A model generated the notes under the pieces. That model worked only from the letters and a program-made list of their open reading frames with translations, made no database searches and had not been told where the DNA came from. Below are positions 1 through 64,000 of a stretch of DNA of 64,000 nucleotides, piece by piece (the first letter of the stretch is position 1; every line of letters starts with the position of its first letter). The position numbers and the translations under genes were made by a program. The stretch is from Halovivax limisalsi (lineage in GTDB: Archaea > Halobacteriota > Halobacteria > Halobacteriales > Natrialbaceae), in the NCBI RefSeq assembly GCF_023093535.1, contig NZ_CP095757.1, positions 1,178,001-1,242,000 on the forward strand. Reading direction: 5' to 3'.

Positions 1-1760
1 TTCTCGTCGGCGGCCGCGAACCGCTCCGCGAAGTCCGGGTTCTCGGCGGCGACCGCCCGCATCGCCGACAGCGGCGAGACGACGTGGACTGCCTCGCCCT
101 GCCGGAGGACGACGTCCGCGTCGGCCGACTCGGCGGCCTCGTGACCCGTCGCGACGGCGGTCATCGCCGCGGGCGTGGCCACGCCGTCCTCGCCCTCGAT
201 CAGGATCTGGGTGAAGCCGCTCCCGGCGGTATCTCCGGTGAACCCCTCACGATCCGCCTGAAAACCCGACTGGGCGAACGTCAGCCGTTCCGCGGCCTCG
301 GTCTGATGGGCTTCGAACGCCATCGGGCCCGGCAGGTTCTCCTGCCACTCCGGGACGTCGTCCAGGTCGGCCTGCTGGAACGGCTCCTCCTCGAGGTCGA
401 CGAACGCCGCGCCGCCGGCCAGGCCGGCGACGAGGGCGACGACGATCACGGGGATCGCCGCCCGTTCCGCGGCGGTGACGCCGGCGCCCAGCACGCGCTC
501 GAGATAGCGCCCCTTTCCGAGCGCCGCGCCGCGGCGGTCGAACCCGAACCGCTCCCAGAGCCCGTCGACGCTCACCTTCAGCGCGGGAACGAGCGTCGTG
601 AAGACGACGAGCGACGCGACCACGCCGAGCGTGATCGCGATCCCGAGGTCCCGGACCAGCGGGACCGGACTGGTGAGGTTCGCCAGGAATCCGATCGCCG
701 CGGTGATCGTCACGAGGCCGAACGCGACGGCCACCGCGCTCGTCGACCGTGCGAGCGCCTTGCGGATGCCCTCGTCGGGTCCGCGCTCCTCGCGGTAGCG
801 CATGAAGACGTGGAAGCCGAAGTCGATGCTGATCGCGACGATCAACACCGGCACGATCAGCGACGTCATCTGGGAGAGCACCCCCAGCCAGCCCATCAGC
901 CCGATCGTCCAGGCCAGCGCCGCGATCGTCCCGACGAAGCCGAGGACCACGTCCGTGACGTCGCGATAGGCGAAGCCGAGGACGATCACCAGCAACAGGA
1001 GGATCGGCGGCAGAACCAGCCAGAGGCTGTCGCCGATGAACTGCTGGTTGAGGTCGGCCAGGGCGTACTGCCCGATGGTGAAGATCTCCGGGTCGTCGTA
1101 GCCGTCGGCCGTCTCGTAGAGCACCCGCTGGACGCCCTCGGGCGCGCTCGATCCGAACTGGCCGTCGCCGGTCGCCTCGAACGCGATCGTCATCCGCAGT
1201 CCGTCGGCCTCGGTGCTGCCGGACTCGTACGAGGCGGGCAGGAAGAACCGGGTCGCCTCGCCGCCGGTGAACGTCTCCGCGACGGTCGCCTCGACCTTCC
1301 GGTCGCTCGCGTCGGCCAGCGCCGCCCGTTGGGTCTCGAGATCCGCGTTCGGATCGCCGGCCAGTTCCCGGGCGACGACGTTCGCCGGACTCTCGAAGCC
1401 GCCCTCGGCCAGGTTCTCCGCGACGACCGATTCCTCCGCGACCGCGAGCTGGTACTCCAGCACGGCCGCGAGGGCGTCCCGGCGCAGGACCGACTCCTCC
1501 TCGTCGCGGACGTAGACGTCGACGGTCGCCGTCGCGTCGTCGGCCGACTCGTCGCCGTAGCGCTCGCCGATGTACTCGGCGGCCTCGTACACGTCGGTCG
1601 ACCCCAGCGCGTCCTCGTCGATCCCCTGCTGGGCGCCGCCCGAGTCCTGGGCCACGCCGGCGACGACGCCCGCGGTCACCAGCACGAACAGGACGAGCAC
1701 CAGCCGATTGTGCGTCGTGACGCCCGACGTCACTCGGTCGACGGCCGCTCGCACACCCAT
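1..1760 (-). CDS. RND/MMPL-family exporter, C-terminus outside window
   Basis: Partial gene: about 586 N-terminal residues are present and the C-terminus lies beyond the left edge. The start is the ATG whose complement is 1758-1760. The protein opens with one membrane span (about residues 18-38), followed by a large soluble domain. A cluster of membrane spans follows at about residues 250-400, including a run of aliphatic residues and the segment with VLIVAISIDFGFHVFMRYRE, which is typical of MMPL/HMGR-like sterol-sensing RND proteins. A second soluble domain then begins before the edge. The family exports lipids or hydrophobic compounds using the ion gradient; the substrate here is unknown. 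Only the N-terminal half can be judged. Confidence 0.85.
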   Translation of the reverse strand, partial: MGVRAAVDRVTSGVTTHNRLVLVLFVLVTAGVVAGVAQDSGGAQQGIDEDALGSTDVYEAAEYIGERYGDESADDATATVDVYVRDEEESVLRRDALAAVLEYQLAVAEESVVAENLAEGGFESPANVVARELAGDPNADLETQRAALADASDRKVEATVAETFTGGEATRFFLPASYESGSTEADGLRMTIAFEATGDGQFGSSAPEGVQRVLYETADGYDDPEIFTIGQYALADLNQQFIGDSLWLVLPPILLLLVIVLGFAYRDVTDVVLGFVGTIAALAWTIGLMGWLGVLSQMTSLIVPVLIVAISIDFGFHVFMRYREERGPDEGIRKALARSTSAVAVAFGLVTITAAIGFLANLTSPVPLVRDLGIAITLGVVASLVVFTTLVPALKVSVDGLWERFGFDRRGAALGKGRYLERVLGAGVTAAERAAIPVIVVALVAGLAGGAAFVDLEEEPFQQADLDDVPEWQENLPGPMAFEAHQTEAAERLTFAQSGFQADREGFTGDTAGSGFTQILIEGEDGVATPAAMTAVATGHEAAESADADVVLRQGEAVHVVSPLSAMRAVAAENPDFAERFAAADE

Positions 1761-1956
1761 ACTTGGCAGGGCATTTCGAGCGGTTCTACTTACGTGAATT
1801 GGTTGACGGATCGGCTCGACGGTGGTGACGAGGGGCGGACGCGATCGGGTTTCAGCGAGATGGAAGTGGATCGGTCACGCGCCAGCGTACGAGTGGCTGA
1901 TCTACTTCAATTCCCTCCGTGGCGCACCTGTCGCTCACGAATAGTTCGCGACAGGA

Positions 1957-2027
1957 TGCGCCGGCCGGGAATTGAACCCGGGCTATTAGCTTGGGAAGCT
2001 AATGTCCTACCACTGGACCACCGGCGC
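1957..2027 (-). tRNA. tRNA-Gly (anticodon CCC)
   Basis: A full cloverleaf reads on the minus strand. The acceptor stem GCGCCGG pairs with CCGGCGC, and the discriminator is A. The anticodon stem TTAGC/GCTAA encloses the loop TTCCCAA, giving anticodon CCC for glycine GGG codons. The T-arm contains GGTTCAATTCC. At 71 nt it has the usual length of a haloarchaeal tRNA-Gly. No intron is seen and CCA is not encoded. Confidence 0.95.
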
Positions 2028-2256
2028 GCTCGTCTCGACCGCATCGGCAGTATGGCGGCCTCCCTCTTGAACGAACCGCTTCCGGAGCGTCGAGGTCGAC
2101 GCGACGATGCGGGATCGACGGTGGTCGCGGATCGATACCCCGATCCGGGACGGGTGAGGACCCGTTCGACGACCGGACTGTCACCGACTCGCGTCAGTTC
2201 AGTACGGGTGGACATGCCCATCTCTAAGTGGGCCTCTGTGGGACTCTCCCACGCCC

Positions 2257-2919
2257 ATGGCAGACGACACGCCTCACGGCTCCGGGTCGATCAGTCCGGG
2301 CGATACGAGCGAGCGGGTCGGCATGGCGGTGCTACGCGAGCGCGGCCTCGACCCCGAGGAGCTCCGGGAGAAACTCATCGACGCGATCGGCGCGGAGTTT
2401 ACGACGTACTACTATTACACCAACCTGCGGATGCACCTCGCCGGCCACGAGGACTACAAGGAGATCACCGAGGACGCCCGGCTGGAGGACCGGGCGCACT
2501 TCGAACTCGTCGTGCCCCGCGTGTACGAACTCGGGGGCCACCTGCCCAACGACATCCGCGACTTCGCTGACCGCGCCTCCTGTCCGGACGCCGAACTCCC
2601 CGTTCCCTACGACGACGAGGGCGGGCAACTGGACATCACGAACCTCACCGCGGAGGACGTCCTCGAGGTCCTGCTCGAAGCCGAGCGGTGTGCGATCCGC
2701 ACCTGGTCGGAGATCTGCGACATGACCCGCGACGTCGACCCGCGGACCTACGACATGGCCCAGCGCATCCTTCAGGAGGAGATCGAGCACGAGGCCTGGT
2801 TCGTCGAACTCCTCTCGATGGAGCGCGACGGCGAGATCAACCCCGCCGGCCACTTCGTCCGCGGCGAACCCGGCGACGCCCCCTACTCGACGAACCGGCG
2901 GTTCAACGACAGTGCGTAG
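2257..2919 (+). CDS. DpsL-like ferritin (Dps-like protein)
   Basis: 220-residue ferritin-superfamily protein closest in pattern to the archaeal Dps-like (DpsL, thioferritin) group, which forms 12-subunit cages that oxidise and store iron and protect DNA from peroxide. Visible ligands are Glu47 in the AEFTTYYYY helix, Glu77 and His81 in RLEDRAHFE, Glu141/Glu144, and the EEIEHEAWF motif near residues 174-182. DpsL proteins carry a cysteine pair near the ferroxidase site, and Cys109 and Cys145 ([10 protein letters not shown]) occupy those places. The tail after residue 190 is longer and polar. The ATG at 2257 is preferred because the fold begins shortly after it. The gene is probably monocistronic. 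Confidence 0.9.
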
Positions 2920-2997
2920 CCAGGTTCCGCCACGGTTCGGCGGCCGGGGGCCGGCCGCGACCGACACGCTCATTGGCGCCCGCGGCCGGATTCTCCC

Positions 2998-3363
2998 GTG
3001 ACCAGCTACGCCGTCGAACTCATCGCCCCGACGGACTGCGACGTGGAGGGGATCGACCCCGGCGAGACGGCGACGATTCAGGTCGAGGCCGACGAGTACG
3101 TCCTCGCCGCCGCCCGCCAACAGGGCATCTGGCTGCCCGCGGACTGCCAGCAGGGCTGGTGTACCACCTGCGCCGCCGAGTTGCTCGCCGGCGAGGTCGA
3201 CCAGTCCGACGCGAGGCGCTACTACGACGTCGATCGCCAGGCCGACATGATCTTACCCTGTACGGCCAGACCCCGGTCGGACCTCCGCCTCAGAATCTGC
3301 CGGATGGACGAACTCAACGACCTCCGGGCGGCCAACAGCCTCCCGCCCGGCCGCTCGCGCTGA
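2998..3363 (+). CDS. Plant-type [2Fe-2S] ferredoxin
   Basis: 121 residues, starting at GTG. Cysteines 50, 55, 58 and 88 follow the spacing C-x4-C-x2-C-x29-C exactly, which is the signature of plant/halobacterial [2Fe-2S] ferredoxins. It should be a soluble one-electron carrier. It lacks the long acidic N-terminal insertion of the main haloarchaeal ferredoxin, so it is probably a secondary form. It lies 78 nt after the DpsL gene on the same strand, and the redox partner cannot be inferred. Confidence 0.9.
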   Translation: MTSYAVELIAPTDCDVEGIDPGETATIQVEADEYVLAAARQQGIWLPADCQQGWCTTCAAELLAGEVDQSDARRYYDVDRQADMILPCTARPRSDLRLRICRMDELNDLRAANSLPPGRSR

Positions 3364-3518
3364 TCGATCGACCCGCCGAGCGAACGGGTGTGCCAGAGTC
3401 GCAATATTTTCGGGAGTACTGCGGTGTCTACGTAGGTTCTTGGAACAAAATGTGACCGATCGGGCACCCTTTTCGCGTGTGGCGTAGCTATTTGGTCGGC
3501 GAGGGAAAACGAGGGCAC

Positions 3519-4313
3519 ATGCTCGACCTGCAGTTCTCCGAGGCCGAACTCGAGACGCGGCGCGAACACGTCGTCGATTTCATCCGCGACCAGGCGGACG
3601 CGGCGGGCGCCGACGGGGCCGTCCTCGGGCTCTCCGGCGGGATCGACAGCACGCTCACCGCCCACCTCGCCACCGAGGCGCTCGGCCCCGAGAACGTCCG
3701 CGGACTCGTCCTTCCGGCTCGCGTCAGCGCGGACGAACACAGGAGCGACGCCGAACGCGTCGCCCGCGACCTGGGCATGACGTTCGACGTCTTCGAGGTC
3801 GAATCGGTCGTCGACGTCCTGCTGTCGGCCTATCCCGAGGCCGAGGGCGACCACCGGGCGGTCGGTAACGCTCGCGCTCGCGTGCGAGCGGTGTTCAACT
3901 ACCTCGTCGCGAACCACGAGAATCGCCTCGTGCTGGGGACGGGGAACCGCAGCGAGGCCGCGGTCGGCTACTTCACCAAGTACGGCGACGGCGCCGTCGA
4001 CTGTCACCCGATCGGCAACCTCTACAAGGCCCAGGTCCGCCAGCTCGCCCGCCACGTCGGCGTCCCCGACGACCTCGTCGAGAAGACGCCGACGGCGGAA
4101 CTCTGGGCGGACCAGACCGACGAGGGCGAACTCGGCATGGACTACGACACGCTGGATGCCATCCTCGCGACCCACGTCGACGGGCCCCTGTCCGTCGCCG
4201 CGACGGCGCGGGAACTCGACGTCGATCGGGCGACCGTCGACCGCGTCCGGGCGCTCTACGAGGCGAGCGAACACAAGCGAAACCCGCCGCCGGCGCCCGA
4301 CCCGATCGAGTGA
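3519..4313 (+). CDS. nadE: NAD synthase, ammonia-dependent
   Basis: 264 residues from the ATG at 3519; an in-frame GTG at 3477 would add 14 residues unlike the family. NadE adenylates nicotinate adenine dinucleotide and amidates it to NAD. The PP-loop SGGIDS is at residues 39-44, and the conserved segment KTPTAELWADQTDEGELGM lies near residues 187-205. No glutaminase (nitrilase) domain is present, so free ammonia is the expected nitrogen donor. The size fits single-domain archaeal NadE. Confidence 0.95.
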   Translation: MLDLQFSEAELETRREHVVDFIRDQADAAGADGAVLGLSGGIDSTLTAHLATEALGPENVRGLVLPARVSADEHRSDAERVARDLGMTFDVFEVESVVDVLLSAYPEAEGDHRAVGNARARVRAVFNYLVANHENRLVLGTGNRSEAAVGYFTKYGDGAVDCHPIGNLYKAQVRQLARHVGVPDDLVEKTPTAELWADQTDEGELGMDYDTLDAILATHVDGPLSVAATARELDVDRATVDRVRALYEASEHKRNPPPAPDPIE

Positions 4314-4333
4314 CCGGCCGCCGCCGTCGGCGG

Positions 4334-5047
4334 TCACTCACCGAGCTCCCGCAATCGATCGCGGTGGTGCTCGACGAGGTCGGCGAACGCCTCGACCTCG
4401 CGCTCGTACCGGATTTCTGCGTCGGCCTCGTCGCGCAGTCGGGCCTTCACCGCGGCGGTCGTCGCAGACGGATTCCCCGCGAGCTCGCGGGCGACCGACT
4501 CGGGTTCGGGCTCGATTCGGCTGACCAGCCCCATCCCCAGCGCCGTCTCCGCGTCGATCGTCCGCCCGGAGAGCGCCAGATCGAGGGCGTTGCCCTCGCC
4601 GACGACCCGTGGCAGGCGGACGGTTCCGCCCCAGGCGCCGAAGAGGCCGAACGTGACGCCCGGTTCGCCGAACGTCGACCGCGGCGTCGCGATCCGGAGG
4701 TCACAGGCCAGCGCGAGTTCGAGCCCGCCGCCCATCGCCGGGCCGTCGATCGCCGCGACGACCGGCGCGTCCCGGGCCTCGATCGCGTTCGCCACGCGCT
4801 GGCCCTGCCGCGCGAGCTTCGCGCCGCCCTCGCGGTCGAGCGCCGCCACGGTCCCCAGGTCGGCCCCCGCACAGAACGCGTCGCCGGCACCCCGGAGGAC
4901 GATGACCGCCTCGTCGGCCGACTCGACCGCGGCGCGCAGGTCGTCGAGGCCCGCCGGCGTGAGCGCGTTTTTCGCCGCGGGGCGGTCGAGCGAGATCCAT
5001 CGAACGGGTGTGCCGTCGGCCACCGGCGCCGTCGTCACCTCGATCAT
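4334..5047 (-). CDS. Enoyl-CoA hydratase/isomerase (crotonase) family protein
   Basis: 237 residues from the ATG at 5047; the reading frame stays open upstream, but the family begins here. The oxyanion-hole motifs are GAGDAFCAGADLG (near 53-65) and GPAMGGGLELALACD (near 102-116). Glu110 matches the first catalytic glutamate of classic hydratases. The second glutamate position (FGxPE in hydratases) reads FGEPG, so that residue is Gly130. The enzyme may therefore be an isomerase, hydrolase or other crotonase rather than a hydratase. It converges with nadE with only 20 nt between the stops. Confidence 0.85.
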   Translation of the reverse strand: MIEVTTAPVADGTPVRWISLDRPAAKNALTPAGLDDLRAAVESADEAVIVLRGAGDAFCAGADLGTVAALDREGGAKLARQGQRVANAIEARDAPVVAAIDGPAMGGGLELALACDLRIATPRSTFGEPGVTFGLFGAWGGTVRLPRVVGEGNALDLALSGRTIDAETALGMGLVSRIEPEPESVARELAGNPSATTAAVKARLRDEADAEIRYEREVEAFADLVEHHRDRLRELGE

Positions 5048-5107
5048 ATCCCGATGCTGGGCACACTTTCCAAAGGTCTTTGCGTCCGCCGCCGCTACCG
5101 TTGGCTG

Positions 5108-5866
5108 ATGGATCGGGTCGCCCGGTGTCGCCGCGCCGCCCACGACGCCGTGGCGGACGTCTCACCGCCACCGCTTCGCCAACGACTGCTCGACGCGATT
5201 GACGATGGCACGCTCACGCCCGCCGTCCTGACGATCGAGAGCGCCGTCGCCGCGGAGCCGGCCGTCGAGCTCGACGACGTCGTGGCGCTGGCCGCGGGCA
5301 CGCAACTCATCTACGACGGCCTGCAGCTGACCCGCTCGCTCGCCCACGACGAGCCCTGGGTGGACGTGGAGACTGCGGCCGATGTCGAGACGTCGGCTCC
5401 CGACCGGAGTGCGGACGCCGCCGACGAAGCCCCACGGCGGGACGAGCCCGCCGACGGGTCGACGACCGAACAGCCCGCCGACCTGGCGATCGTGGCCGCC
5501 GACGTCCTCGTCGCCCGCGGCTTCTCGCTGCTGGCCGACACGGCGGCGGCCGCGACGGCCGTCGAGACCGTTCGCTCGTTCGGTCGCGACCAGACCCGGC
5601 GCCGAGCGCCCGACGCGGACGCGGCGGCCCTCGACGCCGGCCTCGAACGCGACGTGCTCGACCTCGCCGTCGAAGCGGGCGCGGCCGCCGCCGGCGCACC
5701 ACCGGACCCGGCGATCGAGTCGGTCGCGGCGACGCTCGCCTCGCGGTCCGGCCCGTCGTTCCCGCCGGCCGACCAGTGGCTCGAGACGGTCGACGCGCGA
5801 CCCGTCGACGGCCTCGCGAGCGACGGCGCCGGCCCCGATCGCTCCTCGACCGCGGGCGACGGCTGA
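5108..5866 (+). CDS. DUF7114-like haloarchaeal protein (polyprenyl-synthetase-like)
   Basis: 252 residues, Ala- and Asp-rich. The segment AAGTQLIYDGLQLTRSLAHDEPW (residues about 63-85) and the all-helical layout resemble haloarchaeal proteins described as DUF7114 or polyprenyl-synthetase-like. The prenyl-synthase DDxxD motifs are not seen, so catalysis is doubtful. Residues about 90-125 form an acidic low-complexity linker. It is divergent from the crotonase gene, with starts 60 nt apart, and lies just upstream of tRNA-Thr. The family is recalled from memory and the function is unknown. Confidence 0.6.
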   Translation: MDRVARCRRAAHDAVADVSPPPLRQRLLDAIDDGTLTPAVLTIESAVAAEPAVELDDVVALAAGTQLIYDGLQLTRSLAHDEPWVDVETAADVETSAPDRSADAADEAPRRDEPADGSTTEQPADLAIVAADVLVARGFSLLADTAAAATAVETVRSFGRDQTRRRAPDADAAALDAGLERDVLDLAVEAGAAAAGAPPDPAIESVAATLASRSGPSFPPADQWLETVDARPVDGLASDGAGPDRSSTAGDG

Positions 5867-5995
5867 AGGCGGTCGCCGCAGTCGTTGATCCCGGCCGAAC
5901 GGATGCGGCCGGCGCGGCCGCGGCGAAACCACCCGAGGGGAGGAGGCCCCGAATCGAAACCGATTTACCTGCCTCCAAGCAAGACTGACCTGCGC

Positions 5996-6067
5996 GCCTG
6001 GGTAGCTTAGCGGTAAAGCGCGTCCTTGGTAAGGACGAGAGCCCGGGTTCAAATCCCGGCCTAGGCT
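5996..6067 (+). tRNA. tRNA-Thr (anticodon GGT)
   Basis: 72-nt cloverleaf. The acceptor GCCTGGG pairs with CCTAGGC (one G-U), and the anticodon arm CGTCC-TTGGTAA-GGACG gives anticodon GGT. The T-arm is CCGGG-TTCAAAT-CCCGG. The discriminator is T and CCA is not encoded. A T-run about 80 nt downstream (6146-6152) could end the transcript. Confidence 0.95.
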
Positions 6068-6145
6068 TTCTGCGCGGATCGAACGTGCGACACCCTCGTA
6101 CTCCCGGATTAGATCGGCGTCGCCCTGCGATTCGTCGGAGTCAGT

Positions 6146-6152
6146 GTTTTTT
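6146..6152 (+). terminator. T-run downstream of tRNA-Thr
   Basis: Seven consecutive T residues stand out in GC-rich sequence downstream of tRNA-Thr. Archaeal polymerase terminates at such T-runs without needing a hairpin. Whether this serves the tRNA is inferred from position only. Confidence 0.4.
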
Positions 6153-6225
6153 TAAGCTCTCGAACCGCTCTTCGACAGCCGAGGCACCGGTCTATCTGGA
6201 TCGCGTTTCGATAGGTCTCCCAAGG

Positions 6226-6716
6226 TCACGGGTCGCAGATGCATTCGTGTTTGACTCGACTCGTCGAGACGAGATGGTGGTGAACGTTGGTGGCGAGGCG
6301 GTGCATCGCTTCGGCCTGCTCTTCAGTCGCGATTCCGAGTCGATAATACGTCTTCGTCCGGTTGTGGCTCCACAAATCGGCGAGTTCGTCACCGAACCGG
6401 TCGTCGTAGAGGCCGGCCTGGGAACCTCGCTGGTAGAGCCGCCGGGACTGCTGATGATCTCCTCGGGAGCCATCGCCCCGTCGTGGATGAGCCGGAACTG
6501 AATGGAACGCCCGATCGCGACGAAGGACGACTCGATCACGACCGTGTAATACCCCCGCTCTCGGAGGTGTGAGCCGGCCGCGAGAAGCCGGCACGCGCGA
6601 CGAAGTTGGACCAGTTCCGGATCGGTGACGTCGAGGCCGGCTTCGATCGTTACGGGTGACTCCTCGAACGTTCGTTCGGCGGCCGCCAGATCGTCCCGGA
6701 TGTCGTCACTCACCAT
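6226..6716 (-). pseudogene. HEPN-domain partner of nucleotidyltransferase, frameshifted
   Basis: The N-terminal part (start 6716) reads well as a haloarchaeal HEPN-type protein: ERTFEESPVTIEAGLDVTDP, then YYTVVIESSFVAIGRSIQFRLIHDGAM. Near 6445-6465 the sensible reading jumps frame to SRRLYQRGSQAGLYDDRFGD and continues to the stop at 6226. Without the jump the first frame yields Ser/Thr/Arg-rich sequence ending at 6192. A one-base deletion after the codons for APEE would explain it. The gene overlaps the upstream nucleotidyltransferase by 11 nt, the usual MNT-HEPN arrangement. Sequencing error is the alternative. Confidence 0.7.
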
Positions 6717-7374
6717 CGGCGTACACCTCCTTTCTCACCGCCGTGAGTTGATCCGACCCGACCAACGTGATTCCGTCGTCGAACTGTTCTCGAAGTCGTT
6801 CGCCGATTCTCCGGGCGCCCTCGACGGATTCGACCATCGGTTGGAACGCGTACCGGTTCCCGTCGAACTTCGTCTCCTGAAGCTCGCGGACGATCGACTG
6901 GACGGCACGTCGAGCCGACGTTTTGTCTTCTTCGACCACGATGAGGAGATCGACGTCGCTGGCCCGGTCCGCTTCTCCTCGGGCGACGCTTCCGAAGAGA
7001 ACGACACCGACTAACTGGTCGACGTCGTCCTCGAGTCGGTCGAGAAACGCCCGAACCGGTTCGTGGAACTCCGATTGTGGAATGGAAAGGATTGGGTCGG
7101 GCTTGTTGAGTCGGTCGCGGTTGATCCCGACGTACTGTTTTCGCCCCTCCTTGTGCGTTTTGACGACCCCGACGGCCGAGAGCAGCTTGACGGACTTCGA
7201 AACGGTCGCCTGGGAACCGTCGATCAATGTCGTGAGTTCCCCGATCGTGAACTCGGAGTACGGCTGGTCGACGACGATCGAGAGGACGTCTTGCATCGCT
7301 TGGTACCGGAATATCCGTTCGTCAGGGAACGGGTACTCCAGTTCGATCGTCGTTGACTCTTTCCTATTGGCCAT
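6706..7374 (-). CDS. HTH-nucleotidyltransferase (MNT) protein of MNT/HEPN pair
   Basis: 222 residues. The N-terminal winged helix (about residues 15-80, with FTIGELTTLIDGSQATVSKS) is followed by a minimal nucleotidyltransferase domain with VVLFGSVARGEADRASDVDLLIVVEE, that is GSxxRG followed by SDxDL. In known MNT/HEPN systems the nucleotidyltransferase neutralises the HEPN RNase by AMPylation; here a DNA-binding domain is fused for likely autoregulation. The start at 7374 is chosen because the frame upstream is basic and unlike the family. A perfect 6-3-6 palindrome lies 6 nt upstream. Confidence 0.85.
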   Translation of the reverse strand: MANRKESTTIELEYPFPDERIFRYQAMQDVLSIVVDQPYSEFTIGELTTLIDGSQATVSKSVKLLSAVGVVKTHKEGRKQYVGINRDRLNKPDPILSIPQSEFHEPVRAFLDRLEDDVDQLVGVVLFGSVARGEADRASDVDLLIVVEEDKTSARRAVQSIVRELQETKFDGNRYAFQPMVESVEGARRIGERLREQFDDGITLVGSDQLTAVRKEVYADGE

Positions 7375-7659
7375 ACGATTCCTATTAGGAATAGGTACGG
7401 AAAGGTGTACGGGTCGTTTACCATCTCGCGGGTTCGATATCGTTCGAGCGACGTTGCTCGTCAACGTCCGCAGCAGGCGCTGGCTGCGGTCGAATAACCG
7501 CTGTCTTTCGCCTGACAGTAGCGTCGAACCGGGGCGGACATGTCGCCCAGGAGTACGGTGAACGGGAGAGGTCGTTCGAGACGCGTTTCGATCCTCGATA
7601 CCGATACCGCGACGCTTCGTAACCACTTCGGGGCACGCGATTCATTCCGCACAATTTCC
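7375..7659. other. Intergenic, no gene recognised
   Basis: Apart from the operator palindrome at its left end, this 285-nt stretch shows no credible coding sequence. Possible reading frames give basic, Arg/Ser-rich translations unlike the acidic proteins around them. Confidence 0.5.
7381..7395. promoter_or_regulatory. Palindromic operator candidate of the MNT gene
   Basis: CCTATT-AGG-AATAGG is a perfect inverted repeat (6-bp arms, 3-bp spacer) ending 6 nt before the MNT start codon. The half-site CCTATT occurs again just inside the gene at about 7363. The position suits binding by the encoded winged-helix domain; this is inference. Confidence 0.5.
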
Positions 7660-7674
7660 AGTAATTATATTACT
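7660..7674 (+). promoter_or_regulatory. TATA-box palindrome of structured RNA copy A
   Basis: AGTAATTATATTACT is a palindrome containing a TATA core (TTATAT, 7665-7670). Its centre lies 28 nt before the first base of the structured RNA. The same element with the same 28-nt spacing precedes copy B at 61623-61634. Confidence 0.65.
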
Positions 7675-7695
7675 CATCACGTCAACCATCCGGAC

Positions 7696-7838
7696 GGAAG
7701 CCACGCGCTCCGCTGGGGGTAGAAATGCCCCGGGTGATAGGGCCACCCGAGACGTGGCTTCCAAATCCCGATCAGGGATTTTGTCAGCCATGATTGCGTA
7801 CACACCTCTGAGACAAAAAGGTCTCGCACGCCTGCGGT
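7696..7838 (+). ncRNA. Structured RNA / 5' leader, copy A
   Basis: Predicted fold: P1 pairs 7696-7705 (GGAAGCCACG) with 7753-7762 (CGTGGCTTCC). Inside P1 lie P2 (GGGG 7716-7719 with CCCC 7728-7731) and P3 (GGGTG 7732-7736 with CACCC 7744-7748), making a three-way junction. P4 follows at 7763-7781 (AAATCCC/GGGATTT), and P5 at 7810-7825 (GAGAC, loop AAAAAG, GTCTC). A second copy at 61656-61810 keeps each helix with changed bases in P2 and P4. It could be a riboswitch-like leader or a small RNA. No known class was recognised. Confidence 0.65.
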
Positions 7839-7942
7839 CTAGAGAGTCGAATCGCTATCCGCCGTTCACGTTCGGTTTCGAGGATTGGGGGCCGAGACGC
7901 ATCCCCGGGTCGGCGTCGCCGGAACGGAGGGCTCTCGGATGA
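7790..7942 (+). CDS. Short leader ORF within the structured RNA, copy A
   Basis: 50-codon ORF starting in the conserved sequence CAGCCATG between P4 and P5. Its N-terminal peptide MIAYTPLRQKGLARLRSR matches copy B (MLRYQPPRQKGLARLRYR) and the rest diverges. Its TGA (7940-7942) overlaps the ATG (7939) of the zinc-ribbon gene, as in copy B. The shared core is identical at the nucleotide level, with unusual codons (AGA, CAA, AAA), so RNA-level conservation may be the real constraint. Translation is unproven. Confidence 0.4.
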   Translation: MIAYTPLRQKGLARLRSRESNRYPPFTFGFEDWGPRRIPGSASPERRALG

Positions 7943-8193
7943 AATCCGTCGAGCGATCCCGCGGCGGAGGGGGCGAGCCGGCTCGCAACCGCGCGTGTTA
8001 CCGGTGTGATCGCACCGTGGCGCCGTCCGCCCTCTTCAGAATAGAAATCGCGCCGCCGGCGTCGCTCGCGGAGAAGTACGCGGACGCGGTGCGGTACTGC
8101 TGCGAGGGATGTGCGGCCGGGATGAACCTCTCGGACTTCTCTGATCGGTGGGAGGCGGCTGCACGTCCGCGTGACGAACGGTCGAACGGTTGA
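7939..8193 (+). CDS. Small zinc-ribbon protein, copy A
   Basis: 84 residues with two CxxC pairs: CYRC near residues 20-23 and CEGC near 55-58, the second preceded by another Cys. This suggests one structural zinc. It is paralogous in layout to the protein at 61896-62150, and both follow the structured RNA and leader ORF. The ATG at 7939 is chosen over an upstream in-frame ATG at 7885 because of the overlap with the leader ORF stop and because homology to copy B begins after it. The role is unknown; a nucleic-acid or protein adaptor is possible. Confidence 0.6.
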   Translation: MKSVERSRGGGGEPARNRACYRCDRTVAPSALFRIEIAPPASLAEKYADAVRYCCEGCAAGMNLSDFSDRWEAAARPRDERSNG

Positions 8194-8497
8194 GGTCGGT
8201 CACCCGCACGGTCACGTCTCGTGGGGCGAGGCGCTGCCGACGGTCGCGGGGGAGCTCATGTCCAACCTGATCCTCCGGCACGCGCTCCCGAATGCCAACC
8301 ATCGAACGAGTATCGCCATGTTGCAATTCTGCATTGAATCCGTCGTCCCCTCGTTCGAGATGCCGCCCACCCACGCCGACGACGAAACGTGGCAGAACTG
8401 GGTCGATCCGTTCATAGTCGAGTCGAAGCGTCTGATCACCGTCCGACGGAACAACGTCCGGTTCAAGCACCTCCAGGAACTCGGCGTCGACCTCGTC
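8171..8497 (+). pseudogene. Doc/Fic-like (Fido) fragment, truncated at both ends
   Basis: The frame from a GTG at 8171 contains HALPNANHRTSIAML (8278-8322). This fits the Doc motif HxFxNANKR with Leu for Phe and His for Lys. Doc-family toxins modify translation factors. The region up to FKHLQELGVDLV reads well. After 8497 the same frame runs to a stop at 8626 but overlaps antisense integrase sequence, so the C-terminus is lost. The 5' end overlaps the zinc-ribbon gene and no complete Fido N-terminus is present. Confidence 0.55.
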
Positions 8498-8656
8498 CCG
8501 GAGGAGCTTGTCGTGGCAGTGGTCCGTGTACTCGGATTTGAGGAGATCCATCCGGTCACTGAACGCGATCAACAGCTCCCGATCGGCGTCCGAAATCTGT
8601 GTCGAGTTTCGGATCCGTTCGTGTAGACTTTCTATCTACTTTCGGGGGTCGGTCAT
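8498..8656 (-). pseudogene. N-terminal fragment of a tyrosine recombinase (integrase)
   Basis: The minus-strand frame from the ATG at 8656 reads MTDPRK, then TAG (8636-8638), then IESLHERIRNSTQISDADRE and LLIAFSDRMDLLKSEYTDHC up to KLLR. This closely resembles the start of haloarchaeal XerC/D-like integrases, which typically read ISDADRE..LxxFSxRLxLLxSxYSDxRHEKLLRHC. The match stops at 8498, where the sequence becomes antisense to the Doc-like fragment. An in-frame stop and loss of the catalytic domain make it a dead remnant. Confidence 0.7.
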
Positions 8657-9000
8657 GCATTCTTTATGTAATTTAAGCGTGGGATAATGAAACTTCTATT
8701 CATATCCCGGCCGAGGCGGTCTGCGATGTTCCGACGAAGTGGTATCGCCGTTGCGCTCAGTGGTGGCACTACCGCCGTCGTTACTCAGGGACGGCTGAAA
8801 ACGATCGTCCGTCGAGGGACCACGGAGCCGGCGACACGTATCGACGTGCGTGCCATTCGGAATCGGGTACCGACCGCACAAGTGTGCGCACCGATCGGAG
8901 CCGACGTGCTCTGCGTTTCGTACTCCGCGACCGCCGTCTCCCGGTCGAGCCCTCCGCGGAGAATGCGTGGGTTTCTCAAGGCGGAGCCGAATGGCCCCGT
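8657..9000. other. Intergenic region before mscS
   Basis: An AT-rich patch at about 8658-8705 (TTTATGTAATTTAAG) is a plausible promoter. One open frame (8687-9004) ends with an ATGA overlap on the channel start, but its basic, Cys- and Arg-rich composition does not look haloarchaeal, so it is not called. Confidence 0.5.
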
Positions 9001-9945
9001 ATGAGCCGGACCGGATACGTCGCGCTGGGCTGTGGGATCGCCCTGTACGGTGGCTCCCTCGCTGTGCGCCGAGTCGGACTCGACGGTCGCATCCACGGCG
9101 TGGCGCTGGAACCGCTCGCCGTGGTGGCGCTCTCGGTCGCGGCGGTGGTCGCCGCCGCGTACGGCAGTTACGCGATCGTCTGGGCATTCCTCGGGCAGAC
9201 GGCGAACAAGCGGCGTCGGCACGACGTGCGAAACGTCCTCCGGCTGGTGTTCGGGGCGCTGACGGTGATCGCCGTGTTCGGCATCCTCACCAGCGAGTGG
9301 GTCGGCGTGATCTTCTCGCTGGGGATCGTCGGGTTCGCGATCACGTTCGCGCTCCAGCAGCCGCTGTTCTCGCTCATCGGCTGGCTCTACATCGTGATCA
9401 AACGGCCCTACCAGGTCGGCGATCGGATCGCGATCGAGGAGATGCGCGGCGACGTGGTCTCGATCGACTTCTTCGTGACGGAGGTCTGGGAGATCGGCGG
9501 CGACCTCGTCTCGTCGAATCAGCCGTCGGGGCGGATCGTCACGGTCCCGAACAGCACGATCCTCTCCGCGCGGGTCGTGAACTTCTACGGCGAGGGCGTC
9601 CAGTACGTCTGGAACGAACTGTCGATCCAGGTCGCCTACGAGACCGATCTGCCCTTCGCCTCGGAGGTGATGACCGAGGTCGCGACCGAGCAACTCGGCG
9701 AGGAGATGGCCCGCGGGGTCTCCTCGTACCGACGCCGGTTGGCCGAAACGCCCGTCGAACTCGACGTGAACGACGGGCCGACGGTCAACGTCGTCCAGGG
9801 GGAGTCGTGGGTCGAGCTCCGGCTTCGCTATCTCGTCCATCCCCGCCGCGGAACCCGGGTCCGAAACGCGCTGTACGAGGCCATCCTCGATCGGTTCAAC
9901 GACCACCCCGAGCGAGTGAAGTTCCCCGTGAGTCGGAACCGCTGA
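9001..9945 (+). CDS. MscS-family mechanosensitive ion channel
   Basis: 314 residues from the ATG at 9001; the frame is open upstream, but that part is basic and unlike the family. Hydrophobic helices lie at about residues 5-22, 35-62, 78-98 and 100-125. The pore-lining helix and MscS beta domain follow: GIVGFAITFALQQPLFSLIG, then IKRPYQVGDRI and VTVPNSTILSARVVNF. The alpha/beta C-terminal domain completes it. It should open on hypo-osmotic shock to release solutes. It appears to be a single-gene unit. Confidence 0.9.
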   Translation: MSRTGYVALGCGIALYGGSLAVRRVGLDGRIHGVALEPLAVVALSVAAVVAAAYGSYAIVWAFLGQTANKRRRHDVRNVLRLVFGALTVIAVFGILTSEWVGVIFSLGIVGFAITFALQQPLFSLIGWLYIVIKRPYQVGDRIAIEEMRGDVVSIDFFVTEVWEIGGDLVSSNQPSGRIVTVPNSTILSARVVNFYGEGVQYVWNELSIQVAYETDLPFASEVMTEVATEQLGEEMARGVSSYRRRLAETPVELDVNDGPTVNVVQGESWVELRLRYLVHPRRGTRVRNALYEAILDRFNDHPERVKFPVSRNR

Positions 9946-10003
9946 GGGCGGCGACCGCCGTCTCGGTCGCGACAGCCGCGGTGGCGCGTCGGTGCGGGAC
10001 CGC

Positions 10004-10333
10004 TCAGTCGCTCTCCTCGATGACGGTCGGCTCGACGGACGCGTAATTGACGATCACGAACGTGACGAGGAAGAACAGCGCGAGGATCGTGAACGAAAGT
10101 GCCAGCCTGTGGCGCGTTCGCGTCGAGAGGCCCAGCGTCTCGCCGGCCCAGTCGGTGGTCACGACGCCGGCGAGCGCGAGGGAGAGTCCGATCGCCCCGA
10201 TCTACCCGCCGCCGAGCGGCGATTGCGGGACGAGCAGGAGTCCGAGACCGACGACCATCGCGCCGAAGACCGTGGCCGCGACCGCGACGACCGTGAGTGA
10301 CGAACGGTTCTTCTCAGAACGAGTTTCGTTCAT
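10004..10333 (-). pseudogene. Small membrane protein interrupted by an in-frame TAG
   Basis: From the ATG at 10333 the frame reads a hydrophobic helix (SLTVVAVAATVFGAMVVGLG), then TAG at 10202-10204 as codon 44. It continues in the same frame for a further 65 codons with a second helix (IGAIGLSLALAGVV), a third (RLALSFTILALFFLVTFVIV) and an acidic end, stopping at 10004. Continuity of frame and character indicates one gene of about 109 residues with a nonsense change (TGG to TAG would give Trp). It converges with mscS. Sequencing error or readthrough are alternatives. Confidence 0.65.
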
Positions 10334-10679
10334 AGTGTCCTATTGCGCTGAGAGGATATTAACGCTAGCTACTGAGTACCTGGTCGGGAAATAAATTTCT
10401 ACAACCAATTCAAACACCCATCCAATACTAATAATTAAAAATGCATCCGGTCCGGATCCTCGCGTTCGGGTCGACGTTTCGTGACGATGACCGTCCCGTT
10501 CTGCGGGCGTAGACGGCGTTCTCTTCACTCCTGAACGGGTTTCCTCCCGGAGACCAATCGTCCTCCCGCTTCGCAACTGCGCCACCAGGTATGAACAGCC
10601 CGTCTCCGGCGGTGGATATGGTCGTTGCGACCGCAGGGAATGTCCCGGAATCGAATCTCGAATCGGCCGGAGCGACGGA
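10334..10679. other. Intergenic, AT-rich left half
   Basis: Positions about 10334-10445 are strongly AT-rich (TTAATAA-like runs and AAATAAATTT), consistent with a promoter for the interrupted membrane gene. The right half (10446-10679) has normal GC content and no credible coding sequence. Confidence 0.45.
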
Positions 10680-11375
10680 CTACGTTCCCGGTCCGAGCGC
10701 CGCAATATCGGCGCCAACCGTCGCCAGCGCGTCGGCGGGGTTCGGGTCGCTGTCGGCCAGGTGCGTGTACCGGTGGTCCGGAATTCGCGACAGGGCCACC
10801 GCGACGGCCTCGCTGTAGGTCTCGACGCCCGGTTCCGTCGGCTCGTCGCCGCCCCAGACGTCGCTGATGACCGTCATCGAGTCGATGCGCACGTCCACCC
10901 GGCGCGGCTCGTAGCGAGCCGCCAGCTCGGCGAGTCCGAGGTGGAGGGCGACGTACTCGGCGGTGTTGTTTCCCGTCCGGGACCCGACGGGCCGACCGAG
11001 ACGGGCGAGCTGGTTCGTCGACGCGTCGAGCTGATTCTCCCCTGGATCCAGATTCTCGCCGGCGTCCACGATGACGGCGCCGGCTCCCGCGGGGCCGGGG
11101 TTCCCGCGCGAACTGCCGTCGACGTAGAGGACGAACGCGTCGCTCGTCGGCTCGGGAACGGGCGGCCTGCTGAGCCCCGACCCCTGCAGTTCTTCGAGCG
11201 CGCGACGCAACTCGGCTGGAGTGGTCGCGGGGTCGAAGAGCCCGCCGTGGCCGGGGACGGCGTCGTCGATCGCGTCGACGGCGGCCGCCACCTCGTAGCC
11301 GACGCTCGCGAGCACCTCGTCGACGAGCGCGGCGAGCGGCGAGCAGTGTTCGGCCGGGAGCGGGTCCTCGGTCAC
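10680..11375 (-). CDS. rnhA: Ribonuclease HI family protein
   Basis: 231 residues from a GTG at 11375. An N-terminal helical region (1-75) of unknown role precedes an RNase H fold starting FVLYVDGSSRGNPGPAGAGA. The catalytic acids Asp86 (YVDG), Glu140 (NNTAEY), Asp165 (RIDSM) and Asp215 (NPADAL) are all present. The enzyme cleaves RNA in RNA-DNA hybrids. The DGSSRGNPG start and C-terminal AD motif resemble archaeal and Sulfolobus-type RNase HI. Upstream codons give basic sequence, so the GTG is favoured. Confidence 0.88.
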   Translation of the reverse strand: MTEDPLPAEHCSPLAALVDEVLASVGYEVAAAVDAIDDAVPGHGGLFDPATTPAELRRALEELQGSGLSRPPVPEPTSDAFVLYVDGSSRGNPGPAGAGAVIVDAGENLDPGENQLDASTNQLARLGRPVGSRTGNNTAEYVALHLGLAELAARYEPRRVDVRIDSMTVISDVWGGDEPTEPGVETYSEAVAVALSRIPDHRYTHLADSDPNPADALATVGADIAALGPGT

Positions 11376-11659
11376 GCCACGTCCTCCGTCGGAGTGGTGG
11401 CTCGGTCCCGCACGCCCTGGCTTCCGGATGGTTCCGTCGGCTGATCGCGCCGCTGCATACCGGTCCTCGGCGGTCGAGCGTGATAATTGCTTCAGGTGCA
11501 CCCCTGGCGGGTCGATTCGAATCCGTTGGCCACTGGATCGAGGGCGTCGGTTGCGTCCCCGCGGCGCGACAGACCCTGTCGTTCGAGCGGTCGGTGCACT
11601 GACTACTGTCGTTGTTCTGTTCAGAACCGGATACCAGGCCGGCGTCGCAGCTGACGGCC

Positions 11660-12031
11660 CTAGACGATCTCGCGACCGAACGGCCCTTCCGGCCGTTCGG
11701 GATCGGCCTCGATGATAGCAATGAGTTCGGGCGCTGACTGCTCGAACCGAGGTGTCGGTTCCACACGGTGGCGGTCCCGATCGTATTCGACGAGCGAGAG
11801 CGCTTCTAACTTCGGGATGTGGGTGTGGACCAGCGAGATCTCGATCCGCGTCAGTTCCGCCTCGGAAACGGCCGCCGCCGGCGCGTACGGGTTCTGCTCG
11901 GCGATCGCCGCCGCCAGCTCGTCGACAGGTACTGACGCCGGAGCCGTAGCGAGTTTCGAAAGGACGATGCGGCGGTGCTGATCCTGACACGCTTCGAGAA
12001 TCGCGTCGAACTCGATTGCGGTCCCAACCAT
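11660..12031 (-). CDS. DUF7344-type winged-helix regulator
   Basis: 123 residues. The segment FDAILEACQDQHRRIVLSKL is followed by a helical region and VHTHIPKLEALSLVEYDRDR, the layout of haloarchaeal DUF7344/ArsR-like HTH proteins, where the HxHxPKL segment is characteristic. It probably binds DNA as a dimer and its targets are unknown. The ATG at 12031 directly precedes the family start. A second family member is at 60962-61381. Confidence 0.75.
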   Translation of the reverse strand: MVGTAIEFDAILEACQDQHRRIVLSKLATAPASVPVDELAAAIAEQNPYAPAAAVSEAELTRIEISLVHTHIPKLEALSLVEYDRDRHRVEPTPRFEQSAPELIAIIEADPERPEGPFGREIV

Positions 12032-12121
12032 ACCCGAACGCAGTGCCGGATCACGGAAGAGGAGGAGCGCTGTATAGTACTATTTCGGGTCGTGCACTCC
12101 TGACGATTCGTGGAGAGCGAC

Positions 12122-12793
12122 TTACTCCTCTGCTCGCTCGTCCGAGTGACTGATCGTCAGCGTACTCGTAATCAGATTGTTGTGAGCGGCGCGGAATCGG
12201 TTCGAGAGCGTCTGCTGGGCGACCCCCATCTCGTCGGCCAGTTCTCGCATCGTCAGCTCCCGCGGCACCTCGTAGTACCCGGCTTCGAGGGCCGTGACCA
12301 GCGTCTCGCGCTGGGCCGGCGTGAGGTCGTACTGCGCGCTCGCCATCGGTTGCTCTTGCTCCTGGATTCGAGTGAGCTCGTACGAGATCCCCGTCTCGTC
12401 ACAGTACGCTTGAAACTGCAAGAGGGAGTCCTGACCGTCGAATCGCATCCGCAGTTCCCAGGTGTCGGCCTTCCCGATCGCCTGCAGGATGGTCGCCCCG
12501 AGGTCCACGTACGCGTAGACGATGGTCTCGACGTTTTCCGTCCACTCACCCCGGTACAACCGAGCCTCGTCTACTTCGTCGACAAGCACGACGTGATCCA
12601 CGGAGGGATCGTCTCGAAACGCGTCCTCGAACGCCTCCTGTTCGACGCCGCTCACCCAGAAGTACGGCATCACTCGATCCTCCATCGTCGCCACGACTTG
12701 CTCGATCTCGACGATCATCCGCGGGGTCGCCGTCAGCGCGTGATGGAGTGCGAGATCGTCGGATTTCACGGAGAACTCGGCAATGACGCTCAT
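12122..12793 (-). CDS. Bat-like HTH regulator (bacterio-opsin activator HTH domain)
   Basis: 223 residues. The N-terminal sensor-like region includes VMPYFWVSGVEQEAFEDAF. The C-terminal HTH-10 domain (about residues 155-215) includes LTPAQRETLVTALEAGYYEV and ELADEMGVAQQTLSNRFRAA. Such proteins are haloarchaea-specific transcription regulators. It is closely similar in layout to the protein at 55851-56510 and less so to 45792-46478. The start at 12793 matches the family; the frame upstream is basic. Confidence 0.85.
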   Translation of the reverse strand: MSVIAEFSVKSDDLALHHALTATPRMIVEIEQVVATMEDRVMPYFWVSGVEQEAFEDAFRDDPSVDHVVLVDEVDEARLYRGEWTENVETIVYAYVDLGATILQAIGKADTWELRMRFDGQDSLLQFQAYCDETGISYELTRIQEQEQPMASAQYDLTPAQRETLVTALEAGYYEVPRELTMRELADEMGVAQQTLSNRFRAAHNNLITSTLTISHSDERAEE

Positions 12794-13143
12794 ACCGCCG
12801 ATTGGTAGGCAGGCAGCATAAGCGACTGCCGTGCGAGGGGGTTCGACCTCCCGAGGTGGAACCGCATCCGGCCGCCGGCTGGCTCGCTGCACCGAACGCC
12901 TCGTGACGGCGATCACTCCGCGGAACCGAGGTCGCCCCAGGTCGATCGGGAGCCGTCGTTCGAGCGGTCTCGTTCCGCGCTCCGGAGGTGGTCCGACGGG
13001 CGAATCGTTCCCCGAGTGGTGTACTCGCCCGATCCGGGCCGACGATCGGGTCGCCGATGGGGCCGAATTGAACAGGTGGCGCCGCCGAACCGCCCCGACT
13101 ACCAAATGATTCATGCCGCTGTCGGCGTCTTTCACGGTAACGA
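12794..13143. other. Intergenic between divergent genes, nothing else seen
   Basis: 350 nt separate the HTH gene from the nuclease operon. Promoters for both must lie here. No credible gene is seen; the frames present are basic and Arg-rich. Confidence 0.5.
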
Positions 13144-14469
13144 ATGAGTGTCCGGTTCCTCCACGCAGCGGACCTCCACCTGGGAAGCCAGCTCAACGCG
13201 CAGCATCGAGGATCGACCGAAACGATCGAAGCGCTCGATTCGGCGGTCTACACCGCCGTCGAACGGCTCTTCGAGACGGCGATCGAGGCGGACGTGGACT
13301 TCGTCGTCATCGCGGGCGACCTGTACGACGAGGATTCGCGGAGCGTCCGGGCCAACACCTTCCTGCAAGCGCAGTTCGAGCGCCTCGCCGAGCGGGATAT
13401 TCCGGCCTACGTTTCCTACGGCAACCACGATCCCGTCGGCAGCGCGACCGACTACGTCGACCTGCCGGAGACCGTCCACGAGTTCGACCACGAAGAGCCC
13501 GAGGAGTGTTACTACCCCGACGCCGACGCGCCGGAGGCCAGGATCTGGGGACAATCCTATCGCGACCGCCACGAGAGCCGCTCGATGTATCGCCGGTTCA
13601 CGCCGGCCGACGACCGGATCCCGAACATCGGCGTGCTCCACACGGGACTGGACCCCGACGGCCGGCGGTACGTCCCGGTCGCCCGAAGCGACCTCGAACG
13701 CAAGGACGACATCCACTACTGGGCGCTCGGCCACGTTCACGAGCCGCGGGTGTTCGAGGGCGACCGGCCGATCGCCTATCCGGGCGTACCGCAGGGTCGT
13801 CACAGCAGGGAGCCGGGCCCGGGCGGCGGCTACCTCGTCGAACTCGACGCCGACGGCGACTACGAGATCGAGTTCGTCCCGACGAGTCCGGTCGTCTGGC
13901 GGACCGTCGAGGTCGACGTGGGGGCCGACGACGTCGCCTCGATTCCGGACGTCGAGCGCCGGATCGAGGCCGTCCTCGAGGACGTTCCCCCGCCGGCCGA
14001 CCCGTTCGACGGAACGAGCGTGACCGTCCGCGATCCCGACTGGGGCGTCGACGGCTACGTCTGCCGGTGGGAGCTGACCGGGAACGGCCCCGTCCACGAG
14101 ACGTTCGCGAGCGACGAGGACGCGCTCGGTGAACTCACGCGTCGACTTCGGGGCGGACTCGCCGCTCGAGAGCCGTTCGTCTGGACGGAGGCGGTCCGGG
14201 ACGCGACCGGACCGCCGATACCGTCGATCGACGACCTCCGGGGCGACGACCGCGTGATCGACGAGCTCCTCGCGCTCGCCGACGAATTCGACGGGGACGA
14301 AGCGCGAGACCGCTTTCGCGAGCACGTCGGGATGGCCTGGGAACCGGTGGACGATCACGAGGACGTGCGACCGGACGAACTCCCGCTCACCGAGGAGCGC
14401 CTCGACGAACTAATCGACCGCGCCCGCGAGCGCGTTCTGGAGGAACTGGCCCTGCGGAGGGCGACGTAG
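13144..14469 (+). CDS. YhaO-like metallophosphatase-type DNA repair exonuclease
   Basis: 441 residues. The calcineurin-like/Mre11-type motifs are all visible: DLHLG (10-14), GDLYDE, GNHDP and GHVHEP, with the metal-binding Asp and His residues. C-terminal residues 260-441 form a separate acidic domain. It is closer to the bacterial YhaO/SbcD-like group than to haloarchaeal Mre11, and its partner is the adjacent YhaN-like ATPase (no gap, TAG followed directly by ATG). Together they should process DNA ends near the membrane. Confidence 0.88.
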   Translation: MSVRFLHAADLHLGSQLNAQHRGSTETIEALDSAVYTAVERLFETAIEADVDFVVIAGDLYDEDSRSVRANTFLQAQFERLAERDIPAYVSYGNHDPVGSATDYVDLPETVHEFDHEEPEECYYPDADAPEARIWGQSYRDRHESRSMYRRFTPADDRIPNIGVLHTGLDPDGRRYVPVARSDLERKDDIHYWALGHVHEPRVFEGDRPIAYPGVPQGRHSREPGPGGGYLVELDADGDYEIEFVPTSPVVWRTVEVDVGADDVASIPDVERRIEAVLEDVPPPADPFDGTSVTVRDPDWGVDGYVCRWELTGNGPVHETFASDEDALGELTRRLRGGLAAREPFVWTEAVRDATGPPIPSIDDLRGDDRVIDELLALADEFDGDEARDRFREHVGMAWEPVDDHEDVRPDELPLTEERLDELIDRARERVLEELALRRAT

Positions 14470-17346
14470 ATGCGCCTCACCGACCTGCGAATCGACGACT
14501 TCGGCTGCTTCCGAAACGCCAGGCTCGAGACCCTCGACGCGGACCTCGTCGTCATCGGCGGCCCCCAGCGGGCCGGGAAGACGACGTTCATGGAGGCGTT
14601 GCGCCAGTTCCCCGACGGCGTCGACCGGAGCGACGGCGTGCCGCCGGCGACCGACGCCTACCGGATCGACGCCGAACTCTCCCACGACGGGGCTCGTTAC
14701 CGGTACGTCCTGAACGGCCACGCGAGTCCGTCCGTCTCGCCGATCGACGACGGGCCGGCGGTCGACGCCGACGCCATCTTCGGGCCTGTCACCGAACGGC
14801 AGTACCGGAATCTCTACACGATCAGCCTCGACGAACTCCGGCGCCTTCCGCCGGGGATCGACGATGCCGACGACCTGGCTCGCGTCTTGCTCGGCGGCGC
14901 GTACGGCGATATCGCCGAGATTCCCGAAATCGAAGCGACGTTCGCCGACGGGGCGGACGCGATCGGGCTCTCGAGGGGGAATCCGAACACCAAGACGTCC
15001 CGGCTGTACGACCCGTACCAGACCGTCAGGGACGGGATCGAGGCCCGTAACGAGGCGAGCCGGCAGGTCGACGAACACCGGACCGTCACGCAGGAACTCG
15101 ACGCCAGGCGGGCGGACCAGGCCGAAATCGAGGCGGACATCGATCGGCGACGTCGGACGCGAAACCGACTGACCGTGCTCGAAGAGCTGTTCGAGCCGGT
15201 CCGCCGGCTCGAGACGCTGTCCGCGCGGCTCGACGAGGTCGACCGCGCCGCCGTCGAGTCGTTCCCGACCCACCTGACCGATCGGCTCGACCACTTCGAA
15301 GCCCGGTTCGAGGCGGCGACGGACGCGCTCGCCGAGGCGCGACGGGATTTCGACCGGCGAGCGTCGATCGAGACGACCGGCGAGTACGACGAGTGGCTCC
15401 TGGCGCACGCTGACGATATCGAATCGCTCGCGGCGGGTCGACCGCTCTGGGCGCAGACGGCCGACCGCCTCGCCGAGCGGCGGGCGACCCTCGAAACGAG
15501 GGAGCGCGAACTCGAGCGGGCGGTTGCGGCCCAACACTCGGACTGGGACGGATCGTTCGCACACGTCGACGAGGTAGCGACGAGTGCGGTCGACACGGCT
15601 CGAGTCACCGATATCGCGTCGACGGTCGAGGAGCTTCGGGCCGACCGCGACGAGGTGGCTGCCGCCCTCGAGGCCGATCGAACGCGGAAGGCGGAACTCG
15701 AGTCGGAGCTGGCCGAGATGGAGTCCGAACGCGAGGGGACGAGAGAGATCCCGGTTCCGACGCGCAAGCCGGCGCTCGTCGCGGGGTTCGCGATCGCGGT
15801 CGGGACCGGGCTCGGCCTCGCGACCACCCCGCTGGTCGGCGGGCTCGTCGGACTCGCCCTCCTCGGCGTCGGCCTGTACGCGATCGATTCGACGGTGTCC
15901 GTCGAGCCGACAGTGGACGTCGACCCCTATCGCGAAGTCAAGAGTCAGGTGGCGACTCTGCAGGGGGATATCGAGGCCGCTTCGCAGCGACGCGCCGACC
16001 TCGAGACGCAACTCGAGGACGCGGAAGACGACCTCACGGAACTCGTCACGCGCCTGGGGCTGCCAGCGGAACTACCGCCCGGCGAGGTTCCCGACTTTTA
16101 CGAGCGCGTCGTCGAACTCGACGACGACATCGCGGCGTTCCGCGGCGACCGGGCGGACTGGAAACGGGAGAAGGCAGAGCTAGCGAGCGACCTCGAAGCG
16201 GTCGCGACGCTGCTCGACCGTGTGACCGAACCATCGTGGACGGTCGAGGACCCGCTGGCGGGCGCCGACGAGCTCCTCGCGACCCTCGAGACGGTCGCGG
16301 CCGACCTCGAACTCGCCAGAGACGTGCGACGGGCGGAAACCGAGCGAGCCGACTGCATCGCGGATATCGATACCGTCCTCACCGAGTGGGACGAAGCGCG
16401 GTCGATCGATGCGTCCGCGAACGACGACCGAATACTCCGGCACATTCGGGCCTTTACGGACGAAGCCGAGCGGGTCGGCGGTCTCGAGGACGCGTTCGAG
16501 GAGCGCGATCGACTCCGAACGCAGGTCGAGACGCGACTGGAGACGGCCTCCGCGAGGGCGGTCTTCGAGCCGCTCCGCGACGACGAACCCTGGGTCGACG
16601 TCGTCCGGGAAGCCGCCGCGACGTACCCCGATACGGAGGCGATCGCCGACGCCGTCCGGGAAGCAAACGACCGGATCGACGAACTGGAGACGAAGCGCGA
16701 AGCGATCCGGGAAACCTGCGTCGAACTCGAACAGCGCCGGGACGCGCTCGCCTCGGAGGACGAGCTGCAGGCGGCACAGGCGAAAATCGACGAGGGCCGG
16801 GTCGAATTCGAACGGCTGGGCGAGGCGTACGCGGTCAACCGGATCGCCGAGGCGATGGTCGGGCAACTGCACGAGCGCTTGCTCGAGGACGTCGTCCACT
16901 CGCTCGTCGCCGACGCGAGCGCGATCTTCAGCGAGATCACGGGGGCGTACGAGGGCATCGAGCTGGACGGTGGCGTCCAGGACCTCTCGTTCCGCGCACT
17001 TCGGCCGGACGGACCCGCCCACGGCATCGGCGAGTTGAGCCGTGCGACGGCGGAGCAGCTCTTCCTCGCCGTCCGACTCGCCCGAATCAGGCAGACGGAC
17101 GCGTCGCTCCCGGTCGTGCTGGACGACGCCGCGACGAACTTCGATCCGACCCACTTACAGCGCGTGTTCGCCGTGCTCGATCAGCTGTCGGCCACGAACC
17201 AGGTGTTCTTCCTGACGTGTCACCCGCAGTGCGTTCGGACGACGGCCGCGACCGGGCGGACCGCCCAGTACTGGTCGCTCGACGACGGTCGATTCGCGGC
17301 ACACGAAACCGCCGACTCCCTGGCTCGCGTGCTGGCAGCGGACTAA
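14470..17346 (+). CDS. YhaN-like SMC/Rad50-type ATPase with membrane hairpin
   Basis: 958 residues. Walker A is GGPQRAGKTTF (about 31-41). Long coiled coils span about 170-425 and 485-780. At the apex sits a two-helix hydrophobic hairpin (about 432-475, with LVAGFAIAVGTGLGL and GLVGLALLGVGLYAI) instead of a zinc hook. The C-terminal signature ELSRATAEQLFLAVRLARI and Walker B VVLDDA close the head. This is the layout of YhaN (AAA_27), a presumed membrane-tethered partner of the YhaO nuclease. The GPQRAGKTT form of Walker A is unusual but retains GKT. Confidence 0.88.
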   Translation: MRLTDLRIDDFGCFRNARLETLDADLVVIGGPQRAGKTTFMEALRQFPDGVDRSDGVPPATDAYRIDAELSHDGARYRYVLNGHASPSVSPIDDGPAVDADAIFGPVTERQYRNLYTISLDELRRLPPGIDDADDLARVLLGGAYGDIAEIPEIEATFADGADAIGLSRGNPNTKTSRLYDPYQTVRDGIEARNEASRQVDEHRTVTQELDARRADQAEIEADIDRRRRTRNRLTVLEELFEPVRRLETLSARLDEVDRAAVESFPTHLTDRLDHFEARFEAATDALAEARRDFDRRASIETTGEYDEWLLAHADDIESLAAGRPLWAQTADRLAERRATLETRERELERAVAAQHSDWDGSFAHVDEVATSAVDTARVTDIASTVEELRADRDEVAAALEADRTRKAELESELAEMESEREGTREIPVPTRKPALVAGFAIAVGTGLGLATTPLVGGLVGLALLGVGLYAIDSTVSVEPTVDVDPYREVKSQVATLQGDIEAASQRRADLETQLEDAEDDLTELVTRLGLPAELPPGEVPDFYERVVELDDDIAAFRGDRADWKREKAELASDLEAVATLLDRVTEPSWTVEDPLAGADELLATLETVAADLELARDVRRAETERADCIADIDTVLTEWDEARSIDASANDDRILRHIRAFTDEAERVGGLEDAFEERDRLRTQVETRLETASARAVFEPLRDDEPWVDVVREAAATYPDTEAIADAVREANDRIDELETKREAIRETCVELEQRRDALASEDELQAAQAKIDEGRVEFERLGEAYAVNRIAEAMVGQLHERLLEDVVHSLVADASAIFSEITGAYEGIELDGGVQDLSFRALRPDGPAHGIGELSRATAEQLFLAVRLARIRQTDASLPVVLDDAATNFDPTHLQRVFAVLDQLSATNQVFFLTCHPQCVRTTAATGRTAQYWSLDDGRFAAHETADSLARVLAAD

Positions 17347-17460
17347 GGGCCCGCGCGCTTTGGGGCACACCGCGTGGCTGACCGGATCGTGACCGACGTC
17401 CGTGAACGGTTGTCCGAGACGTCCGGGGGCGGTCGTTCCTGGGACGGCTAGCGCTCGTCC

Positions 17461-17658
17461 TCAGGCGGACGCGTCGTAGCCCGCGTCCGAGACCGCGTCG
17501 ACGAGGGCCGCGTCGTCGGCGTCGCCCTCGACGGTCGCGCTGTCGGCCTCGTGGTCGGCCGACGCCGCACGGACGCCGGGCACGTCTTCGAGCGCCTCCT
17601 CGACGGTCTGCTCGCAGTGTTCGCAACTCATTCCGTCGACGGTCAGTGTTCTGGCCAT
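17461..17658 (-). CDS. CopZ-like heavy-metal-associated (HMA) protein
   Basis: 65 residues from the ATG at 17658; an ATG four codons upstream is possible. The single HMA domain has the metal site GMSCEHC at residues 9-15. It is probably a Cu(I) chaperone or metal-sensing domain. It stands alone, with no copper ATPase next to it in the window. Confidence 0.88.
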   Translation of the reverse strand: MARTLTVDGMSCEHCEQTVEEALEDVPGVRAASADHEADSATVEGDADDAALVDAVSDAGYDASA

Positions 17659-17758
17659 GGTAGGTATCATAGGGACGCCGCGACTTTCTGGGTTCCGCTT
17701 TCGATCGCGAGTCGCCGTCGATAGATTGAACTGAGTCTGGAAGGCGCCTACGGCCGAT

Positions 17759-18186
17759 TTAGCTGCGTGCTGTCACCCACTGCGCGATCTGTCGGCTGTA
17801 CGTTTCGTATACGCTGAGTCCCGTCTGGAGCGTTTCGAACACTTCCTCGTCGTCGACGTGGCCGTACTCGTGTGCGAGCACGTTCCGAAATCCGATCGCA
17901 GCGACGAGCGTCTCGGCCGTGGCTTCGTCGACCACTCCCTCGCGGTGAAGAACGCGAATCGCGTCTTTGGATGTCGTTCCGTCAAATCCGAACGCGTGAG
18001 TGGCGACGTGTCGTGCGAGATCGGCGCACGCCCGAATCGCGTTTTCGAACATCCGTTCGACGGCCCGGCGCTCGGTCGTACTCGAACGGAACTCGTCGCG
18101 GCCGATCGTCCCCTGCTTCGCCTTGAGCTCGCCGTGCTATCGCTCGATTTGTTCGAGTTTGATCGAGACGACCGCTCGTCAACCAC
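17759..18186 (-). pseudogene. HepT-like HEPN toxin (DUF86), damaged 5' part
   Basis: The intact 3' part reads ERMFENAIRACADLARHVAT to the end and carries GFRNVLAHEYG, the RX4HXY active-site motif of HepT RNases. Upstream, the natural reading would be MVDER then VVSIKLEQIER-HGELKAKQGTIGR. Getting there needs a frame change after DER (one base missing near 18170), and codon TAG replaces the expected Tyr after IER. Two independent lesions argue for a pseudogene, unless translation restarts at the Met codon at 18050-18052. It overlaps the paired MNT gene by 8 nt. Confidence 0.75.
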
Positions 18187-18548
18187 GCGATCCCTCCTCC
18201 GCGATTCGATCGATCACGGCACACTGTTGGCGACGGAGCGCCTCTCGCTGGTCGTCGAATTCCGCGTCGATATCCGCTTTGAACCGCTCGAACGCTCGCT
18301 CATCACCGCAGAGGAGTTCGCCGTGTACGGCATCGTGTGCAACAGCGAGCGGAAGCGACTCGAGGTCCGACACGTCGACGAACGGGAACGCCTCGCCTTG
18401 CAGATCGCCGGAGAGGATACATCGCTTCTCGAAGCGCTCTCGCTCGGATAACTCGTCCGCGAATTTCACGCCGAGATCGAGATCGGACGATCGTGGCGGG
18501 TCACCCGAGGGCGGAGAACACCTGCGAACGATCGCCACTCGGGTTCAT
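18179..18548 (-). pseudogene. MNT nucleotidyltransferase antitoxin, frameshifted
   Basis: The C-terminal part reads SDLDLGVKFADELSERERFE and DLQGEAFPFVDVSDLESLPL, then HDAVHGELLCGDE, a typical MNT partner of HepT. The N-terminal GSxxRG motif is damaged. From the ATG at 18548 the frame gives SQVFSALG then TGA, and the sensible continuation GDPPRSSDLDL is one base out of frame. The Gly of the GS motif also appears lost. An antitoxin without the GS motif should not AMPylate its partner. Confidence 0.7.
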
Positions 18549-18797
18549 ACGTAGATCACGCCGTATTCTCACAAAAGAATTCCGCAGGTCCGACTTGGAA
18601 CGTAGAATGCCACGACTTGTGGAGCAAATCACTCCACGCGGCCGATTGTTGTCGCTGTCCGGCTGGCGTTACCGCCCTCCGACCGTATTCGTTCTCTGAT
18701 AGATAGCCATTCTGCACCTGGCAGGCCCGAGGAAAGCCGTCAACGCCGAACACCACAAGTTTTACAAACACACTTTCAGTAGAGAAATTCAGATTTC
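18549..18797. other. Upstream region of cbtB
   Basis: 249 nt between the damaged MNT gene and cbtB. No gene is seen. The last 60 nt are AT-rich and contain the candidate shared cobalt/cobalamin promoter motif listed separately. Confidence 0.5.
18762..18776 (+). promoter_or_regulatory. Shared cob-region promoter motif at cbtB
   Basis: TTACAAACACACTTT ends 21 nt before the cbtB ATG. It matches TTACAAATACACTTT upstream of cobN at 14 of 15 positions, and its core CAAACACACTT resembles CAAACACAATT upstream of cbiT. The position overlaps the expected TATA/BRE region of a leaderless transcript, so it may be a core promoter, an operator, or both. Confidence 0.4.
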
Positions 18798-18992
18798 ATG
18801 ACTGCGACGAACGAAGCGGACACCGTTCGCCACCGCATCGAACTCGCCCGAGAGACGACGACGCCGGCCCAGTTGGCGACTTTGCTCGCACTGGTGTCGG
18901 CATTGACGTTCGCACTGGTCGTGCTCCAGGAACCGCTCGTTCACGATGCCGTCCACGACTTCCGCCACGCCGCGGGGATCGTCTGTCACTGA
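18798..18992 (+). CDS. cbtB: CbtB, cobalt transporter small subunit
   Basis: 64 residues: one hydrophobic span (about 24-44, LATLLALVSALTFALVVLQE) followed by the conserved end HDAVHDFRHAAGIVCH, rich in His and Cys for metal binding. The CbtB/CbtA pair is a predicted cobalt importer linked to cobalamin genes. Its stop overlaps the cbtA ATG by one base. Confidence 0.9.
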   Translation: MTATNEADTVRHRIELARETTTPAQLATLLALVSALTFALVVLQEPLVHDAVHDFRHAAGIVCH

Positions 18993-19759
18993 TGCTCGAA
19001 ACCTCGCTCAAGCGCGGCGTGCTGGCGGGACTCGTCGCCGGAATTCCGTACGGGCTGTACGTCGCGCTCGTCGCGAGTCCGTTGCTGGGCTACGTCGAGG
19101 CCGTCGGCGGTTCGCACGGGCACGAACACGTCCACGGCGACGGGCACGCCGGTGCCGCCGAACACGCCGGCGCCGTTTCCGACCTCACCGGGACGATCGT
19201 CAGCGCCGCGGGCGGCGTCCTCTGGGCCATTCTGCTCGCGAGCGCCCTCGCCGTCGCCTACTTCGTGCTGGAACCGGCGCTTCCCGGGCGAGGCGCCGTG
19301 AAAGCGTTCGTCCTCGGCGCGGCCGGGTTCGTCTCGCTCTCGGTCGTACCGTGGCTGGTGCTCCCGCCGACGGCGCCGGGCGCGGCGGCGAGCGTCGGCG
19401 TCGACGCGCGGCTCGCGATCTACGCGGGACTGGTCGGCGTCGGTCTCCTCACCTCCGGCGCCGCGATCGTCGGCTATCGGCGCGTCCGGTCTCGCGGGCG
19501 ACTCCCGGCCGTCGCCGTCGCGCTCCTCCCGGTCTGTCTCGTGATGGGTACGCTCGCCGCGGCGGCGCCCACGATCGTCTCGCAGCCGGCCGTCGACGCG
19601 GCCCTCCTCGCCGCGGTGCAGGGCGCCGCCGCGGTGAGCCAGGGCGCGCTGTGGGCCGGGATCGCCGGCGCGTACGCGGGGCTTTCGGGGGTGGCGGCCT
19701 GCCGGCCGACCGCGACGACCGAATACGACGTCGATCGGCGCCCGGCGCCCGAGCCATGA
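18992..19759 (+). CDS. cbtA: CbtA, cobalt transporter subunit
   Basis: 255 residues with about six membrane spans. A His-rich loop (GSHGHEHVHGDGHAG, about residues 41-55) sits between the first two spans and is a likely metal-capture site. It has the typical CbtA start LKRGVLAGLVAGIPYGLYVA. It overlaps cbtB and cobA (ATGA) and supplies Co2+ to the adjacent corrin pathway. Confidence 0.88.
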   Translation: MLETSLKRGVLAGLVAGIPYGLYVALVASPLLGYVEAVGGSHGHEHVHGDGHAGAAEHAGAVSDLTGTIVSAAGGVLWAILLASALAVAYFVLEPALPGRGAVKAFVLGAAGFVSLSVVPWLVLPPTAPGAAASVGVDARLAIYAGLVGVGLLTSGAAIVGYRRVRSRGRLPAVAVALLPVCLVMGTLAAAAPTIVSQPAVDAALLAAVQGAAAVSQGALWAGIAGAYAGLSGVAACRPTATTEYDVDRRPAPEP

Positions 19760-20583
19760 CGGGGAGCCGGGAGGCGGAACGCCCGGAGCCGTCGATTCCG
19801 GCGCGAGCGCAAGCTGAACCCGGGACCGTCCACCTGGTCGGCGCGGGGCCGGGCGATCCCGATCTCCTGACGGTGCGAGCCCGCTGGGTGCTCGAGACGG
19901 CGGACGTGGTCTTTCACGACGCGCTCGTGCGGGAGGCGATGGTGTCGTCCCTGCCGAAGTCGACCGAGGTCGTCGACGTCGGCAAGCGCGTCGAGCACAA
20001 GACGCCCCAATCGGCGATCAACGAGCGGCTGGTCGAGCGGGCGCGCGCCGGCGACGCCGTCGTGCGCCTGAAGGGCGGCGATCCGTTCGTCTACGGACGC
20101 GGGGGCGAGGAGGCCAGCTATCTCGCCGAGCGCGACGTTCCGTTCGCGGTCGTCCCGGGCGTCTCGAGCGTGATCGCGGCGCCCGGCGTCGCCGGGATCC
20201 CGCTGACCCACCGCGACGTCGCGTCGCGCGTCACCGTCATCACCGGCCACGAGACCCCGGAGAAAGAGGAGTCCGCGCTCGACTGGGCCGCGCTCGCCGA
20301 CGACGTCGCGAGCGGCGCCACGCTCGTCATGGTGATGGGCGTCCGAACCCTCGACCGGAACGTCGCCGCCCTGTGCGAGCACGGCGTCGACGGCGAGACG
20401 CCGATCGCGCTCGTCGAGCGGGCGACGTGGGCCGACCAGCGCGTCACCCGCGCCACGCTGTCGACGGTCGTCGACCGGGCCGCGGCCGCGGACGTTTCGC
20501 CGCCGGCGACGGCGATCGTCGGGGACGTCGTCGCCCACCGCGACGCGATCGAGGACGTTCTCCGGCCGTTCGAGCCGGCCTGA
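19756..20583 (+). CDS. cobA: Uroporphyrinogen-III C-methyltransferase (SUMT)
   Basis: 275 residues. It makes precorrin-2 from uroporphyrinogen III using two SAM. The family motifs are VHLVGAGPGDPDLLTVRA (near residues 23-40), VRLKGGDPFVYGRGGEE, VVPGVSSVIAAPGVAGIPLTHR, and VMVMGVR near the end. There is no fused HemD domain. The ATG overlaps the cbtA stop, giving a cbtB-cbtA-cobA operon. The first 22 residues are a polar extension. Confidence 0.92.
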   Translation: MTGSREAERPEPSIPARAQAEPGTVHLVGAGPGDPDLLTVRARWVLETADVVFHDALVREAMVSSLPKSTEVVDVGKRVEHKTPQSAINERLVERARAGDAVVRLKGGDPFVYGRGGEEASYLAERDVPFAVVPGVSSVIAAPGVAGIPLTHRDVASRVTVITGHETPEKEESALDWAALADDVASGATLVMVMGVRTLDRNVAALCEHGVDGETPIALVERATWADQRVTRATLSTVVDRAAAADVSPPATAIVGDVVAHRDAIEDVLRPFEPA

Positions 20584-20859
20584 GGGCGTTGGACCGGACG
20601 AACGAAACGTGCAGTCGTGAAAACCGACCTGCGGCGTCCACGAGACTGTCGGGTCGACGCCACACATTCCCCCGCTACACGCCGCGACAGCCCGCCGGCC
20701 GTTCACGCACGTTCGTCCGGAGAGCGATTTCGTCGACCGATTCCTGCAATCTCTCCGTTCCGGTACGGCACTTCCGGCGGGATCGTCGGGCCCGTTTCTG
20801 CAAGCCATTACTGAGTTGTACAAGTAAGTTATATACGGCTGCCAGGGTCAGCTTCGACA

Positions 20860-21000
20860 ATGATCGGCAACTGGCGCCCGGCGAGAATCGAACCCGGAAC
20901 GGGGTCGGCTGAACCGTTCGCCACCTCGGCGGTCGATGACGGGACCGTACGTACACCGCCGACGGCGACGATGGCCTCGAGTGCGCGGAGGGCTGCGTAG
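20860..21000 (+). CDS. Candidate 46-residue leader ORF before the symporter
   Basis: A TATA-like element (TTATATA, 20829-20835) lies about 28 nt before an ATG at 20860, the spacing of a leaderless archaeal transcript. The frame runs 46 codons, beginning MIGNWRPARIEPGTGSAEPF, and its TAG directly abuts the symporter ATG. The first part runs antisense through a tRNA-like 3' end (20872-20898), so coding is doubtful and the gene may be a by-product of an att-site remnant. Confidence 0.3.
   Translation: MIGNWRPARIEPGTGSAEPFATSAVDDGTVRTPPTATMASSARRAA
20872..20898 (-). other. tRNA 3'-end-like fragment (possible att remnant)
   Basis: On the minus strand the sequence reads as a T-arm (GGGTTCGATTCTCGCC) followed by GGGCGCCA, which looks like a tRNA 3' half ending in CA. 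No matching 5' acceptor, D-arm or anticodon arm is found next to it. Such fragments are left when elements integrate into tRNA genes. Confidence 0.5.
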
Positions 21001-22530
21001 ATGGTGTCGACGTCGCTGGCGCTCGTCGTCACGGTCGCGACCGTACTCGCGTTTACCGGCGTCGGCGTGCTCGCCTCGCGCGGCCGCGTTCGCACCGTGG
21101 AAGACTTCGTTTCTGCTCGGGGCCGGGCCGGTCGGGGCACGCTCACTGCCACCGTGGTCGCGTCGATGATGGGGGCGTGGATCCTGTTCAGTCCGGCGGA
21201 GGCCGGCGCCGCGTTCGGCGGGCTGCCGGCGATCCTCGGCTACGCGGTCGGCAGCGCGATCCCGCTACTGTGCTTCATCCCCGTCGGCGCGCGGATCCGC
21301 GCGATCATGCCGGCGGGCCACTCGCTCACGGAGTTCGCCTACGCCCGCTTCGGGAGCGGCATGTACGCGTTCGTCCTGGCCGTTTCGGTGTTCTACATGT
21401 TCGTCTTCCTCGCGGCGGAGTTGACGGGGATCGCCAGCGCCCTGTCGCTGGTCGCGGGCGTGCCGGCCTGGCAGACGGCCCTGCTCGTCGGCGGGTTCGT
21501 CCTCCTGTACACCACCTACGGCGGGCTGGTCGCCAGCATCGTCACCGACACGGTACAAACGCTCGTCCTGCTGCCCCTGCTCGCGGTCGGCTTCGCGGGC
21601 GCCGTGCTCGCTCTCGGGGGGACCGGCGAGCTCCACGCCACCGCGATCGCGAGCGAGCCGGCGCTCCTCGATCCGACGTTCCGGCCCGGACTCGAGTTCG
21701 GGATCTACGTGGCGTTCGCGATCGTCGGCGCGAACATGCTGAACCAGGGGATGTGGCAGCGGGTGTACGCCGCGGACGGCCGCACCTCGCTCCGGTACGG
21801 GTTCGGCGTGGCGGCCGTCGTCGTGATCCCGATGCTCCTCCTGGCCGGCCTGTTCGGCGTCGCGGCGGCCGCGCTCGGACTCACCGAGTCCGGAACGGCG
21901 AGCATCGCCTTCTTCCTCGTCCTCGAGGAGGCGTTCCCCGCCTGGGTAACCCTCGTGATCGTCGTCCTGGCCGTCCTGCTGGTCATGAGTTCCGCGGACA
22001 CCATGTTCAACGCGGTCGCGAGCGTCGTCACGGCCGACCTCGCCCGCCTGCTCGACGACCCCGATCAGCGCACGCTCTGGCTCGGCGCCCGCGCGCTCAC
22101 GGTCGCCGTCGGGCTCGGGGCCATCGCGATCGGCGCCCGGGGCTACAGCGTGCTCGAACTCTTCCTGACCGCCGACCTGCTCGCGGCGGCCGTCTTCGTC
22201 CCGTTCCTGGCGGGGCTGTACACGAGTCGGCTCTCCGGCCCCGGTGCGATCGTTTCGAGCCTCGCCGGGATCGCCACCGGGGTCGCGCACTTCCCGCTGC
22301 TCCGGGCGCCGCTTTCGGCCGTCCCCGGGCTCGCACCCGTCCTCCCGGAGCCGTCGTTCTTCGTCGCCTTCGTCGGCGCGACCGCGGTCGCCGCCGCGGG
22401 GACCGCGCTTCTCACCGCGCTCGGGAACGCGGCCGTCGACCTCGACTCCCTCGATCGGACGGTTCGGACACTCGACGATCCGGTCACCGACGGCGGTCGC
22501 GACGAACCGTCCTCGGAGGGACGTCGATGA
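21001..22530 (+). CDS. Sodium:solute symporter (SSF family)
   Basis: 509 residues with about 13 membrane spans, in the layout of SSS/SSF symporters. Characteristic parts are VEDFVSARGRAG after the first span, VVASMMGAWILFSPAEAGA in the second, TTYGGLVASIVTDTVQ, and NMLNQGMWQRVYAA in the middle. The substrate is not evident. It sits between cobA and cbiT on the same strand, which invites a link to cobalamin precursors or cobalt, but this is only context. The ATG at 21001 abuts the stop of a small ORF. Confidence 0.88.
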   Translation: MVSTSLALVVTVATVLAFTGVGVLASRGRVRTVEDFVSARGRAGRGTLTATVVASMMGAWILFSPAEAGAAFGGLPAILGYAVGSAIPLLCFIPVGARIRAIMPAGHSLTEFAYARFGSGMYAFVLAVSVFYMFVFLAAELTGIASALSLVAGVPAWQTALLVGGFVLLYTTYGGLVASIVTDTVQTLVLLPLLAVGFAGAVLALGGTGELHATAIASEPALLDPTFRPGLEFGIYVAFAIVGANMLNQGMWQRVYAADGRTSLRYGFGVAAVVVIPMLLLAGLFGVAAAALGLTESGTASIAFFLVLEEAFPAWVTLVIVVLAVLLVMSSADTMFNAVASVVTADLARLLDDPDQRTLWLGARALTVAVGLGAIAIGARGYSVLELFLTADLLAAAVFVPFLAGLYTSRLSGPGAIVSSLAGIATGVAHFPLLRAPLSAVPGLAPVLPEPSFFVAFVGATAVAAAGTALLTALGNAAVDLDSLDRTVRTLDDPVTDGGRDEPSSEGRR

Positions 22531-22667
22531 GTCCGATTCCCCTCCTCCCGGCCGCCGCGATCGGCTCGACGAGCTTCGCGATCGTCGTCTGGGGGTCGAT
22601 TCTCCTCGTCGTCGCCGTCTTCGGGTACGTCGCGTGGACCGTCGTCACGGGCGCTCGCGCCGACTAG
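22527..22667 (+). CDS. Small single-span membrane partner of the symporter
   Basis: 46 residues, starting at an ATG that overlaps the symporter stop (ATGA). It has one membrane span (about 15-40, including FAIVVWGSILLVVAVFGYVA) and a short charged end. Tiny membrane proteins coupled to SSF symporters occur in archaea and bacteria and may be accessory subunits. It was identified by overlap and hydrophobicity, not family recognition. Confidence 0.65.
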   Translation: MSPIPLLPAAAIGSTSFAIVVWGSILLVVAVFGYVAWTVVTGARAD

Positions 22668-22878
22668 GCGTGGCGGCCCCCACGCTTCGCGGCACGCTCC
22701 GGATCCCGGCACTCCCGTGGCCGGACGGAAAGTGACGCGCGAGCGGGTGCCACGCCGGCCGCCCGCGTTTCGGCCGTTGTGAACAACTGCACTTGTTGTA
22801 TTACCACGCAGACTGAGAAATGCAGGTTGATCTATTCCAAACACAATTGTTTTATTGGCGCCCGAAGATGTCCCGGTG
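22668..22878. promoter_or_regulatory. Regulatory region of the cbi operon
   Basis: 211 nt, AT-rich from 22780. It contains TGTTGTATTACC (22794-22805), also found upstream of the chelatase gene as the complement of 39003-39014. It also contains CAAACACAATT (22838-22848), related to elements before cbtB and cobN, inside an imperfect palindrome spanning 22837-22858 (CCAA...TTGG ends). No gene is seen. Confidence 0.45.
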
Positions 22879-23508
22879 ATGCCAGCCATCGCACTGCCCC
22901 ACGACGCGAAGGCGGGGCCGACGAAGTCGGAGGTTCGTGCCGTCCTGCGGTCGAAGCTCGACCCCGGCCCGGACGACCACGTCGTCGAGGTCGGCTCTTG
23001 CACGGGCGCCGTGACGATCGAACTCGCCAGGGACGCGGGCCGCGTGACGGCGCTCGAACGGAAGGCCGAGCGACTCGAGACGACCGAGAAGAACCTCGCG
23101 GCGAACGCCGACCTGGTGGGGGCGGAGGTCGAACTTCGCGATACCGAGGCCCCCGAGGGCCTTCCCGACGACGCCGACGCGCTCTTTCTCGGCGGCAGCC
23201 GGAACTACGAGGCGGTTCTCGATCACGCCGTCGAGACCGGCGTCGATCGAATCGTCATGAACGTCTCCCGGCTGGAAGTCGCCGGGCGGGCCGCGCAGGC
23301 CTTCCGCGACCGCGAGATCCTCGAGGAGGTCGTCCAGTTTCAGGTCGGCCACGGCTACGAACTCGCCGGCGCGACGAGTTTCGACGCGGACAATCCGGTG
23401 TACATGCTCGTCGGAGATGCCTCCAGCGACGGCGAGCCCGGCGACGACGAAGCGGGCCCGGTCGCGACTGACGGCGGCGGGCGCGACACCGGGGGTGCCG
23501 GACCGTGA
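22879..23508 (+). CDS. cbiT: CbiT, cobalt-precorrin-6B C15-methyltransferase
   Basis: 209 residues from the ATG at 22879; a TTG at 22855 would add eight residues. The Rossmann-type SAM site reads VVEVGSCTGAVTIELARDAG, preceded by the family start LPHDAKAGPTKSEVRA. CbiT methylates C15 and decarboxylates the C12 acetate. The last 35 residues are an acidic tail. It is the first gene of the operon, and its stop overlaps the cbiL GTG. Confidence 0.93.
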   Translation: MPAIALPHDAKAGPTKSEVRAVLRSKLDPGPDDHVVEVGSCTGAVTIELARDAGRVTALERKAERLETTEKNLAANADLVGAEVELRDTEAPEGLPDDADALFLGGSRNYEAVLDHAVETGVDRIVMNVSRLEVAGRAAQAFRDREILEEVVQFQVGHGYELAGATSFDADNPVYMLVGDASSDGEPGDDEAGPVATDGGGRDTGGAGP

Positions 23509-24338
23509 CGCTCTACGGCGTCGGGCTGGGTCCCGGCGAGGCCGACCTCGTCACGGTACGCGGGAAGGAAGTGCTCGAAACCGCCGACGTGGTCTACTCG
23601 CCGGGTCGGCTCTCGCGGTCGGTCGCGCTCGAACACGTCGACGAACCGGTCGTCGGCGACCTCGACTTTCCGATGACGAAAGACGAGGAGAAGCTACGAG
23701 CGGCCTGGAAGGAGGCCGCGGCGGAGATCGCGCCGAACGCCCGCGACGGCGACGTCGCGTTCGTCACGCTCGGCGATCCGAACGTCTACTCGACGTTCGG
23801 CCACCTCCGGCGGACGATGCGCGCGCTGCACCCGGCCGTCGACCTGGAGATCGTCCCCGGCGTCAGCGCAGTGACCGCGTTCGCGACCGCACTCGGGGTC
23901 GAGATCGAAGCGGGGGCGGGACTCGCGCTCCGCGAGGCCGCCGGCGGCGCGAGTCCGACGGGTCCAGATCGGCTGATCCTCTTCAAGGTCACCGACGCAC
24001 CCGCGACGCACGAGGGACTCGTCGACGCCGGCTACGACGTCCGCTACGGGCGCCGGCTGTTCATGGAACAGGGCGAAACGATCGTCACCGACGATCCGGA
24101 AGCGATCGCCGAGCGCGACTACTACACCCTCGCGTACGCCGAGCGCGCGGACCTCGAGATCGAACCGGCGACGGCCGACTTCGAGGCGGCGTCCTCGCGG
24201 TCGACTGCAGCGGAGACCGGGGACGATGGGTCCGAGCGTCGTCCCCCGTCCGTCGACGGACTGGTCGATTACGAACGGGCCGAGGGCTGTGACAGCGGGT
24301 TCGACGACTGGCATCGGCAGTGGGGTGGGTTTCCGTGA
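23505..24338 (+). CDS. cbiL: CbiL, cobalt-factor-II C20-methyltransferase
   Basis: 277 residues, starting at a GTG inside GTGA overlapping the cbiT stop. The tetrapyrrole methylase motifs are YGVGLGPGEADLVTVRGKEV, FVTLGDPNVYSTFGHL and IVPGVSAVTAFATALGVEI. The GDPNVYSTF form is typical of CbiL/CobI. It adds a methyl at C20. There is an acidic spacer near residues 225-250 before the conserved C-terminus. Confidence 0.93.
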   Translation: MTLYGVGLGPGEADLVTVRGKEVLETADVVYSPGRLSRSVALEHVDEPVVGDLDFPMTKDEEKLRAAWKEAAAEIAPNARDGDVAFVTLGDPNVYSTFGHLRRTMRALHPAVDLEIVPGVSAVTAFATALGVEIEAGAGLALREAAGGASPTGPDRLILFKVTDAPATHEGLVDAGYDVRYGRRLFMEQGETIVTDDPEAIAERDYYTLAYAERADLEIEPATADFEAASSRSTAAETGDDGSERRPPSVDGLVDYERAEGCDSGFDDWHRQWGGFP

Positions 24339-25276
24339 GCGACGACCCGGCGTCGGACCCACAGACGGCGATCGACGCGGCGAGCGACGGTCGAGGCGGG
24401 GACCTCGATGACCGCGTCCACGCCCACAGCGCCGGCGACGAGCAGGAGGGGATCCCGTTCGTCGGCGCCGGACCCGGCGACCCGCGCTTGTTGACTGTCG
24501 CCGGGACGGAGCTGCTCGCGGACGCCGACCTCGTCGTCCACGCGGGGTCGCTGGTCAACAGCGAGCTGTTGGACGAGTACTGCGGCCACGCCGAGCTGGT
24601 GAACTCGGTCGGCAAGGACCTCGAGGAACTGATCCCGCTGATGCGGGACGCCTACGAGGCGGGCCGGAACGTGGTTCGACTCCACAGCGGCGATCCCGCG
24701 ATCTACGGCGCGGCCCTGGAACAGATGGACGCCCTGGAACACGAGGGCGTCCCGACCTACTTCGTCCCCGGGGTCACCTCGGCCTTCGCGGCCAGCGCGA
24801 CGCTGCGAACCCAACTGACGCTCAACGAGGTTGCGAATCACGTCGCCTTCACCCGGCCGCAGGGCAAGACCCTGAGCCCGGAGGAGGACCACATCTCCGA
24901 GTTCGTCGGGATGGGCGACGTGACGACCTGCATCTACCTCGGGACCCACGCCGTCCGGGAGACGATGGATCGGCTGCTCGAGGACGGCCGCGATCCCGAG
25001 ACGCCCGTTGCGGTGATCTACCACGCCTCCTGGCCGGACGAGGACGTCATCGTCGGCTCCATCGACGACATCGCGGACAAGGTGGAGGACGCGGGGTACC
25101 GGGCGTCGGCGCTGGTCGTCATCGGCGACGCCGTGACCGGCGCCGGGTACGAGCGATCGTACCTCTACGGCGATTGGGCGAATCGTGGCCCCGATTCGAG
25201 CGAGGGGAACGAGACGGACGCACGGGCGAAGGAACCGGACGCGCAAGCGACCGAAACGCACGCGGAGGACGACTGA
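24335..25276 (+). CDS. cbiF: CbiF, cobalt-precorrin-4 C11-methyltransferase
   Basis: 313 residues, GTG start overlapping the cbiL stop. It has a polar 40-residue extension, then IPFVGAGPGDPRLLTVAGTE, VVHAGSLVN, VVRLHSGDPAIYGAALEQM and VPGVTSAFAASATLRTQLTL, all typical of CbiF/CobM. It methylates C11 before ring contraction products are processed by CbiG. The C-terminal 30 residues are acidic and low-complexity. Confidence 0.94.
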   Translation: MSDDPASDPQTAIDAASDGRGGDLDDRVHAHSAGDEQEGIPFVGAGPGDPRLLTVAGTELLADADLVVHAGSLVNSELLDEYCGHAELVNSVGKDLEELIPLMRDAYEAGRNVVRLHSGDPAIYGAALEQMDALEHEGVPTYFVPGVTSAFAASATLRTQLTLNEVANHVAFTRPQGKTLSPEEDHISEFVGMGDVTTCIYLGTHAVRETMDRLLEDGRDPETPVAVIYHASWPDEDVIVGSIDDIADKVEDAGYRASALVVIGDAVTGAGYERSYLYGDWANRGPDSSEGNETDARAKEPDAQATETHAEDD

Positions 25277-25278
25277 CC

Positions 25279-26274
25279 ATGAGTACGGACAACGCTGACA
25301 GCGCGAACGAGGATTCGGAATCGGACTCGGACGGCGGACACTGTTCCACGCCGGATTCGGACGGGGAGGTCGCCGAGGAGATCGCAATCATCTCCTTCGA
25401 ACGGAAGCTGGACACCGCCGAAGAGATCGAAGCGGAGCTCGGCGATCGCTACGAAACGATCGACGTCATCGAGTACCACGGCGACGTCTTCGCGGAGCAC
25501 TGGGGCGAGTACGACTGCTTCGTCGGGTTGATGGCCTCGGGGATCGCGATGCGCAAGACCGCCCACCTGCTCGACGACAAGTGGGACGATCCCGCGATCT
25601 GCGTCGTCGACGAGGAACTGACGTGGGCCATTCCGATCACGGGCGGGCACCACGGCGCGAACCAGGTCGCACAGGACCTGGCGACGATGGGCGCCGTCCC
25701 GGCGATGACGACCGCGAGCGAGGCCGCCGGCAAGCAGGGCGTCGAGTCGAAGGCGAAGGCGATGGACGCCCACGTCGTCAACGGCGACTCGACGGTCAAG
25801 ACGAACCTCGCCGTCCTCGACGACGAACTCGGCCCCGTCGCCCGACTCGACGGCCCGAAGGCGGTCCTCGTCGGCGACGACGTGACGGTGCTCAAGCGCA
25901 ACAAGGACGACGGCATCGTCCTCGGAACGGGCAGCGTCTCCGGCGCGAGCAAAGGGGCCTTCCTCGCAGCCTGGGAAGAGGCCCTCGAGCAAACCGACTA
26001 CGACGTCGACGACGTCGAGTTCGTCGGCACCGCGACTCGGAAGGAAGACGAGGAAGGACTGCTCGAGGCCGCCCGGGAGTTCGATCTGGGCGTCGTCGCC
26101 TTCGACAAGGAGACGCTACTCGAACACGAGGGGCCGACCCCCTCGAAATCGAAGGAGTTGATCGGCTGGCCCGGCGTCTCCGAGGCCTCCGCGATCGCGG
26201 GCGGTGCGGAACAGGAACTGGTCCTCGAGAAGATCAGCTACGAGAACGAGGTTACGGTGGCGATCGGTCGATGA
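25279..26274 (+). CDS. cbiG: CbiG, cobalt-precorrin-5A hydrolase
   Basis: 331 residues from the ATG at 25279, two bases after the cbiF stop. It opens the delta-lactone with loss of acetaldehyde. Conserved stretches are FVGLMASGIAMRKTAHLL, GGHHGANQVAQDLATMGAVP and the C-terminal CbiG_C part FVGTATRKEDEEGLLEAARE. A 35-residue acidic extension comes first. The end overlaps the cbiH1 ATG. Confidence 0.93.
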   Translation: MSTDNADSANEDSESDSDGGHCSTPDSDGEVAEEIAIISFERKLDTAEEIEAELGDRYETIDVIEYHGDVFAEHWGEYDCFVGLMASGIAMRKTAHLLDDKWDDPAICVVDEELTWAIPITGGHHGANQVAQDLATMGAVPAMTTASEAAGKQGVESKAKAMDAHVVNGDSTVKTNLAVLDDELGPVARLDGPKAVLVGDDVTVLKRNKDDGIVLGTGSVSGASKGAFLAAWEEALEQTDYDVDDVEFVGTATRKEDEEGLLEAAREFDLGVVAFDKETLLEHEGPTPSKSKELIGWPGVSEASAIAGGAEQELVLEKISYENEVTVAIGR

Positions 26275-27149
26275 GTTCGGACGCCGAATCGGCCGATGCG
26301 GCGGCCGGCGGCACCCCCGACGACCACGGCACCCTCTACGTCGTCGGTATCGGCCCGGGCCTCCCCGACCACATGACCAAACGGGCAAAGGCGGTCATCG
26401 AGTCGGCCGACGTCGTCATCGCCTCCGATCTCTACCAGGCGTTCCTCCGCGAGGACGGAACCCTTCCCCCGGAGGACGCCGTCGACGAAGACGGGATCGC
26501 CACCCGCGAGGACGGTTTCGAACAGGAGATCGTCCGCTCGACGATGGGTCGGCAGGTCGAACTCACGCGCGCGGCGTTCGATCACGTCCGCGAGGGCAAA
26601 GACGTCGCTCACGTCTCCGGCGGCGATCCGTCGGTCTACGGCAAGTCCGACCTCGTCTTCAAGATGGCCGAGGACGAGGACGCGACGGACGTGCCGATCG
26701 AGATCGTCCCCGGCCTGACCGCGGCGCTGGGCGGCGCGGCCACCGTCGGCGCGCCGCTGTGCAACGACTTCTGTACCGTGTCGCTGTCGGACAAGTGGCG
26801 CGGCTGGGACGAGATCGAGGAGAAGCTGCGGGCGGCGGCGATCAGCGACTTCGTGATCGTGCTCTACAACTGCTGGCGAAACTACGAAAAGGCGGTCGAG
26901 ATCGTTCGCGAAGAACGGACGGACGACGCTTACGTTGCCATCGTCAACGACGCGGGCCGCGCGGACGCCGGCCGGAACGGCGAGAGCCAACACGTTACGA
27001 CCCTCGGCGAGGCCGCCGCCCACGACGACAAGGTCTCGGGGATGGGTACCTCGCTGATCATCGGCACCCACGAGACCGAGACCTGGCGCAACGACGACCG
27101 AACGTACCTCGTCACCCCGCGCGGCGGGCGCGACGTCGAGGACTTCTGA
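26271..27149 (+). CDS. cbiH1: CbiH-type C17-methyltransferase, first copy
   Basis: 292 residues. The motifs are LYVVGIGPGLPDHMTKRAKA, HVSGGDPSVYGKSDLVFKM and IVPGLTAALGGAATVGAPLC, with DFCTVSLSDKWRGW, of the CobJ/CbiH class. The family methylates C17 with ring contraction. It has a weak variant at the third motif (LGGAAT in place of AAQAAA-like sequence). Two CbiH-like genes in tandem suggest divided roles. Confidence 0.88.
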   Translation: MSSDAESADAAAGGTPDDHGTLYVVGIGPGLPDHMTKRAKAVIESADVVIASDLYQAFLREDGTLPPEDAVDEDGIATREDGFEQEIVRSTMGRQVELTRAAFDHVREGKDVAHVSGGDPSVYGKSDLVFKMAEDEDATDVPIEIVPGLTAALGGAATVGAPLCNDFCTVSLSDKWRGWDEIEEKLRAAAISDFVIVLYNCWRNYEKAVEIVREERTDDAYVAIVNDAGRADAGRNGESQHVTTLGEAAAHDDKVSGMGTSLIIGTHETETWRNDDRTYLVTPRGGRDVEDF

Positions 27150-27168
27150 AACTGACAGCCACGAACCC

Positions 27169-28155
27169 ATGAGTACGGATACCAACGCAGACGCAGACGC
27201 CGAATCGACTTCCAACTGCGGCGGCTCGAGCGGCGACAGCGGCGGCGACTCGAGCGAGTCGAAGTGCGGTGCTTCCTCGAGCCCCGCTTCCTCGTCTTCG
27301 AGTCGCTGCGGCGCCTCGAATTCCGACGACTCGGGCAGCAACGAAAAGGAGGTCGGCGCGACCGTCGACGACTTCGACGCCGACCCGGGGCAGTTGACCG
27401 CCGTCGGCCTCGGCCCCGGACAGCCGGAGGGGATGACCGAGCGGGCGAAGACGGCGCTGCTCGACGCCGATCACATCGTCGGCTATACGACCTACATCGA
27501 GCTCCTTCCCGACGAGATCACCGAGCAGGCCGACGAGATCTACGACACGCCGATGTGCGGTGAAGTGTCGCGCACCGAGGAGGCGATCGACCGGACGCTG
27601 GCGGGCAACGACGTCGCGATCGTCGGCAGCGGCGACCCCAACGTCTACGCGCTCGCGGGCCTGGCCCTGGAGATCCTCGAGTCGAAAGGTGCGACGGCCT
27701 CGATGGTCGACTTCGACGTGGTGCCCGGCGTCCCCGCCGCGCAGTCCTGTGCTGCTCGACTCGGCGCGCCGCTGGTGAACGACACCGTCTCGATCTCGCT
27801 GTCGGATCACCTCGTCCCGATGCCGGAGATCGAGTCGCGACTGCACGCGGTCGCGAGCGAGAGTTTTACGATCACGATCTACAACCCGTGGAGCCGCAAG
27901 CGTCGCGAGAACTTCGAGAAGGCCTGCGAAATCCTGCTCACCCACCGCGACGCGGACACGCCCGTCGGGATCGTCCACGGCGCCGGTCGCGAGGACGAGG
28001 CGGTTCTGATCACCGAACTCGGCGAGCTCGAGGACTTCGGCGAGCGCGAGATCGTCGACATGACGACGACGATCGTCGTCGGCACCGAGGACACCTACGT
28101 CTGGGACGACCGGATGGTTCGCCCGCGGGGCTACGAGACGAAGTACGAGTACTGA
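27169..28155 (+). CDS. cbiH2: CbiH-type C17-methyltransferase, second copy
   Basis: 328 residues. The catalytic part (from about 70) shows LTAVGLGPGQPEGMTERAKT, VGYTTYIELLP, IVGSGDPNVYALAGLALEIL, VVPGVPAAQSCAARLGAPLV and DTVSISLSDHLVPM, a more canonical CobJ/CbiH than copy one. The first 65 residues are a Ser/Gly-rich, disordered segment with three Cys-Gly pairs (CGGSSG, CGASSS, CGASNS), unusual for this family and possibly metal-binding. Confidence 0.9.
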   Translation: MSTDTNADADAESTSNCGGSSGDSGGDSSESKCGASSSPASSSSSRCGASNSDDSGSNEKEVGATVDDFDADPGQLTAVGLGPGQPEGMTERAKTALLDADHIVGYTTYIELLPDEITEQADEIYDTPMCGEVSRTEEAIDRTLAGNDVAIVGSGDPNVYALAGLALEILESKGATASMVDFDVVPGVPAAQSCAARLGAPLVNDTVSISLSDHLVPMPEIESRLHAVASESFTITIYNPWSRKRRENFEKACEILLTHRDADTPVGIVHGAGREDEAVLITELGELEDFGEREIVDMTTTIVVGTEDTYVWDDRMVRPRGYETKYEY

Positions 28156-28157
28156 CG

Positions 28158-28424
28158 ATGGCGCGATACGAAGTCACCATCGAGAAAGAGGCCTGCGACG
28201 GGATCTTCGCCTGCCTGACCCGCGACCCGCGGTTCGTGGAGGGAACGGACGGGCTCGCGACGATCGATCCCGGCGCGGATCCGGTCTACGACTGCGAGGG
28301 CGAGGTCGCGGACACCGACGACCGCGTCGTCGCGACGTTCGACGACGACCGCATCGACGAAGCACGGCAGGCCGCGGCGGCCTGCCCGACGGACGCCATC
28401 GTCGTCCGGGAGGTGGGCGAATGA
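28158..28424 (+). CDS. Ferredoxin-like protein of the cob operon
   Basis: 88 residues. Cys13 and Cys18 (ACDGIFACLTRDPRF) with a C-terminal CPTDAI give a C-x5-C ... CP pattern, as in mono-cluster [3Fe-4S] ferredoxins related to P450 partners. It lies two bases after cbiH2 and overlaps the next gene by four bases, so it probably feeds electrons to a step in this pathway, perhaps CbiH or CbiX. That role is inferred from context. Confidence 0.8.
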   Translation: MARYEVTIEKEACDGIFACLTRDPRFVEGTDGLATIDPGADPVYDCEGEVADTDDRVVATFDDDRIDEARQAAAACPTDAIVVREVGE

Positions 28425-29137
28425 GTGAGACCGAACCCGCGACCGATATCGACGTCCCGGCGGACCCGCTCGCGGGCCACCCCGCGACGGCGTACTTCTG
28501 GGGGCACGTCGCCGGCAGCGGCGACGTAACGGCTGACGGCATCGAGGTCGTCACGAACGACGAGGAGTCCGCACGGGTACTCGCGGCGATCGCAGGCGGC
28601 GACGTCGCCCACGAGCGGACGACTCGCGAGTACGCCCACGACACGTCGATCACCCGGACCGAGGACGAGTACACGCTCTCGATCGGCGCGAACGGGGACG
28701 GAGACGACGCGGCGTCGACCCTCCTCGGTCGCGACAGCAGGCTCGGACTGCCCGTCGACGGCCGCGGTACCTACCGCTTCGGCGCCTTCACCGAGTACGA
28801 CCGCGAACTGCTCCGCGGACTGCTCGAGGGCTGCGGCACGGTCTGCTTCAAGTCCTCGAGCGGTACCGTCGGGATCTCGTTCGTCCACGACGATCGCGAG
28901 CTACTCGACCTCGTTCGCGAGCTGCTCGCCGACTGTCCCGTCGACGCCCCGGTCGGAGCGCTCTCCGAAACGTCGTCCGGGGGCTACTGGTTCGGCATCG
29001 ACGACGAAGCTGCGCCCGCGTTCGGGACCTGGTGCTACGAGAACTGCGAGGAAACCGGACTGTTCGCGCCGAGTCGACGCCGCAAGCTCGAGTCCAGCCT
29101 CGAGCAGGCGTCGGCGTACGGCGGGGCGGAGGACTGA
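28421..29137 (+). CDS. Conserved cob-cluster protein, unknown function
   Basis: 238 residues in two halves. Residues 40-100 are acidic. Residues 110-235 read YRFGAFTEYDRELLRGLLEG, CGTVCFKSSSGTVGISFVHD, DDRELLDLVRELLADCP and GYWFGIDDEAAPAFGTWCYE. The GLLEGCGTV...DRELLDLVRELL pattern vaguely recalls a LAGLIDADG-like fold, but no catalytic motif is clear. Several Cys may bind a metal or cluster. It is tightly embedded (4-bp overlap upstream, 8-bp gap to cbiX), so a cobalamin-related function is likely. Confidence 0.6.
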   Translation: MSETEPATDIDVPADPLAGHPATAYFWGHVAGSGDVTADGIEVVTNDEESARVLAAIAGGDVAHERTTREYAHDTSITRTEDEYTLSIGANGDGDDAASTLLGRDSRLGLPVDGRGTYRFGAFTEYDRELLRGLLEGCGTVCFKSSSGTVGISFVHDDRELLDLVRELLADCPVDAPVGALSETSSGGYWFGIDDEAAPAFGTWCYENCEETGLFAPSRRRKLESSLEQASAYGGAED

Positions 29138-29145
29138 CTCGATCG

Positions 29146-30378
29146 ATGCACGCGCCCGACGACTCCGCATCCGTATCCGCCCCCGATTTCGAGGACGAGG
29201 CCGTCCTGCTCGTCGGCCACGGCTCCCGTCGCGAGGCGTCGAACGAGCAGGTCCGCGAACTGGCCGCCGGCCTCGAAGCCCGACTCGGGATCCCCGTCGA
29301 CGCGGCGTTCATCGAACTCGCCGAGCCGTCGCTCGAAGAAGCGTTCGCCGAACTGGCGGCGGTTACGAGCCGGATCGTCGTCGTCCACTGCTCGTTGTTC
29401 GCCGCCGGACACGTCAAGACCGACGTCCCGCTGGCGATCGAGCGGGCCCGGTCGGCCCACGCCGTCGAGATCGCGAACGGGCGCCACCTCGGCGTTCACC
29501 CGGCGATCCTGGCTCTGCTCGACGACCGCGCCGCGGCCGTCGAGCGCGACCTCGGGGTCGACCGCGAGGCGGACGAGGTCGCCGTCGCGCTCTGCGCCAG
29601 GGGCTCAAGCGACCCGGACGCCAACGCCGACGTGCACAAGCTGGCCCGGTTGCTGTACGAGGGGCGCGCGTTCGACCGGGTCGAACCGACGTTCATCGGG
29701 GTCACGGAGCCGACCCTCGACGAGACGTTACACGACCTCTCGAAGTTTCGGCCCGACGCCGTCGTCGTGCTGCCGTACATGCTGGGCGACGGCGTGCTCA
29801 CCCAGCGCATCCGCGACTGGACCGCGGAGTTCGACGACGACTATCCCTACGTCGACGCGCTGGCCGGTGAGCCGCTCGGAACGGACTCGCGACTCCTGGA
29901 CGTCTTCGCCGATCGGTGGCAGGCGGCTCGCACCGAGAGCGTCTCGATGTCCTGCGACACCTGCAAGTACAAGGTCGACCTGGCGGGCTACGAGGAGGAC
30001 GTCGGCGGCGCTCGCGCCATGCTCCGGGCGCTGACCCACCAGGAAGCCCACGCCGACCGCGACGACGTCGACGACGAACCCCATTCTCACGACGCACCTG
30101 ACAAACACCTCGCGGTGTGTACGAACCGGACCTGCGCCGAGATGGGGTCGCCGGCCGTTCTGGAGCGCCTGCGACAGGCGATCCGGGATACCGAGGACTG
30201 CGACGCCCGCGTCACGCGGTCGTCCTGTCTGGGACGCTGCGGCGACGGGCCGATGGTCGCGGTCTACCCCGACGGCGTCTGGTACGGCGGCGTCGAACCC
30301 ACCGACGCGGACAGGATCGTTTCCGACCACGTCGACGGAGATCGCATCGTGAGCGACCTCGTCGATGCGACGCTGTAG
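29146..30378 (+). CDS. cbiX: CbiX-type cobaltochelatase with C-terminal [2Fe-2S] domain
   Basis: 410 residues. Two CbiX half-domains occur: one beginning AVLLVGHGSRREASNEQVRE with HCSLFAAGHVKTDVP, and one with VAVALCARGSSDPDANADVH and VVLPYMLGDGVLTQRI. A Cys-containing linker (SCDTCKYKVD) and a His-rich stretch follow. The end is a thioredoxin-like [2Fe-2S] domain with CTNRTC and SSCLGRCGDGP (C-x4-C and C-x3-C). It inserts Co into sirohydrochlorin early in the pathway; the role of the cluster is unclear. Confidence 0.92.
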   Translation: MHAPDDSASVSAPDFEDEAVLLVGHGSRREASNEQVRELAAGLEARLGIPVDAAFIELAEPSLEEAFAELAAVTSRIVVVHCSLFAAGHVKTDVPLAIERARSAHAVEIANGRHLGVHPAILALLDDRAAAVERDLGVDREADEVAVALCARGSSDPDANADVHKLARLLYEGRAFDRVEPTFIGVTEPTLDETLHDLSKFRPDAVVVLPYMLGDGVLTQRIRDWTAEFDDDYPYVDALAGEPLGTDSRLLDVFADRWQAARTESVSMSCDTCKYKVDLAGYEEDVGGARAMLRALTHQEAHADRDDVDDEPHSHDAPDKHLAVCTNRTCAEMGSPAVLERLRQAIRDTEDCDARVTRSSCLGRCGDGPMVAVYPDGVWYGGVEPTDADRIVSDHVDGDRIVSDLVDATL

Positions 30379-30432
30379 CACAGCTAGCCGACCGAGCACG
30401 CGAAATCACCACCCAAACTACGGATATCATAC

Positions 30433-30804
30433 ATGAGCTGCCACGAAATCGAAGCGCTGCGACTCGGACTGATGACCGTCCTCGGCGTCGGGGACGAGGA
30501 CGCCCGCGAACACGCGGAGGCGGAACTAGCGGGACACAAGGAGGGGCCGATCGAGGGGCTCGTCGAAGCCGAGAGCCTCACCGAGATCGAGCGCCACCTC
30601 GATGCGGCGCTGGTCGACCTCGAGGCGGAAGTCGCCGAACTGGACCCGACCGACCAGGAGTACGACTACACGCGCGGCCGGTTGCTCGAGGTGCGAAACG
30701 CCGAACGGGCGATCGGACGACTGCGCGACCAGGGCGCCGGCATCGTCGACGGACTGGGCGAGGCTCACCACACGCTGCACGAACTCTTCCCGGTCGAGGA
30801 GTGA
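30433..30804 (+). CDS. DUF3209 family protein
   Basis: 123 residues, starting MSCHEIEALRLGLMTVLGVG, helical and acidic. DUF3209 proteins occur next to cbiX in haloarchaeal cob clusters; function unknown. The conserved Cys3/His4 (SCHE) and the late His pair (EAHHTLHELF) could bind metal, so a cobalt-handling role is a reasonable guess. There are 54 nt after cbiX and two bases before the next gene. Confidence 0.85.
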   Translation: MSCHEIEALRLGLMTVLGVGDEDAREHAEAELAGHKEGPIEGLVEAESLTEIERHLDAALVDLEAEVAELDPTDQEYDYTRGRLLEVRNAERAIGRLRDQGAGIVDGLGEAHHTLHELFPVEE

Positions 30805-30806
30805 CG

Positions 30807-32081
30807 ATGTCGGACGCCAGCACGCCGGTCGACGACCGGCCGGGCGCCGTCAGGCGCACCGTCCTCGGGGAGATCGAACCGGCCCGGAGCCGGCACATGT
30901 GGACCCGATCGGCCGTCTGCCTCGTGGACGACCTCGTCGTCGCGGGGACCTGGGACGGAACCGTCACCGCACGCGATCGGGAGACGCTCGACCCGCGGTG
31001 GTCGGTCGAGTGGTCGGAGCATCCAGTCACGCTCGCCGCCGGCGGCGGGACGCTCGTCGTCGGCGGGCGCGGCGTATCGGGTCGGCTCGCCGGGCTCGAT
31101 CCCGCAACCGGCGACCGACGCTGGACCGTCGACACCGCCGGCGACCTGGGCGCGTCGGACCGGGACGGGTCAACCCCCGATCGGCTCTTCGAACTGCCGT
31201 ACGTCGTCGACGCGACGGTCGAATCGACGAGCGGGCGCGTCTACGCCGCCGCCCGACGGTACGAGCGAGACGGGGACCGCCGGCGCTGGTGGAGCGTCGT
31301 CGACGCGTTCGACCGCGACGGCGCGGCTCGCTGGCGGTACGAGACCGACGCCTCGCCGATCGCACTCGACCTGGACGACGCCGGCGAGCGGCTGGCGGTG
31401 GCGTACAACCGCTGCATGGGCGACCACGACACCGGACTCGTCGTCCTCGACGCCGACACCGGCGACCGCCGCTGGGACTGGGACCCGGGGACCGAAGGCG
31501 ACCGTCGCGTCGGTGACGTCGCCATCGACGGCGATCGAGTCGCGGTCGCCAGTCACGGCGACAAGCGCGGCTACTTGCTCGGTCCCGGCGGTCGCGAACG
31601 CTGGCGCGTCGATCTGGCCATCCCGACCGAGATCGGGGACGAGACGCTCTACGCCTACCCGAACCACGTCCACGCGAACGACGGGCGGGTCGCGTTCGTC
31701 ACCGGAAACACGTACGCACGCGAGGGCCGCGAAACAGAGGCGCGACACCCGAACGAACACGCGATCACCGCGGTCGACGCGGACGGGTCGCCGCTGTGGG
31801 AGGGCGAACTCGAGGGCTTCGTCCACGAACTCGCGACGGAGGGCGACGCGATCGTCGTCCCGTGTGCGGGGAATTTCCGCGTCCGCGACCCCGATCGACA
31901 CGCCGTTCGCACGTTCGACCTGGCGGCGGGCGACGGAGACGTGCGGCGCGTCGACGGCGTCCCGACCGCGGCGGCGGTCTCGGGCGAGACGGTCGCCGCG
32001 ATCGAAGAACCCGTCGCGTATCACGACGACGAGCAGGTACGGGGCGAGTACGCGCTGTGGGTCTATCCGAACGCTCGGTAG
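30807..32081 (+). CDS. PQQ-like beta-propeller protein of the cob cluster
   Basis: 424 residues from the ATG at 30807, two bases after DUF3209. Repeats of the type VVAGTWDGTVTARDRETLDP, GLDPATGDRRWTVDT and VVLDADTGDRRWDWDPG are outer strands of a PQQ/WD-like propeller. No signal peptide is seen, so it should be cytoplasmic. Its place at the end of the operon suggests a scaffold or sensor role in corrin synthesis; no enzyme motif is visible. Confidence 0.8.
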   Translation: MSDASTPVDDRPGAVRRTVLGEIEPARSRHMWTRSAVCLVDDLVVAGTWDGTVTARDRETLDPRWSVEWSEHPVTLAAGGGTLVVGGRGVSGRLAGLDPATGDRRWTVDTAGDLGASDRDGSTPDRLFELPYVVDATVESTSGRVYAAARRYERDGDRRRWWSVVDAFDRDGAARWRYETDASPIALDLDDAGERLAVAYNRCMGDHDTGLVVLDADTGDRRWDWDPGTEGDRRVGDVAIDGDRVAVASHGDKRGYLLGPGGRERWRVDLAIPTEIGDETLYAYPNHVHANDGRVAFVTGNTYAREGRETEARHPNEHAITAVDADGSPLWEGELEGFVHELATEGDAIVVPCAGNFRVRDPDRHAVRTFDLAAGDGDVRRVDGVPTAAAVSGETVAAIEEPVAYHDDEQVRGEYALWVYPNAR

Positions 32082-32282
32082 CTCCTGCCCGACTGCGAGC
32101 CGCCCGACCCCTCACACGCTTTGTGCCGGAGGCCCAATCCGGACCGCGTCCGTCGGAACCGATTGCTGGTACCGATCCCGTAGCACTACTGTCGGATACA
32201 TACCTGTCCGCCGAAGAATTATTTCAATATAAGACAATTATAAATTTCCTTCGTAGTAGGCCGTCCACGATTCGCTGCAGTC

Positions 32283-34388
32283 ATGACAGATACCGACGCG
32301 AGCGATCCGATCGAATCGGCCACTGACAACCGGCGACAGTTCTTGCAGGCGATCGGCGTGACGGCAACCTCGAGCGCTCTGGTCGGCGCTGCGGCGGGGA
32401 ACCCGGACGAGAGTGACACTTCCCGCGAGGCTGCGTTTGGGGCGCTGGTCCCCTTGACCCACGGCGTCGCCAGCGGCGACGTGACGGCCAGGACGGCCGT
32501 CCTGTGGGCGCGCACGGCGGAGGAGGCGACGATTCACGCCGCCTCCGTGCCAACTGATGGCGAGAGTGACACCGTCCACGGCCGAACCTCGGTCGACGCG
32601 ACCACCGACTTCACCGGCCACCTCCGACTCGACCGGCTCTCCTCGGGGACGAACTACCGGTACTTCGTGTGGGCGACGGAACCGACTCCCGGGTTCCGGG
32701 CGAGCGAAGCCGTCGACGGCGAGGCGTTGAGCCGGATCGCGAAGCGCGATTCCCCGGACGCGATCGCCGGGGCGCTGCCACAAGCTATCGAAACCGGGAC
32801 GTTCACCACGGCGCCGGCACCGGACGACGCTGCACCGGTCAGCTTCGCCTGGAGCGGCGATACGTGGGGCTACGGCGACGACCCCGTCGAACCGCCGTTT
32901 CCCGGCCTGCGAACCATCGCGGAACGCGAGCCGGATTTCTTCCTCTATCACGGCGATACGATCTACGCCGATGCACGAACGCCCGCGGGGAAGATTACGG
33001 AAAACACCCCGGTGGACGAGGCGCTCGACGTCTACCGCGCGAAGTACAAGGAGATGCGGGACCCGCCTGCGGACGTCGCCGACCGAACCTACCTCCGAGA
33101 ACTGCTCGCCTCGACGTCCGTCTACACGGTGTGGGACGATCACGAGGTGATCAACAACTTCGCGGGCCCGATCGAACCCCTGATGCCGGAGGGTCGGCGA
33201 GCCTTTCGCGAGTACTGGCCGCTCGATCGAGACGACGAGGCCGCGCCCGGCGAATCGAACCGATTCTACGACTCCTTCCGATGGGGGAAACACGTCGAAC
33301 TGTTCGTGATCGACACCCGGCAGTACCGGGATCCGAACGTCGATCTCGACGCGAAAACGCTGCTCGGCGAGGCCCAGCGCACCTGGCTGACGAACGCGCT
33401 CGCCGAGTCCGACGCGACGTGGAAGATCCTGGCCTCGCCCGCCCCGCTCGGCTATCCGTCCGACTCGTGGGCGACGCCGGCCGACAAGACCGGCTACGAG
33501 GGGGAACTGCTCGAGATCATCGAACACGTTCAGACGGACGAGATATCCAACCTGGTTGTCGTCGCCGGCGACGTCCACAAGTCGGTCGTCGGCGCGTACG
33601 ATCCGGACGACGACGGCGCCTTCGAGTTCGTCGAGGCCATCGCCGGGCCGCTCGGGGCGCCCGCCGGCACGCCCGACGACCTCTATCCGCCGCTGAACCC
33701 CACGGAGTTCTTCGCGAAGGGCGAGTACACCAACTTCGGAACGATCGACGTCGACGAGTCGGGCGAGACGCTGACCGTCGGCATCTACGCCGCGGACGGA
33801 ACCGAGCAGTTCTCGACGACGATTCGGACCGACGACATCGACCCTGGCCGCGCTAATCCCGACCGGATAGCGAGCACGTTCGACGCGGACGCCGACGGCT
33901 GGCTCATTTCGCAGAACGGGGGGAGCGACCACCCGATCTACCTCGAATCCGGTGGCAATCCCGGCGGCCACATCAGCGATGAGGGAGCTCGGGGTGGCGT
34001 CACCTGGTACTACCAGGCGCCGTTTAAGTTTCTGGGCGACCGCGAGGCCTTCTACGGCGGAACGCTCTCGTTCGACTGCAAACAGGACGAGATCGACTGG
34101 CAGTTCGACCCGCACCCGACGGAGGGCGGCGACGTCCTGCTCGCCAGCGGCGAGACGAAACTCGTCTACGAGTTCCGCGGTGTCGACGAGCCGGGCATCG
34201 AGTGGGCTACGTTCGAAGCGCCGCTGTCGGCCGACGCCGGGTGGATCGACCTGACGAGCGACGACCCGTACGCCACCGAAGCGCGATTTCGCGAGGTTCT
34301 CGCGAACCTCGAGACGGTGCGCATCCGCGGCGAGTATCGCTCGGGCGACGACAGGAGCTACCTGGACAACGTCGTCCTCTCGAAGTAA
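32283..34388 (+). CDS. phoD: PhoD-like alkaline phosphatase, Tat-exported, laminin-IV-like C-domain
   Basis: 701 residues. The Tat signal is NRRQFLQAIGVTATSSALVG (about 17-36). A PhoD N-domain (about 58-180) precedes the metallophosphatase core: AWSGDTWGYG, YHGDTIYAD, VWDDHEVINN, VIDTRQYRD and VVAGDVHKSVVG. From about residue 535 a beta-sandwich part (FDADADGWLISQNGG, then GGNPGGHISDEG) resembles laminin B/IV domains. It should hydrolyse phosphoesters outside the cell. An AT-rich promoter lies at 32210-32260. Confidence 0.9.
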   Translation: MTDTDASDPIESATDNRRQFLQAIGVTATSSALVGAAAGNPDESDTSREAAFGALVPLTHGVASGDVTARTAVLWARTAEEATIHAASVPTDGESDTVHGRTSVDATTDFTGHLRLDRLSSGTNYRYFVWATEPTPGFRASEAVDGEALSRIAKRDSPDAIAGALPQAIETGTFTTAPAPDDAAPVSFAWSGDTWGYGDDPVEPPFPGLRTIAEREPDFFLYHGDTIYADARTPAGKITENTPVDEALDVYRAKYKEMRDPPADVADRTYLRELLASTSVYTVWDDHEVINNFAGPIEPLMPEGRRAFREYWPLDRDDEAAPGESNRFYDSFRWGKHVELFVIDTRQYRDPNVDLDAKTLLGEAQRTWLTNALAESDATWKILASPAPLGYPSDSWATPADKTGYEGELLEIIEHVQTDEISNLVVVAGDVHKSVVGAYDPDDDGAFEFVEAIAGPLGAPAGTPDDLYPPLNPTEFFAKGEYTNFGTIDVDESGETLTVGIYAADGTEQFSTTIRTDDIDPGRANPDRIASTFDADADGWLISQNGGSDHPIYLESGGNPGGHISDEGARGGVTWYYQAPFKFLGDREAFYGGTLSFDCKQDEIDWQFDPHPTEGGDVLLASGETKLVYEFRGVDEPGIEWATFEAPLSADAGWIDLTSDDPYATEARFREVLANLETVRIRGEYRSGDDRSYLDNVVLSK

Positions 34389-34515
34389 CCGGACTCGCGT
34401 CGGATCAGACCACGAGCGGCCGTCGGCGCCCGCCACGCCCCGACGTGGGTCCCACTTGCGGGTCGGACGCTGCGACCGTGGTCATCACACGCGCCCGATA
34501 GGTCGCTCGCGGCGG

Positions 34516-36690
34516 TCAGTCCCGGCCGGTCCCGCGAGCGACTCCCAGCGACTGGAGCGCCTCGTCGTCGACGGTCGAACACAGGCGGCCGTCGAGCCGG
34601 ACGGTAAATCCGTCGTGTTCGACGAGCGAGGCGACCTCCGCCCTGGTGATCGGCAGCGGCTGGTCGGCGTCCGCGCCGACCAGCCAGTAGCCGTCGTGGT
34701 TACACTCCTCGATGACGCGACCGACGACGCCCTCCGTGCCGAGCGGCTTGACCGCCGCGCCCTGCCTGACGACGTCGGTCGGGTAACAGCAGACGGTGAA
34801 GTCGTAGCGGTCCGGTCCGGCCGCGGTGACGTCGAACACGACGGGGGACTTGCTCACGCGGCGAACGACCGTCACGGACGCCTCGCCGTCGAATCGGACG
34901 TCGACCTCGCGGTCGACGCAGGCGGTGTACACGGCGTCGGCGACCGAGAAGCCTTCGAGCAGCTGCGCGAGTACGCCCCAGACGGTCGTCCGATCCGGCG
35001 CGTCGGAGGTGAGCGCCACGGCGATCGCACCCGCGTCGATCAGCGCCTCGCCATCGGTCTCTGGCGCGGCGCCGGCGAGCCAGACGACCGGCGCGCCGAC
35101 GTCCGAGACCGCTTCGAACGCGAGCGTGCGGTCGGGACAGCGGATCCCGTCAGCGGTCGCCGGCAGGTCGATGTACAGGGCGGTTCCGTCGGCGACGAAC
35201 GCGTCCCGGAGCGTCGACGCCGACGGTCCCTCGAGCACTACCACGTCGGTATCGTGATGGTTGCGATCGGCGAACCGGCGGAAGGCCGCCGCCCGCCCCG
35301 GATCGGCCGTCGCGAGCGTGAGCCGCGCGCGCTCCGGGGGCGGTCGTTCGACGGTTCGCGCTCGCTCCATCGCCTCCGGACGCAGTCGGCAGGTTCCGGG
35401 AACCCGCGCCGAGAACGTGTGGGCCGTCAGGAGCGCGTTCGGCCGACGCCGCCCGCCACCGCCCCGTTCGTCGACCGGCGTCGCTTCGCCCGCCGAACCG
35501 TCGTCGGTCCGCCCGGTCTCGATCGGCAGCCCCTCGTCTCCGGGGGCGTTGCCCCCGTCCGTTCCCGACGGGGTCGTCGGCGGAACGGCCGACGGCGACC
35601 GGGCGACATCGATGCGGGCGAGTTCGTGTAACAGCGGCGGCAGCACCGACACGTCGGCGGGATCGGGGCGCAGGACGGCTCGCTTCGGCCAGCGCGCACG
35701 AAACGGCGCGAGCACGTCGCCCGGCACCTCGAGGTACTCCAGCAACTGGTCGGCCGGCGACAGGTCGTACAGGTTCGGCGGGTAGAACGGGAGTTCCCCC
35801 GCGAGCTGGTCGTACTCGGCGCTCGCCATCGGCTGGTAGCCGGCCTCGCGTACCAGCGAATCGAGCAGCAGACACCGTCCGAGCAGGTCGGCCACGCGCT
35901 CCGACAGGCTCGCTCGCTTCGTCTCGAGCGGTTCGACGTGGCCGTTCTCGAGGACGAGCTCTGGCGCGTCACCCGCGCGAAGGTCCGCTCCGAGGTAGAA
36001 GGCGAGCGGCGCTACCCGGTAGCAGTGCCCGTAGGTCGCCGGAATGTGAATCTCGATCCCCGTCTCCGGCGCCCGGAGGTCCGCCGGCACGTCCAGCCGA
36101 TCGCCCCGCTCGATCGCCGGCGGGTGCTGTCTGATCGTCGGCCAGGACCGCTCGCAGGTGAACTCCTTGATCGACGAGGCGAGGTACGGGAGGGCTTCGA
36201 GGAGCGCCTCCGGGTCGTCGGGGACCGTGATCGTCCCCGTCGGGTGCGACCGCAGCGAGCGCGCGCCGATGGCAACCCGCGTCTCCTCGTCGAATCGCAA
36301 TTCGACGATCGACCGGCCCGCGCCCTCGAGGTACTCCTCCGCCGTGACCGCCGCGTCCTCGATCCGGAGGTGGAGCTTCACGGCCCCGGTGATCGAGGCG
36401 TGGTAGGTCCCGCGCGGCAGGTCGGCGAGCCCGTCCGCGATGACGCCGACCTGGTTGCCGTCCTCGTCCCAGATCGTCTGCCCGAACGTTTCCCGCAAGC
36501 GCAACTGCGAGACGGTGACCGAGACCGCCTCGTCGACGGGAAAGAGGAAGACGTCCGAGAGCGCGGGCTCGAGCGCGGGCTCCCGATCGAGCTCGATCGT
36601 CACCTCGGCGCCTTCGATATCGTCCCCGACGCGGACGGTCGGGCCCTCCCGTTCGATCGAAACCGGTGACCGAGGACTCCCGCCTGCCAT
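34516..36690 (-). CDS. Large haloarchaeal protein with inactive CHAT-like C-domain
   Basis: 724 residues from the ATG at 36690. The N-terminal half is beta-rich without recognised motifs, and a Gly/Asp-rich linker sits near residues 390-430. Residues about 520-620 read ALYIDLPATADGIRCPDRTL, VVWLAGAAPETDGEALIDAG and LLEGFSVADAVYTA. This follows the shape of haloarchaeal CHAT (caspase-like) proteins, but the catalytic His and Cys positions appear replaced (YIDL instead of YIGH; LAGA instead of LNAC). The partner and role are unknown. Confidence 0.5.
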   Translation of the reverse strand: MAGGSPRSPVSIEREGPTVRVGDDIEGAEVTIELDREPALEPALSDVFLFPVDEAVSVTVSQLRLRETFGQTIWDEDGNQVGVIADGLADLPRGTYHASITGAVKLHLRIEDAAVTAEEYLEGAGRSIVELRFDEETRVAIGARSLRSHPTGTITVPDDPEALLEALPYLASSIKEFTCERSWPTIRQHPPAIERGDRLDVPADLRAPETGIEIHIPATYGHCYRVAPLAFYLGADLRAGDAPELVLENGHVEPLETKRASLSERVADLLGRCLLLDSLVREAGYQPMASAEYDQLAGELPFYPPNLYDLSPADQLLEYLEVPGDVLAPFRARWPKRAVLRPDPADVSVLPPLLHELARIDVARSPSAVPPTTPSGTDGGNAPGDEGLPIETGRTDDGSAGEATPVDERGGGGRRRPNALLTAHTFSARVPGTCRLRPEAMERARTVERPPPERARLTLATADPGRAAAFRRFADRNHHDTDVVVLEGPSASTLRDAFVADGTALYIDLPATADGIRCPDRTLAFEAVSDVGAPVVWLAGAAPETDGEALIDAGAIAVALTSDAPDRTTVWGVLAQLLEGFSVADAVYTACVDREVDVRFDGEASVTVVRRVSKSPVVFDVTAAGPDRYDFTVCCYPTDVVRQGAAVKPLGTEGVVGRVIEECNHDGYWLVGADADQPLPITRAEVASLVEHDGFTVRLDGRLCSTVDDEALQSLGVARGTGRD

Positions 36691-36791
36691 TTCCGCTACT
36701 GTTTTTTCAACTCGAATAAACCAGTACCGAATTTGGGCGAGCGACGATCCCGCTGCGCCCGTCAAATCGGCCCTCCCGCAACGTGGGGCGC

Positions 36792-38996
36792 TCAGCTCGG
36801 TCCGGCTCCGTCGTCTCGCTCGCGACGACCCGGTGGGGGGTCGACGACCCGCTCGACCGAGAGCGCCGACAGCGGGATGCGCCGGGCGTCTGTTTCGTCC
36901 GCGAGCACGTCGAGCAGGCCGGTCCGATCGCGGCCATCGCTCGCGTCGACGACGAGCACGTCGGCCTCGGTCCTCGCCAGCCGGCTCGAGGCCTCGCGGG
37001 TCGCGGCCGTCGGACTGCCGTCGGCGACGTTCGCCCGGCCGTCGCTGACGACGACCACGCGGCTCGCCGGGGCGTCGGCCCGCTCGACCAGGCGGACCGC
37101 CGCGTCGAGGCCGGACGGCAGCGGCGTTCGATCGCCGGTCGGGAGTTCCTTCAGGTGCCGGGCCGCGAGCGTCACGCTGTCGGTCGGCGCGAGGACGACG
37201 TCGGCCGACTCGCCCGCGACGGCGACGAACGCCACCTCGTCGCGGCGCTCGTACGCGTCCCGGAGCAGCGACATGACCGTCCCCTTCGCCGCCTCCATCG
37301 CCGCGCGCATCGAGGCGCTGGCGTCGACGACGAAGACGAGGAGCGTCCCGGCGCTCGCGCGACGCACGGTGGTGCGAAGGTCGTCGACGTCGAGGGCCGT
37401 GCGTCCCTCCGTCGCGGCCGCCCGGATCGACGCCGCCGCGTCGACCGACTCGCCGTCCGACGGGTGCTTCGTTCGCACTCGTGCGCCGCGCCCCGTTACC
37501 GACGGGTTCGTGCGGGCGCTGACCCCGCCTCCCGACACGTCCGAGTCCGCGTCGACGGCCTCGACGGGCGGACGGTCGGCCTCGCCGATCCCGGCCCGAC
37601 GCTGCCCGGGGACCAGCGGCGTCGCGGGTGCTGTGTCATCGTCGCCGGAAGCCGTCCCTTCGTCGTGCCGATCGTCCCGGTCGGCCGATGGTTCGCGATC
37701 CGATCCGGCCGATCTATCTGCGGTCTCGTCGGCGGGGTCGGATCCCGATTCACCCCCGCGGCGACCGCCGCCGCTCTTCGCCTCTCTGCCGCCGCGTTCG
37801 GTTCCATCCTCGTCGGCCGATCCGTCGCCACCGTCGCGGTCGCTCCGATCGTCCCCGCCACCGTCACTGGTCCCCTCGCCGTCGTCGCGTTCACTCCGAT
37901 CTTCCTCGGCGTCGCGCTCGGGTTGCTCTCCGCCATCGCGGCGATCGCCATCGCCACCCCGGTCGTCGAAGTGCTCGTCGAGGACGTCCTCGAGGTCTGG
38001 CGCGTCGTCGAAGGGTCGACTCTGCAGCCGGTGGGGCAGCGCGAGGCGCGCGCCCGCTTTCAGGTCCGGCTCGATCACTCGTCGGCGCCCGTCGAGGGCC
38101 GCGAGCGTCCGGGCGGTGCGGGCGATCGCGATGTCACCACGGTGCCCGTCGACGTCCGCGTCGAGGCAGAGTTCGGCGATGTCGCGGGTCCACTCGGCGG
38201 GAAGGTCGACCTCGGGCAGGCGCTGGCGAGCCTCCCGGATCCGCGCCTCGACGGCGGCCGTCTCGTCCTCGTAGGCCCGCGCGAACGCGGTCGGGTCGGC
38301 GTCGCGATCGAGTGCGCGGTCGACGATCTCGACGCGATCGGCGACGTCGCGACAGCCGACGACGGTGGCCTGGAGCGCGAAGCGATCCCGGAGTTGCGGG
38401 CGCAACTCGCCCTCCTCGGGGTTCATCGTCCCGACGAGGGTGAAGTCGGCGGGGTGCGCGACGCTCACCCCGTCGCGTTCGACGCGGTTGCGGCCGCTCG
38501 CGGCCGCGTCGAGCAGGACGTCGACCAGGTGATCGTCGAGGAGGTTGACCTCGTCCACGTAGAGGAAACCCCGATTCGCGCGAGCGAGGAGGCCGGGATC
38601 GAACCCCGTCTCGCCGTCGAGGGCGTCGGAAATGGAGAGGGTGCCGACGACGCGCTCGCGGGTCGCGCCGAGCGGGAGCGTCACCAGGGGAACCGTGCGC
38701 TGCTCGACCGGCAGGTCGCCGACGTCGCGCGACCGACAGTCCGCACACTGGCGTCCGGGCTCGTCGGGCGGACAGCCGTAGGGGCAGTCCGCGACCGCGC
38801 GCTGGGCCGGCAGACACTCGACCAGCCCGCGGACGGCCGTCGACTTCGCGGTTCCCTTCTCGCCCCGGACGAGCAGCCCGTCGAGCGCGTCGTTCACCGC
38901 GACGGCCTGCAACGCCCGTTTCAGCTCCGCCTGCCCGACGATCGCCGGGAACGGGGTGGTCGCAGACGCGTCCCGATCGGCGGAATATGAAACCAT
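36792..38996 (-). CDS. ChlI/ChlD-type chelatase subunit (AAA+ and VWA domains)
   Basis: 734 residues from the ATG at 38996. AAA+ part: Walker A GEKGTAKST (45-53), Walker B FLYVDEVNLLDD (144-155) and NPEEGELRPQLRDRF. An insert with four cysteines (Cys71, 75, 84, 87) may bind zinc. Residues about 350-500 form a very acidic linker. The C-terminal VWA domain has the MIDAS start VFVVDASASM (near 550). It corresponds to a fused BchI/BchD that powers CobN cobaltochelatase. It is divergent from the cobN side. Confidence 0.9.
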   Translation of the reverse strand: MVSYSADRDASATTPFPAIVGQAELKRALQAVAVNDALDGLLVRGEKGTAKSTAVRGLVECLPAQRAVADCPYGCPPDEPGRQCADCRSRDVGDLPVEQRTVPLVTLPLGATRERVVGTLSISDALDGETGFDPGLLARANRGFLYVDEVNLLDDHLVDVLLDAAASGRNRVERDGVSVAHPADFTLVGTMNPEEGELRPQLRDRFALQATVVGCRDVADRVEIVDRALDRDADPTAFARAYEDETAAVEARIREARQRLPEVDLPAEWTRDIAELCLDADVDGHRGDIAIARTARTLAALDGRRRVIEPDLKAGARLALPHRLQSRPFDDAPDLEDVLDEHFDDRGGDGDRRDGGEQPERDAEEDRSERDDGEGTSDGGGDDRSDRDGGDGSADEDGTERGGREAKSGGGRRGGESGSDPADETADRSAGSDREPSADRDDRHDEGTASGDDDTAPATPLVPGQRRAGIGEADRPPVEAVDADSDVSGGGVSARTNPSVTGRGARVRTKHPSDGESVDAAASIRAAATEGRTALDVDDLRTTVRRASAGTLLVFVVDASASMRAAMEAAKGTVMSLLRDAYERRDEVAFVAVAGESADVVLAPTDSVTLAARHLKELPTGDRTPLPSGLDAAVRLVERADAPASRVVVVSDGRANVADGSPTAATREASSRLARTEADVLVVDASDGRDRTGLLDVLADETDARRIPLSALSVERVVDPPPGRRERDDGAGPS

Positions 38997-39002
38997 ATTT
39001 TC

Positions 39003-39014
39003 GGTAATACAACA
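39003..39014 (-). promoter_or_regulatory. Motif shared with the cbi operon promoter
   Basis: On the minus strand this reads TGTTGTATTACC, ending 6 nt before the chelatase start. The identical 12 bases occur at 22794-22805 upstream of cbiT, and the core GTATTAC recurs before cobN. A common regulator of cobalamin genes could bind it; the differing distances to the start codons weaken the case. Confidence 0.35.
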
Positions 39015-39240
39015 CGGGTTTATGAAAGTGCTGACCCGACGCTGCGAGCCGCGATGCACGACCCCGTGGTCGGCTCGGATCGCGACCGTCGTGCGGGACA
39101 GCGCGGACGGCTCGGGCCGCGGCCATCGAAGCGGAACCCCGCGCCCGTTGTTCGGGGCATGTCGGTCGGATTCGGACCGAACGCCACGCCCTCCCCGACC
39201 AAAATACTAATATATGATATCTATTGACAATCGGAACTGG

Positions 39241-39864
39241 ATGTCGCGAAACAACACAGCAATCGACAGGCGATCGGTGCTGAAACGGCTCGGCGCGACG
39301 GGAACGGCCGCGACGGCCCTCGGGGCGGCCAGCGCATCGAGCGCCGCGGCCCCTGCGACGCGGGGCAGTGTTCGACCGCTGCCCGTCGAGCGTCTCGACG
39401 TCGAACGGATCTACGAGGCGGTTGCCGGGCAGTTACTGACGGAGCTGTTCGACGCAGGGTTGATCGACGCCGCGTCCGCATCCGCCCTCGACACGGACGT
39501 CGCGGCCGTCCGCGGCGGGCGAGCGGGTCGGGGCACGTTCGGCCTGTACATCGACGACGCCGTCGGTGAACGGAGCCTGCTCGCGACGAAGACACCGACC
39601 GACGGGGGCGTCCTGACACTCTACGTCCAGCCCGAACGCGACCTCTCGTACGCCACGCTTGAACCGGAGGAGGGCGACGATACGCTACTGTATGCGCCGG
39701 GCCAGGCTCCCGAACGAGTGTCCGCCGGGACCTCGAGTTCGTGCCCGGGGTGTACGTGTTACCCGAACTTTCCCTGCAACGATCGCGGCGGCGGGAGGAT
39801 GGAGGTCTGCTGGGTCGAATCCACCGGCGGGCTCCCGTGCGTCGAGGTGACGGGTTGCTGCTAG
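39241..39864 (+). CDS. Tat-exported cysteine-rich peptide precursor
   Basis: 207 residues from the ATG at 39241; an in-frame ATG at 39214 adds nine residues. The Tat signal is DRRSVLKRLGATGTAATALG (about 9-28). A middle domain of about 120 residues has no Cys. The last 42 residues carry eight Cys (CPGCTC, FPC, EVC, LPC, GCC). This layout recalls halocin C8-type precursors, where a Cys-rich C-terminal peptide is released, but no sequence match is claimed. It lies between the chelatase and cobN, so metal binding is an alternative. Confidence 0.6.
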   Translation: MSRNNTAIDRRSVLKRLGATGTAATALGAASASSAAAPATRGSVRPLPVERLDVERIYEAVAGQLLTELFDAGLIDAASASALDTDVAAVRGGRAGRGTFGLYIDDAVGERSLLATKTPTDGGVLTLYVQPERDLSYATLEPEEGDDTLLYAPGQAPERVSAGTSSSCPGCTCYPNFPCNDRGGGRMEVCWVESTGGLPCVEVTGCC

Positions 39865-40018
39865 GCGCTCGCGACGGTCGAGTTCGGTAGCGACCCGCGC
39901 AACCGAACCGCCGGTGGGAGCTGTCCGCCGATTGGGTTGGCGCGACGACCGGACCCGCTCGCGCGGTCGCACGCCGCCGGGCGTCCGTTCCCCTTCGATA
40001 CCTTTTTGTCGCGGGGTA

Positions 40019-40033
40019 TTACAAATACACTTT
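40019..40033 (+). promoter_or_regulatory. Shared cob-region promoter motif at cobN
   Basis: TTACAAATACACTTT ends 25 nt before the cobN ATG and is preceded by GGGGTA, giving GGTATTAC as well. It matches the cbtB element at 14 of 15 positions at nearly the same distance from the start. Confidence 0.4.
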
Positions 40034-40058
40034 AGCTAATCCAATAGCAGTTTACAAC

Positions 40059-43000
40059 ATGTCTGCACGGATCGGGATCTACACGGCGACGGAGAACGAA
40101 CTCGGGGCGATCCAGCGTGCGGCCGAGCGGCTCGGGGACGACGTCGACCTCGTCGTGCGCTCGGCGTCGGACCTCGAAGACGAGGCCGACGTCGAGGCGT
40201 TCGTCGACGAGGTGCGCGGGGCGACGGCGGCGGTCTTCTGGCTCCACGGGGCCGAAGAGAGCATGCCCGGCTACGACTACGCGGTCGGCGAACTCGCCGA
40301 CGAGCGAGTCCCGCTGCTCGTCAAGTCGACGGGTGACGCCTTCGCCATCGAGGACACCACCGTGAGGACGGACCACCGCGAGACCGTCTACGACTACCTC
40401 GAGAAGGGCGGCACGGTCAACGTCGAGCACTGCTGTCGATTCCTCGCGAACGAGTACGCGGGAGCGGACCTGAACGCCCAGGCGCCGGTCGAACTGCCGA
40501 CGGAGGGCGTCTACCACCCCGACCACCCGGGAATCGGGTACGAGGCGCTGCGCGAGACGCACGACCCGGACCGGCCGACCGTCGGCGTCTGGTTCTACGA
40601 GTCCCACTGGACCCACGCCAACACGCGCTACGTCGACGCGCTCGTCCGGGCGCTCGAAGCGTGGGGCGTGAACGTCCTGCCGGCCTTTTGCAACCCGGCG
40701 ACCGACGAGGCGGGCCAGGAGAACGCCGAGTGGGTTGCCCGCAACTGGTTCAGCGATGCGGACGGGCCGGTCGTCGACGCCGTGGTGAGTTCCTTCATGT
40801 TCTCGCTCGGGATGAGCGAGCGCGGCCGATCGGCGAGCGACGAGGGCGGGACCGAGGAGATCTTCCTCCGCGAACTCGGCGTCCCCGTCCTGCAGGCGAT
40901 CACGACGATGCGCTCGCGCTCGCGCTACGCCAACAGCGACACCGGCGTGATGGGCTTCGAACTCGCGCTCTCGGTCGCGCTGCCGGAGTTCGACGGCGCC
41001 GTGATCACCCACCCCATAAGCGGGAAAGAACGCACCGAGGACGCGGCCGGGATCGGCACCGCTCCGAAGCAGCACTTCCCGATCGAGGATCGGATCGACC
41101 ACGTCGCGAGCCTCGCGGTCAACTGGGCGCAGCTTCGCCACACGCCCAACGACGCGAAGCGGGTCGCCGTCGTGTTGCACAACTACCCGCCGAGCGACGA
41201 CGGCATCGGCACCGCCTTCGGCCTCGACACGCCCGCGAGCGCGAGCAACCTCCTCGCGGAACTCGACGCCCGCGGCTACGACGTCGGGGATCGCCCCGCG
41301 GACGGGCGGGAACTGATCGATTCGCTGACCGCCCAGCTCACCCTCGACGACCGCTGGGTCGCGCCCGAGGACGTCCGTCGGCTGAGCGTCGACACCGTCT
41401 CTCCCGAACGCTACGCCGAGTGGTTCGAGGCAGCCGACGCGGACTTCCGCGAGCACGTCCTCGAGGAGTGGGGCGACCCGCCGGAGCGGCCGTTCGCGAT
41501 CCCTGGCGTCGAGTGCGGGAACGTCCTCGTGACGGTCCAGCCCCCGCGCGGGTTCGGCATGGATCCCTCGAAAGTCTACCACGACTCGGACCTCCAGCCG
41601 CCCCACGACTACTACGCCTTCTACGCCTGGCTGCGCGAGGAGTTCGACGCCGACGCGGTCGTCCACCTGGGCACTCACGGCAGCCTCGAGTGGCTCCCCG
41701 GCAAGACCGTCGGCCTCGACGCCGCGAGCGCGCCCGACGCCCTCATCGCCGACCTGCCGAACGTCTACCCCTACATCGTCAACAACCCCGGCGAGGGGAC
41801 CCAGGCCAAGCGCCGCTCCTACGCCGCGATCGTCGATTACCTCACGCCCGTCATGCGATCGGCCGGCACGTACGACGACCTCGCCGAACTCGAGGAACTC
41901 GCGAATCAGTACCGCGAGGCCGGGATGGAGGACGCCCGCGCGGACGACGGCGAGCACCTCGAGACGCTGATTCGGGAGCAAGTGGCGGAACTGGACCTCG
42001 CGGTCGAATTGGGTATCGAGGGGACGATAGACGAACAGGCCGACGTTCGCGGACCGGCCGAGGCCGGCTCGACGCTCGCCGAGGGCGACGTGGCTGGCGA
42101 CCGGGTCGAGATCGAAGAACTCGTCGGGCGCATCCACGCGTACCTCACCGACGTCAAGACCACCCAGATCCGGATGGGACTGCACACGATGGGCGAACCG
42201 CCCGCGGGAGAGCGGCTGGTCGAGTACCTCGTCGCGCTCACCCGGCTCGAGAACCCCGGCGCGCCAAGCCTGCGCGAGAGCGTGGCGGGCGTCCTCGGCG
42301 TCGACTACGAGACGATGCTCGACTCGCCGGGCGCGTACGAGGAGACCCTCGGGATGACCTACGCCGAAGCCGCGGACGAGGTCTACGAGACCAGCGTCGA
42401 CCTGATCGAGACGCTCGCCGACCACGACTTCGACGTGCCCGAGTCCGAACGCGACGCGGCTCCGGGGGACGAAGTGAACACCAACCTGCTCGTCGTCGAC
42501 CTCGAGCCGATCGGCGATGCCCGAGCGAAATCGGGCGCCCACGACGATCTGCGCGAAGTCCTCGCGTACATCTGCGAGGAGGCCCGGCCCCGCGTGAAGG
42601 CGTCCGAGGACGAGATCCCGAGAACGGCGGACGCGCTCGCGGGCGAGTACGTCCCGCCCGGCGGCTCGGGCGCGCCGACCCGCGGCGGCGTCGACCTGCT
42701 CCCGACGGCGCGGAACTTCTACACGCTTGATCCGCGGAAGGTGCCCGCCAAACCGGCCTGGAAGGTCGGTCGTGAAGTTGCCGAGGGCGTGCTCGAACGT
42801 CACCGGGACGAGCGCGGCGAGTATCCCGAGGAGATCGGCGTGGTCGCCTGGGGCACCCCGACCGTCCGCACCCGCGGGGAGACCATCGCGCAGGTACTGG
42901 CCATGATGGGGGTCGAGCCACAGTGGACCGACGCCGGGCGAATCGACGACGTCGAGCCGATCCCGCTCGACGAGCTAGACCGTCCCAGAATCGACGTGAC

Positions 43001-43982
43001 GACCCGCGTCTCGGGCCTGTTCCGCGACGCCTTCCCCGCCGCGGCGGGCGTCATCCACGACGCCGTCGACGCCGTCGTCGACCGCGACGAACCCCACGAG
43101 CGGAACTACGTCAAGAAACACGTCGAAGAGGAGGCTGCGGAACTGCGCGAGGCGGTCGAGGAACAGCGCGAAGGTGCGGATGGCGAGAATCTCGACGCGG
43201 CCGACGCCCGCGAGGCCGCCAAACATCGCGTCTTCACGACGAAGCCCGGCGGCTACGGCGCGGGGACGAACAAGGCCGTCGACGAGGGCAACTGGGACGA
43301 CCGCGCGGACCTCGCCGAGGTCTACGTCCAGTGGGGCGGCTACGCGATGGGCTCGCGCGGTCGGGTCTCCGGCGCCCACGACGCCTTCGAACGGCGCCTC
43401 TCGAGCGTCGACGCGACGGTCAAGATCGAAGATACGATGGAGCAAGACGAGTTCGACTCCTCCGACTGGTACGCCTTCCACGGCGGCTTCATCTCCGCGG
43501 TGAGCGAAATTTCGGGGACTGAACCGGCCTCCTACGTTGGCGACTCGTCGGATCCGGATAACGTGGACGTCTACACCAACGAGGAGAAGGTCCGGAAGGC
43601 GATGCGCGCACGCGTGCTCAACCCCGACTGGCTCGACTCCATGGAGGACCACGGCTACAAGGGCGCGGGCGACCTCTCGACGACGGTCGACGTGACGCTC
43701 GGCTGGGACGCCACCACCGGCGTCGTCAGCGACGCGCTCTGGGAGGCCGTCGCCGAGGCCTACGCCTTCGACGCGGACCGACAGGACTGGCTGCGGGAGG
43801 TGAACCCGTGGGCGCTCGAGTCGATCACCGACACCCTCCTGGAGGCGATCGAGCGCGACCTCTGGGACGCCGACGACGAGACTCGCGATCGGTTGCGCGA
43901 TCTGAACCTCTCCGTGGAGGGCGATCTGGAGGCGCGGACGACCGCCGAGGCCGCCGATCCGGAGGTGTCGACCGATGACTGA
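40059..43982 (+). CDS. cobN: CobN, aerobic-type cobaltochelatase large subunit
   Basis: 1307 residues, full length for CobN. Characteristic segments: VFWLHGAEESMPGYDYAVGE, CNPATDEAG, GVMGFELALSVALPEFDGAV, VHLGTHGSLEWLPGKTVGLD, YPYIVNNPGEGTQAKRRSYA, and late RVSGLFRDAFPAAAGVIHDA. CobN inserts Co2+ into hydrogenobyrinate a,c-diamide with an AAA+/VWA motor, here the protein at 36792-38996. It starts an operon with cbiC (8-bp overlap) and cbiE. Its presence beside CbiX means two insertion routes are encoded. Confidence 0.96.
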   Translation: MSARIGIYTATENELGAIQRAAERLGDDVDLVVRSASDLEDEADVEAFVDEVRGATAAVFWLHGAEESMPGYDYAVGELADERVPLLVKSTGDAFAIEDTTVRTDHRETVYDYLEKGGTVNVEHCCRFLANEYAGADLNAQAPVELPTEGVYHPDHPGIGYEALRETHDPDRPTVGVWFYESHWTHANTRYVDALVRALEAWGVNVLPAFCNPATDEAGQENAEWVARNWFSDADGPVVDAVVSSFMFSLGMSERGRSASDEGGTEEIFLRELGVPVLQAITTMRSRSRYANSDTGVMGFELALSVALPEFDGAVITHPISGKERTEDAAGIGTAPKQHFPIEDRIDHVASLAVNWAQLRHTPNDAKRVAVVLHNYPPSDDGIGTAFGLDTPASASNLLAELDARGYDVGDRPADGRELIDSLTAQLTLDDRWVAPEDVRRLSVDTVSPERYAEWFEAADADFREHVLEEWGDPPERPFAIPGVECGNVLVTVQPPRGFGMDPSKVYHDSDLQPPHDYYAFYAWLREEFDADAVVHLGTHGSLEWLPGKTVGLDAASAPDALIADLPNVYPYIVNNPGEGTQAKRRSYAAIVDYLTPVMRSAGTYDDLAELEELANQYREAGMEDARADDGEHLETLIREQVAELDLAVELGIEGTIDEQADVRGPAEAGSTLAEGDVAGDRVEIEELVGRIHAYLTDVKTTQIRMGLHTMGEPPAGERLVEYLVALTRLENPGAPSLRESVAGVLGVDYETMLDSPGAYEETLGMTYAEAADEVYETSVDLIETLADHDFDVPESERDAAPGDEVNTNLLVVDLEPIGDARAKSGAHDDLREVLAYICEEARPRVKASEDEIPRTADALAGEYVPPGGSGAPTRGGVDLLPTARNFYTLDPRKVPAKPAWKVGREVAEGVLERHRDERGEYPEEIGVVAWGTPTVRTRGETIAQVLAMMGVEPQWTDAGRIDDVEPIPLDELDRPRIDVTTRVSGLFRDAFPAAAGVIHDAVDAVVDRDEPHERNYVKKHVEEEAAELREAVEEQREGADGENLDAADAREAAKHRVFTTKPGGYGAGTNKAVDEGNWDDRADLAEVYVQWGGYAMGSRGRVSGAHDAFERRLSSVDATVKIEDTMEQDEFDSSDWYAFHGGFISAVSEISGTEPASYVGDSSDPDNVDVYTNEEKVRKAMRARVLNPDWLDSMEDHGYKGAGDLSTTVDVTLGWDATTGVVSDALWEAVAEAYAFDADRQDWLREVNPWALESITDTLLEAIERDLWDADDETRDRLRDLNLSVEGDLEARTTAEAADPEVSTDD

Positions 43983-44811
43983 GGGCGAGCCGACGCCAGC
44001 GGCCGACGGGGCGGGCGGATCGACAGCCGAGACGGACAGGGCGGGCGGATCGACCGCCGAGACGGACGGGGTGGACGAGTCGACCGCCGAGACGGCGGGT
44101 GACCCCGACGAGGCGTACGCCGACCTCGGCGCGACGACGGAGAACGCGATGGAGATCGCCGAGACGAGCATGGACATCGTTCGCCAGTTCGTCCCGGACG
44201 AGACGCTGGCCGACCGGATTCGACAGAAGTCGGTCCACTCGATGGGCGACATCGAGTTCCAGCACCTGATCGAGTTCACCGGCGCGGACGGCGTGGGCGC
44301 GGACGAGGACGCTCCGGTCCGGGCGGGCGCGCGGGCCGTCCTCGACGAGGCCCCCATCGTCACGGACATCACGATGGTGAAAGCCGGCGTGACCGGACGG
44401 GGACACGACTGCGAGGTTTCGAAGGCGATCGGCCACGGGACGGAACTCGCCGAGAAGACGGGCATGACACGAACCGCCGCGGCGATGCTCGAACTCGACA
44501 AGGACGGTCGGTTCGAGGACGCGATCGTCACGATCGGCAACGCGCCGACCGCGGCGTTCGCCCTCGCGGATTGCATCGAGAACGGAACGCGACCGGCGGT
44601 CGTCCTGGCGCACCCGGTCGGGTTCGTCAAGGCCGAGGAGAGCCGCGAGCGGATCCGCGAGGTGAGCCGCGAGCACGACGTCCCCGCGATCACCCACGTC
44701 GGGCGGCGGGGCGGAAGCGGGCTCGCCGCGGCGCTGACGAACGAACTGATCCACGTCGCCTCGGACGTCCGCGACGGCGCGATCGATATCGACGGGATCG
44801 CGAGCCGATGA
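43975..44811 (+). CDS. cbiC: CbiC, precorrin-8X methylmutase
   Basis: 278 residues. The core has FVPDETLADRIRQKSVHSMG, ITMVKAGVTGRGHDCEVSKA, VTIGNAPTAAFALADCIENG and VLAHPVGFVKAEESRERIRE, the CbiC/CobH pattern with the catalytic His in KSVHS. It moves the methyl from C11 to C12. The first 40 residues contain three tandem 10-residue repeats (GGSTAETDR-like) from a 30-bp DNA repeat. It overlaps cobN and cbiE. Confidence 0.94.
   Translation: MTEGEPTPAADGAGGSTAETDRAGGSTAETDGVDESTAETAGDPDEAYADLGATTENAMEIAETSMDIVRQFVPDETLADRIRQKSVHSMGDIEFQHLIEFTGADGVGADEDAPVRAGARAVLDEAPIVTDITMVKAGVTGRGHDCEVSKAIGHGTELAEKTGMTRTAAAMLELDKDGRFEDAIVTIGNAPTAAFALADCIENGTRPAVVLAHPVGFVKAEESRERIREVSREHDVPAITHVGRRGGSGLAAALTNELIHVASDVRDGAIDIDGIASR
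44012..44100 (+). repeat. 30-bp in-frame tandem repeat in cbiC
   Basis: Three imperfect 30-bp units encode AGGSTAETDR, AGGSTAETDG and VDESTAETAG. They extend only the disordered N-terminus, so they probably arose by slippage with little effect on the enzyme. Confidence 0.7.
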
Positions 44812-45656
44812 GCGACGACCTGGCCCCCGATCCGGCGACGATCGCCGCGGCGTCGGCGGAACGAACCGTCGGCGACGCGGGTGTGAGGGAGGGTGGAACG
44901 AGCGGCGACGCGGACGGCGCTGGGGCCACCGACGGCGCGAACGGTGACCCGGTCTACGCGGTCGGGATCGGGCCCGGAAATCCCGACTACCTCACGCCGC
45001 GCGGCGAGCGCGCAATCCGCGACGCCGACGTCGTCGTCGGCTTCGACTCCGTCGTCGCGTACGTCGCCGAGCTGGCGCCGCCGGGTACCGAGCTGCTCAC
45101 CTGCGGGTACGACGACGAGGGGGAGACGCTCGCGGCGTTCGCCGACCGGGTCGCCGACGGCGTGGCGGGGACCGCCGTCCTGATGGGCGATCCGAACCAC
45201 TCCGGGTACCAGTTTATCGGCCGGGTCCAGCGGGCCGTCGAGGCGGCCGCGCCCGCGCGACCGATCCGGGTGATTCCCGGCATCTCGTCGCTCCAGGTCG
45301 CCGCCAGCCGCGCCCGGACGCCGATGGAGGACAGCGAGTTCGTCACGCTCCACAAGCGCGGCGACCTCGAAGGCGACCTGGCGCGCCTCGCCAGGGCCGT
45401 GGGCGAGCGACACCTCCTGGTGCTGCCGCGACCGTTCGACTGGATGCCCGGCGATATCGCCGACTTCCTGCTCGACGAGGGGGCGGATCCGGCACTCGAC
45501 GCGCTGGTGTGCGAGAAACTGACGCACGACGACGAGGCGATTCACCGGTTCACGCTGGCCGAACTGGCCACCCACGCCGGTGGTGACGGCCGCGACGGGA
45601 CGCCGTTTTCGGACCTGAGCGTCCTGGTCGTCCGCCGTCCGGTCGAGATCGAGTGA
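44808..45656 (+). CDS. cbiE: CbiE, cobalt-precorrin-7 C5-methyltransferase
   Basis: 282 residues, ATG overlapping the cbiC stop. After a 45-residue polar extension come YAVGIGPGNPDYLTPRGERA, VLMGDPNHSGYQFIGRV, VIPGISSLQVAASRARTPME and FVTLHKRG, typical of CbiE. It methylates C5; CbiT (22879-23508) performs the companion C15 methylation and decarboxylation from the other operon. Confidence 0.93.
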   Translation: MSDDLAPDPATIAAASAERTVGDAGVREGGTSGDADGAGATDGANGDPVYAVGIGPGNPDYLTPRGERAIRDADVVVGFDSVVAYVAELAPPGTELLTCGYDDEGETLAAFADRVADGVAGTAVLMGDPNHSGYQFIGRVQRAVEAAAPARPIRVIPGISSLQVAASRARTPMEDSEFVTLHKRGDLEGDLARLARAVGERHLLVLPRPFDWMPGDIADFLLDEGADPALDALVCEKLTHDDEAIHRFTLAELATHAGGDGRDGTPFSDLSVLVVRRPVEIE

Positions 45657-45791
45657 GTGACCGGGGCGAGCGGCCACCGCGGTCGAAATCGAGCGACCGA
45701 CGAGATCGAGGTCGAGCGCGCGACGGAACGGCCAATCGTCGGGATCACCGCTCGGCCGTCGCAGGTCTGACTCCCCAGCTGGCCACCTGCT

Positions 45792-46478
45792 TCAGGTGGC
45801 GAGTGGCGGCCACGCGGGCGCCACGGTCTCCTGGACGAGCTGCGTCTGGGCCCGACGGAGCCGTTCGGAGACCGACGAGGCGGTGATTCCCAGCTCGTCG
45901 GCGAGCCCCTCGAGCGAGGTCCGGCGGGGGATCTCGAAGTAGCCGCGTTCGTAGGCGATCCGGAGCGCTTCGCGTTGCTCGTCCGTGAGGCCGTCGCCCG
46001 GCGGTTCGGCGTCGCCGTCGCGGGTGAGCCGGCGGAGCCGGAAGCCGGCGTTGTCCTGCCAGAACGAGGCGAACGCGTCGAACGTCGTCCGGTCGAGGAA
46101 CCAGCCCGTCTGTCGCCAGCCCTCGGGTAACACTTCGATTCGTTCGATGATGGCGTCCTCGGTCGCGAGGTCGGTGAGCCCCTCGAGGTCGTCGACGGCG
46201 TCGCCGAGCTGACCGGCGAAGCTGTAGGCGGGTCGAGCGCGGTACCGGCGGGCGGTCCCGGCTTCGCCGATCAGCGTCCACCCCGCGACGTCGTCGGCCG
46301 CTGTCAGCGCCCGCTCGAACGCGCGCCGGGAGCCGTCCGTCACGGTGACGACGAACGGCGGCCGATCGCCGTGGTTGTACTGGAGGTCGAGGACGATCGT
46401 CGCCTCGGGGACGGCCGACGCGGCACCCGCGAGCGGTAACGCGGGACACTCGATGTCGAATTCCGCTACCAATCCCAT
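45792..46478 (-). CDS. Bat-like HTH regulator
   Basis: 228 residues from the ATG at 46478. The N-terminal sensor part (about 1-145) starts MGLVAEFDIECPALPLAGAA. The C-terminal HTH-10 domain reads LTDEQREALRIAYERGYFEI, then LADELGITASSVSERLRRAQ. It is a haloarchaeal regulator of the bacterio-opsin activator class. A hairpin-forming inverted repeat (46507-46523) lies 28 nt upstream and could be its operator. Confidence 0.85.
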   Translation of the reverse strand: MGLVAEFDIECPALPLAGAASAVPEATIVLDLQYNHGDRPPFVVTVTDGSRRAFERALTAADDVAGWTLIGEAGTARRYRARPAYSFAGQLGDAVDDLEGLTDLATEDAIIERIEVLPEGWRQTGWFLDRTTFDAFASFWQDNAGFRLRRLTRDGDAEPPGDGLTDEQREALRIAYERGYFEIPRRTSLEGLADELGITASSVSERLRRAQTQLVQETVAPAWPPLAT

Positions 46479-46506
46479 ACGTCGTCGTCCGCGCACGCTC
46501 CCAAGG

Positions 46507-46523
46507 GGGTGACGGAATCACCC
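46507..46523. promoter_or_regulatory. Inverted repeat between divergent genes
   Basis: GGGTGA-cggaa-TCACCC is a perfect 6-bp inverted repeat located between the HTH gene (start 46478) and the alpha/beta hydrolase (start 46672). It is a candidate operator; no direct evidence. Confidence 0.35.
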
Positions 46524-46671
46524 GGCCGACTGCGCCGATCGGCGGAGCGTGTGTTTACCCCGTCGTGCGTGATCGACGCTTCCAGGTACCCACCGACGCG
46601 ACCGGCGCCGCCATAAAGGGCCGCATCACTGAGAGACGGGTCTACCGTCCGGACAGCCGAACGGAGAGTGC

Positions 46672-47472
46672 ATGCAGCCGAATCACGATACAGACGGAAC
46701 GCAGTTCACCTACGACCGAGACGGAACGGGTCAGCCGCTTTGCCTGCTTCACGGCGGCATGGCGCCCCCGGAGTACTGGACGCCAGTCCGTCCCGAGCTG
46801 GAGAACTACGCCACGATCGTCCCGCAGCGGCCGGGCTTCGGGACGTGCCTCGACGACCCGGCGGAGACGGGGCCGGAGGACGTCCTCGACCGCGAGGTTC
46901 GGTACGTCCGCGAACTCGTCGACACGGTCGACGGCGAGCCGATCTTGTTCGGACACTCTTACGGCGCGCTCGCGGCCATCGAAGCCGCGCGGGCGGCGAC
47001 GGTGGACGCGGTCGTCGCGTACGAACCTGCGATCCTCCCCGAGCCCTTCCGGACCGAGGCCGATCTCGCCGCCCAGATGGAGCGACTGCTCGAGGACGGC
47101 CGTCGTCGCGAGGCGATCCAGCGCTACGTCGAGCTGGTCCTCCACCCGGACGGGATCGACGACCTCGACGCGTGGCTGGCCGAGTGGCCGGTCTGGCCCG
47201 ACTGCGTCGACCTCGCCGAGGAGGTGACCAGGATGAATCGCGCCGTCGAACGGTATCGGCTCCCCGATCGGCTGGACGTCGACGCGCCGGTACTGGTGCT
47301 GACCGGGACGGCCGGGCCGGACTTCCTTCGCGAAAGTGCCCGGAGCGTCCACGACGCACTGCCCAACAGTCGCTTCGTCGAGTTCGACGGCCTCGGCCAC
47401 GGCGGTCCGGCGCGATCACCGCGCCGGGTCGTCGATGTCGTCGAATCCTTCCTCGACGATCGCGTCTCGTGA
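46672..47472 (+). CDS. Alpha/beta hydrolase
   Basis: 266 residues. LCLLHGGMAPPEYW supplies the oxyanion HGG, FGHSYGALAAIEAA the nucleophile elbow GHSYG (Ser about 91), and GLGHGGPA the late catalytic His. Such enzymes hydrolyse esters or similar bonds; the substrate is unknown. It is divergent from the HTH regulator, which may control it. Confidence 0.88.
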   Translation: MQPNHDTDGTQFTYDRDGTGQPLCLLHGGMAPPEYWTPVRPELENYATIVPQRPGFGTCLDDPAETGPEDVLDREVRYVRELVDTVDGEPILFGHSYGALAAIEAARAATVDAVVAYEPAILPEPFRTEADLAAQMERLLEDGRRREAIQRYVELVLHPDGIDDLDAWLAEWPVWPDCVDLAEEVTRMNRAVERYRLPDRLDVDAPVLVLTGTAGPDFLRESARSVHDALPNSRFVEFDGLGHGGPARSPRRVVDVVESFLDDRVS

Positions 47473-47530
47473 TCGACGCGACTCGAGGATTGTCCCGTAC
47501 ACGACGCCCTCTCGATCGGCCGCGTTCGAC

Positions 47531-47950
47531 CTAGTCGTCCGCGGGTGCGCCGAGCCCGGAGTCGGCGCCGCTCGCGTCATCGTCGCCCGTCACTGTCGCG
47601 TAGAGCATGATCAGCATCGAGAGGATGAGCGCGGCGCCCCAGAGGAAGCCGGTCGGCATGAGGAACGTCAGGCCGAAGCCTTCGCCGAGCCAGACGACGC
47701 CGGGGATGCCCCACTGACCGGCGACGAACAGGCCCGTCACCGCGGTCCGGAGGGTGCCCGTCACGCCGAGTGCGGGGACGGCAAAGCCCATCACGATCGC
47801 GAGGATCGAGATGACGCCGAGGTGGGCGTGTCCGCCCATCATCCACGCCGGGACGGCGTCCCCACCGGCGACGATCGCGAGCTGGTGCATGCCGACGGCC
47901 ATCATGACGGTCAGTCCGAGGAAGCCGCTCGCCTTGAGAACCTTCGTCAT
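47531..47950 (-). CDS. Four-span haloarchaeal membrane protein
   Basis: 139 residues with hydrophobic spans at about 8-28, 43-62, 66-86 and 95-118, and an acidic C-terminal tail. The segment AWMMGGHAHLGVISILAIVM has two His within the membrane boundary, reminiscent of heme or copper ligands, but no family was recognised. It converges with the hydrolase gene. Confidence 0.75.
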   Translation of the reverse strand: MTKVLKASGFLGLTVMMAVGMHQLAIVAGGDAVPAWMMGGHAHLGVISILAIVMGFAVPALGVTGTLRTAVTGLFVAGQWGIPGVVWLGEGFGLTFLMPTGFLWGAALILSMLIMLYATVTGDDDASGADSGLGAPADD

Positions 47951-48025
47951 ATACAGTTAGTCGGATATGTCCGTTTCGGGTAATATTTGGGGTGCCAGCA
48001 GGGCTTGCGCGTTCGGATCCGACCG

Positions 48026-51000
48026 CTAGAGCCGCTCGCGGACGAGTCGACGCTCCGCCTCGGTGCAGTCGTACAGCTCGAAGACGAGTTCGTCGACGAG
48101 TTCGCGCCGCGCCTCGATCGCCTCGTCGAGCGCTCGCGCCCGTTCGACCGTCGCTGCGTAGCGGGCGAGGTCGTCCGCGATGTCGTCGGGTTTCGGGAGC
48201 CTGAGGGCCGCGAGCCGGTCGAGGAGCGAGATCGTCTTCGTCGCGTTCGTCCGGACGTCCGCGAAGCCGTCCGCGCGCGAGACGGCGTACGGCACGAACG
48301 CCGAGAGGACCGGTCGGACCTCCGGCCCGGGGCCGTCGATCCTGAACGCCGGGATCGCGTCGGTCGTCACGTAGCCGTGAGTGTCGGTCTCGAACGTTTG
48401 GTCGTCGGTCTCGCTCGTCGGGTCGTCCGCGTCACGCTCGGACGCGCCCGCTGGCTTGTAGCGGGCTCGCACTGCGATGACGATGGCGCCGTCGTCCTCG
48501 CGAATCTCGACCGCCGCCGCGAGCCGGAGCTTCCGTCGCGTCGCGGTCGTCTCCGCGAGCACGCTCTCGGCCGCGCCCGGAATCGGATCGCAGCCCGGCA
48601 GGTCGCCGAGCGACGGCCCCCAGCGGTACGAGTCGAGGTAGGCGTCGAGGTCGGTCTCGAGCGCCGCCCGGCGCTCGGACAGGCGCGAGATATCGTCGGC
48701 GAGCCAGGAGCAAAACGCCGCCCCATCCGCCGCACGGTCGTACGCCGTGCGGATCGCCTGCGCGTCCGTCTCGTCTCCCACTTCCGCCTCGCTTCCGGCC
48801 ACCGCCTCGTTCCCCACTTCCGCCTCGGCCCCGGTCACCGTCTCGTCGATCAGGTCCGTCCAGTCCGGGTCCGCGGGCGGCAGGCGGATCGGCAATCGAT
48901 CCAGCGAGGACAGCGAGAGGCGCGGAAAGAGCTGCTGGCTGCCCTTCTCGCCGGAGACGAGGTGGACGAACGAGAGGAGTCGACTGTTCAACAGCGCGGT
49001 GAGCGTTCCGGCGTCGAGGCGGTCGTCGGTCGGCACGATCGTGATGATCGATTTCGGAACCAGCGCCTCCCGTCGCACCCGCGCAGCGGTGATGCCGTCG
49101 TCGCCGGTGACCTCCCGGACCAGGACGCGGTCGCCGTCCCGGAACCGAGCCGGCGGCAGGCGGAAGAACTCGGCCTCGCGGTCGACGTAGCCGTCGGGCG
49201 TCGGATCGACGTGGTAGGGCGAGAGCGACGACGCGCGAATCTCCGGGACGTGGCCGTCGCTGACCGCCTCGCTCGCGTGGTGGGCTTCGGCCTCGATGAC
49301 GTCCGGGTCGTGCAGGTCCGCGTGGTAGAGCTGGTAGCCGACGGTCCGGTCGACGAGGTCGCCGAGCGGCGTCGCGTCGGCTTCGAGTCGCGAGACGAGG
49401 GCGCGCTCGCGCTCGCTCGCCCGCAGTTCCAGGCGGTAGTTCTCGGCCGCGATCGACTCGACGGCCACGTCGCGAATGCGGATCGGAGCCCCGTCCGGGC
49501 GGCGCTCGAAGACCTCGATCCGCTCGTGTCCGCCCGCGACGTCGAGGACGAACGTCGTCGCGTTCGCTCCAACCGCCGGGAAGGTCGATCGCGGGAGGAG
49601 GCTCACGCGACGCAGCATCCCCGTTCCGACGGTGGCCCGCCTGAGCTCGCTCGCCGCCGGCATCGAGAGCCAGGACTGGGGCGTCACCAGCGACACCGTC
49701 TCGCGCGCCAGGTCGACCGACCGTTCGACGAAACAGCGATAGAGGTCGGGCTGGCCGGACTGGTACCGGTAGGTCGACTCGACGGACGCACGGACCGGCT
49801 CCTCGCCGGTGATCACCCACGGCGGATTGCCGACGACGGCGTCGAACCCGGTCGCCGCGTCCGATCGAGTTCCTGTCTCGCCCCCGTCTCGCTCGAACCG
49901 AGCTCCCCCTTCGTCGTCTCGGCGGTTCGCTGGGCCGCCCGTCCCTTCGATTCCGCGTTCGGCCGGCGGTTCGCGTCGTGCGAAGACCGCCGGAAACGCC
50001 AGGTGCCAGTGGAAGAACGCGTGCTCGCTCGCCAGTCGGTCGACGTCGTCGACCCACTCGGCGTCGCACGCCCGCTCCCACGCGTCGTCGGACGAGAGCG
50101 CGTTCGCCAATCGCTCTGGCGCGTCCGCCGGGACGTCCTCGAATCCGCAGGCGACGGCCGTCCGGGCGTCGAGGACGGTCCGTAGTCGGTCGGATCGATT
50201 CGGGGTCCGGCCGTCGGCCACCTCATCGTCTCCCTCGGTCGCTTCGCTCGCGATCGCCTCGATCGGATCGCCCGCGCACCCGAGCAGCGCGTTGCCGGTC
50301 CGGAGGTGCTCGCCCAGGCGTGTGAGAGCGTCGTCGTCGGTCCCCGCTCGAAGCTCGTCGCGCTCGGGTCCCGCTCGAAGCCACAGCGACGCGCGGGCGA
50401 GTTCGACGGCCACCGGGTCCGTGTCGACGCCGTAGAGGCAGTTTGCCGCGACGATCCGTCGCATTCGGTCGACGTCTGGAGATCGATCGAGCGGCGATGC
50501 GTCGTCTGCCGTCGCCGCTCGATCCGCGGCGCGGACCGCGGCCAGCGTCACCCGATCGAGCGCCCCGAGGAGGAAGTGCCCGGTCCCCATCGCCGGGTCG
50601 AGGACGCGACGCTCCCGGAGCCGATCGAGGAACGGGATCCCATCGTCGCGACCGCGGGTCGACGCCGCGCCGCCGCGGTCGCCCGTCCGAATGGCCTCGA
50701 CGAGCTGGCCCAGCGCGTCGTCGACGACGCCGTCGACGACCCACTGTGGCGTGTAGAACGACCCGGTCACCGCCCGCTCGTCCGATTCGCGGCGCAGGTA
50801 CATCGCGCCCGCTTCGACGACCGCGGGCTCCCCGGTTCGCTCGCTCGCGTCGCCGGCCGCGTCCGTCGGCACGTTCGCGTCAGAGTCGCTGGACCCGCCG
50901 GACGGTTGCTGCCGCTCGTCGGTCGCCCCAGCCGGACCCTCCGCGTCAGCCTGCGGAACCCACTCGCCGTCGGATCGCCGAAGCGGCTCCGTCGCGACCG

Positions 51001-52501
51001 CCAGCTCGAACTCGAGCAGTGCCTCGTACTGACGGCCAAGCGAGCGCCCGTCGAGGTCGTCGTACGCGAATCGACGGGCGTCGCCGTCCGCGTTCCCGTC
51101 GCGATAGCTGAGCAGGTCGAGGACGCGACCGAGAGTGGCGTCGCCCAGGTGTGCGTTCGCGAGGAATTGCTCGACCCGGTCCTCGCGCCTGCGAGATCCG
51201 ACCCCGTCCCGGCCGTCATCGGATCGTGCTCCGGGGGCCGCTCGATCGTCGACCGACCGTCCGGTCGCGTCCGCCAGCGAATCGAACAGCGTCGTCAGCC
51301 TGTCCCAGCACGCACCGCTCGACCGGTGGTGGCGTCCGTCGTCATCGCCGCCGTTATCGACGGCAACTCGGCGGAGTCGATCGAGAACGTGCGCGTCGCT
51401 TCGATCCGTCGGACCGGTCTCGACCGATACGATTTCGCGACGCGACGCGGTCCCCAGAACGAGCAGCCGAACGAGGACGCGGATCGAGGCCTGAAGAAGG
51501 CGGTCGTCGGGGGCTGGACCGCCGGTCGGATCGGGTGCGTCCGCGCGTGCCGTCGGTGAGCGAGAGTGTGCGTCCTCCCGACCGCGTCGGAACCCGTTCG
51601 CGAGCGCTTCGACGGCCCGACGGGCGTTTCGCTGGAGGTCCGCTTCCATCGACTCGAGGTACGTCTCGCTCTCGGCGGCGACGGTATCGAGCAAACAGCG
51701 TCCCTCGTCGTCGGGCTCGACGGCCGTCGGCCCGAAGAGCTGCGTGAAGTACCGCCAGTCTTCGAGCGTTCCCGACCGGAGGAGCGCCGGCAGGTCGATC
51801 TCGTAGGGTGCGTCGAGCCGGTGACTGGACGACGCGTCGTAGAGGCGCCACGTCCGGCCGTTCGTACAGATCGCCCAGCGAACCGGTGCGGCCTGGAGCG
51901 CCGCGTGAACCTGGTAACTCGGGACGCCGGCGTCCGTCGCGGACGACTCGTCGGAATTCGGTGCGGACTCCCCGACGGCGTCGAGCGGCCGGTCCCACAC
52001 CCTGACGTCGAGCAGGGCGACCGCGTCGCCGATCGATTCTTTCCCGCCGTCCGATCCGTCGCCGGCAGTGTGTGCGTACTCACCCCCTCGGTCGTCATCG
52101 CCCTCCGACGTTCGGACGGTTCGCGTCGGCGCAAACCGCCGAACCGTCGACGCGCTCGCCGACGAATCGTCGGTCCACTCCGTCGCGGCCGTTCGATCGG
52201 GGCCGCCCTCGCTCGTCCCACCCGGATCGACCCCGTCGTCTCCCCTCCCGTCGACCGGCTCGCCGAGGTGCCGCTCGAGGGCGCGGAGGATCGGTCGAAC
52301 GAACGTCGCTTCGAGCTCCCTCGCCGACCGGTCGGCGGCGGTCGCCCGCTCTCGCTCCCAGATCTCCCGGACGGCGTCGACGGCCGCTCGCTGGCTCGCG
52401 TCGTCGAGGTCGGTCCAGGCCGGCGACTCGCGGAACGGGCCCTCGAGGTGGCCACTCGAAAACGGCCTGCGCGTGCGCCGAAAGTCGCGATCGCGTTGCA
52501 T
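48026..52501 (-). CDS. Eco57I-like restriction-modification methylase
   Basis: 1491 residues from the ATG at 52501. The N-terminal nuclease-like part has VALLDVRVWDRPLDAV and VRWAICTNGRTWRLYDASS. The methylase core shows GSFYTPQWVV, VLDPAMGTGHFLLGAL (about 632-647) and AVVGNPPWV (about 888-896, the NPPW motif of N6-adenine methylases). A TaqI-like specificity part (PKSIITIVPTDD, then LLSFVHLVSGEKGSQQLFPR) follows. The expected E..K nuclease residues read D..R. The gene is solitary, with no BREX or DISARM neighbours. Low-complexity acidic inserts are frequent. Confidence 0.85.
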   Translation of the reverse strand: MQRDRDFRRTRRPFSSGHLEGPFRESPAWTDLDDASQRAAVDAVREIWERERATAADRSARELEATFVRPILRALERHLGEPVDGRGDDGVDPGGTSEGGPDRTAATEWTDDSSASASTVRRFAPTRTVRTSEGDDDRGGEYAHTAGDGSDGGKESIGDAVALLDVRVWDRPLDAVGESAPNSDESSATDAGVPSYQVHAALQAAPVRWAICTNGRTWRLYDASSSHRLDAPYEIDLPALLRSGTLEDWRYFTQLFGPTAVEPDDEGRCLLDTVAAESETYLESMEADLQRNARRAVEALANGFRRGREDAHSRSPTARADAPDPTGGPAPDDRLLQASIRVLVRLLVLGTASRREIVSVETGPTDRSDAHVLDRLRRVAVDNGGDDDGRHHRSSGACWDRLTTLFDSLADATGRSVDDRAAPGARSDDGRDGVGSRRREDRVEQFLANAHLGDATLGRVLDLLSYRDGNADGDARRFAYDDLDGRSLGRQYEALLEFELAVATEPLRRSDGEWVPQADAEGPAGATDERQQPSGGSSDSDANVPTDAAGDASERTGEPAVVEAGAMYLRRESDERAVTGSFYTPQWVVDGVVDDALGQLVEAIRTGDRGGAASTRGRDDGIPFLDRLRERRVLDPAMGTGHFLLGALDRVTLAAVRAADRAATADDASPLDRSPDVDRMRRIVAANCLYGVDTDPVAVELARASLWLRAGPERDELRAGTDDDALTRLGEHLRTGNALLGCAGDPIEAIASEATEGDDEVADGRTPNRSDRLRTVLDARTAVACGFEDVPADAPERLANALSSDDAWERACDAEWVDDVDRLASEHAFFHWHLAFPAVFARREPPAERGIEGTGGPANRRDDEGGARFERDGGETGTRSDAATGFDAVVGNPPWVITGEEPVRASVESTYRYQSGQPDLYRCFVERSVDLARETVSLVTPQSWLSMPAASELRRATVGTGMLRRVSLLPRSTFPAVGANATTFVLDVAGGHERIEVFERRPDGAPIRIRDVAVESIAAENYRLELRASERERALVSRLEADATPLGDLVDRTVGYQLYHADLHDPDVIEAEAHHASEAVSDGHVPEIRASSLSPYHVDPTPDGYVDREAEFFRLPPARFRDGDRVLVREVTGDDGITAARVRREALVPKSIITIVPTDDRLDAGTLTALLNSRLLSFVHLVSGEKGSQQLFPRLSLSSLDRLPIRLPPADPDWTDLIDETVTGAEAEVGNEAVAGSEAEVGDETDAQAIRTAYDRAADGAAFCSWLADDISRLSERRAALETDLDAYLDSYRWGPSLGDLPGCDPIPGAAESVLAETTATRRKLRLAAAVEIREDDGAIVIAVRARYKPAGASERDADDPTSETDDQTFETDTHGYVTTDAIPAFRIDGPGPEVRPVLSAFVPYAVSRADGFADVRTNATKTISLLDRLAALRLPKPDDIADDLARYAATVERARALDEAIEARRELVDELVFELYDCTEAERRLVRERL

Positions 52502-52628
52502 GGTCGTCACGGCTGCCTGGATCGACGTCGCGGCTCCCTCGCTCCGGCCAGCGCAGCGTTCGCTCTGAGACTGATGGAGCAGGGGGAAAATCCTTGCGCG
52601 GTTCTCGCGGCTCGCCGGACGGTCGCGC

Positions 52629-53678
52629 TCAGCGTCGACGGTGGAGGAAGAACCCGCCGATCGATAGCGCGAGCACCGCCGCGAGCGGGCCGAAGCCCGA
52701 CAACTCGTCGGAGGCGTCCTCGTCGCGTTCGGCACCCTCGTTGCGGACGACCGTCGATCCGTTCTCGTCGTCTCCGGTTCCGTTACCGTCGGTTTCGTCG
52801 ACACCGTCCGGATCGCTCGTCGCCGGGTCGTCCGCCGTGCGCCCGTCGCCGTCCGATCCGTCAGTCGACTCGTCGCCGTCCGACTCGGTGCCGCCTCCCG
52901 GGCCGTCGTTCGCTTCATCCCCGTCATCGTCGCGGGGCGGCTGCAACTGGAGGACGGCGACCGCCTGGCCGTGCGAGCCGCCAGGCTCGTAGGTGAAGCT
53001 CCCGACCTCCTCGTACGGGACGGCAGCCTCGATCGGGTCGACGTCGGTCTCCCAGGCCTCGTTGGCCTGCTGGACGAAGCCGACGAGTTCGACCCGATCG
53101 GCGTGTTCGCCCGCGATCGTCACGTTACCGTAGGAGATCGTCGCGGTCTCGGTGGGCCCGTGGAACTCGATGCAGTGACTGTCGAGGTAGCCGTCGCCCT
53201 GGGGGAGGTCGTCGGCCGCGCCGAACTGGTCCGAGTCGAACGGCCGGTCGTAGTGCTCGGTCAGCGGGTACTCGACGACGAAGGGATCGGCCCGGGTGTG
53301 CCACTCGATCGTCTCGCCGGTCGGCATCGTCACGCGCGTCTCCGGGATGGTCCGGCCGGTGATCGGCTCGCCCGCCTCGTTGAGCAGCGTCACGCAGAGC
53401 TTGCCCGACCCATCGCCGAGGTACGGGTTCCGATACTCGTCGCGCGGGTTGCGATAACTGATCCACTCGCCGTCCGGGTCCTCCGCCTCGAAGTACGGGT
53501 CACCCGGTTCGGGTACCGGTATCTCGGCGGCGGGTTCCGAAACGTTCTCGTCCGCCTGGGCCAGCGCGCCGGGCGCCCCGACGATCGCGAGTAGCAGTGT
53601 GCCGACGAGCGCGCCGGCGACGGCGAGGCCGACCGCTCTGGGGTACCGATTCCGATCCGTATCGTTTCCTGACGTCAT
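52629..53678 (-). CDS. Secreted, surface-anchored protein with archaeosortase-like C-terminus
   Basis: 349 residues from the ATG at 53678. It has a Sec signal peptide (hydrophobic core VGLAVAGALVGTLLLAIVGA, cleavage likely near ALAQA) and an extracellular beta-rich domain of about 220 residues with two Cys. An Asp/Gly-rich linker follows, and then a C-terminal tripartite signal LSGFGPLAAVLALSIGGFFLHRRR split here as SGFGPLAAVLALSIGG plus FFLHRRR. This resembles PGF-CTERM but with Ser for Pro. The function of the ectodomain is unknown. Confidence 0.75.
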   Translation of the reverse strand: MTSGNDTDRNRYPRAVGLAVAGALVGTLLLAIVGAPGALAQADENVSEPAAEIPVPEPGDPYFEAEDPDGEWISYRNPRDEYRNPYLGDGSGKLCVTLLNEAGEPITGRTIPETRVTMPTGETIEWHTRADPFVVEYPLTEHYDRPFDSDQFGAADDLPQGDGYLDSHCIEFHGPTETATISYGNVTIAGEHADRVELVGFVQQANEAWETDVDPIEAAVPYEEVGSFTYEPGGSHGQAVAVLQLQPPRDDDGDEANDGPGGGTESDGDESTDGSDGDGRTADDPATSDPDGVDETDGNGTGDDENGSTVVRNEGAERDEDASDELSGFGPLAAVLALSIGGFFLHRRR

Positions 53679-54101
53679 GGTTGTCGAACCAGTCCGAACC
53701 GATGGACGTGCGGAATTTTGCCATGTACCGCGTACCGACTGGTAGGCGCTCGACAGCCCGAAGTAAGGGATCGACAAGCGATGCGTAGCGGGCGACAACC
53801 GACGCGTAGGGGCCGGAAAGTGAGGCGTAGGGGCCGGCAACCGACGCGTAGGGTTCACGAAACGGCCGACGCGGCGGCCGGAACCGGTCGGTCGACCGAC
53901 TACGGTGGACCGACCGGGCGGGGCTGGCGACTACACGGATTCTTCGCCCCGTCGGATCACTGACTGTACGAGAGGACGGCGATACCGCGTCGCCGTCGAC
54001 TGCGTGGAAGACAGCGATAGTGCGTCCCGACTGAATGGACGACTTCGTCCGCGAGTCGCCGGCGACGGGGCGACGACCGAATGCCGTCCTCGGCCGCGCC
54101 C
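53679..54101. other. Intergenic, contains tandem repeats
   Basis: 423 nt between two minus-strand genes. The first half holds the 21-bp tandem repeats listed separately and the promoter of the secreted protein. No gene was recognised in the remainder. Confidence 0.5.
53762..53866. repeat. 21-bp imperfect tandem repeats
   Basis: The hexamer GCGTAG recurs at 53783, 53804, 53825 and 53846, exactly 21 bp apart. Units such as GCGTAGGGGCCGGCAACCGA are similar across their length, and a degenerate unit precedes at 53762. It is one helical-turn pair per unit, upstream of the secreted protein gene, so it could bind a protein array or reflect slippage. Confidence 0.75.
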
Positions 54102-55718
54102 TCACTCGATGTAGCCGAGATCCGCCAGCCGCTCCTCCACCCGGTCGTCGGCCGTCTCGACATCGGACCCGGTCTCCATCTCGAGTCGGGGATACGACGT
54201 CGTCGCGATCGGGTGGACGCAGGGCAGGACGGTGCCGTCCATGCGATCGTCGGCGGGGACGCCGAGCGTCGCGAGGACCGTCGGGGCGACGTCGCAGAGG
54301 TGGGCGGCGCCGATGCCCGCCCGGGCGTCGACGTCGTCGCCGGCGACCGCGACGATCCCCGCCGGCTTGTGGTTCCACGGTTCGGCGGGCTCGCCGAACA
54401 GCTCCGGGCGAAGGGTCGCCGAGAGGAAGTGCTCGTAGTCAGCCGGGATGGTGACGACGTCCACTGCACGGTCTGTCTCCGGGCCGTGGAAGAACGCCTC
54501 GCGCGGCGCGACGGTCTCGAACACCGCGTCGCCGTCGGGCGTCGTCAGCGCCCGGAGTTCGTTCATCAGTGACCGGCGGACGTCGTCGTAGGCCGACGGC
54601 GGCACCGCGCCGTTCGGTTCGCGGCCCTGCAGGTTGATTCGGATGCCGAGTTCGATCCGCGAGCGCACGTACGCCGCCGAGGCGGGGAAATCCACCTGCT
54701 CGCTGGCGGCGCTCGCGACCGAATCCGGCACGCGCTCGGCCACCGCGTCGGCCAGACCCACCCGTTCGAGGGCGGCCTCGATCCGCTGACTGGTCAACCC
54801 GACCGCGGCCAGCGCGGCCATCGACCTCGTGAGGACGTCGGGCTCGCCCGCGGTCGGTTTCCGCGCCGAACCGGCTTTGAACCCGTTCTCTCTGGCCTGC
54901 GACCAGGTCGGCATGCCGCGCCCGCCGCGGGTCGTCTCGACGAGCCCCAGTTCCTCGAGGAATGTGTTGACCCGGAACTCGCGGCCCTCGTAGGGCCCCA
55001 TTCCGTGATCGCTCGCCACGACGACCACGTCCGGATCGCACTCGTCGATCGCGTCGCCCACCTGGCGATCCACCTCGCGGTAGATCGACCGAATCGCCGC
55101 GTCGTCCTCGGGCCGGCGGTGGAAGATCGTGTCGGTCACCTGGAACTGGAGGAAGCCGAACTCGGGCTCGAACCGGCGAGCCAGGTACCGGAACGCCTCG
55201 CCGCGCGAGCGGATGGCGTCGCAGTACGCCCCCGTGGAGTCGTCGGTCGGGTAGACCCGATAGTCGCCGAGCTCCGCGCGCACCTCGTCGAGCACGCCCG
55301 ACGGGTGACTGTCGGGATCCTCCGGCGCCGTGTACCCGGGGATGAGCGCGCCGTCGAACGCCCGCGGCGGGTGCGTCACCGGCGCGTTCACCACCACGCT
55401 CGTCTTCCCGTGTCGATCCAGCAACTCCCAGAGCGTTCGCTCGCGCACGTCCGTGGCGTTGACGACGTCCCAGTCGTAGCCCTCGAAGGAGAGGAAGCTG
55501 TAGACGCCGTGCTTGCCGGGATTCATCCCGGTGTACAGCGACGGCCACGCGCTCGCCGTCCACGGCGGCACCTGCGATTCCAGCGGCCCGCTCGCCCCGC
55601 GCCCGAACAGCCTCGAGAGCGTCGGCAATTCGTCGTCTGCGAACAGCGGGTCCAGCACGCGCTCGCAGGCCGCGTCGATCCCCACCAGCAGGGTCCGGAG
55701 CCCAGCACTTCCTGTCAT
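54102..55718 (-). CDS. Alkaline-phosphatase-superfamily phosphodiesterase
   Basis: 538 residues. Metal and nucleophile motifs: LLVGIDAACERVLDPLF, PPWTASAWPSLYTGMNPGKH (Thr nucleophile region), VVVASDHGMGPYEGREFRVN and a late HxxxP-like LCDVAPTVLATLGVP. It belongs to the type I phosphodiesterase/nucleotide pyrophosphatase group, a family often found near surface glycan genes in haloarchaea. No signal peptide is seen. Confidence 0.85.
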   Translation of the reverse strand: MTGSAGLRTLLVGIDAACERVLDPLFADDELPTLSRLFGRGASGPLESQVPPWTASAWPSLYTGMNPGKHGVYSFLSFEGYDWDVVNATDVRERTLWELLDRHGKTSVVVNAPVTHPPRAFDGALIPGYTAPEDPDSHPSGVLDEVRAELGDYRVYPTDDSTGAYCDAIRSRGEAFRYLARRFEPEFGFLQFQVTDTIFHRRPEDDAAIRSIYREVDRQVGDAIDECDPDVVVVASDHGMGPYEGREFRVNTFLEELGLVETTRGGRGMPTWSQARENGFKAGSARKPTAGEPDVLTRSMAALAAVGLTSQRIEAALERVGLADAVAERVPDSVASAASEQVDFPASAAYVRSRIELGIRINLQGREPNGAVPPSAYDDVRRSLMNELRALTTPDGDAVFETVAPREAFFHGPETDRAVDVVTIPADYEHFLSATLRPELFGEPAEPWNHKPAGIVAVAGDDVDARAGIGAAHLCDVAPTVLATLGVPADDRMDGTVLPCVHPIATTSYPRLEMETGSDVETADDRVEERLADLGYIE

Positions 55719-55850
55719 TGTGCTGGAGGGCCACCGATTTGGCCTTGGTTATGAGAACGCTTCGACGGGGTATTCGCCGACTACCCACTCGTGACCCCGT
55801 AGCACACTCCCGTGACGAGTATTTACGCCCGAGACGCGACAGCTCTGACG

Positions 55851-56510
55851 ATGGCTACTGAGGCTACCTTCACGGTTCCGTCCGACCAGTTCCCCCTGGG
55901 GACGGTGTTCGAACAGCTCCCGGACGTGACGGTCGAACTGGAACGGATCATCCCCGCCCGCGACGTCGTGATCCCGTACTTCTGGGTTCGGGGAACGTCA
56001 GTCGCCGATATCGAGGGCACGTTTCGGGAGCACCCGGGCGTCAATCGCATCGAACTCGTCGATTCCGTCGCGGACGAATATCTGCTCCGCGTGGAGTGGG
56101 CGCTGGATCACGACGACGTCCTCACGACGTTGACGGAGACGAAAATCGCACTCATCAGAGCCACCGGCACGGATCAGCAGTGGACGTTCGAGATCCGCGG
56201 GGACGCTCGAAGCGACATCGCGGCCTTTCAGTCACGCTGTCGGGAGTTAGATATCACCATCACGTTGACCGAGTTGCACGCGCTCACGCCTATCGAGACG
56301 GCCACCGAGGCGGCGTTGACCGAGGCCCAGCAGGAGGCGTTGGTGCTCGCCTACGATCGGGGATACTTCAACTCACCGCGTGACGTAACGATGGCGGACC
56401 TCGGGGGTGAGTTGGGCATCTCACAGCAGGCCGTCGCCTCTCGACTCCGGCGCGGAGTAAAGCACATCCTCGGGAGTACGCTCTCCGATGTCGAACCGCA
56501 GACCCGGTAG
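55851..56510 (+). CDS. Bat-like HTH regulator
   Basis: 219 residues from the ATG at 55851. The sensor part contains VVIPYFWVRGTSVADIEGTF, nearly the same pattern as the regulator at 12122-12793 (VMPYFWVSG). The C-terminal HTH-10 reads LTEAQQEALVLAYDRGYFNS and LGGELGISQQAVASRLRRGV. It precedes the sensor kinase on the same strand by 66 nt, and the two may act in one response. Confidence 0.87.
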   Translation: MATEATFTVPSDQFPLGTVFEQLPDVTVELERIIPARDVVIPYFWVRGTSVADIEGTFREHPGVNRIELVDSVADEYLLRVEWALDHDDVLTTLTETKIALIRATGTDQQWTFEIRGDARSDIAAFQSRCRELDITITLTELHALTPIETATEAALTEAQQEALVLAYDRGYFNSPRDVTMADLGGELGISQQAVASRLRRGVKHILGSTLSDVEPQTR

Positions 56511-56576
56511 GCAACTTAAAAGCGCGTTGGGAATACAAAAGCGGCACTGATCCGGACGGGGGATTTTGTACGCGTA

Positions 56577-57863
56577 ATGGGCAGTACTCCTACCGAATCC
56601 TCACTGGACGGTCTGAGCGTCTGGCGCCGGGTTATTCCTGCGGTCGGTCTCCTGCTCGTCGTCGCAGCGATCGGCAGATCGATCAACGAGCTGACTAGCA
56701 GCGGCGGTCCGGTAGAAGCTGGGCTCGATTTGATCCTGCTTAGCGCGCCGGGAGTCGTGATGCTGTATATCGGGCTCTGGTTACCGACGTCGTCTATCAA
56801 ACCCGGGTTCTATCCGCGGATCGTGACGTGGACCTGTGGTGGGGTCGTCGTCATGGGGATCGTCCTCGGGTTGCGCGTCCTCCATCCCGGCGTCGAGGTC
56901 AATTTCACGTTTGGAACCCAGGCAGTCCTGTTGTCGATCGGCTCGATCGCGGGGCTGGGGATCGGCGTAAACAACGCGCAGGCGCTCACCCACGCCAAAA
57001 CGCTCGAGGAGCGAAACGACACGCTACAACGAACCGAACAGCGACTCGAAGAGGCGGTCGGCCAACTACAGGACTCCAACGAACGGTTGGAGCAGTTCGC
57101 GTACGCGGCCTCACACGACTTACAGGAACCGCTCCGGATGGTGACGCGCTACCTGGAACTCGCCGAGCGTCGGTACGGGGACGATTTCTCCGAGGATTGC
57201 CAGGAGTTCATCGATTTCGCTGTCGACGGCGCCGAGCGGATGAGTGACGTGATCGATGGCCTTCTCGAATATTCACAGGTCGACACGCAAGGTGACTCGT
57301 TCGATGACGTCGATCTGGACGCCGTTCTCGACGACGTTCTCGCCGACCTCACGTTCAAGATCGAAGAGAGCGACGCGACGGTCACGCGAGAGCCGCTACC
57401 CACGATCGAAGGCGACGACAGACAGCTCCACCAGCTGTTCCAGAATCTGCTGAGCAACGCGATCGAGTACAGCGGCGACGACCCGCCACAGATCCACGTC
57501 TCGGCAGCACAGGGCGAGGACGAGTGGACGGTTTCAGTTCGAGACGAGGGAATCGGGATCGACATCGACGATTCCGACCGTATTTTCGATATCTTCCAGC
57601 GGCTCCACTCGATCGAGGATCACGCCGGCTCTGGAATCGGGCTGGCCCTGTGCAAACGGATCGTCGAACGCCACGGCGGATCGATCTGGGTCGATTCAGA
57701 TTCCAATGAGGGATCGACATTTTCGTTCACGCTCACCGCTCGGGTCGAATCGACGAGCGTTCCTAGTGTGGCCGCTCGGCGAGAGAGAACGACGGGATTG
57801 ACCGGTATCGGACACCACGAGAATGCCGATCAGGCCGCTCCCCAGACCACTAACACCGATTGA
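56577..57863 (+). CDS. Membrane sensor histidine kinase
   Basis: 428 residues. Four membrane spans (about 17-35, 48-68, 82-101, 110-130) are followed by a coiled coil (about 140-170). The HisKA H-box is ASHDLQEPLRMV with phospho-acceptor His180. The HATPase part has NLLSNAIEYS (N-box), VRDEGIGIDIDD (G1) and GSGIGLALCKRIVERHGG (G2). No response regulator is adjacent. The gene converges with the FemAB-like gene, ending in the hairpin element at 57894. Confidence 0.92.
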   Translation: MGSTPTESSLDGLSVWRRVIPAVGLLLVVAAIGRSINELTSSGGPVEAGLDLILLSAPGVVMLYIGLWLPTSSIKPGFYPRIVTWTCGGVVVMGIVLGLRVLHPGVEVNFTFGTQAVLLSIGSIAGLGIGVNNAQALTHAKTLEERNDTLQRTEQRLEEAVGQLQDSNERLEQFAYAASHDLQEPLRMVTRYLELAERRYGDDFSEDCQEFIDFAVDGAERMSDVIDGLLEYSQVDTQGDSFDDVDLDAVLDDVLADLTFKIEESDATVTREPLPTIEGDDRQLHQLFQNLLSNAIEYSGDDPPQIHVSAAQGEDEWTVSVRDEGIGIDIDDSDRIFDIFQRLHSIEDHAGSGIGLALCKRIVERHGGSIWVDSDSNEGSTFSFTLTARVESTSVPSVAARRERTTGLTGIGHHENADQAAPQTTNTD

Positions 57864-57893
57864 TCGGTTACAGAGCAATCTTGATCGTCAGCA

Positions 57894-58011
57894 CCGAACT
57901 TTTTCTTCGTCGGGTTCGCGCGGAGCGCGAACCCCCTCTGCTCACGGGCGCGCAGCGCCCGTTCGCATGGTCAGCGGGACCGGAGGTCCCGATCGACCCG
58001 AAAAAGTTCGG
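57894..58011. terminator. Three-hairpin palindromic element between convergent genes
   Basis: An outer stem CCGAACTTTTTC (57894-57905) pairs with GAAAAAGTTCGG (58000-58011). Inside are three hairpins with 3-nt loops: 57912-57934 (10-bp stem, loop GGA), 57944-57962 (8-bp stem, loop GCA) and 57976-57990 (6-bp stem, loop GGA). The outer stem gives a T-run in both directions. It starts 30 nt after the kinase stop and ends 1 nt before the FemAB stop, so it probably terminates both transcripts. Confidence 0.6.
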
Positions 58012-58012
58012 T

Positions 58013-59020
58013 TTACTTAACTGTGTTGTAGAGGTGCGCGAGGGTTTGCATGCCCCAGCTGCCGCGTTCGATCTCGTGGTAGGTCTCGAGGGCGGGGTTG
58101 AACTTCGCCTTGTAGCGGTTGATGCGCTGGGTTTCGGCCCCGACGAGGTCGTAGGTTTCGAGGCCGCGCTCGTGGGCTTCGCGCATGATGGTCCAGTCGA
58201 GGAGGTCGTTCGTCGGGACGTCGATATCGCGGTCGGTTCGGACGCCGCCCATCCACCGGCCGACGGTGTCGCCGTACTCGACGGCGAGGATGCCGCCGAC
58301 GAATTCGTCGTCGACGCGCAGGACGTACGGACGGATCGCGCCGCCCTCGACGCGGTCGTAGAGATCGCGGACGAATGCGGCGGGGACGTCGAACGAGACG
58401 CCCTGGGCGGCGTAGCGGGCGGCGACCTGCTCGACGATGTCGTCGATCGCTTCGCGGCCGCCTTCCTCCACGGTGTAAGCGTCTTCGGGCGTGTTCGTCA
58501 CGTTTCGTCTGGCGTCGCTCGAGAATCGATCGAGGAGGTCGTCGGGGTCGGGCGTGACGTCGACGTGGTAGGTGTAGATCGGCGAGACGTCGTAGTCCTG
58601 CCAGACGAACGGCCGCGCGTCGGGGAAGCCGGGTGCGGTCCGGACGTGGACGTACCGGGGCGAGCGCTCCTCGTCGAGCCACTCGAAACAGCCCTCGAGG
58701 AAGCGCTCGCGACGCTTCTCGCGCTTTCGCTGTTTGAGCTTGTCGAGGTTGGTGAACGCGGGGCCGAGCGCGGGGACCCGCAGGTGGGGCGGCGGCGAGA
58801 ACGCCGCCGTCACGGGCCCCTTGCGGAGCGTGAAGAGGGGGAAGACGCCGACGGGTTCCCGACCCTTGTAGCCGATCAGCGGGTACAGCCGTGCGCCAGC
58901 GTGCTCGGCGAGGACCTCGAGGGCCTCGTACTCGTGAAAATACGTTACCTGGGGGGACCGGGCGACGATGCGGTTCCACGCGTCGAGCTCGTCGTCGGTC
59001 GCGAGGCTGACGCTCACCAT
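58013..59020 (-). CDS. FemAB-like GNAT-fold transferase
   Basis: 335 residues. It has double GNAT-type architecture: an N-terminal half with QVTYFHEYEALEVLAEHAGA and LYPLIGYKGREPVGVFPLFT, and a C-terminal half with GGILAVEYGDTVGRWMGGVR, NDLLDWTIMREAHERGLETY and DLVGAETQRINRYKAKFNP. FemAB-like proteins transfer aminoacyl or acyl groups to surface polymers; haloarchaeal members lie near glycan and exopolysaccharide genes, as here with DUF1616 and the phosphodiesterase. Confidence 0.88.
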   Translation of the reverse strand: MVSVSLATDDELDAWNRIVARSPQVTYFHEYEALEVLAEHAGARLYPLIGYKGREPVGVFPLFTLRKGPVTAAFSPPPHLRVPALGPAFTNLDKLKQRKREKRRERFLEGCFEWLDEERSPRYVHVRTAPGFPDARPFVWQDYDVSPIYTYHVDVTPDPDDLLDRFSSDARRNVTNTPEDAYTVEEGGREAIDDIVEQVAARYAAQGVSFDVPAAFVRDLYDRVEGGAIRPYVLRVDDEFVGGILAVEYGDTVGRWMGGVRTDRDIDVPTNDLLDWTIMREAHERGLETYDLVGAETQRINRYKAKFNPALETYHEIERGSWGMQTLAHLYNTVK

Positions 59021-59487
59021 GGTTCGAAGGCGCGAGTATCGCGGTCGGCTGACAGTCGACGGATCGGCGGCTCCGTCGTCGCCGACGCGGCTGGTCGGTC
59101 GGATGGCGGTCGAGTGCGCATAGGTCAGTGATGGCGGTGAATTCGTTTTGTAATCGCGCGCTTATCGCCCCGGTGCGGTCCGACCAGTGGCGCTGCGAGG
59201 GCGATGGGCGAAGCGAGCGATCGCTGGCCGGGCGCCAGCGTCGGGCGATCGGCGTCGGACAGCCGTCAGTGCCCCCGAGCGGCCGTCGGACGCGGTTCGC
59301 GTCCCGCGTGCCCTCGGGGGTCGTCGTCGGGCGGTCGCGAGTAGGCGGTCCGTTCCCGCGGCGTTCGGTCGCCTCGGGCGCGGATGCGTCCGGCCGCACT
59401 CACCCGCGGTCTGACCCGTCGCGACCGGGGGATCGATCGGTAGTCGAGTCGTAACAAACCGCCGACCGGCCGTGGCCCCGATAAGGG
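59021..59487. other. Intergenic between divergent genes
   Basis: 467 nt that must hold promoters for the FemAB-like gene and the DUF1616 gene. No credible coding sequence or repeat was found; open frames present are Arg-rich. Confidence 0.5.
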
Positions 59488-60861
59488 ATGAAGCCGTCGT
59501 TCTCGCAGTCGAACGCGTACGATACCGGCGAGAGTCGCTTCGCGGAGGTGGCGATCGACCTCGCGGCGCTGGCGAGCGTCGCCGCCCTCGCCGCGGCCGT
59601 GCTGCTCGTCTGGAACCCCGCATCGCCGCCGATCCGGGCGCTGGTCGGCCTCCCGCTGGTGTTCCTGGCGCCCGGCTACGCCGTCGTCGCGGCGCTGTTC
59701 CCGCGATCGAGCGGCGCCACCGATGGGCACGGCGGGGCGGGTGCCGCCGGCGGATCTGGGTCCGCGAACCGACGGATCGCTCCGCCGGGCGCCCTCGAGT
59801 CGGTTCGCGACGGTCCGCCGTCGACGATCGAGCGCCTGGCCCTCTCGTTCGGGACGAGCCTGGCCCTGCTGCCCATGATCGCATTCGTCGTCGCCACCGT
59901 CGACACCTTCGCCGCGGCGTCGGTGGTCGCCTCGCTCGTCGCGTTCGTCCTCGGGGGGACGGCGCTCGCGGCGATTCGCCGGTACCGTGTGGCGCCGTCG
60001 GATCGGTACCGACTCGACGTCGCAGGGAGTGTCCCGGACACGCGAGCGATGCTCGTCGGTTCGCCCGCGTTCACGCTCGCCAACCTCGCCCTCGTCGGCG
60101 CGGTCGTCCTCGCCCTCGCGACCGGCGGCTACGCCCTGCTGGCCCCGCAGGACGGCGAAACCTACACCGATATGCAGTTGCTCACGACGGACGAATCGGG
60201 CGAGTACGTCGCGGGCGGCTTTCCGGACGCGATCGAATCGGGCGCCTCGGTCCCGGTGACCGTCGCCGTCGAAAACCAGGAGGACCAGGATACCTCCTAC
60301 ACCGTGCTCGTCCGCCAGGAGACGTACGCGAACGGCTCGGTCGTCGATCACACGACGCTGGACCGCGTCGCCTACGAACTCGACGACGGCACGACAGGCT
60401 ACGGCGACCTGACGGTCTCGCCGACCGTCGAGTCGGGCCGGGTCCGATTGGTCTTCCTGCTGTACCCCGCCGACGACGTCCCCGCGGAGCCGACGGTCGA
60501 GAACGCCTACCGCTACACGCACCTCTGGGTCGACGTCGGCGGCGTGGCGGGGACTGACGCCGGTGGCGACGGCGCGGAAACCGATGGCGAGGACGATGCA
60601 GCCGACGAGGGGGCCGAACCGGACGGCGAGGACGGCGAACCTGACGATAGTGAGGGCCCCGGCGAGGGCGAGGGTCCGCCGGACGATTCCGGTGACGGTC
60701 CGCCGGAGGAGTCGGGTGGCGATGACGGGGAGGACGGCGACGATGCCGACGAGGAAGCGGACGATGCCGGTGAGGACGGCGACGAGGACGACGATGGGGG
60801 GTTCTTCGACGACTTCTTCGGGGACGATGATGGTGAGGCTGACGGCGACGGCGACGAGTAA
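59488..60861 (+). CDS. DUF1616 membrane protein with acidic tail
   Basis: 457 residues. Membrane spans lie at about 22-42 and 48-68 (PIRALVGLPLVFLAPGYAVV, the DUF1616 hallmark), with further spans near 110-150 and 190-215. An extracytoplasmic beta domain follows (about 230-350, VPVTVAVENQEDQDTSYTVL). The last 100 residues are almost only Asp, Glu, Gly and Pro. DUF1616 proteins accompany archaeal surface glycan genes; function unknown. Confidence 0.88.
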   Translation: MKPSFSQSNAYDTGESRFAEVAIDLAALASVAALAAAVLLVWNPASPPIRALVGLPLVFLAPGYAVVAALFPRSSGATDGHGGAGAAGGSGSANRRIAPPGALESVRDGPPSTIERLALSFGTSLALLPMIAFVVATVDTFAAASVVASLVAFVLGGTALAAIRRYRVAPSDRYRLDVAGSVPDTRAMLVGSPAFTLANLALVGAVVLALATGGYALLAPQDGETYTDMQLLTTDESGEYVAGGFPDAIESGASVPVTVAVENQEDQDTSYTVLVRQETYANGSVVDHTTLDRVAYELDDGTTGYGDLTVSPTVESGRVRLVFLLYPADDVPAEPTVENAYRYTHLWVDVGGVAGTDAGGDGAETDGEDDAADEGAEPDGEDGEPDDSEGPGEGEGPPDDSGDGPPEESGGDDGEDGDDADEEADDAGEDGDEDDDGGFFDDFFGDDDGEADGDGDE

Positions 60862-60961
60862 GGCTGGGGAACCGATGACGACGACCGGGAGGCGACGCCC
60901 ACGGTAGTCTGCGGGATCGTCGGCTCGACATTCGCTCTCTGCGGACTCCCGCACGAGTCGG

Positions 60962-61381
60962 CTAGCAGAGATCGGCGCTGGTCTCCATCTCTTCTTCGAG
61001 TCGTCGACAGCCAACGACCAATGACTCGGGAATACTGGACGCTACCTCGTGGAAGGCTTCGAAAACCACCGCTACTTCATCGAACTGTGGACCACGGGCG
61101 GCGACGAGCGGGTCCGTTTCCCAGGTGATGAATCCCAGCTCCGCTAACATTGGCAGGTGGACGTGGTGTAATTCCAGGCGAAGCGTCTCCGGGTCGGGCG
61201 GAACGTTGGACATGACGGCACTTTCGGGTAAGGGGACCGGTTCGTTCGCTTCGGCATCCAACAGCGAGACGATCAGTTGACGGCGCGGCTCCGACGAGAG
61301 CGCTTCGAAAACGGCGTTCCATCGCTCGCTCACCCGTTCACCGTTTTCGTGATGGGATGGCGCCATGATACCAAATGGCAT
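60962..61381 (-). CDS. DUF7344-type winged-helix regulator
   Basis: 139 residues at most; the true start could be the ATG at 61366 or a GTG further in. The core reads WNAVFEALSSEPRRQLIVSL, then LELHHVHLPMLAELGFITWE, the HTH of the DUF7344 group (compare VHTHIPKLEALSLVEYD at 11660-12031). A late Cys near the C-terminus is unusual. Confidence 0.72.
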   Translation of the reverse strand: MPFGIMAPSHHENGERVSERWNAVFEALSSEPRRQLIVSLLDAEANEPVPLPESAVMSNVPPDPETLRLELHHVHLPMLAELGFITWETDPLVAARGPQFDEVAVVFEAFHEVASSIPESLVVGCRRLEEEMETSADLC

Positions 61382-61622
61382 ATTGCGTGGGAGACTATTG
61401 TATGTGGTAGATGTGAGGAACCGAGTTACAGAAAACCGCAGCGGGCGCTTTCAGCTGTAGCCGTGTCGAACTGTCGCGGATTTCCGGCACAGTGAAATTG
61501 CCAGTATGAAGCCCCTCGAACGCCGGCCCGCTCCACCGGCAACGACTCGGTGAATCGATCGGTCGTCGAATACCGAAGCCTCCTCGCCAGCCCTGTCGCC
61601 GTTCGATTCAGACATCTCCGAT

Positions 61623-61634
61623 AGTTATATAACT
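61623..61634 (+). promoter_or_regulatory. TATA-box palindrome of structured RNA copy B
   Basis: AGTTATATAACT is a perfect palindrome with a TATA core at 61625-61630. Its centre is 28 nt before the first base of the RNA, identical to the spacing in copy A. Confidence 0.65.
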
Positions 61635-61655
61635 GGTCGTGACGACTGATTGAAC

Positions 61656-61810
61656 GGAAGGCACGCTCCACTTCGACGCGGGGGCATGCGCGATAGAATG
61701 TCCCGGGTGGGCCAACACCCGAGACGTGGCTTCCGAAAACCCAGTACGGTTTTCAGCAGCCATGTTACGCTACCAACCTCCGAGACAAAAAGGTCTCGCA
61801 CGCCTGCGGT
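61656..61810 (+). ncRNA. Structured RNA / 5' leader, copy B
   Basis: Same fold as copy A. P1 is 61656-61665 with 61725-61734 (one G-G mismatch). P2 is 61681-61687 (GGGGCAT) with 61698-61704 (ATGTCCC). P3 is GGGTG 61705-61709 with CACCC 61716-61720. P4 is GAAAACC 61735-61741 with GGTTTTC 61748-61754. P5 is CGAGAC 61781-61786 with GTCTCG 61793-61798. P4 and P2 differ from copy A in both strands while keeping pairing; P5 and the next 15 nt are nearly identical. Confidence 0.65.
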
Positions 61811-61896
61811 ATCGCCAGCCAATGCTCCGTCCCGTTCTGGATTCGGATTCGAAACTGAGCGGTGACGGTACCCACCTTTCATTGGGGGTCGTCTGA
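61762..61896 (+). CDS. Short leader ORF within the structured RNA, copy B
   Basis: 44-codon ORF starting in CAGCCATG. It begins MLRYQPPRQKGLARLRYR and then diverges from copy A. Its TGA (61894-61896) shares a base with the ATG (61896) of the zinc-ribbon gene. Ending exactly at the next start codon in two diverged copies argues for translational coupling; peptide function, if any, is unknown. Confidence 0.4.
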   Translation: MLRYQPPRQKGLARLRYRQPMLRPVLDSDSKLSGDGTHLSLGVV

Positions 61897-62150
61897 TGGG
61901 ACGCTACGAGTACGATCGACCGTCGCCGGGTCGCGCCTGCGAGCGCTGCGGGCAGGAACTCACGGACGCACACAGCGTTCGGCTGGTCGCGGTCCACGAA
62001 GGCGCGCACGCGGATCGCTATCGAGACGTGGAGAAACACGTCTGCGGCGACTGCGTCGCGGCGCTCGGGTTGCTCGCGTTCGCGGAGGTCGAGCAGTCGG
62101 GCGGCTCGATCGCGGAGCGACTCGAACCGGTATGGACGATCGGGGGGTGA
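61896..62150 (+). CDS. Small zinc-ribbon protein, copy B
   Basis: 84 residues with CERC (near residues 15-18) and CGDC (near 50-53), expected to bind one zinc. It ends with a helical, acidic part (LAFAEVEQSGGSIAERLEP). It has the same size and layout as the protein at 7939-8193 and follows the same RNA and leader ORF. Function unknown. Confidence 0.65.
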   Translation: MGRYEYDRPSPGRACERCGQELTDAHSVRLVAVHEGAHADRYRDVEKHVCGDCVAALGLLAFAEVEQSGGSIAERLEPVWTIGG

Positions 62151-62454
62151 TTCGAGGTGTCTGTCTCACTGGGGGAACGCACCGCAAGACGTGATCTCGA
62201 GCGGTTCGATCGAGACCGTTGGGGGTTTCTACCGCACCGCCAGCGAGTCGGTCGTATCGCTCGCAGGTTCGTCGACCCCGGGTGAATGCGTAGGAGGTGT
62301 CTCACACGAGATGGGGACACGATTTGTTGCTTCTCGTCCGCGAAATCCGCCACTCGACGGACGTCCGAGGCGGAACGTGAGCGCGTCGTCGGGAAAAAGC
62401 ACCCTTGCAGCCGCAGCCCCAAGTCCGAATCGGCCGGCACCGCTTCGGTCGGGT
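62151..62454. other. Intergenic, nothing recognised
   Basis: 304 nt between the zinc-ribbon gene and the membrane protein gene. A frame open upstream of 62455 gives Ser/Pro/Arg-rich sequence and is not considered coding. Confidence 0.45.
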
Positions 62455-62820
62455 GTGACCTCCCGTCGTGACGAACTCGGCGACGAGTCGTACCGCGAGG
62501 CTGACGATCGCTACGGCGACGATCCGTACGCGGAAGACGAGAACCGCGGCTGGCTGCCCTTCTACCCGTCGTGGGGGTGGGGCGGCGCGTGGGGCGTGCC
62601 GTTGCCCGTTCGCAGAAAGGGGGAGGCGTATTCCGAGGAAGCGGCGTACGAGAATGCCGACGAGGACGCCGACGGAAGCCTCTGGGACGAGGGCCTGATC
62701 ACGCTGCTGATCGTCGCCGGCGTCGTTCTCTTCCTGTTCCCCGAGCCGGCAACCTCGGCGCTCGGAATCTTGCTCCTGTCCATCGGCGTGATCGCGTGGC
62801 TCGTCGACTGGGCGTTGTAA
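62455..62820 (+). CDS. Small haloarchaeal membrane protein
   Basis: 121 residues from a GTG at 62455, chosen because earlier sequence lacks coding character. The N-terminal half is acidic with WLPFYPSWGWGGAWGVPLPV. The C-terminal half has two membrane spans (about 78-95 and 100-118, LITLLIVAGVVLFLF and ALGILLLSIGVIAWLVDWAL). No family recognised. Confidence 0.6.
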   Translation: MTSRRDELGDESYREADDRYGDDPYAEDENRGWLPFYPSWGWGGAWGVPLPVRRKGEAYSEEAAYENADEDADGSLWDEGLITLLIVAGVVLFLFPEPATSALGILLLSIGVIAWLVDWAL

Positions 62821-63014
62821 TACCGGAATCGAACCGCGGTACGGTTCCGTCGTATCACGCGCTCGATCCCAAGTGCCGGGGCACCGACACGTTCGTGAGC
62901 GTGGCCCCGGCTCCGTTTGCGTCACCCCTGCACTATCTCCCGCTCGCGGAACACGTCCTCCGTCTTCGACACGCGGTACTGCTGCGTCCCGACCAGTCGG
63001 TCCTGGAGGGTGGT

Positions 63015-63428
63015 TCACCCGACCGTCCGGAGTCCCCCGGCCGATACGTCGATGTCCCCAGCCGCACCCCGGAGGGCGCCATTCTCGGTGACCAACGTGA
63101 GGTCCGCTCGTCGCGCAACGGCGAGATAGGACGCGTCGTAAAATGTCAGACCAGTTTCCCGAGCGATGTCCATCGTCGTCGATCCAGTCGTCCGCATCTC
63201 GTTCATCTCGTCTTCCAACCGATCGAGGATATCGATCGCGTCGGAAACCGTCGAATCGGACAATTCGTCCCGAGCGAGTCCGATCTTCCAGATCGCATTC
63301 GCCGCCTCGTACCGCGTTAGGTCTAACCAGCATTCGTCAAACGATACGTCGATTTCGACTTCTGCATCACCGTTTCCGAGAATGACCTCGACAACCGAAC
63401 TCGCATCGAACAAATATGAAGCCGACAT
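63015..63428 (-). CDS. vapC: VapC-like PIN-domain RNase toxin
   Basis: 137 residues. The PIN acidic residues are visible: Asp8 in YLFDASSVVE, Glu in LTRYEAANAIWKIG, Asp in LTFYDASYLAVARR, and a fourth acid in LVTENGALR. PIN toxins cleave tRNA or rRNA and are held by VapB. It lies 3 nt after vapB in one operon. Confidence 0.9.
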   Translation of the reverse strand: MSASYLFDASSVVEVILGNGDAEVEIDVSFDECWLDLTRYEAANAIWKIGLARDELSDSTVSDAIDILDRLEDEMNEMRTTGSTTMDIARETGLTFYDASYLAVARRADLTLVTENGALRGAAGDIDVSAGGLRTVG

Positions 63429-63431
63429 TCG

Positions 63432-63659
63432 TTATCGTTCTGCTCGCGTCTCTCTGACAGCCGAGACGATCGCGTCCGTTTCGACGCCCTCTCCGACTTC
63501 GTTTCGAAGCGCGTTGACGTCCGTGCGGAGCCGTTCGCGTCGCCGCTCGCGCAACTCTTCCTCGAGCGCATTTCGGACTACCTCGCTCACGTTGATGTCC
63601 TCATCTTCGAGATCCCGCTTCAACTCGTCGGGAATCTTTGCGGAGACTGTCGTGGTCAT
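63432..63659 (-). CDS. vapB: VapB-like antitoxin (ribbon-helix-helix)
   Basis: 75 residues. It starts MTTTVSAKIPDELKRDLEDE, then INVSEVVRNALEEELRERRR, a typical RHH/CopG-like DNA-binding N-terminus. The C-terminal half should wrap the PIN toxin. A palindrome 6 nt upstream of the ATG (63666-63676) is a likely autoregulatory operator. Confidence 0.88.
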   Translation of the reverse strand: MTTTVSAKIPDELKRDLEDEDINVSEVVRNALEEELRERRRERLRTDVNALRNEVGEGVETDAIVSAVRETRAER

Positions 63660-63665
63660 ACTACT

Positions 63666-63676
63666 ACGTATTACGT
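63666..63676. promoter_or_regulatory. Palindromic operator candidate of vapBC
   Basis: ACGTA-T-TACGT is a perfect inverted repeat 6 nt before the vapB start codon. Its position relative to the start is the same as that of the palindrome upstream of the MNT gene at 7381-7395. Confidence 0.45.
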
Positions 63677-63759
63677 CGGGGTATTACAAAAGAGTAATCT
63701 CCGGTAACTCAATCGTGGTTACGAGGCGTATTCGGTACACGCTACGATTCGCCCTGGCC

Positions 63760-64000
63760 CTACGCCTCGGTCCGAAACCGCGCTTCGATCTCGTCCGGTC
63801 CGGAGACGGCGAAGCCGGCGTCCGAGTCAGTCTCCTCGTACTCGCTCTCCGCGATCCGCTCACGAAGCGCGTCGAGGGACTCCCCATCCGGCAGCACGAC
63901 CTCGAACCAGGCGAGGCCGCGCTCGCCGGCCGGCTCCGTGCGCCCGTTCCACGTGTTCGCGCCGAGGTGGTGATGGTAGCCGCCGGCGGAGACGAACAGC
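63760..64000 (-). CDS. VOC-family (glyoxalase/catechol dioxygenase) protein, N-terminus outside window
   Basis: Partial: about 79 C-terminal residues. Reading from the right edge gives LFVSAGGYHHHLGANTWNGR, the second-domain motif of CatE-type catechol-2,3-dioxygenase-like VOC proteins (the His in YHHHLG is a metal ligand). It then continues RGLAWFEVVLPDGESLDALR and ends at a TAG at 63760-63762. Its substrate cannot be judged. Confidence 0.85.
   Translation of the reverse strand, partial: LFVSAGGYHHHLGANTWNGRTEPAGERGLAWFEVVLPDGESLDALRERIAESEYEETDSDAGFAVSGPDEIEARFRTEA

Follow-up and report, generated by a model that had tools for sequence, protein, structure and literature searches.

We identified a family of structured RNAs at the 5' ends of haloarchaeal genes, and two of its copies lie in the window, that is, the whole stretch of 64,000 nucleotides of the Halovivax limisalsi genome that was analysed. 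Each RNA precedes a short leader ORF that runs into the start codon of a downstream gene, here called the cargo. The evidence consists of a covarying structure, an alternative complementarity over the leader start codon, two folds of similar computed energy, a conserved stop/start junction and a coding signature in the leader. We put the probability at roughly 60% that this is a cis-acting, bistable 5' leader RNA which gates initiation at the leader AUG, the cargo being reached by termination and reinitiation. Under such a scheme the two folds would alternate in the cell, the OFF fold would block initiation, and reinitiation would drive translation of the cargo.

Two copies of the element in the window

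Both copies are on the forward strand and share a common layout. In copy 1 a TATA-box-like element (TTATATTA, 7665-7672), the counterpart of an A+T peak seen upstream of the RNA across loci, precedes the RNA core at 7696-7762. This core was matched by covariance models R1 and R2 and contains the stems P1 (7696-7705 with 7753-7762), P2 (7715-7719 with 7727-7731) and P3 (7732-7736 with 7744-7748). Next come the P4 hairpin (AAATCCC-GATCA-GGGATTT, 7763-7781), which would form the apical extension of the alternative (OFF) hairpin, and the sequence AGCC-AUG (7786-7792), which is complementary to the 3' arm of P1 (7753-7759) and lies over the leader start codon. The leader ORF (7790-7942) has 50 codons from ATG 7790 (CAGCCATG) to TGA 7940-7942, and its codons 7-13 include a further hairpin, P5 (GAGAC-AAAAAG-GTCTC, 7809-7826), marked by register pairing and rare-codon bias. 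The cargo (7939-8193) encodes an 84-residue CxxC zinc-ribbon-like protein, and its ATG (7939-7941) overlaps the leader TGA as ATGA.

In copy 2, the TATA-box-like element (TTATATAA) is at 61625-61632 and the RNA core, again supported by a covariance-model match and by covariation, at 61656-61734, with P1 at 61656-61665/61725-61734, P2 at 61681-61687/61698-61704 and P3 at 61705-61709/61716-61720. P4 (GAAAACC-CAGTAC-GGTTTTC) occupies 61735-61754. In the fold predicted to have the lowest energy, AGCC-AUG-UU (61758-61766) is paired to the 3' arm of P1 (61723-61731). The leader has 44 codons (61762-61896; ATG 61762, TGA 61894-61896) and the cargo, an 84-residue CxxC...CxxC protein (61896-62150), starts at ATG 61896-61898 within a TGATG overlap with the leader stop. 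A reading made earlier from the sequence alone had claimed that the leader ends on the zinc-ribbon start codon in both copies, and our analysis confirms this. The two leaders have in common the N-terminus M[IL]xYxPxRQKGLARLR and have diverged in the remainder.

Structure and covariation of the RNA family

The order of elements is the TATA box about 30 nt upstream, P1, P2, P3, P1', P4, the start flank, the AUG and P5. In the long forms, the 5' strand of P2 sits in the loop of a small stem, giving a possible pseudoknot, and the small P2 stem needed for it has moderate support (8.43 versus 7.14, sd 0.33). In the alignment of 44 diverse members 97.1% of cells were paired, compared with 28-49% when it was slid, and 15 of the 19 pairs showed double changes, the observed values being reached by none of 500 shuffles; because the covariance model itself fits the sequences to the structure, this alignment leans towards that structure, and shared ancestry was not fully corrected. 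MAFFT and RNAalifold applied to all copies missed P2 and P4 because their lengths vary, and the P2 pairs were set by hand and then tested on the covariance-model alignment. The P4 stem varies in sequence among copies while its pairing is kept in most of them. Only three unpaired positions are conserved at 85% or above across the diverse set, with more within the family to which Halovivax belongs.

The RNA thus has a covarying, aptamer-like structure in the 5' UTR, as a riboswitch does. Rfam 15 yielded no match at or above the curated score, the window giving only two tRNAs, and a search of eight loci against Rfam at E values up to 1 found no family beyond tRNA and one chance match. Across the 181 loci of our parsed set, A+T content is maximal at -34 to -26 from the RNA start. 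Given that the archaeal TATA box sits near -26 (PMC8707807), the position of this peak would place the transcription start about 3-5 nt before P1.

Two individual observations on structure may be added. In one copy of the Halovivax genome (L032, 468-677) the P2 loop holds two additional hairpins and both P2 strands are retained, which is consistent with long-range P2 pairing. In addition, palindromes (such as TACCGTATACGGTA and AACTACGTAGTT) lie directly 5' of the RNA at five loci from other families (L172, L176, L181, L186 and L188) and may be operators.

Distribution and downstream genes

The sequence-only reading had proposed a search for further loci that combine the RNA, the leader and a CxxC protein, and such a search proved productive: the covariance model of the RNA core alone found 29 copies in the Halovivax genome, and a search with copy 2 found about 30 places. 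The parsed set of 181 loci comprises these 29, together with 131 loci of relatives within the family and 21 loci of other families; L038, L173 and L182 were left out, being fragments or false matches. Within the class, model R2 detected the RNA in 176 of 392 sampled genomes, in 64 of 86 genera and several families, and in a sample of 197 genomes from the phylum all 10 positives belong to the same order as Halovivax. Three genomes of a genus in another family (G183, G338 and G361) hold about 9 to 15 copies each, and one locus (L160, genome G212) has three tandem copies (318-387, 2038-2107 and 3561-3630) spaced about 1.5-1.7 kb apart. Three Halovivax copies (L012, L024 and L035) are decaying, with a ribbon frameshift or loss of the leader start, indicating a probable birth-and-death turnover of the family. 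We found no earlier description of this RNA in the open-access papers searched.

The RNA was also found on the haloarchaeal plasmids NZ_CP100453.1, NZ_CP100460.1, NZ_CP054711.1 and CP002989.1, and in two small plasmids it stands immediately 5' of SWIM-like genes with no separate leader. Where elements that match the L068 query lie in public plasmid records, no feature is annotated. Among viral sequences, one IMG/VR contig (L232) carries the RNA with an E value of 7e-9, and three other IMG/VR matches (L220, L222 and L229) did not resemble the element. The Halorubrum viruses BJ1, Humcor1 and DL1 have a layout at the operon head that is similar by eye, including GCTGTC...GACAGC-ATG. None of them scored with the model in a whole-record search, the BJ1 score in a small search was weak (E 0.004), and the elements of these three isolated haloviruses are look-alikes and not confirmed members. 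In BJ1 (L255, AM419438.1, 1632-1720), the annotated ORF7, with a valine start, begins inside the look-alike; the ATG after GACAGC is a better start candidate, which suggests a misannotated gene start.

Downstream of the RNA, at least two CxxC-like motifs occur in the ORF at 113 of the 155 loci counted in the Halovivax family. Zinc ribbons, the cargo seen in that family, are the commonest type, and the other types are HalOD1, SWIM fingers and operons with RAMP (Cas7-like) genes; in another genus the cargo is HalOD1-like, in some cases accompanied by a ribbon and in others not. Of three cargos tested against HalOD1 (PF18545), the highest-scoring was borderline, at 25.6 bits just below the cut-off of 26.3 (E 1.4e-5). 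No Pfam or NCBIfam family scored above its cut-off with the leader and ribbon of the window, and the best score against known small zinc finger families was 16.3 bits for one cargo with HVO_2753_ZBP, whose cut-off is 33.2. A search for a solved relative of the copy-2 ribbon found none, and an AlphaFold2 model of this protein, built on four sequences, had a mean pLDDT of 52, too low to be of use. At L174, L183 and L189 the RNA leads operons with RAMP genes, one of which matches Csm3 models (E 8.5e-5); these are consistent with HRAMP (PMC8730458) and possibly represent such systems.

The variety of cargo bears on what might set the fold of the RNA. In a protein-triggered version of the switch, the cargo protein (zinc ribbon, SWIM or HalOD1) or another RNA-binding protein would do so, and in size and kind the small CxxC cargo proteins do resemble many nucleic-acid binders. 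The small number of invariant unpaired positions and the many paralogous RNA/cargo pairs per genome would also suit autoregulation. However, the RNA is constant while the cargos at different loci (ribbon, HalOD1 only, SWIM or RAMP operon) are not related to one another, which makes a single shared contact between cargo and RNA unlikely, and we regard autoregulation as somewhat doubtful.

A predicted alternative fold over the leader start codon

The 3' arm of P1 shows complementarity to the bases that cover the leader AUG, and this match covaries. In the other families, the pairing energy of arm and start flank was -12.3 kcal/mol for real pairs and -8.2 for swapped ones (sd 0.59, lowest of 2000 -10.1), and in the Halovivax family -12.0 and -11.2 (sd 0.09), shared ancestry being only partly controlled in this comparison. 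The complementarity peaks at the start codon in both groups and is about -4 to -7.4 away from it. Clear examples are GGTCTTC with GAAGACC-AATG (L181), GGTTGTC with GACAACC-ATG (L174) and GGCTTTCTC with GAGAAGCC-AATG (L179). The RNA has two mutually exclusive folds of similar computed energy: the difference between the forced OFF and ON folds has a median of +1.5 kcal/mol with quartiles of -1.0 and +4.8, these and the preceding energies referring to standard parameters (37 C, 1 M NaCl) and not to haloarchaeal salt.

In most cases P1 by itself exceeds the alternative duplex in stability, and the RNA might therefore simply stay ON. Its role would then be constitutive and structural, namely to stabilise the mRNA at its 5' end or to recruit ribosomes, with the start complementarity as a by-product and no switching. 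P1 is very stable and begins a few nucleotides from the predicted transcription start, and transcripts of Haloferax volcanii are mostly leaderless (PMC6728339), so that a special leader might aid initiation. On the other hand, the start complementarity covaries in every family with a P1 arm that itself changes, and it is strongest at the AUG, neither of which a passive stem needs, and we consider a leader of this constitutive kind unlikely.

The leader ORF and its junction with the cargo

A leader ATG is present in 178 of 181 loci, 13-36 nt after P1. Where the leader stop was readable (176 leaders), an ORF of at least 40 residues starts at -4, -1 or +2 of the stop in 120 cases, as ATGA, GTGA or TGATG, and at +1 in 10 more, whereas control stops in the same sequences have an ORF at the former positions in 660 of 4060 cases (16%). 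Stop and start thus overlap by 1 or 4 nt as in coupled gene pairs, and the overlap is conserved while the length and sequence of the leader diverge. In H. volcanii, coupling was strict in 9 of 9 overlapping pairs tested (PMC6728339). The conserved overlap lends sequence-level support to the translational coupling that had been proposed for the two window copies, and the idea that structured 5' UTR, leader and small CxxC protein form one module has also gained ground, since they recur as a unit.

Some loci depart from this arrangement. The leader is fused in frame to the ribbon in L031, L034 and L036, and to a CTRCG protein in four copies of genome G183 (L178, L184, L190 and L192); in the latter, the fusion is followed by a GTGA overlap with a gene of 174 amino acids that has no Pfam match. 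A broken leader upstream of a retained gene, which the sequence-only reading had named as evidence against its proposal, does occur in a few loci: in L026 the leader stops early and the ribbon starts at +20, in L049 the leader ATG has become AAG, and in L099 the leader runs past the ribbon start. Because the ribbon frame remains open in all three, coupling may not be required at every locus. In L035, L012 and L024, broken leaders or copies accompany damaged ribbons or ribbon frames.

From codon 17 onward, the leader has a pN/pS of 0.59 in frame and of 0.94 and 1.03 in the other two frames, with 0.40 for the cargo in the same comparison; the values come from equal-length pairs of relatives, which are not independent. 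On this in-frame ratio the leader body looks translated, and we take it to be a weakly constrained coding sequence.

The first 16 codons behave differently, with a pS of 0.143 as against 0.378 for the remaining leader. In the Halovivax family, codon 8 is AGA for 81 of about 92 arginines (background in the window 1.4%), codon 9 is CAA, CAT or TAT wherever it encodes Gln, His or Tyr (backgrounds 15%, 9% and 10%), codon 10 is AAA in 153 of 157 leaders (24%) and Ala-13 is GCA in 105 of 119 (5%), so that codons 8-13 are nearly all rare synonyms. P5, across codons 7-13, is 82% paired in its fixed register in this family and 12-44% in other registers, and residues 8 and 12 tend to swap jointly from R..L to G..P, which replaces an A-U by a G-C pair. 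In other families, residue 10 is K, E or N and only the nucleotide pattern is retained. A universal P5 hairpin in a fixed register did not hold up outside the Halovivax family, where the nucleotide motif at codons 9-10 persists. The rare synonyms, low pS and hairpin pairing indicate that the conserved stretch is mainly an RNA element, and the conservation of YxPxRQKGLARLR appears to be largely at the nucleotide level. The conserved, functional basic peptide envisaged by the sequence-only reading is not supported by these features or by the change of residue 10 to E or N, and a peptide-level reading of RQKGLAR was rejected on the codon statistics.

The same reading had also raised attenuation, in which translation of, or stalling on, the conserved basic peptide would control downstream expression. 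The leader has several features that would fit it: a conserved stretch (RQKGLAR or YKRPAR), rare codons that could slow ribosomes, AGA among them, and a coding appearance. Nevertheless, the stretch is conserved mainly as nucleotides, down to swaps that match the base pairs, and not as the conserved peptide or regulatory codon run that would mark an attenuator leader peptide; its K gives way to E or N in other families, and no terminator or antiterminator alternative came to notice. Classical attenuation is without support and in our view improbable, and the evidence favours control of initiation at the leader AUG through alternative base pairing. An RNA that acts in trans, as a regulatory small RNA or as the RNA antitoxin of a small toxic peptide, might likewise be compact, structured, multi-copy, adjacent to a small ORF and present on mobile elements, but this RNA is always immediately 5' of and continuous with an ORF, its structure extends into the coding region and the cargo is not toxin-like in Pfam, NCBIfam or PADLOC, which leaves action in trans very improbable. 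Least credible of all is a role at the DNA level, as operator, promoter or dispersed mobile repeat, with no RNA function, since the many dispersed copies, palindromic stretches and conserved upstream TATA region that would fit it are outweighed by compensatory changes in stems with asymmetric loops and by the fixed order TATA-RNA-ORF, the single orientation to the gene and the position after the predicted transcription start.

Proposed mechanism

In the bistable leader that we favour, the 5' end of the transcript would close P1 around a pseudoknot-like P2 and P3 in the ON fold, leaving the leader AUG accessible. Ribosomes would then translate the leader ORF, whose first codons are themselves part of the RNA (P5), and, having terminated at the start codon of the cargo, would initiate anew at that point. 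The OFF fold would instead pair the 3' arm of P1 over the leader AUG, with the P4 hairpin extending this pairing, so that the AUG is masked. A ligand, a protein, salt or temperature, or the kinetics of folding might act as the trigger. The leader body would mainly serve to bring ribosomes to the junction, which would explain a divergent body next to a preserved junction. Where no separate leader exists, as in viruses, plasmids and some genomes, the RNA would gate the first ORF of the operon directly. A broader proposal, which we make tentatively and hold to be possible, is that this is a sensing RNA specific to archaea, perhaps a true riboswitch, common to haloviruses, plasmids and chromosomes, through which one shared signal sets many small zinc-binding regulators or viral first operons via a gated leader ORF.

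Significance and comparison with known systems

Few structured regulatory leaders are known in archaea, and haloarchaeal transcripts are mostly leaderless. An RNA found across a whole class, with up to 29 copies per genome and a presence on viruses and plasmids as well, would amount to a translational control system common to haloarchaea. Hundreds of leader regions and small ORFs that lack annotation would gain a named function, and translational switching in archaea could be put to a direct test in haloarchaea that are amenable to genetics. The RNA is also a caution that short conserved "leader peptides" can be disguised RNA elements.

In translational riboswitches, as in this RNA, the 3' arm of the closing stem can pair with the translation start, the folds are exclusive and the structure is at the 5' end of the mRNA; here, however, the AUG of a leader ORF would be masked and not a Shine-Dalgarno sequence. 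Unlike many metabolite riboswitches, the RNA has few invariant unpaired bases and matches no Rfam family. The cargo resembles the HVO_2753-type and C(P)XCG zinc finger proteins (PMC11241148, PMC10716476) in being very small, haloarchaeal and equipped with CxxC pairs, but falls below the cut-offs of these families, and no such RNA leader was found for them in the open-access papers searched. HRAMP (PMC8730458) shares RAMP (Cas7-like) genes with the operons at L174, L183 and L189, which are one cargo among several here, and the passages on HRAMP in that paper make no mention of this RNA. Control of a short upstream ORF, with the gene reached by translational coupling, is likewise found for iraD and CsrA (PMC5574718), although this is a bacterial, protein-controlled single case without a large structured RNA family. 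Termination-reinitiation in haloarchaea (Huber et al. 2019, PMC6728339) also uses ATGA and TGATG overlaps, as at most junctions here, but those pairs consist of two ordinary genes, whereas the upstream ORF here is a fast-diverging leader under a putative RNA switch, in up to dozens of copies per genome. Overall, start-site masking together with coupling is a known principle, and what is new, as far as tested, is the RNA itself, its distribution over archaea, viruses and plasmids, and a leader ORF whose start lies inside the RNA.

What the first reader, a model, noticed from the sequence alone, without database searches (positions are those of the whole stretch)
39241..39864. Tat-secreted precursor ending in an eight-cysteine peptide
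The final 42 residues hold eight Cys, including a terminal Cys-Cys, after a Cys-free middle domain and a Tat signal. The design resembles microhalocin C8 precursors (immunity part plus Cys-rich peptide). Its place between the chelatase gene and cobN also raises the idea of a secreted metal-binding peptide.
Basis: partly seen in the sequence, partly recalled or inferred. Interest (0 to 1): 0.65.

Follow-up and report, generated by a model that had tools for sequence, protein, structure and literature searches.

The report
Haloarchaeal secreted cysteine-rich peptide precursor family
The gene makes a secreted protein whose end is a short, cysteine-packed peptide, and it belongs to a large, unclassified haloarchaeal family that joins one shared carrier domain to dozens of different cysteine-rich peptides, probably exported signals or weapons.

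Summary
The 207-aa protein has a Tat signal, a Cys-free middle domain and eight Cys in its last 40 residues, ending CC. It is not an orphan. A profile of the middle domain alone (no Tat, no Cys) finds matches in 62 of 391 haloarchaeal genomes. 74 of the 79 best hits keep a Cys-rich tail, with 3 to 22 Cys in 68 different spacings, nearly always an even number. That points to disulfide-rich peptides on one conserved carrier. The exact eight-Cys scaffold recurs in five members from three haloarchaeal families. Halocin C8 has the same plan, but its domain model does not match here and its N-terminal part shows no relation to this middle domain: it works like it, but is not a member. The cobN neighbour occurs only at the two orthologues, so a cobalt role is unsupported. 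Neighbours gave the most surprising result: members ending in Trp sit beside a rare trans-prenyl-synthase-like enzyme (8 of 9, against 1 of 65 others) with the marks of ComQ/PalQ tryptophan prenyltransferases. The window gene ends in CC and is not in that subset. Release, activity and target are inferred; nothing was tested at the bench.

The parts
39205..39220 (+). TATA-like stretch, about 29 nt before the start codon; fits a leaderless transcript
   Evidence: read directly from the sequence; promoter function not tested
39241..39864 (+). precursor gene, 207 aa plus stop
   Evidence: orthologue at 74% identity; 79 profile hits fetched
39241..39360 (+). Tat signal peptide (RRSVLK, hydrophobic Ala-rich stretch; no lipobox Cys)
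   Evidence: sequence; weak Tat-model matches in the family; cleavage site not tested
39361..39741 (+). Cys-free middle domain (carrier/pro-domain), the conserved part of the family
   Evidence: profile A2 recovers the family without Tat or tail columns
39742..39861 (+). Cys-rich C-terminal peptide, C-x2-C-x-C-x5-C-x10-C-x9-C-x5-C-C
   Evidence: same scaffold in five family members

Best explanation
The gene encodes the precursor of a small secreted disulfide-rich peptide. The protein is exported by the Tat route. The Cys-free middle domain is a shared carrier or pro-domain that folds in the cytoplasm and keeps the peptide export-competent and inactive. Outside the cell the eight Cys form four disulfides, and a protease frees the C-terminal peptide of about 40 residues, which then acts on other cells, either as an antimicrobial (halocin-like) or as a signal. 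Shown: Tat signal, domain plan, conserved carrier with changing tails, even Cys counts, several copies per genome. Inferred: disulfides, release, and action on other cells. In a Trp-ending subset of the same family (not the window gene, but two of its paralogues in this genome) a prenyl-synthase-like enzyme probably attaches a prenyl group to the terminal Trp, which supports the idea that these tails are made as modified, bioactive peptides.
For: Middle-domain profile without Tat or tail columns: 62 of 391 class genomes at E<=0.01. Of 79 hits fetched (E<=9e-4), 74 have a Cys-rich tail, and 72 of these 74 show the Tat pattern (L170 and L188 do not). Mature Cys count is even in 65 of 70 members at E<=1e-4 (binomial p=1e-14, relatedness not corrected) and in 61 of 65 distinct spacings. 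Cys make up 756 of 4560 tail residues but 9 of 7808 middle residues. 68 distinct Cys spacings among 74 members, e.g. tandem neighbours L160/L162 with middle 62% but non-Cys tail 10% identical. The window scaffold recurs in L132, L133, L182, L183, L194 and nowhere else in 2.38 million six-frame residues of the same loci. Trp-final members and the prenyl-synthase-like gene go together, and that enzyme has published marks of Trp prenyltransferases.
Against: No processing, expression or activity data. No gene of known immunity, export or processing function lies next to the window gene; its neighbours are cobalamin genes. Neighbours differ across the family. Between the two Halovivax orthologues the tail evolves under purifying selection much like the middle (dN/dS about 0.32 against 0.29), so there is no recent arms-race signal. 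Some related pairs keep similar tails as well as similar middles (e.g. L145/L150). Five of 70 members have odd Cys counts. The structure prediction failed (mean pLDDT 30).
Confidence: 0.6

Rival explanations
1. The protein is secreted but never cut: the Cys-rich tail is a disulfide-stabilised extracellular binding or adhesion domain, varied for recognition, displayed on a common stalk.
For: Carrier plus hypervariable disulfide-rich end also fits a display module; no protease site is proven.
Against: No membrane anchor or lipobox in the window protein. In the Trp subset the last residue is constant and goes with a prenyl-synthase-like gene, which fits a modified peptide better.
Confidence: 0.2
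2. A halocin of the C8 type in the strict sense: one precursor yields both the toxin and, from its middle domain, the immunity protein.
For: Same order of parts as halocin C8 precursors: Tat signal, Cys-poor domain, Cys-rich C-terminus.
Against: No TIGR04449 match; no profile relation between the middle domains; the C8-type tails share one model, mostly with 10 Cys, whereas these tails differ in spacing from member to member.
Confidence: 0.1
3. A secreted metal-binding peptide that serves the cobalt supply of the neighbouring cobN.
For: Position between chelatase and cobN, conserved in H. asiaticus. The three other genomes of the genus searched have no CobN match and no close orthologue.
Against: cobN lies near only 2 of 81 family loci. 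Relatives sit beside unrelated genes, e.g. thiC on Halorussus plasmids. Even Cys counts and export favour disulfides. Presence with cobN in two genomes may be one inherited segment.
Confidence: 0.05

Closest known systems
Halocin C8 precursors (TIGR04449)
   Same: Tat signal, Cys-poor middle part, Cys-rich C-terminal peptide, haloarchaea; matches in 30 of 242 class genomes
   Different: Different Cys-rich domain, no TIGR04449 match, no detectable relation of the middle domains; tails here are hypervariable in Cys spacing
ComX-ComQ and PalX-PalQ (bacterial Trp-prenylated peptides)
   Same: For the Trp-ending subset only: precursor ending in Trp beside a trans-prenyl-synthase-like enzyme that keeps DDxxD, has a degenerate second Asp motif and a conserved Gln before it
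   Different: Archaeal, Tat-exported, Cys-rich; own carrier domain instead of an NHLP leader; ComP/ComA-like genes were not sought; the window gene itself ends in CC and has no such enzyme in the window
HmHapP (HFX_0892) protease-activated precursor of Haloferax mediterranei
   Same: Secreted haloarchaeal precursor activated by proteolysis outside the cell (abstract and passages read)
   Different: There the active part is a helical N-terminus; the word cysteine does not occur in that paper's main text
Animal conotoxin-type gene families
   Same: Logic only: conserved carrier, hypervariable Cys-framed peptide (analogy, recalled)
   Different: No homology claimed, other domain of life

Membership tests
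Halocin C8 family | match to the halocin C8 domain model TIGR04449 | tested here: not met
   not listed for P0001 at E<=10; 0 matches in G000
Halocin C8 family | homologous N-terminal (HalI-like) domain | tested here: not met
   hhalign of 74 middle domains against 28 HalI-type regions: probability 0.2%, 11 columns. Single-sequence hmmsearch scores were about 10 bits at most, with small-database E-values. A fold-level relation was not testable here
Halocin C8 family | Tat signal plus Cys-rich C-terminal peptide | tested here: met
Halocin C8 family | killing of haloarchaea; self-protection by the N-terminal part | not testable with these tools
   bench work needed
This family (Tat + Cys-free carrier + variable Cys-rich tail) | middle-domain profile match | tested here: met
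   2.5e-33 with profile A2 (the protein is one of its 23 seeds); P0001 alone finds relatives at 5e-13
This family (Tat + Cys-free carrier + variable Cys-rich tail) | even number of Cys confined to the tail | tested here: met
   8 of 8 Cys in the tail; family 65 of 70 even
ComX/PalX-like Trp-prenylated peptides | Trp at or near the C-terminus of the precursor | tested here: not met
   window protein ends CC; 9 of 74 members end in W
ComX/PalX-like Trp-prenylated peptides | adjacent trans-prenyl-synthase-like enzyme | tested here: not met
   none in the window; present in the loci of 8 of the 9 W-final members
Secreted metal-binding peptide / metallothionein-like | reduced Cys binding metal | not testable with these tools
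   indirect evidence only: even Cys counts, export, cobN not a family neighbour

The most novel reading that the evidence does not exclude
Haloarchaea carry a combinatorial arsenal of secreted disulfide-rich peptides on one conserved Tat carrier. The Trp-ending branch, including two paralogues in this very genome, is lipidated at its terminal Trp by an archaeal ComQ/PalQ-type prenyltransferase: prenylated, disulfide-rich peptide signals or toxins in archaea.
Probability: 0.5. Interest if true: 0.9.

Novelty: new variant of a known kind. Interest (0 to 1): 0.7.

Why it matters
The held copies of Pfam, NCBIfam and PADLOC give no family for these proteins beyond Tat-signal models, yet confident members occur in 43 of 391 haloarchaeal genomes sampled, often in several copies. 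If the tails are released peptides, this is a rich natural library of disulfide scaffolds on a common carrier and a route to archaeal peptide antibiotics or pheromones. The link between a terminal Trp and a ComQ/PalQ-like enzyme makes a concrete chemical prediction (a prenyl group on the last residue) that mass spectrometry can settle.

Tried and rejected
Halocin C8 membership: rejected. Cobalt role: rejected as a family trait. Known domains: nothing convincing in Pfam, NCBIfam (Tat models only) or PADLOC for the 23 seed members, and nothing in PDB sequences for the mature profile or for the window tail. Viral, phage or plasmid gene: no relatives in viral contigs for P0001, one other member and the enzyme profile; one phage search with one member found nothing; five plasmid searches with five members gave two Halorussus plasmid homologues, from P0001 only. 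Structure: AlphaFold with two sequences gave mean pLDDT 30, so no fold search was made. Positive selection: none in the orthologue pair. Whole-family neighbourhood: no universal partner. Members outside the class Halobacteria: 0 of 69 other genomes of the phylum. Direct comparison of the enzyme with ComQ or PalQ was not made because I had no such sequence from a call.

Literature: PMC12893001 (abstract and passages), PMC13290415 (passages and section 2.4), PMC10853753, PMC4008528, PMC12352652 and PMC10105419 (passages). Makarova et al. 2019 (mBio 00715-19), which by its title surveys archaeal antimicrobial peptides, was not held, so I cannot say that this family is absent from it. The paper searches showed no description of the family and no archaeal Trp prenyltransferase; beyond the papers named, only listings and abstract starts were seen. 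PMC12352652 mentions excluding 'comX homologs' from a set of BAGEL4-labelled proteins shared by archaea and bacteria (passage), so ComX-labelled archaeal proteins have been seen before.

Full report
What is there. The open frame at 39241-39864 (+) encodes 207 residues: a Tat signal (RRSVLK, Ala-rich stretch, no lipobox Cys), a middle part without any Cys, and a tail C-x2-C-x-C-x5-C-x10-C-x9-C-x5-C-C that ends the protein. In six frames of the window, only 1 of 341 open frames of at least 100 codons has 8 or more Cys in its last 43 residues. It lies between a minus-strand chelatase with AAA/VWA domains and plus-strand cobN and cbiC. The genome is G000, a 3.89-Mb contig; an orthologue at 74% identity with every Cys kept is in Halovivax asiaticus JCM 14624.

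A family. The single protein finds matches in 70 of 391 class genomes at E<=0.01, but part of these are Tat-signal matches only. I therefore built a profile of the middle domain of 23 members with the Tat signal and the tail removed (A2). It finds 62 of 391 genomes at E<=0.01. I fetched the 79 hits with E<=9e-4, with 7.5-kb flanks; weaker rows were not fetched. Five were set aside: L198 and L200 look like chance matches, L180 has no Tat motif and one tail Cys, L193 and L196 are cut short. The other 74, from 43 genomes, end in a Cys-rich tail with 3 to 22 Cys; 72 of the 74 show the Tat pattern (L170 and L188 do not). Because A2 holds neither Tat nor tail columns, the constant pairing of this domain with a Cys-rich end is a result, not an input; the 23 seeds are, however, among the 74. 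Outside the class, 0 of 69 genomes of the phylum matched.

Disulfide-type tails. Counting Cys after residue 40, 65 of 70 members at E<=1e-4 (72 hits minus L180 and L193) have an even number, and 61 of 65 distinct spacings do. The middle domains hold 9 Cys in 7808 residues, the tails 756 in 4560. There are 68 different Cys spacings among 74 members. Tandem or near neighbours can share the middle domain and differ in the tail (L160/L162: 62% against 10% of non-Cys positions), though other pairs keep both (L145/L150: 81% and 84%). The window's own scaffold, allowing small loop changes, occurs in L132 (window), L133 (orthologue), L182, L183 and L194, which lie in three haloarchaeal families by the handles (f1, f8, f4), and nowhere else in 2.38 million six-frame residues of the same loci. 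Between the two Halovivax orthologues dN/dS is about 0.32 for the tail and 0.29 for the middle: kept by selection, with no sign of recent diversifying selection.

Not halocin C8. TIGR04449 matches 30 of 242 class genomes but not G000. Its precursors, one of which (L039) carries a sequence I recognise from memory as halocin C8, have the same order of parts. Profile comparison of 74 middle domains with 28 halocin C8-type N-terminal regions gave 0.2% probability, although the full-length profile with its Tat part does touch some of those precursors weakly. So it works like halocin C8 in plan, and is not shown to be related.

Not a cobalt gene as a family. In 81 loci searched with tblastn, cobN, the chelatase and cbiC occur only at the window gene and its orthologue. 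Three other genomes of the same genus have no CobN match and no close orthologue. Other members sit beside thiC on plasmids of Halorussus and beside many kinds of chromosomal housekeeping genes.

The Trp branch. Clustering neighbours of 70 loci (five set aside, four overlapping duplicates dropped) gave one striking partner: a protein of about 285 aa beside seven loci in six genomes. Its profile matches nonaprenyl diphosphate synthase in the PDB set at 4.6e-7, while single members reach Pfam PF00348 only weakly (2 of 7, best 0.0013, below the curated cut-off). All seven loci carry precursors ending in Trp. Over the 74 members, 9 end in W: 8 have the enzyme in the 15-kb locus. The ninth (L129) is a paralogue in G000, whose single copy of the enzyme lies beside the third paralogue (L146). 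Of the 65 others only L172 has it, as the third gene of the G161 tandem array, ending GWL (Fisher p=5e-9; by locus 7 of 8 against 0 of 62, p=7e-9; relatedness not corrected). Final W occurs in 5 of 765 neighbouring frames. Gene orientation differs among loci and the enzymes are only 33-67% identical to the first, so this is not one recently copied segment. Searched on its own, the enzyme is rare, 8 of 242 genomes. Three of these were new: G192 has, right next to it, a Tat precursor of a different kind ending NSWI; G145 and G050 show no such precursor in 14 kb, which counts against a strict pairing.

What that enzyme probably does. A 2026 review (PMC13290415, section 2.4 read) states that all characterised trans-IDS-like prenyltransferases act on Trp, that the second Asp-rich motif has been repurposed for Trp recognition, and that they share a Gln just before it; PalQ acts on a C-terminal Trp and loses activity if the chain goes on. 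The archaeal enzymes keep DDxxD in 10 of 10, and a Q-x3-D-x2-Q motif in place of the second Asp motif in 9 of 10 by pattern. My reading is that Trp-ending precursors are prenylated on that Trp. The enzymes were not compared directly with ComQ or PalQ sequences. The window gene ends in CC and has no such enzyme in the 64 kb.

Mechanism. Shown: Tat signal, conserved carrier domain, even-Cys tails, several copies per genome (up to six among the fetched hits, in G123), the Trp-enzyme link. Inferred: oxidation outside the cell, release of the tail, and action on other cells. I put 0.6 on a secreted disulfide-rich bioactive peptide, and leave open whether it kills or signals. The failed fold prediction, the absence of any immunity-like or protease gene next to the window gene, and the lack of any bench data are the main gaps.

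Noticed in passing
L182 8043-8852, L183 6289-7167, L143 9843-10649, L185, L192, L202; profile A6: A membrane protein with an N-terminal CxPC motif, apparent membrane stretches and a Cys-rich C-terminus lies near six family loci. It is common (175 of 194 genomes), and among its 30 best loci four non-seed ones also have Tat/Cys-containing precursors beside them (L246, L266, L268, and a halocin C8-like frame at L258). A thiol oxidase or immunity role is only a guess.
   Followed up: partly
L134, L169, L179, L195 (gene +1): Four precursors have a downstream secreted or lipoprotein-like protein of 384-435 aa; two show a clear HExxH motif (HELSH, HEYVH), two a degenerate one. Possible processing metalloprotease; Pfam gives only weak hits for the one tested.
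   Followed up: partly
L236 638-1378 (-) (G192): A Tat precursor of a different kind ending NSWI lies directly beside the prenyl-synthase-like gene, an independent hint that the enzyme goes with a C-terminal Trp.
   Followed up: partly
window 34516-36765 (-): Large protein without a Pfam match, next to the chelatase; a relative (36% over 345 aa) lies near family locus L161 and has what looks like a CHAT-type His/Cys protease end (recalled motif).
   Followed up: no
L174, L175, L184, L187: A divergent subgroup with only 3-4 tail Cys in conserved spacing (plus one in the matched middle part) and well-kept tails, unlike the rest of the family.
   Followed up: no
L141, L145, L182, L183, L190, L194: ABC-2 type permease/ATPase pairs (named from sequence by eye) lie within 7.5 kb of these six members; no control count was made.
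   Followed up: no
G073:C6 at 103020 (L183) and 109001: A halocin C8-like gene lies 6 kb from a family member with the window's scaffold.
   Followed up: no
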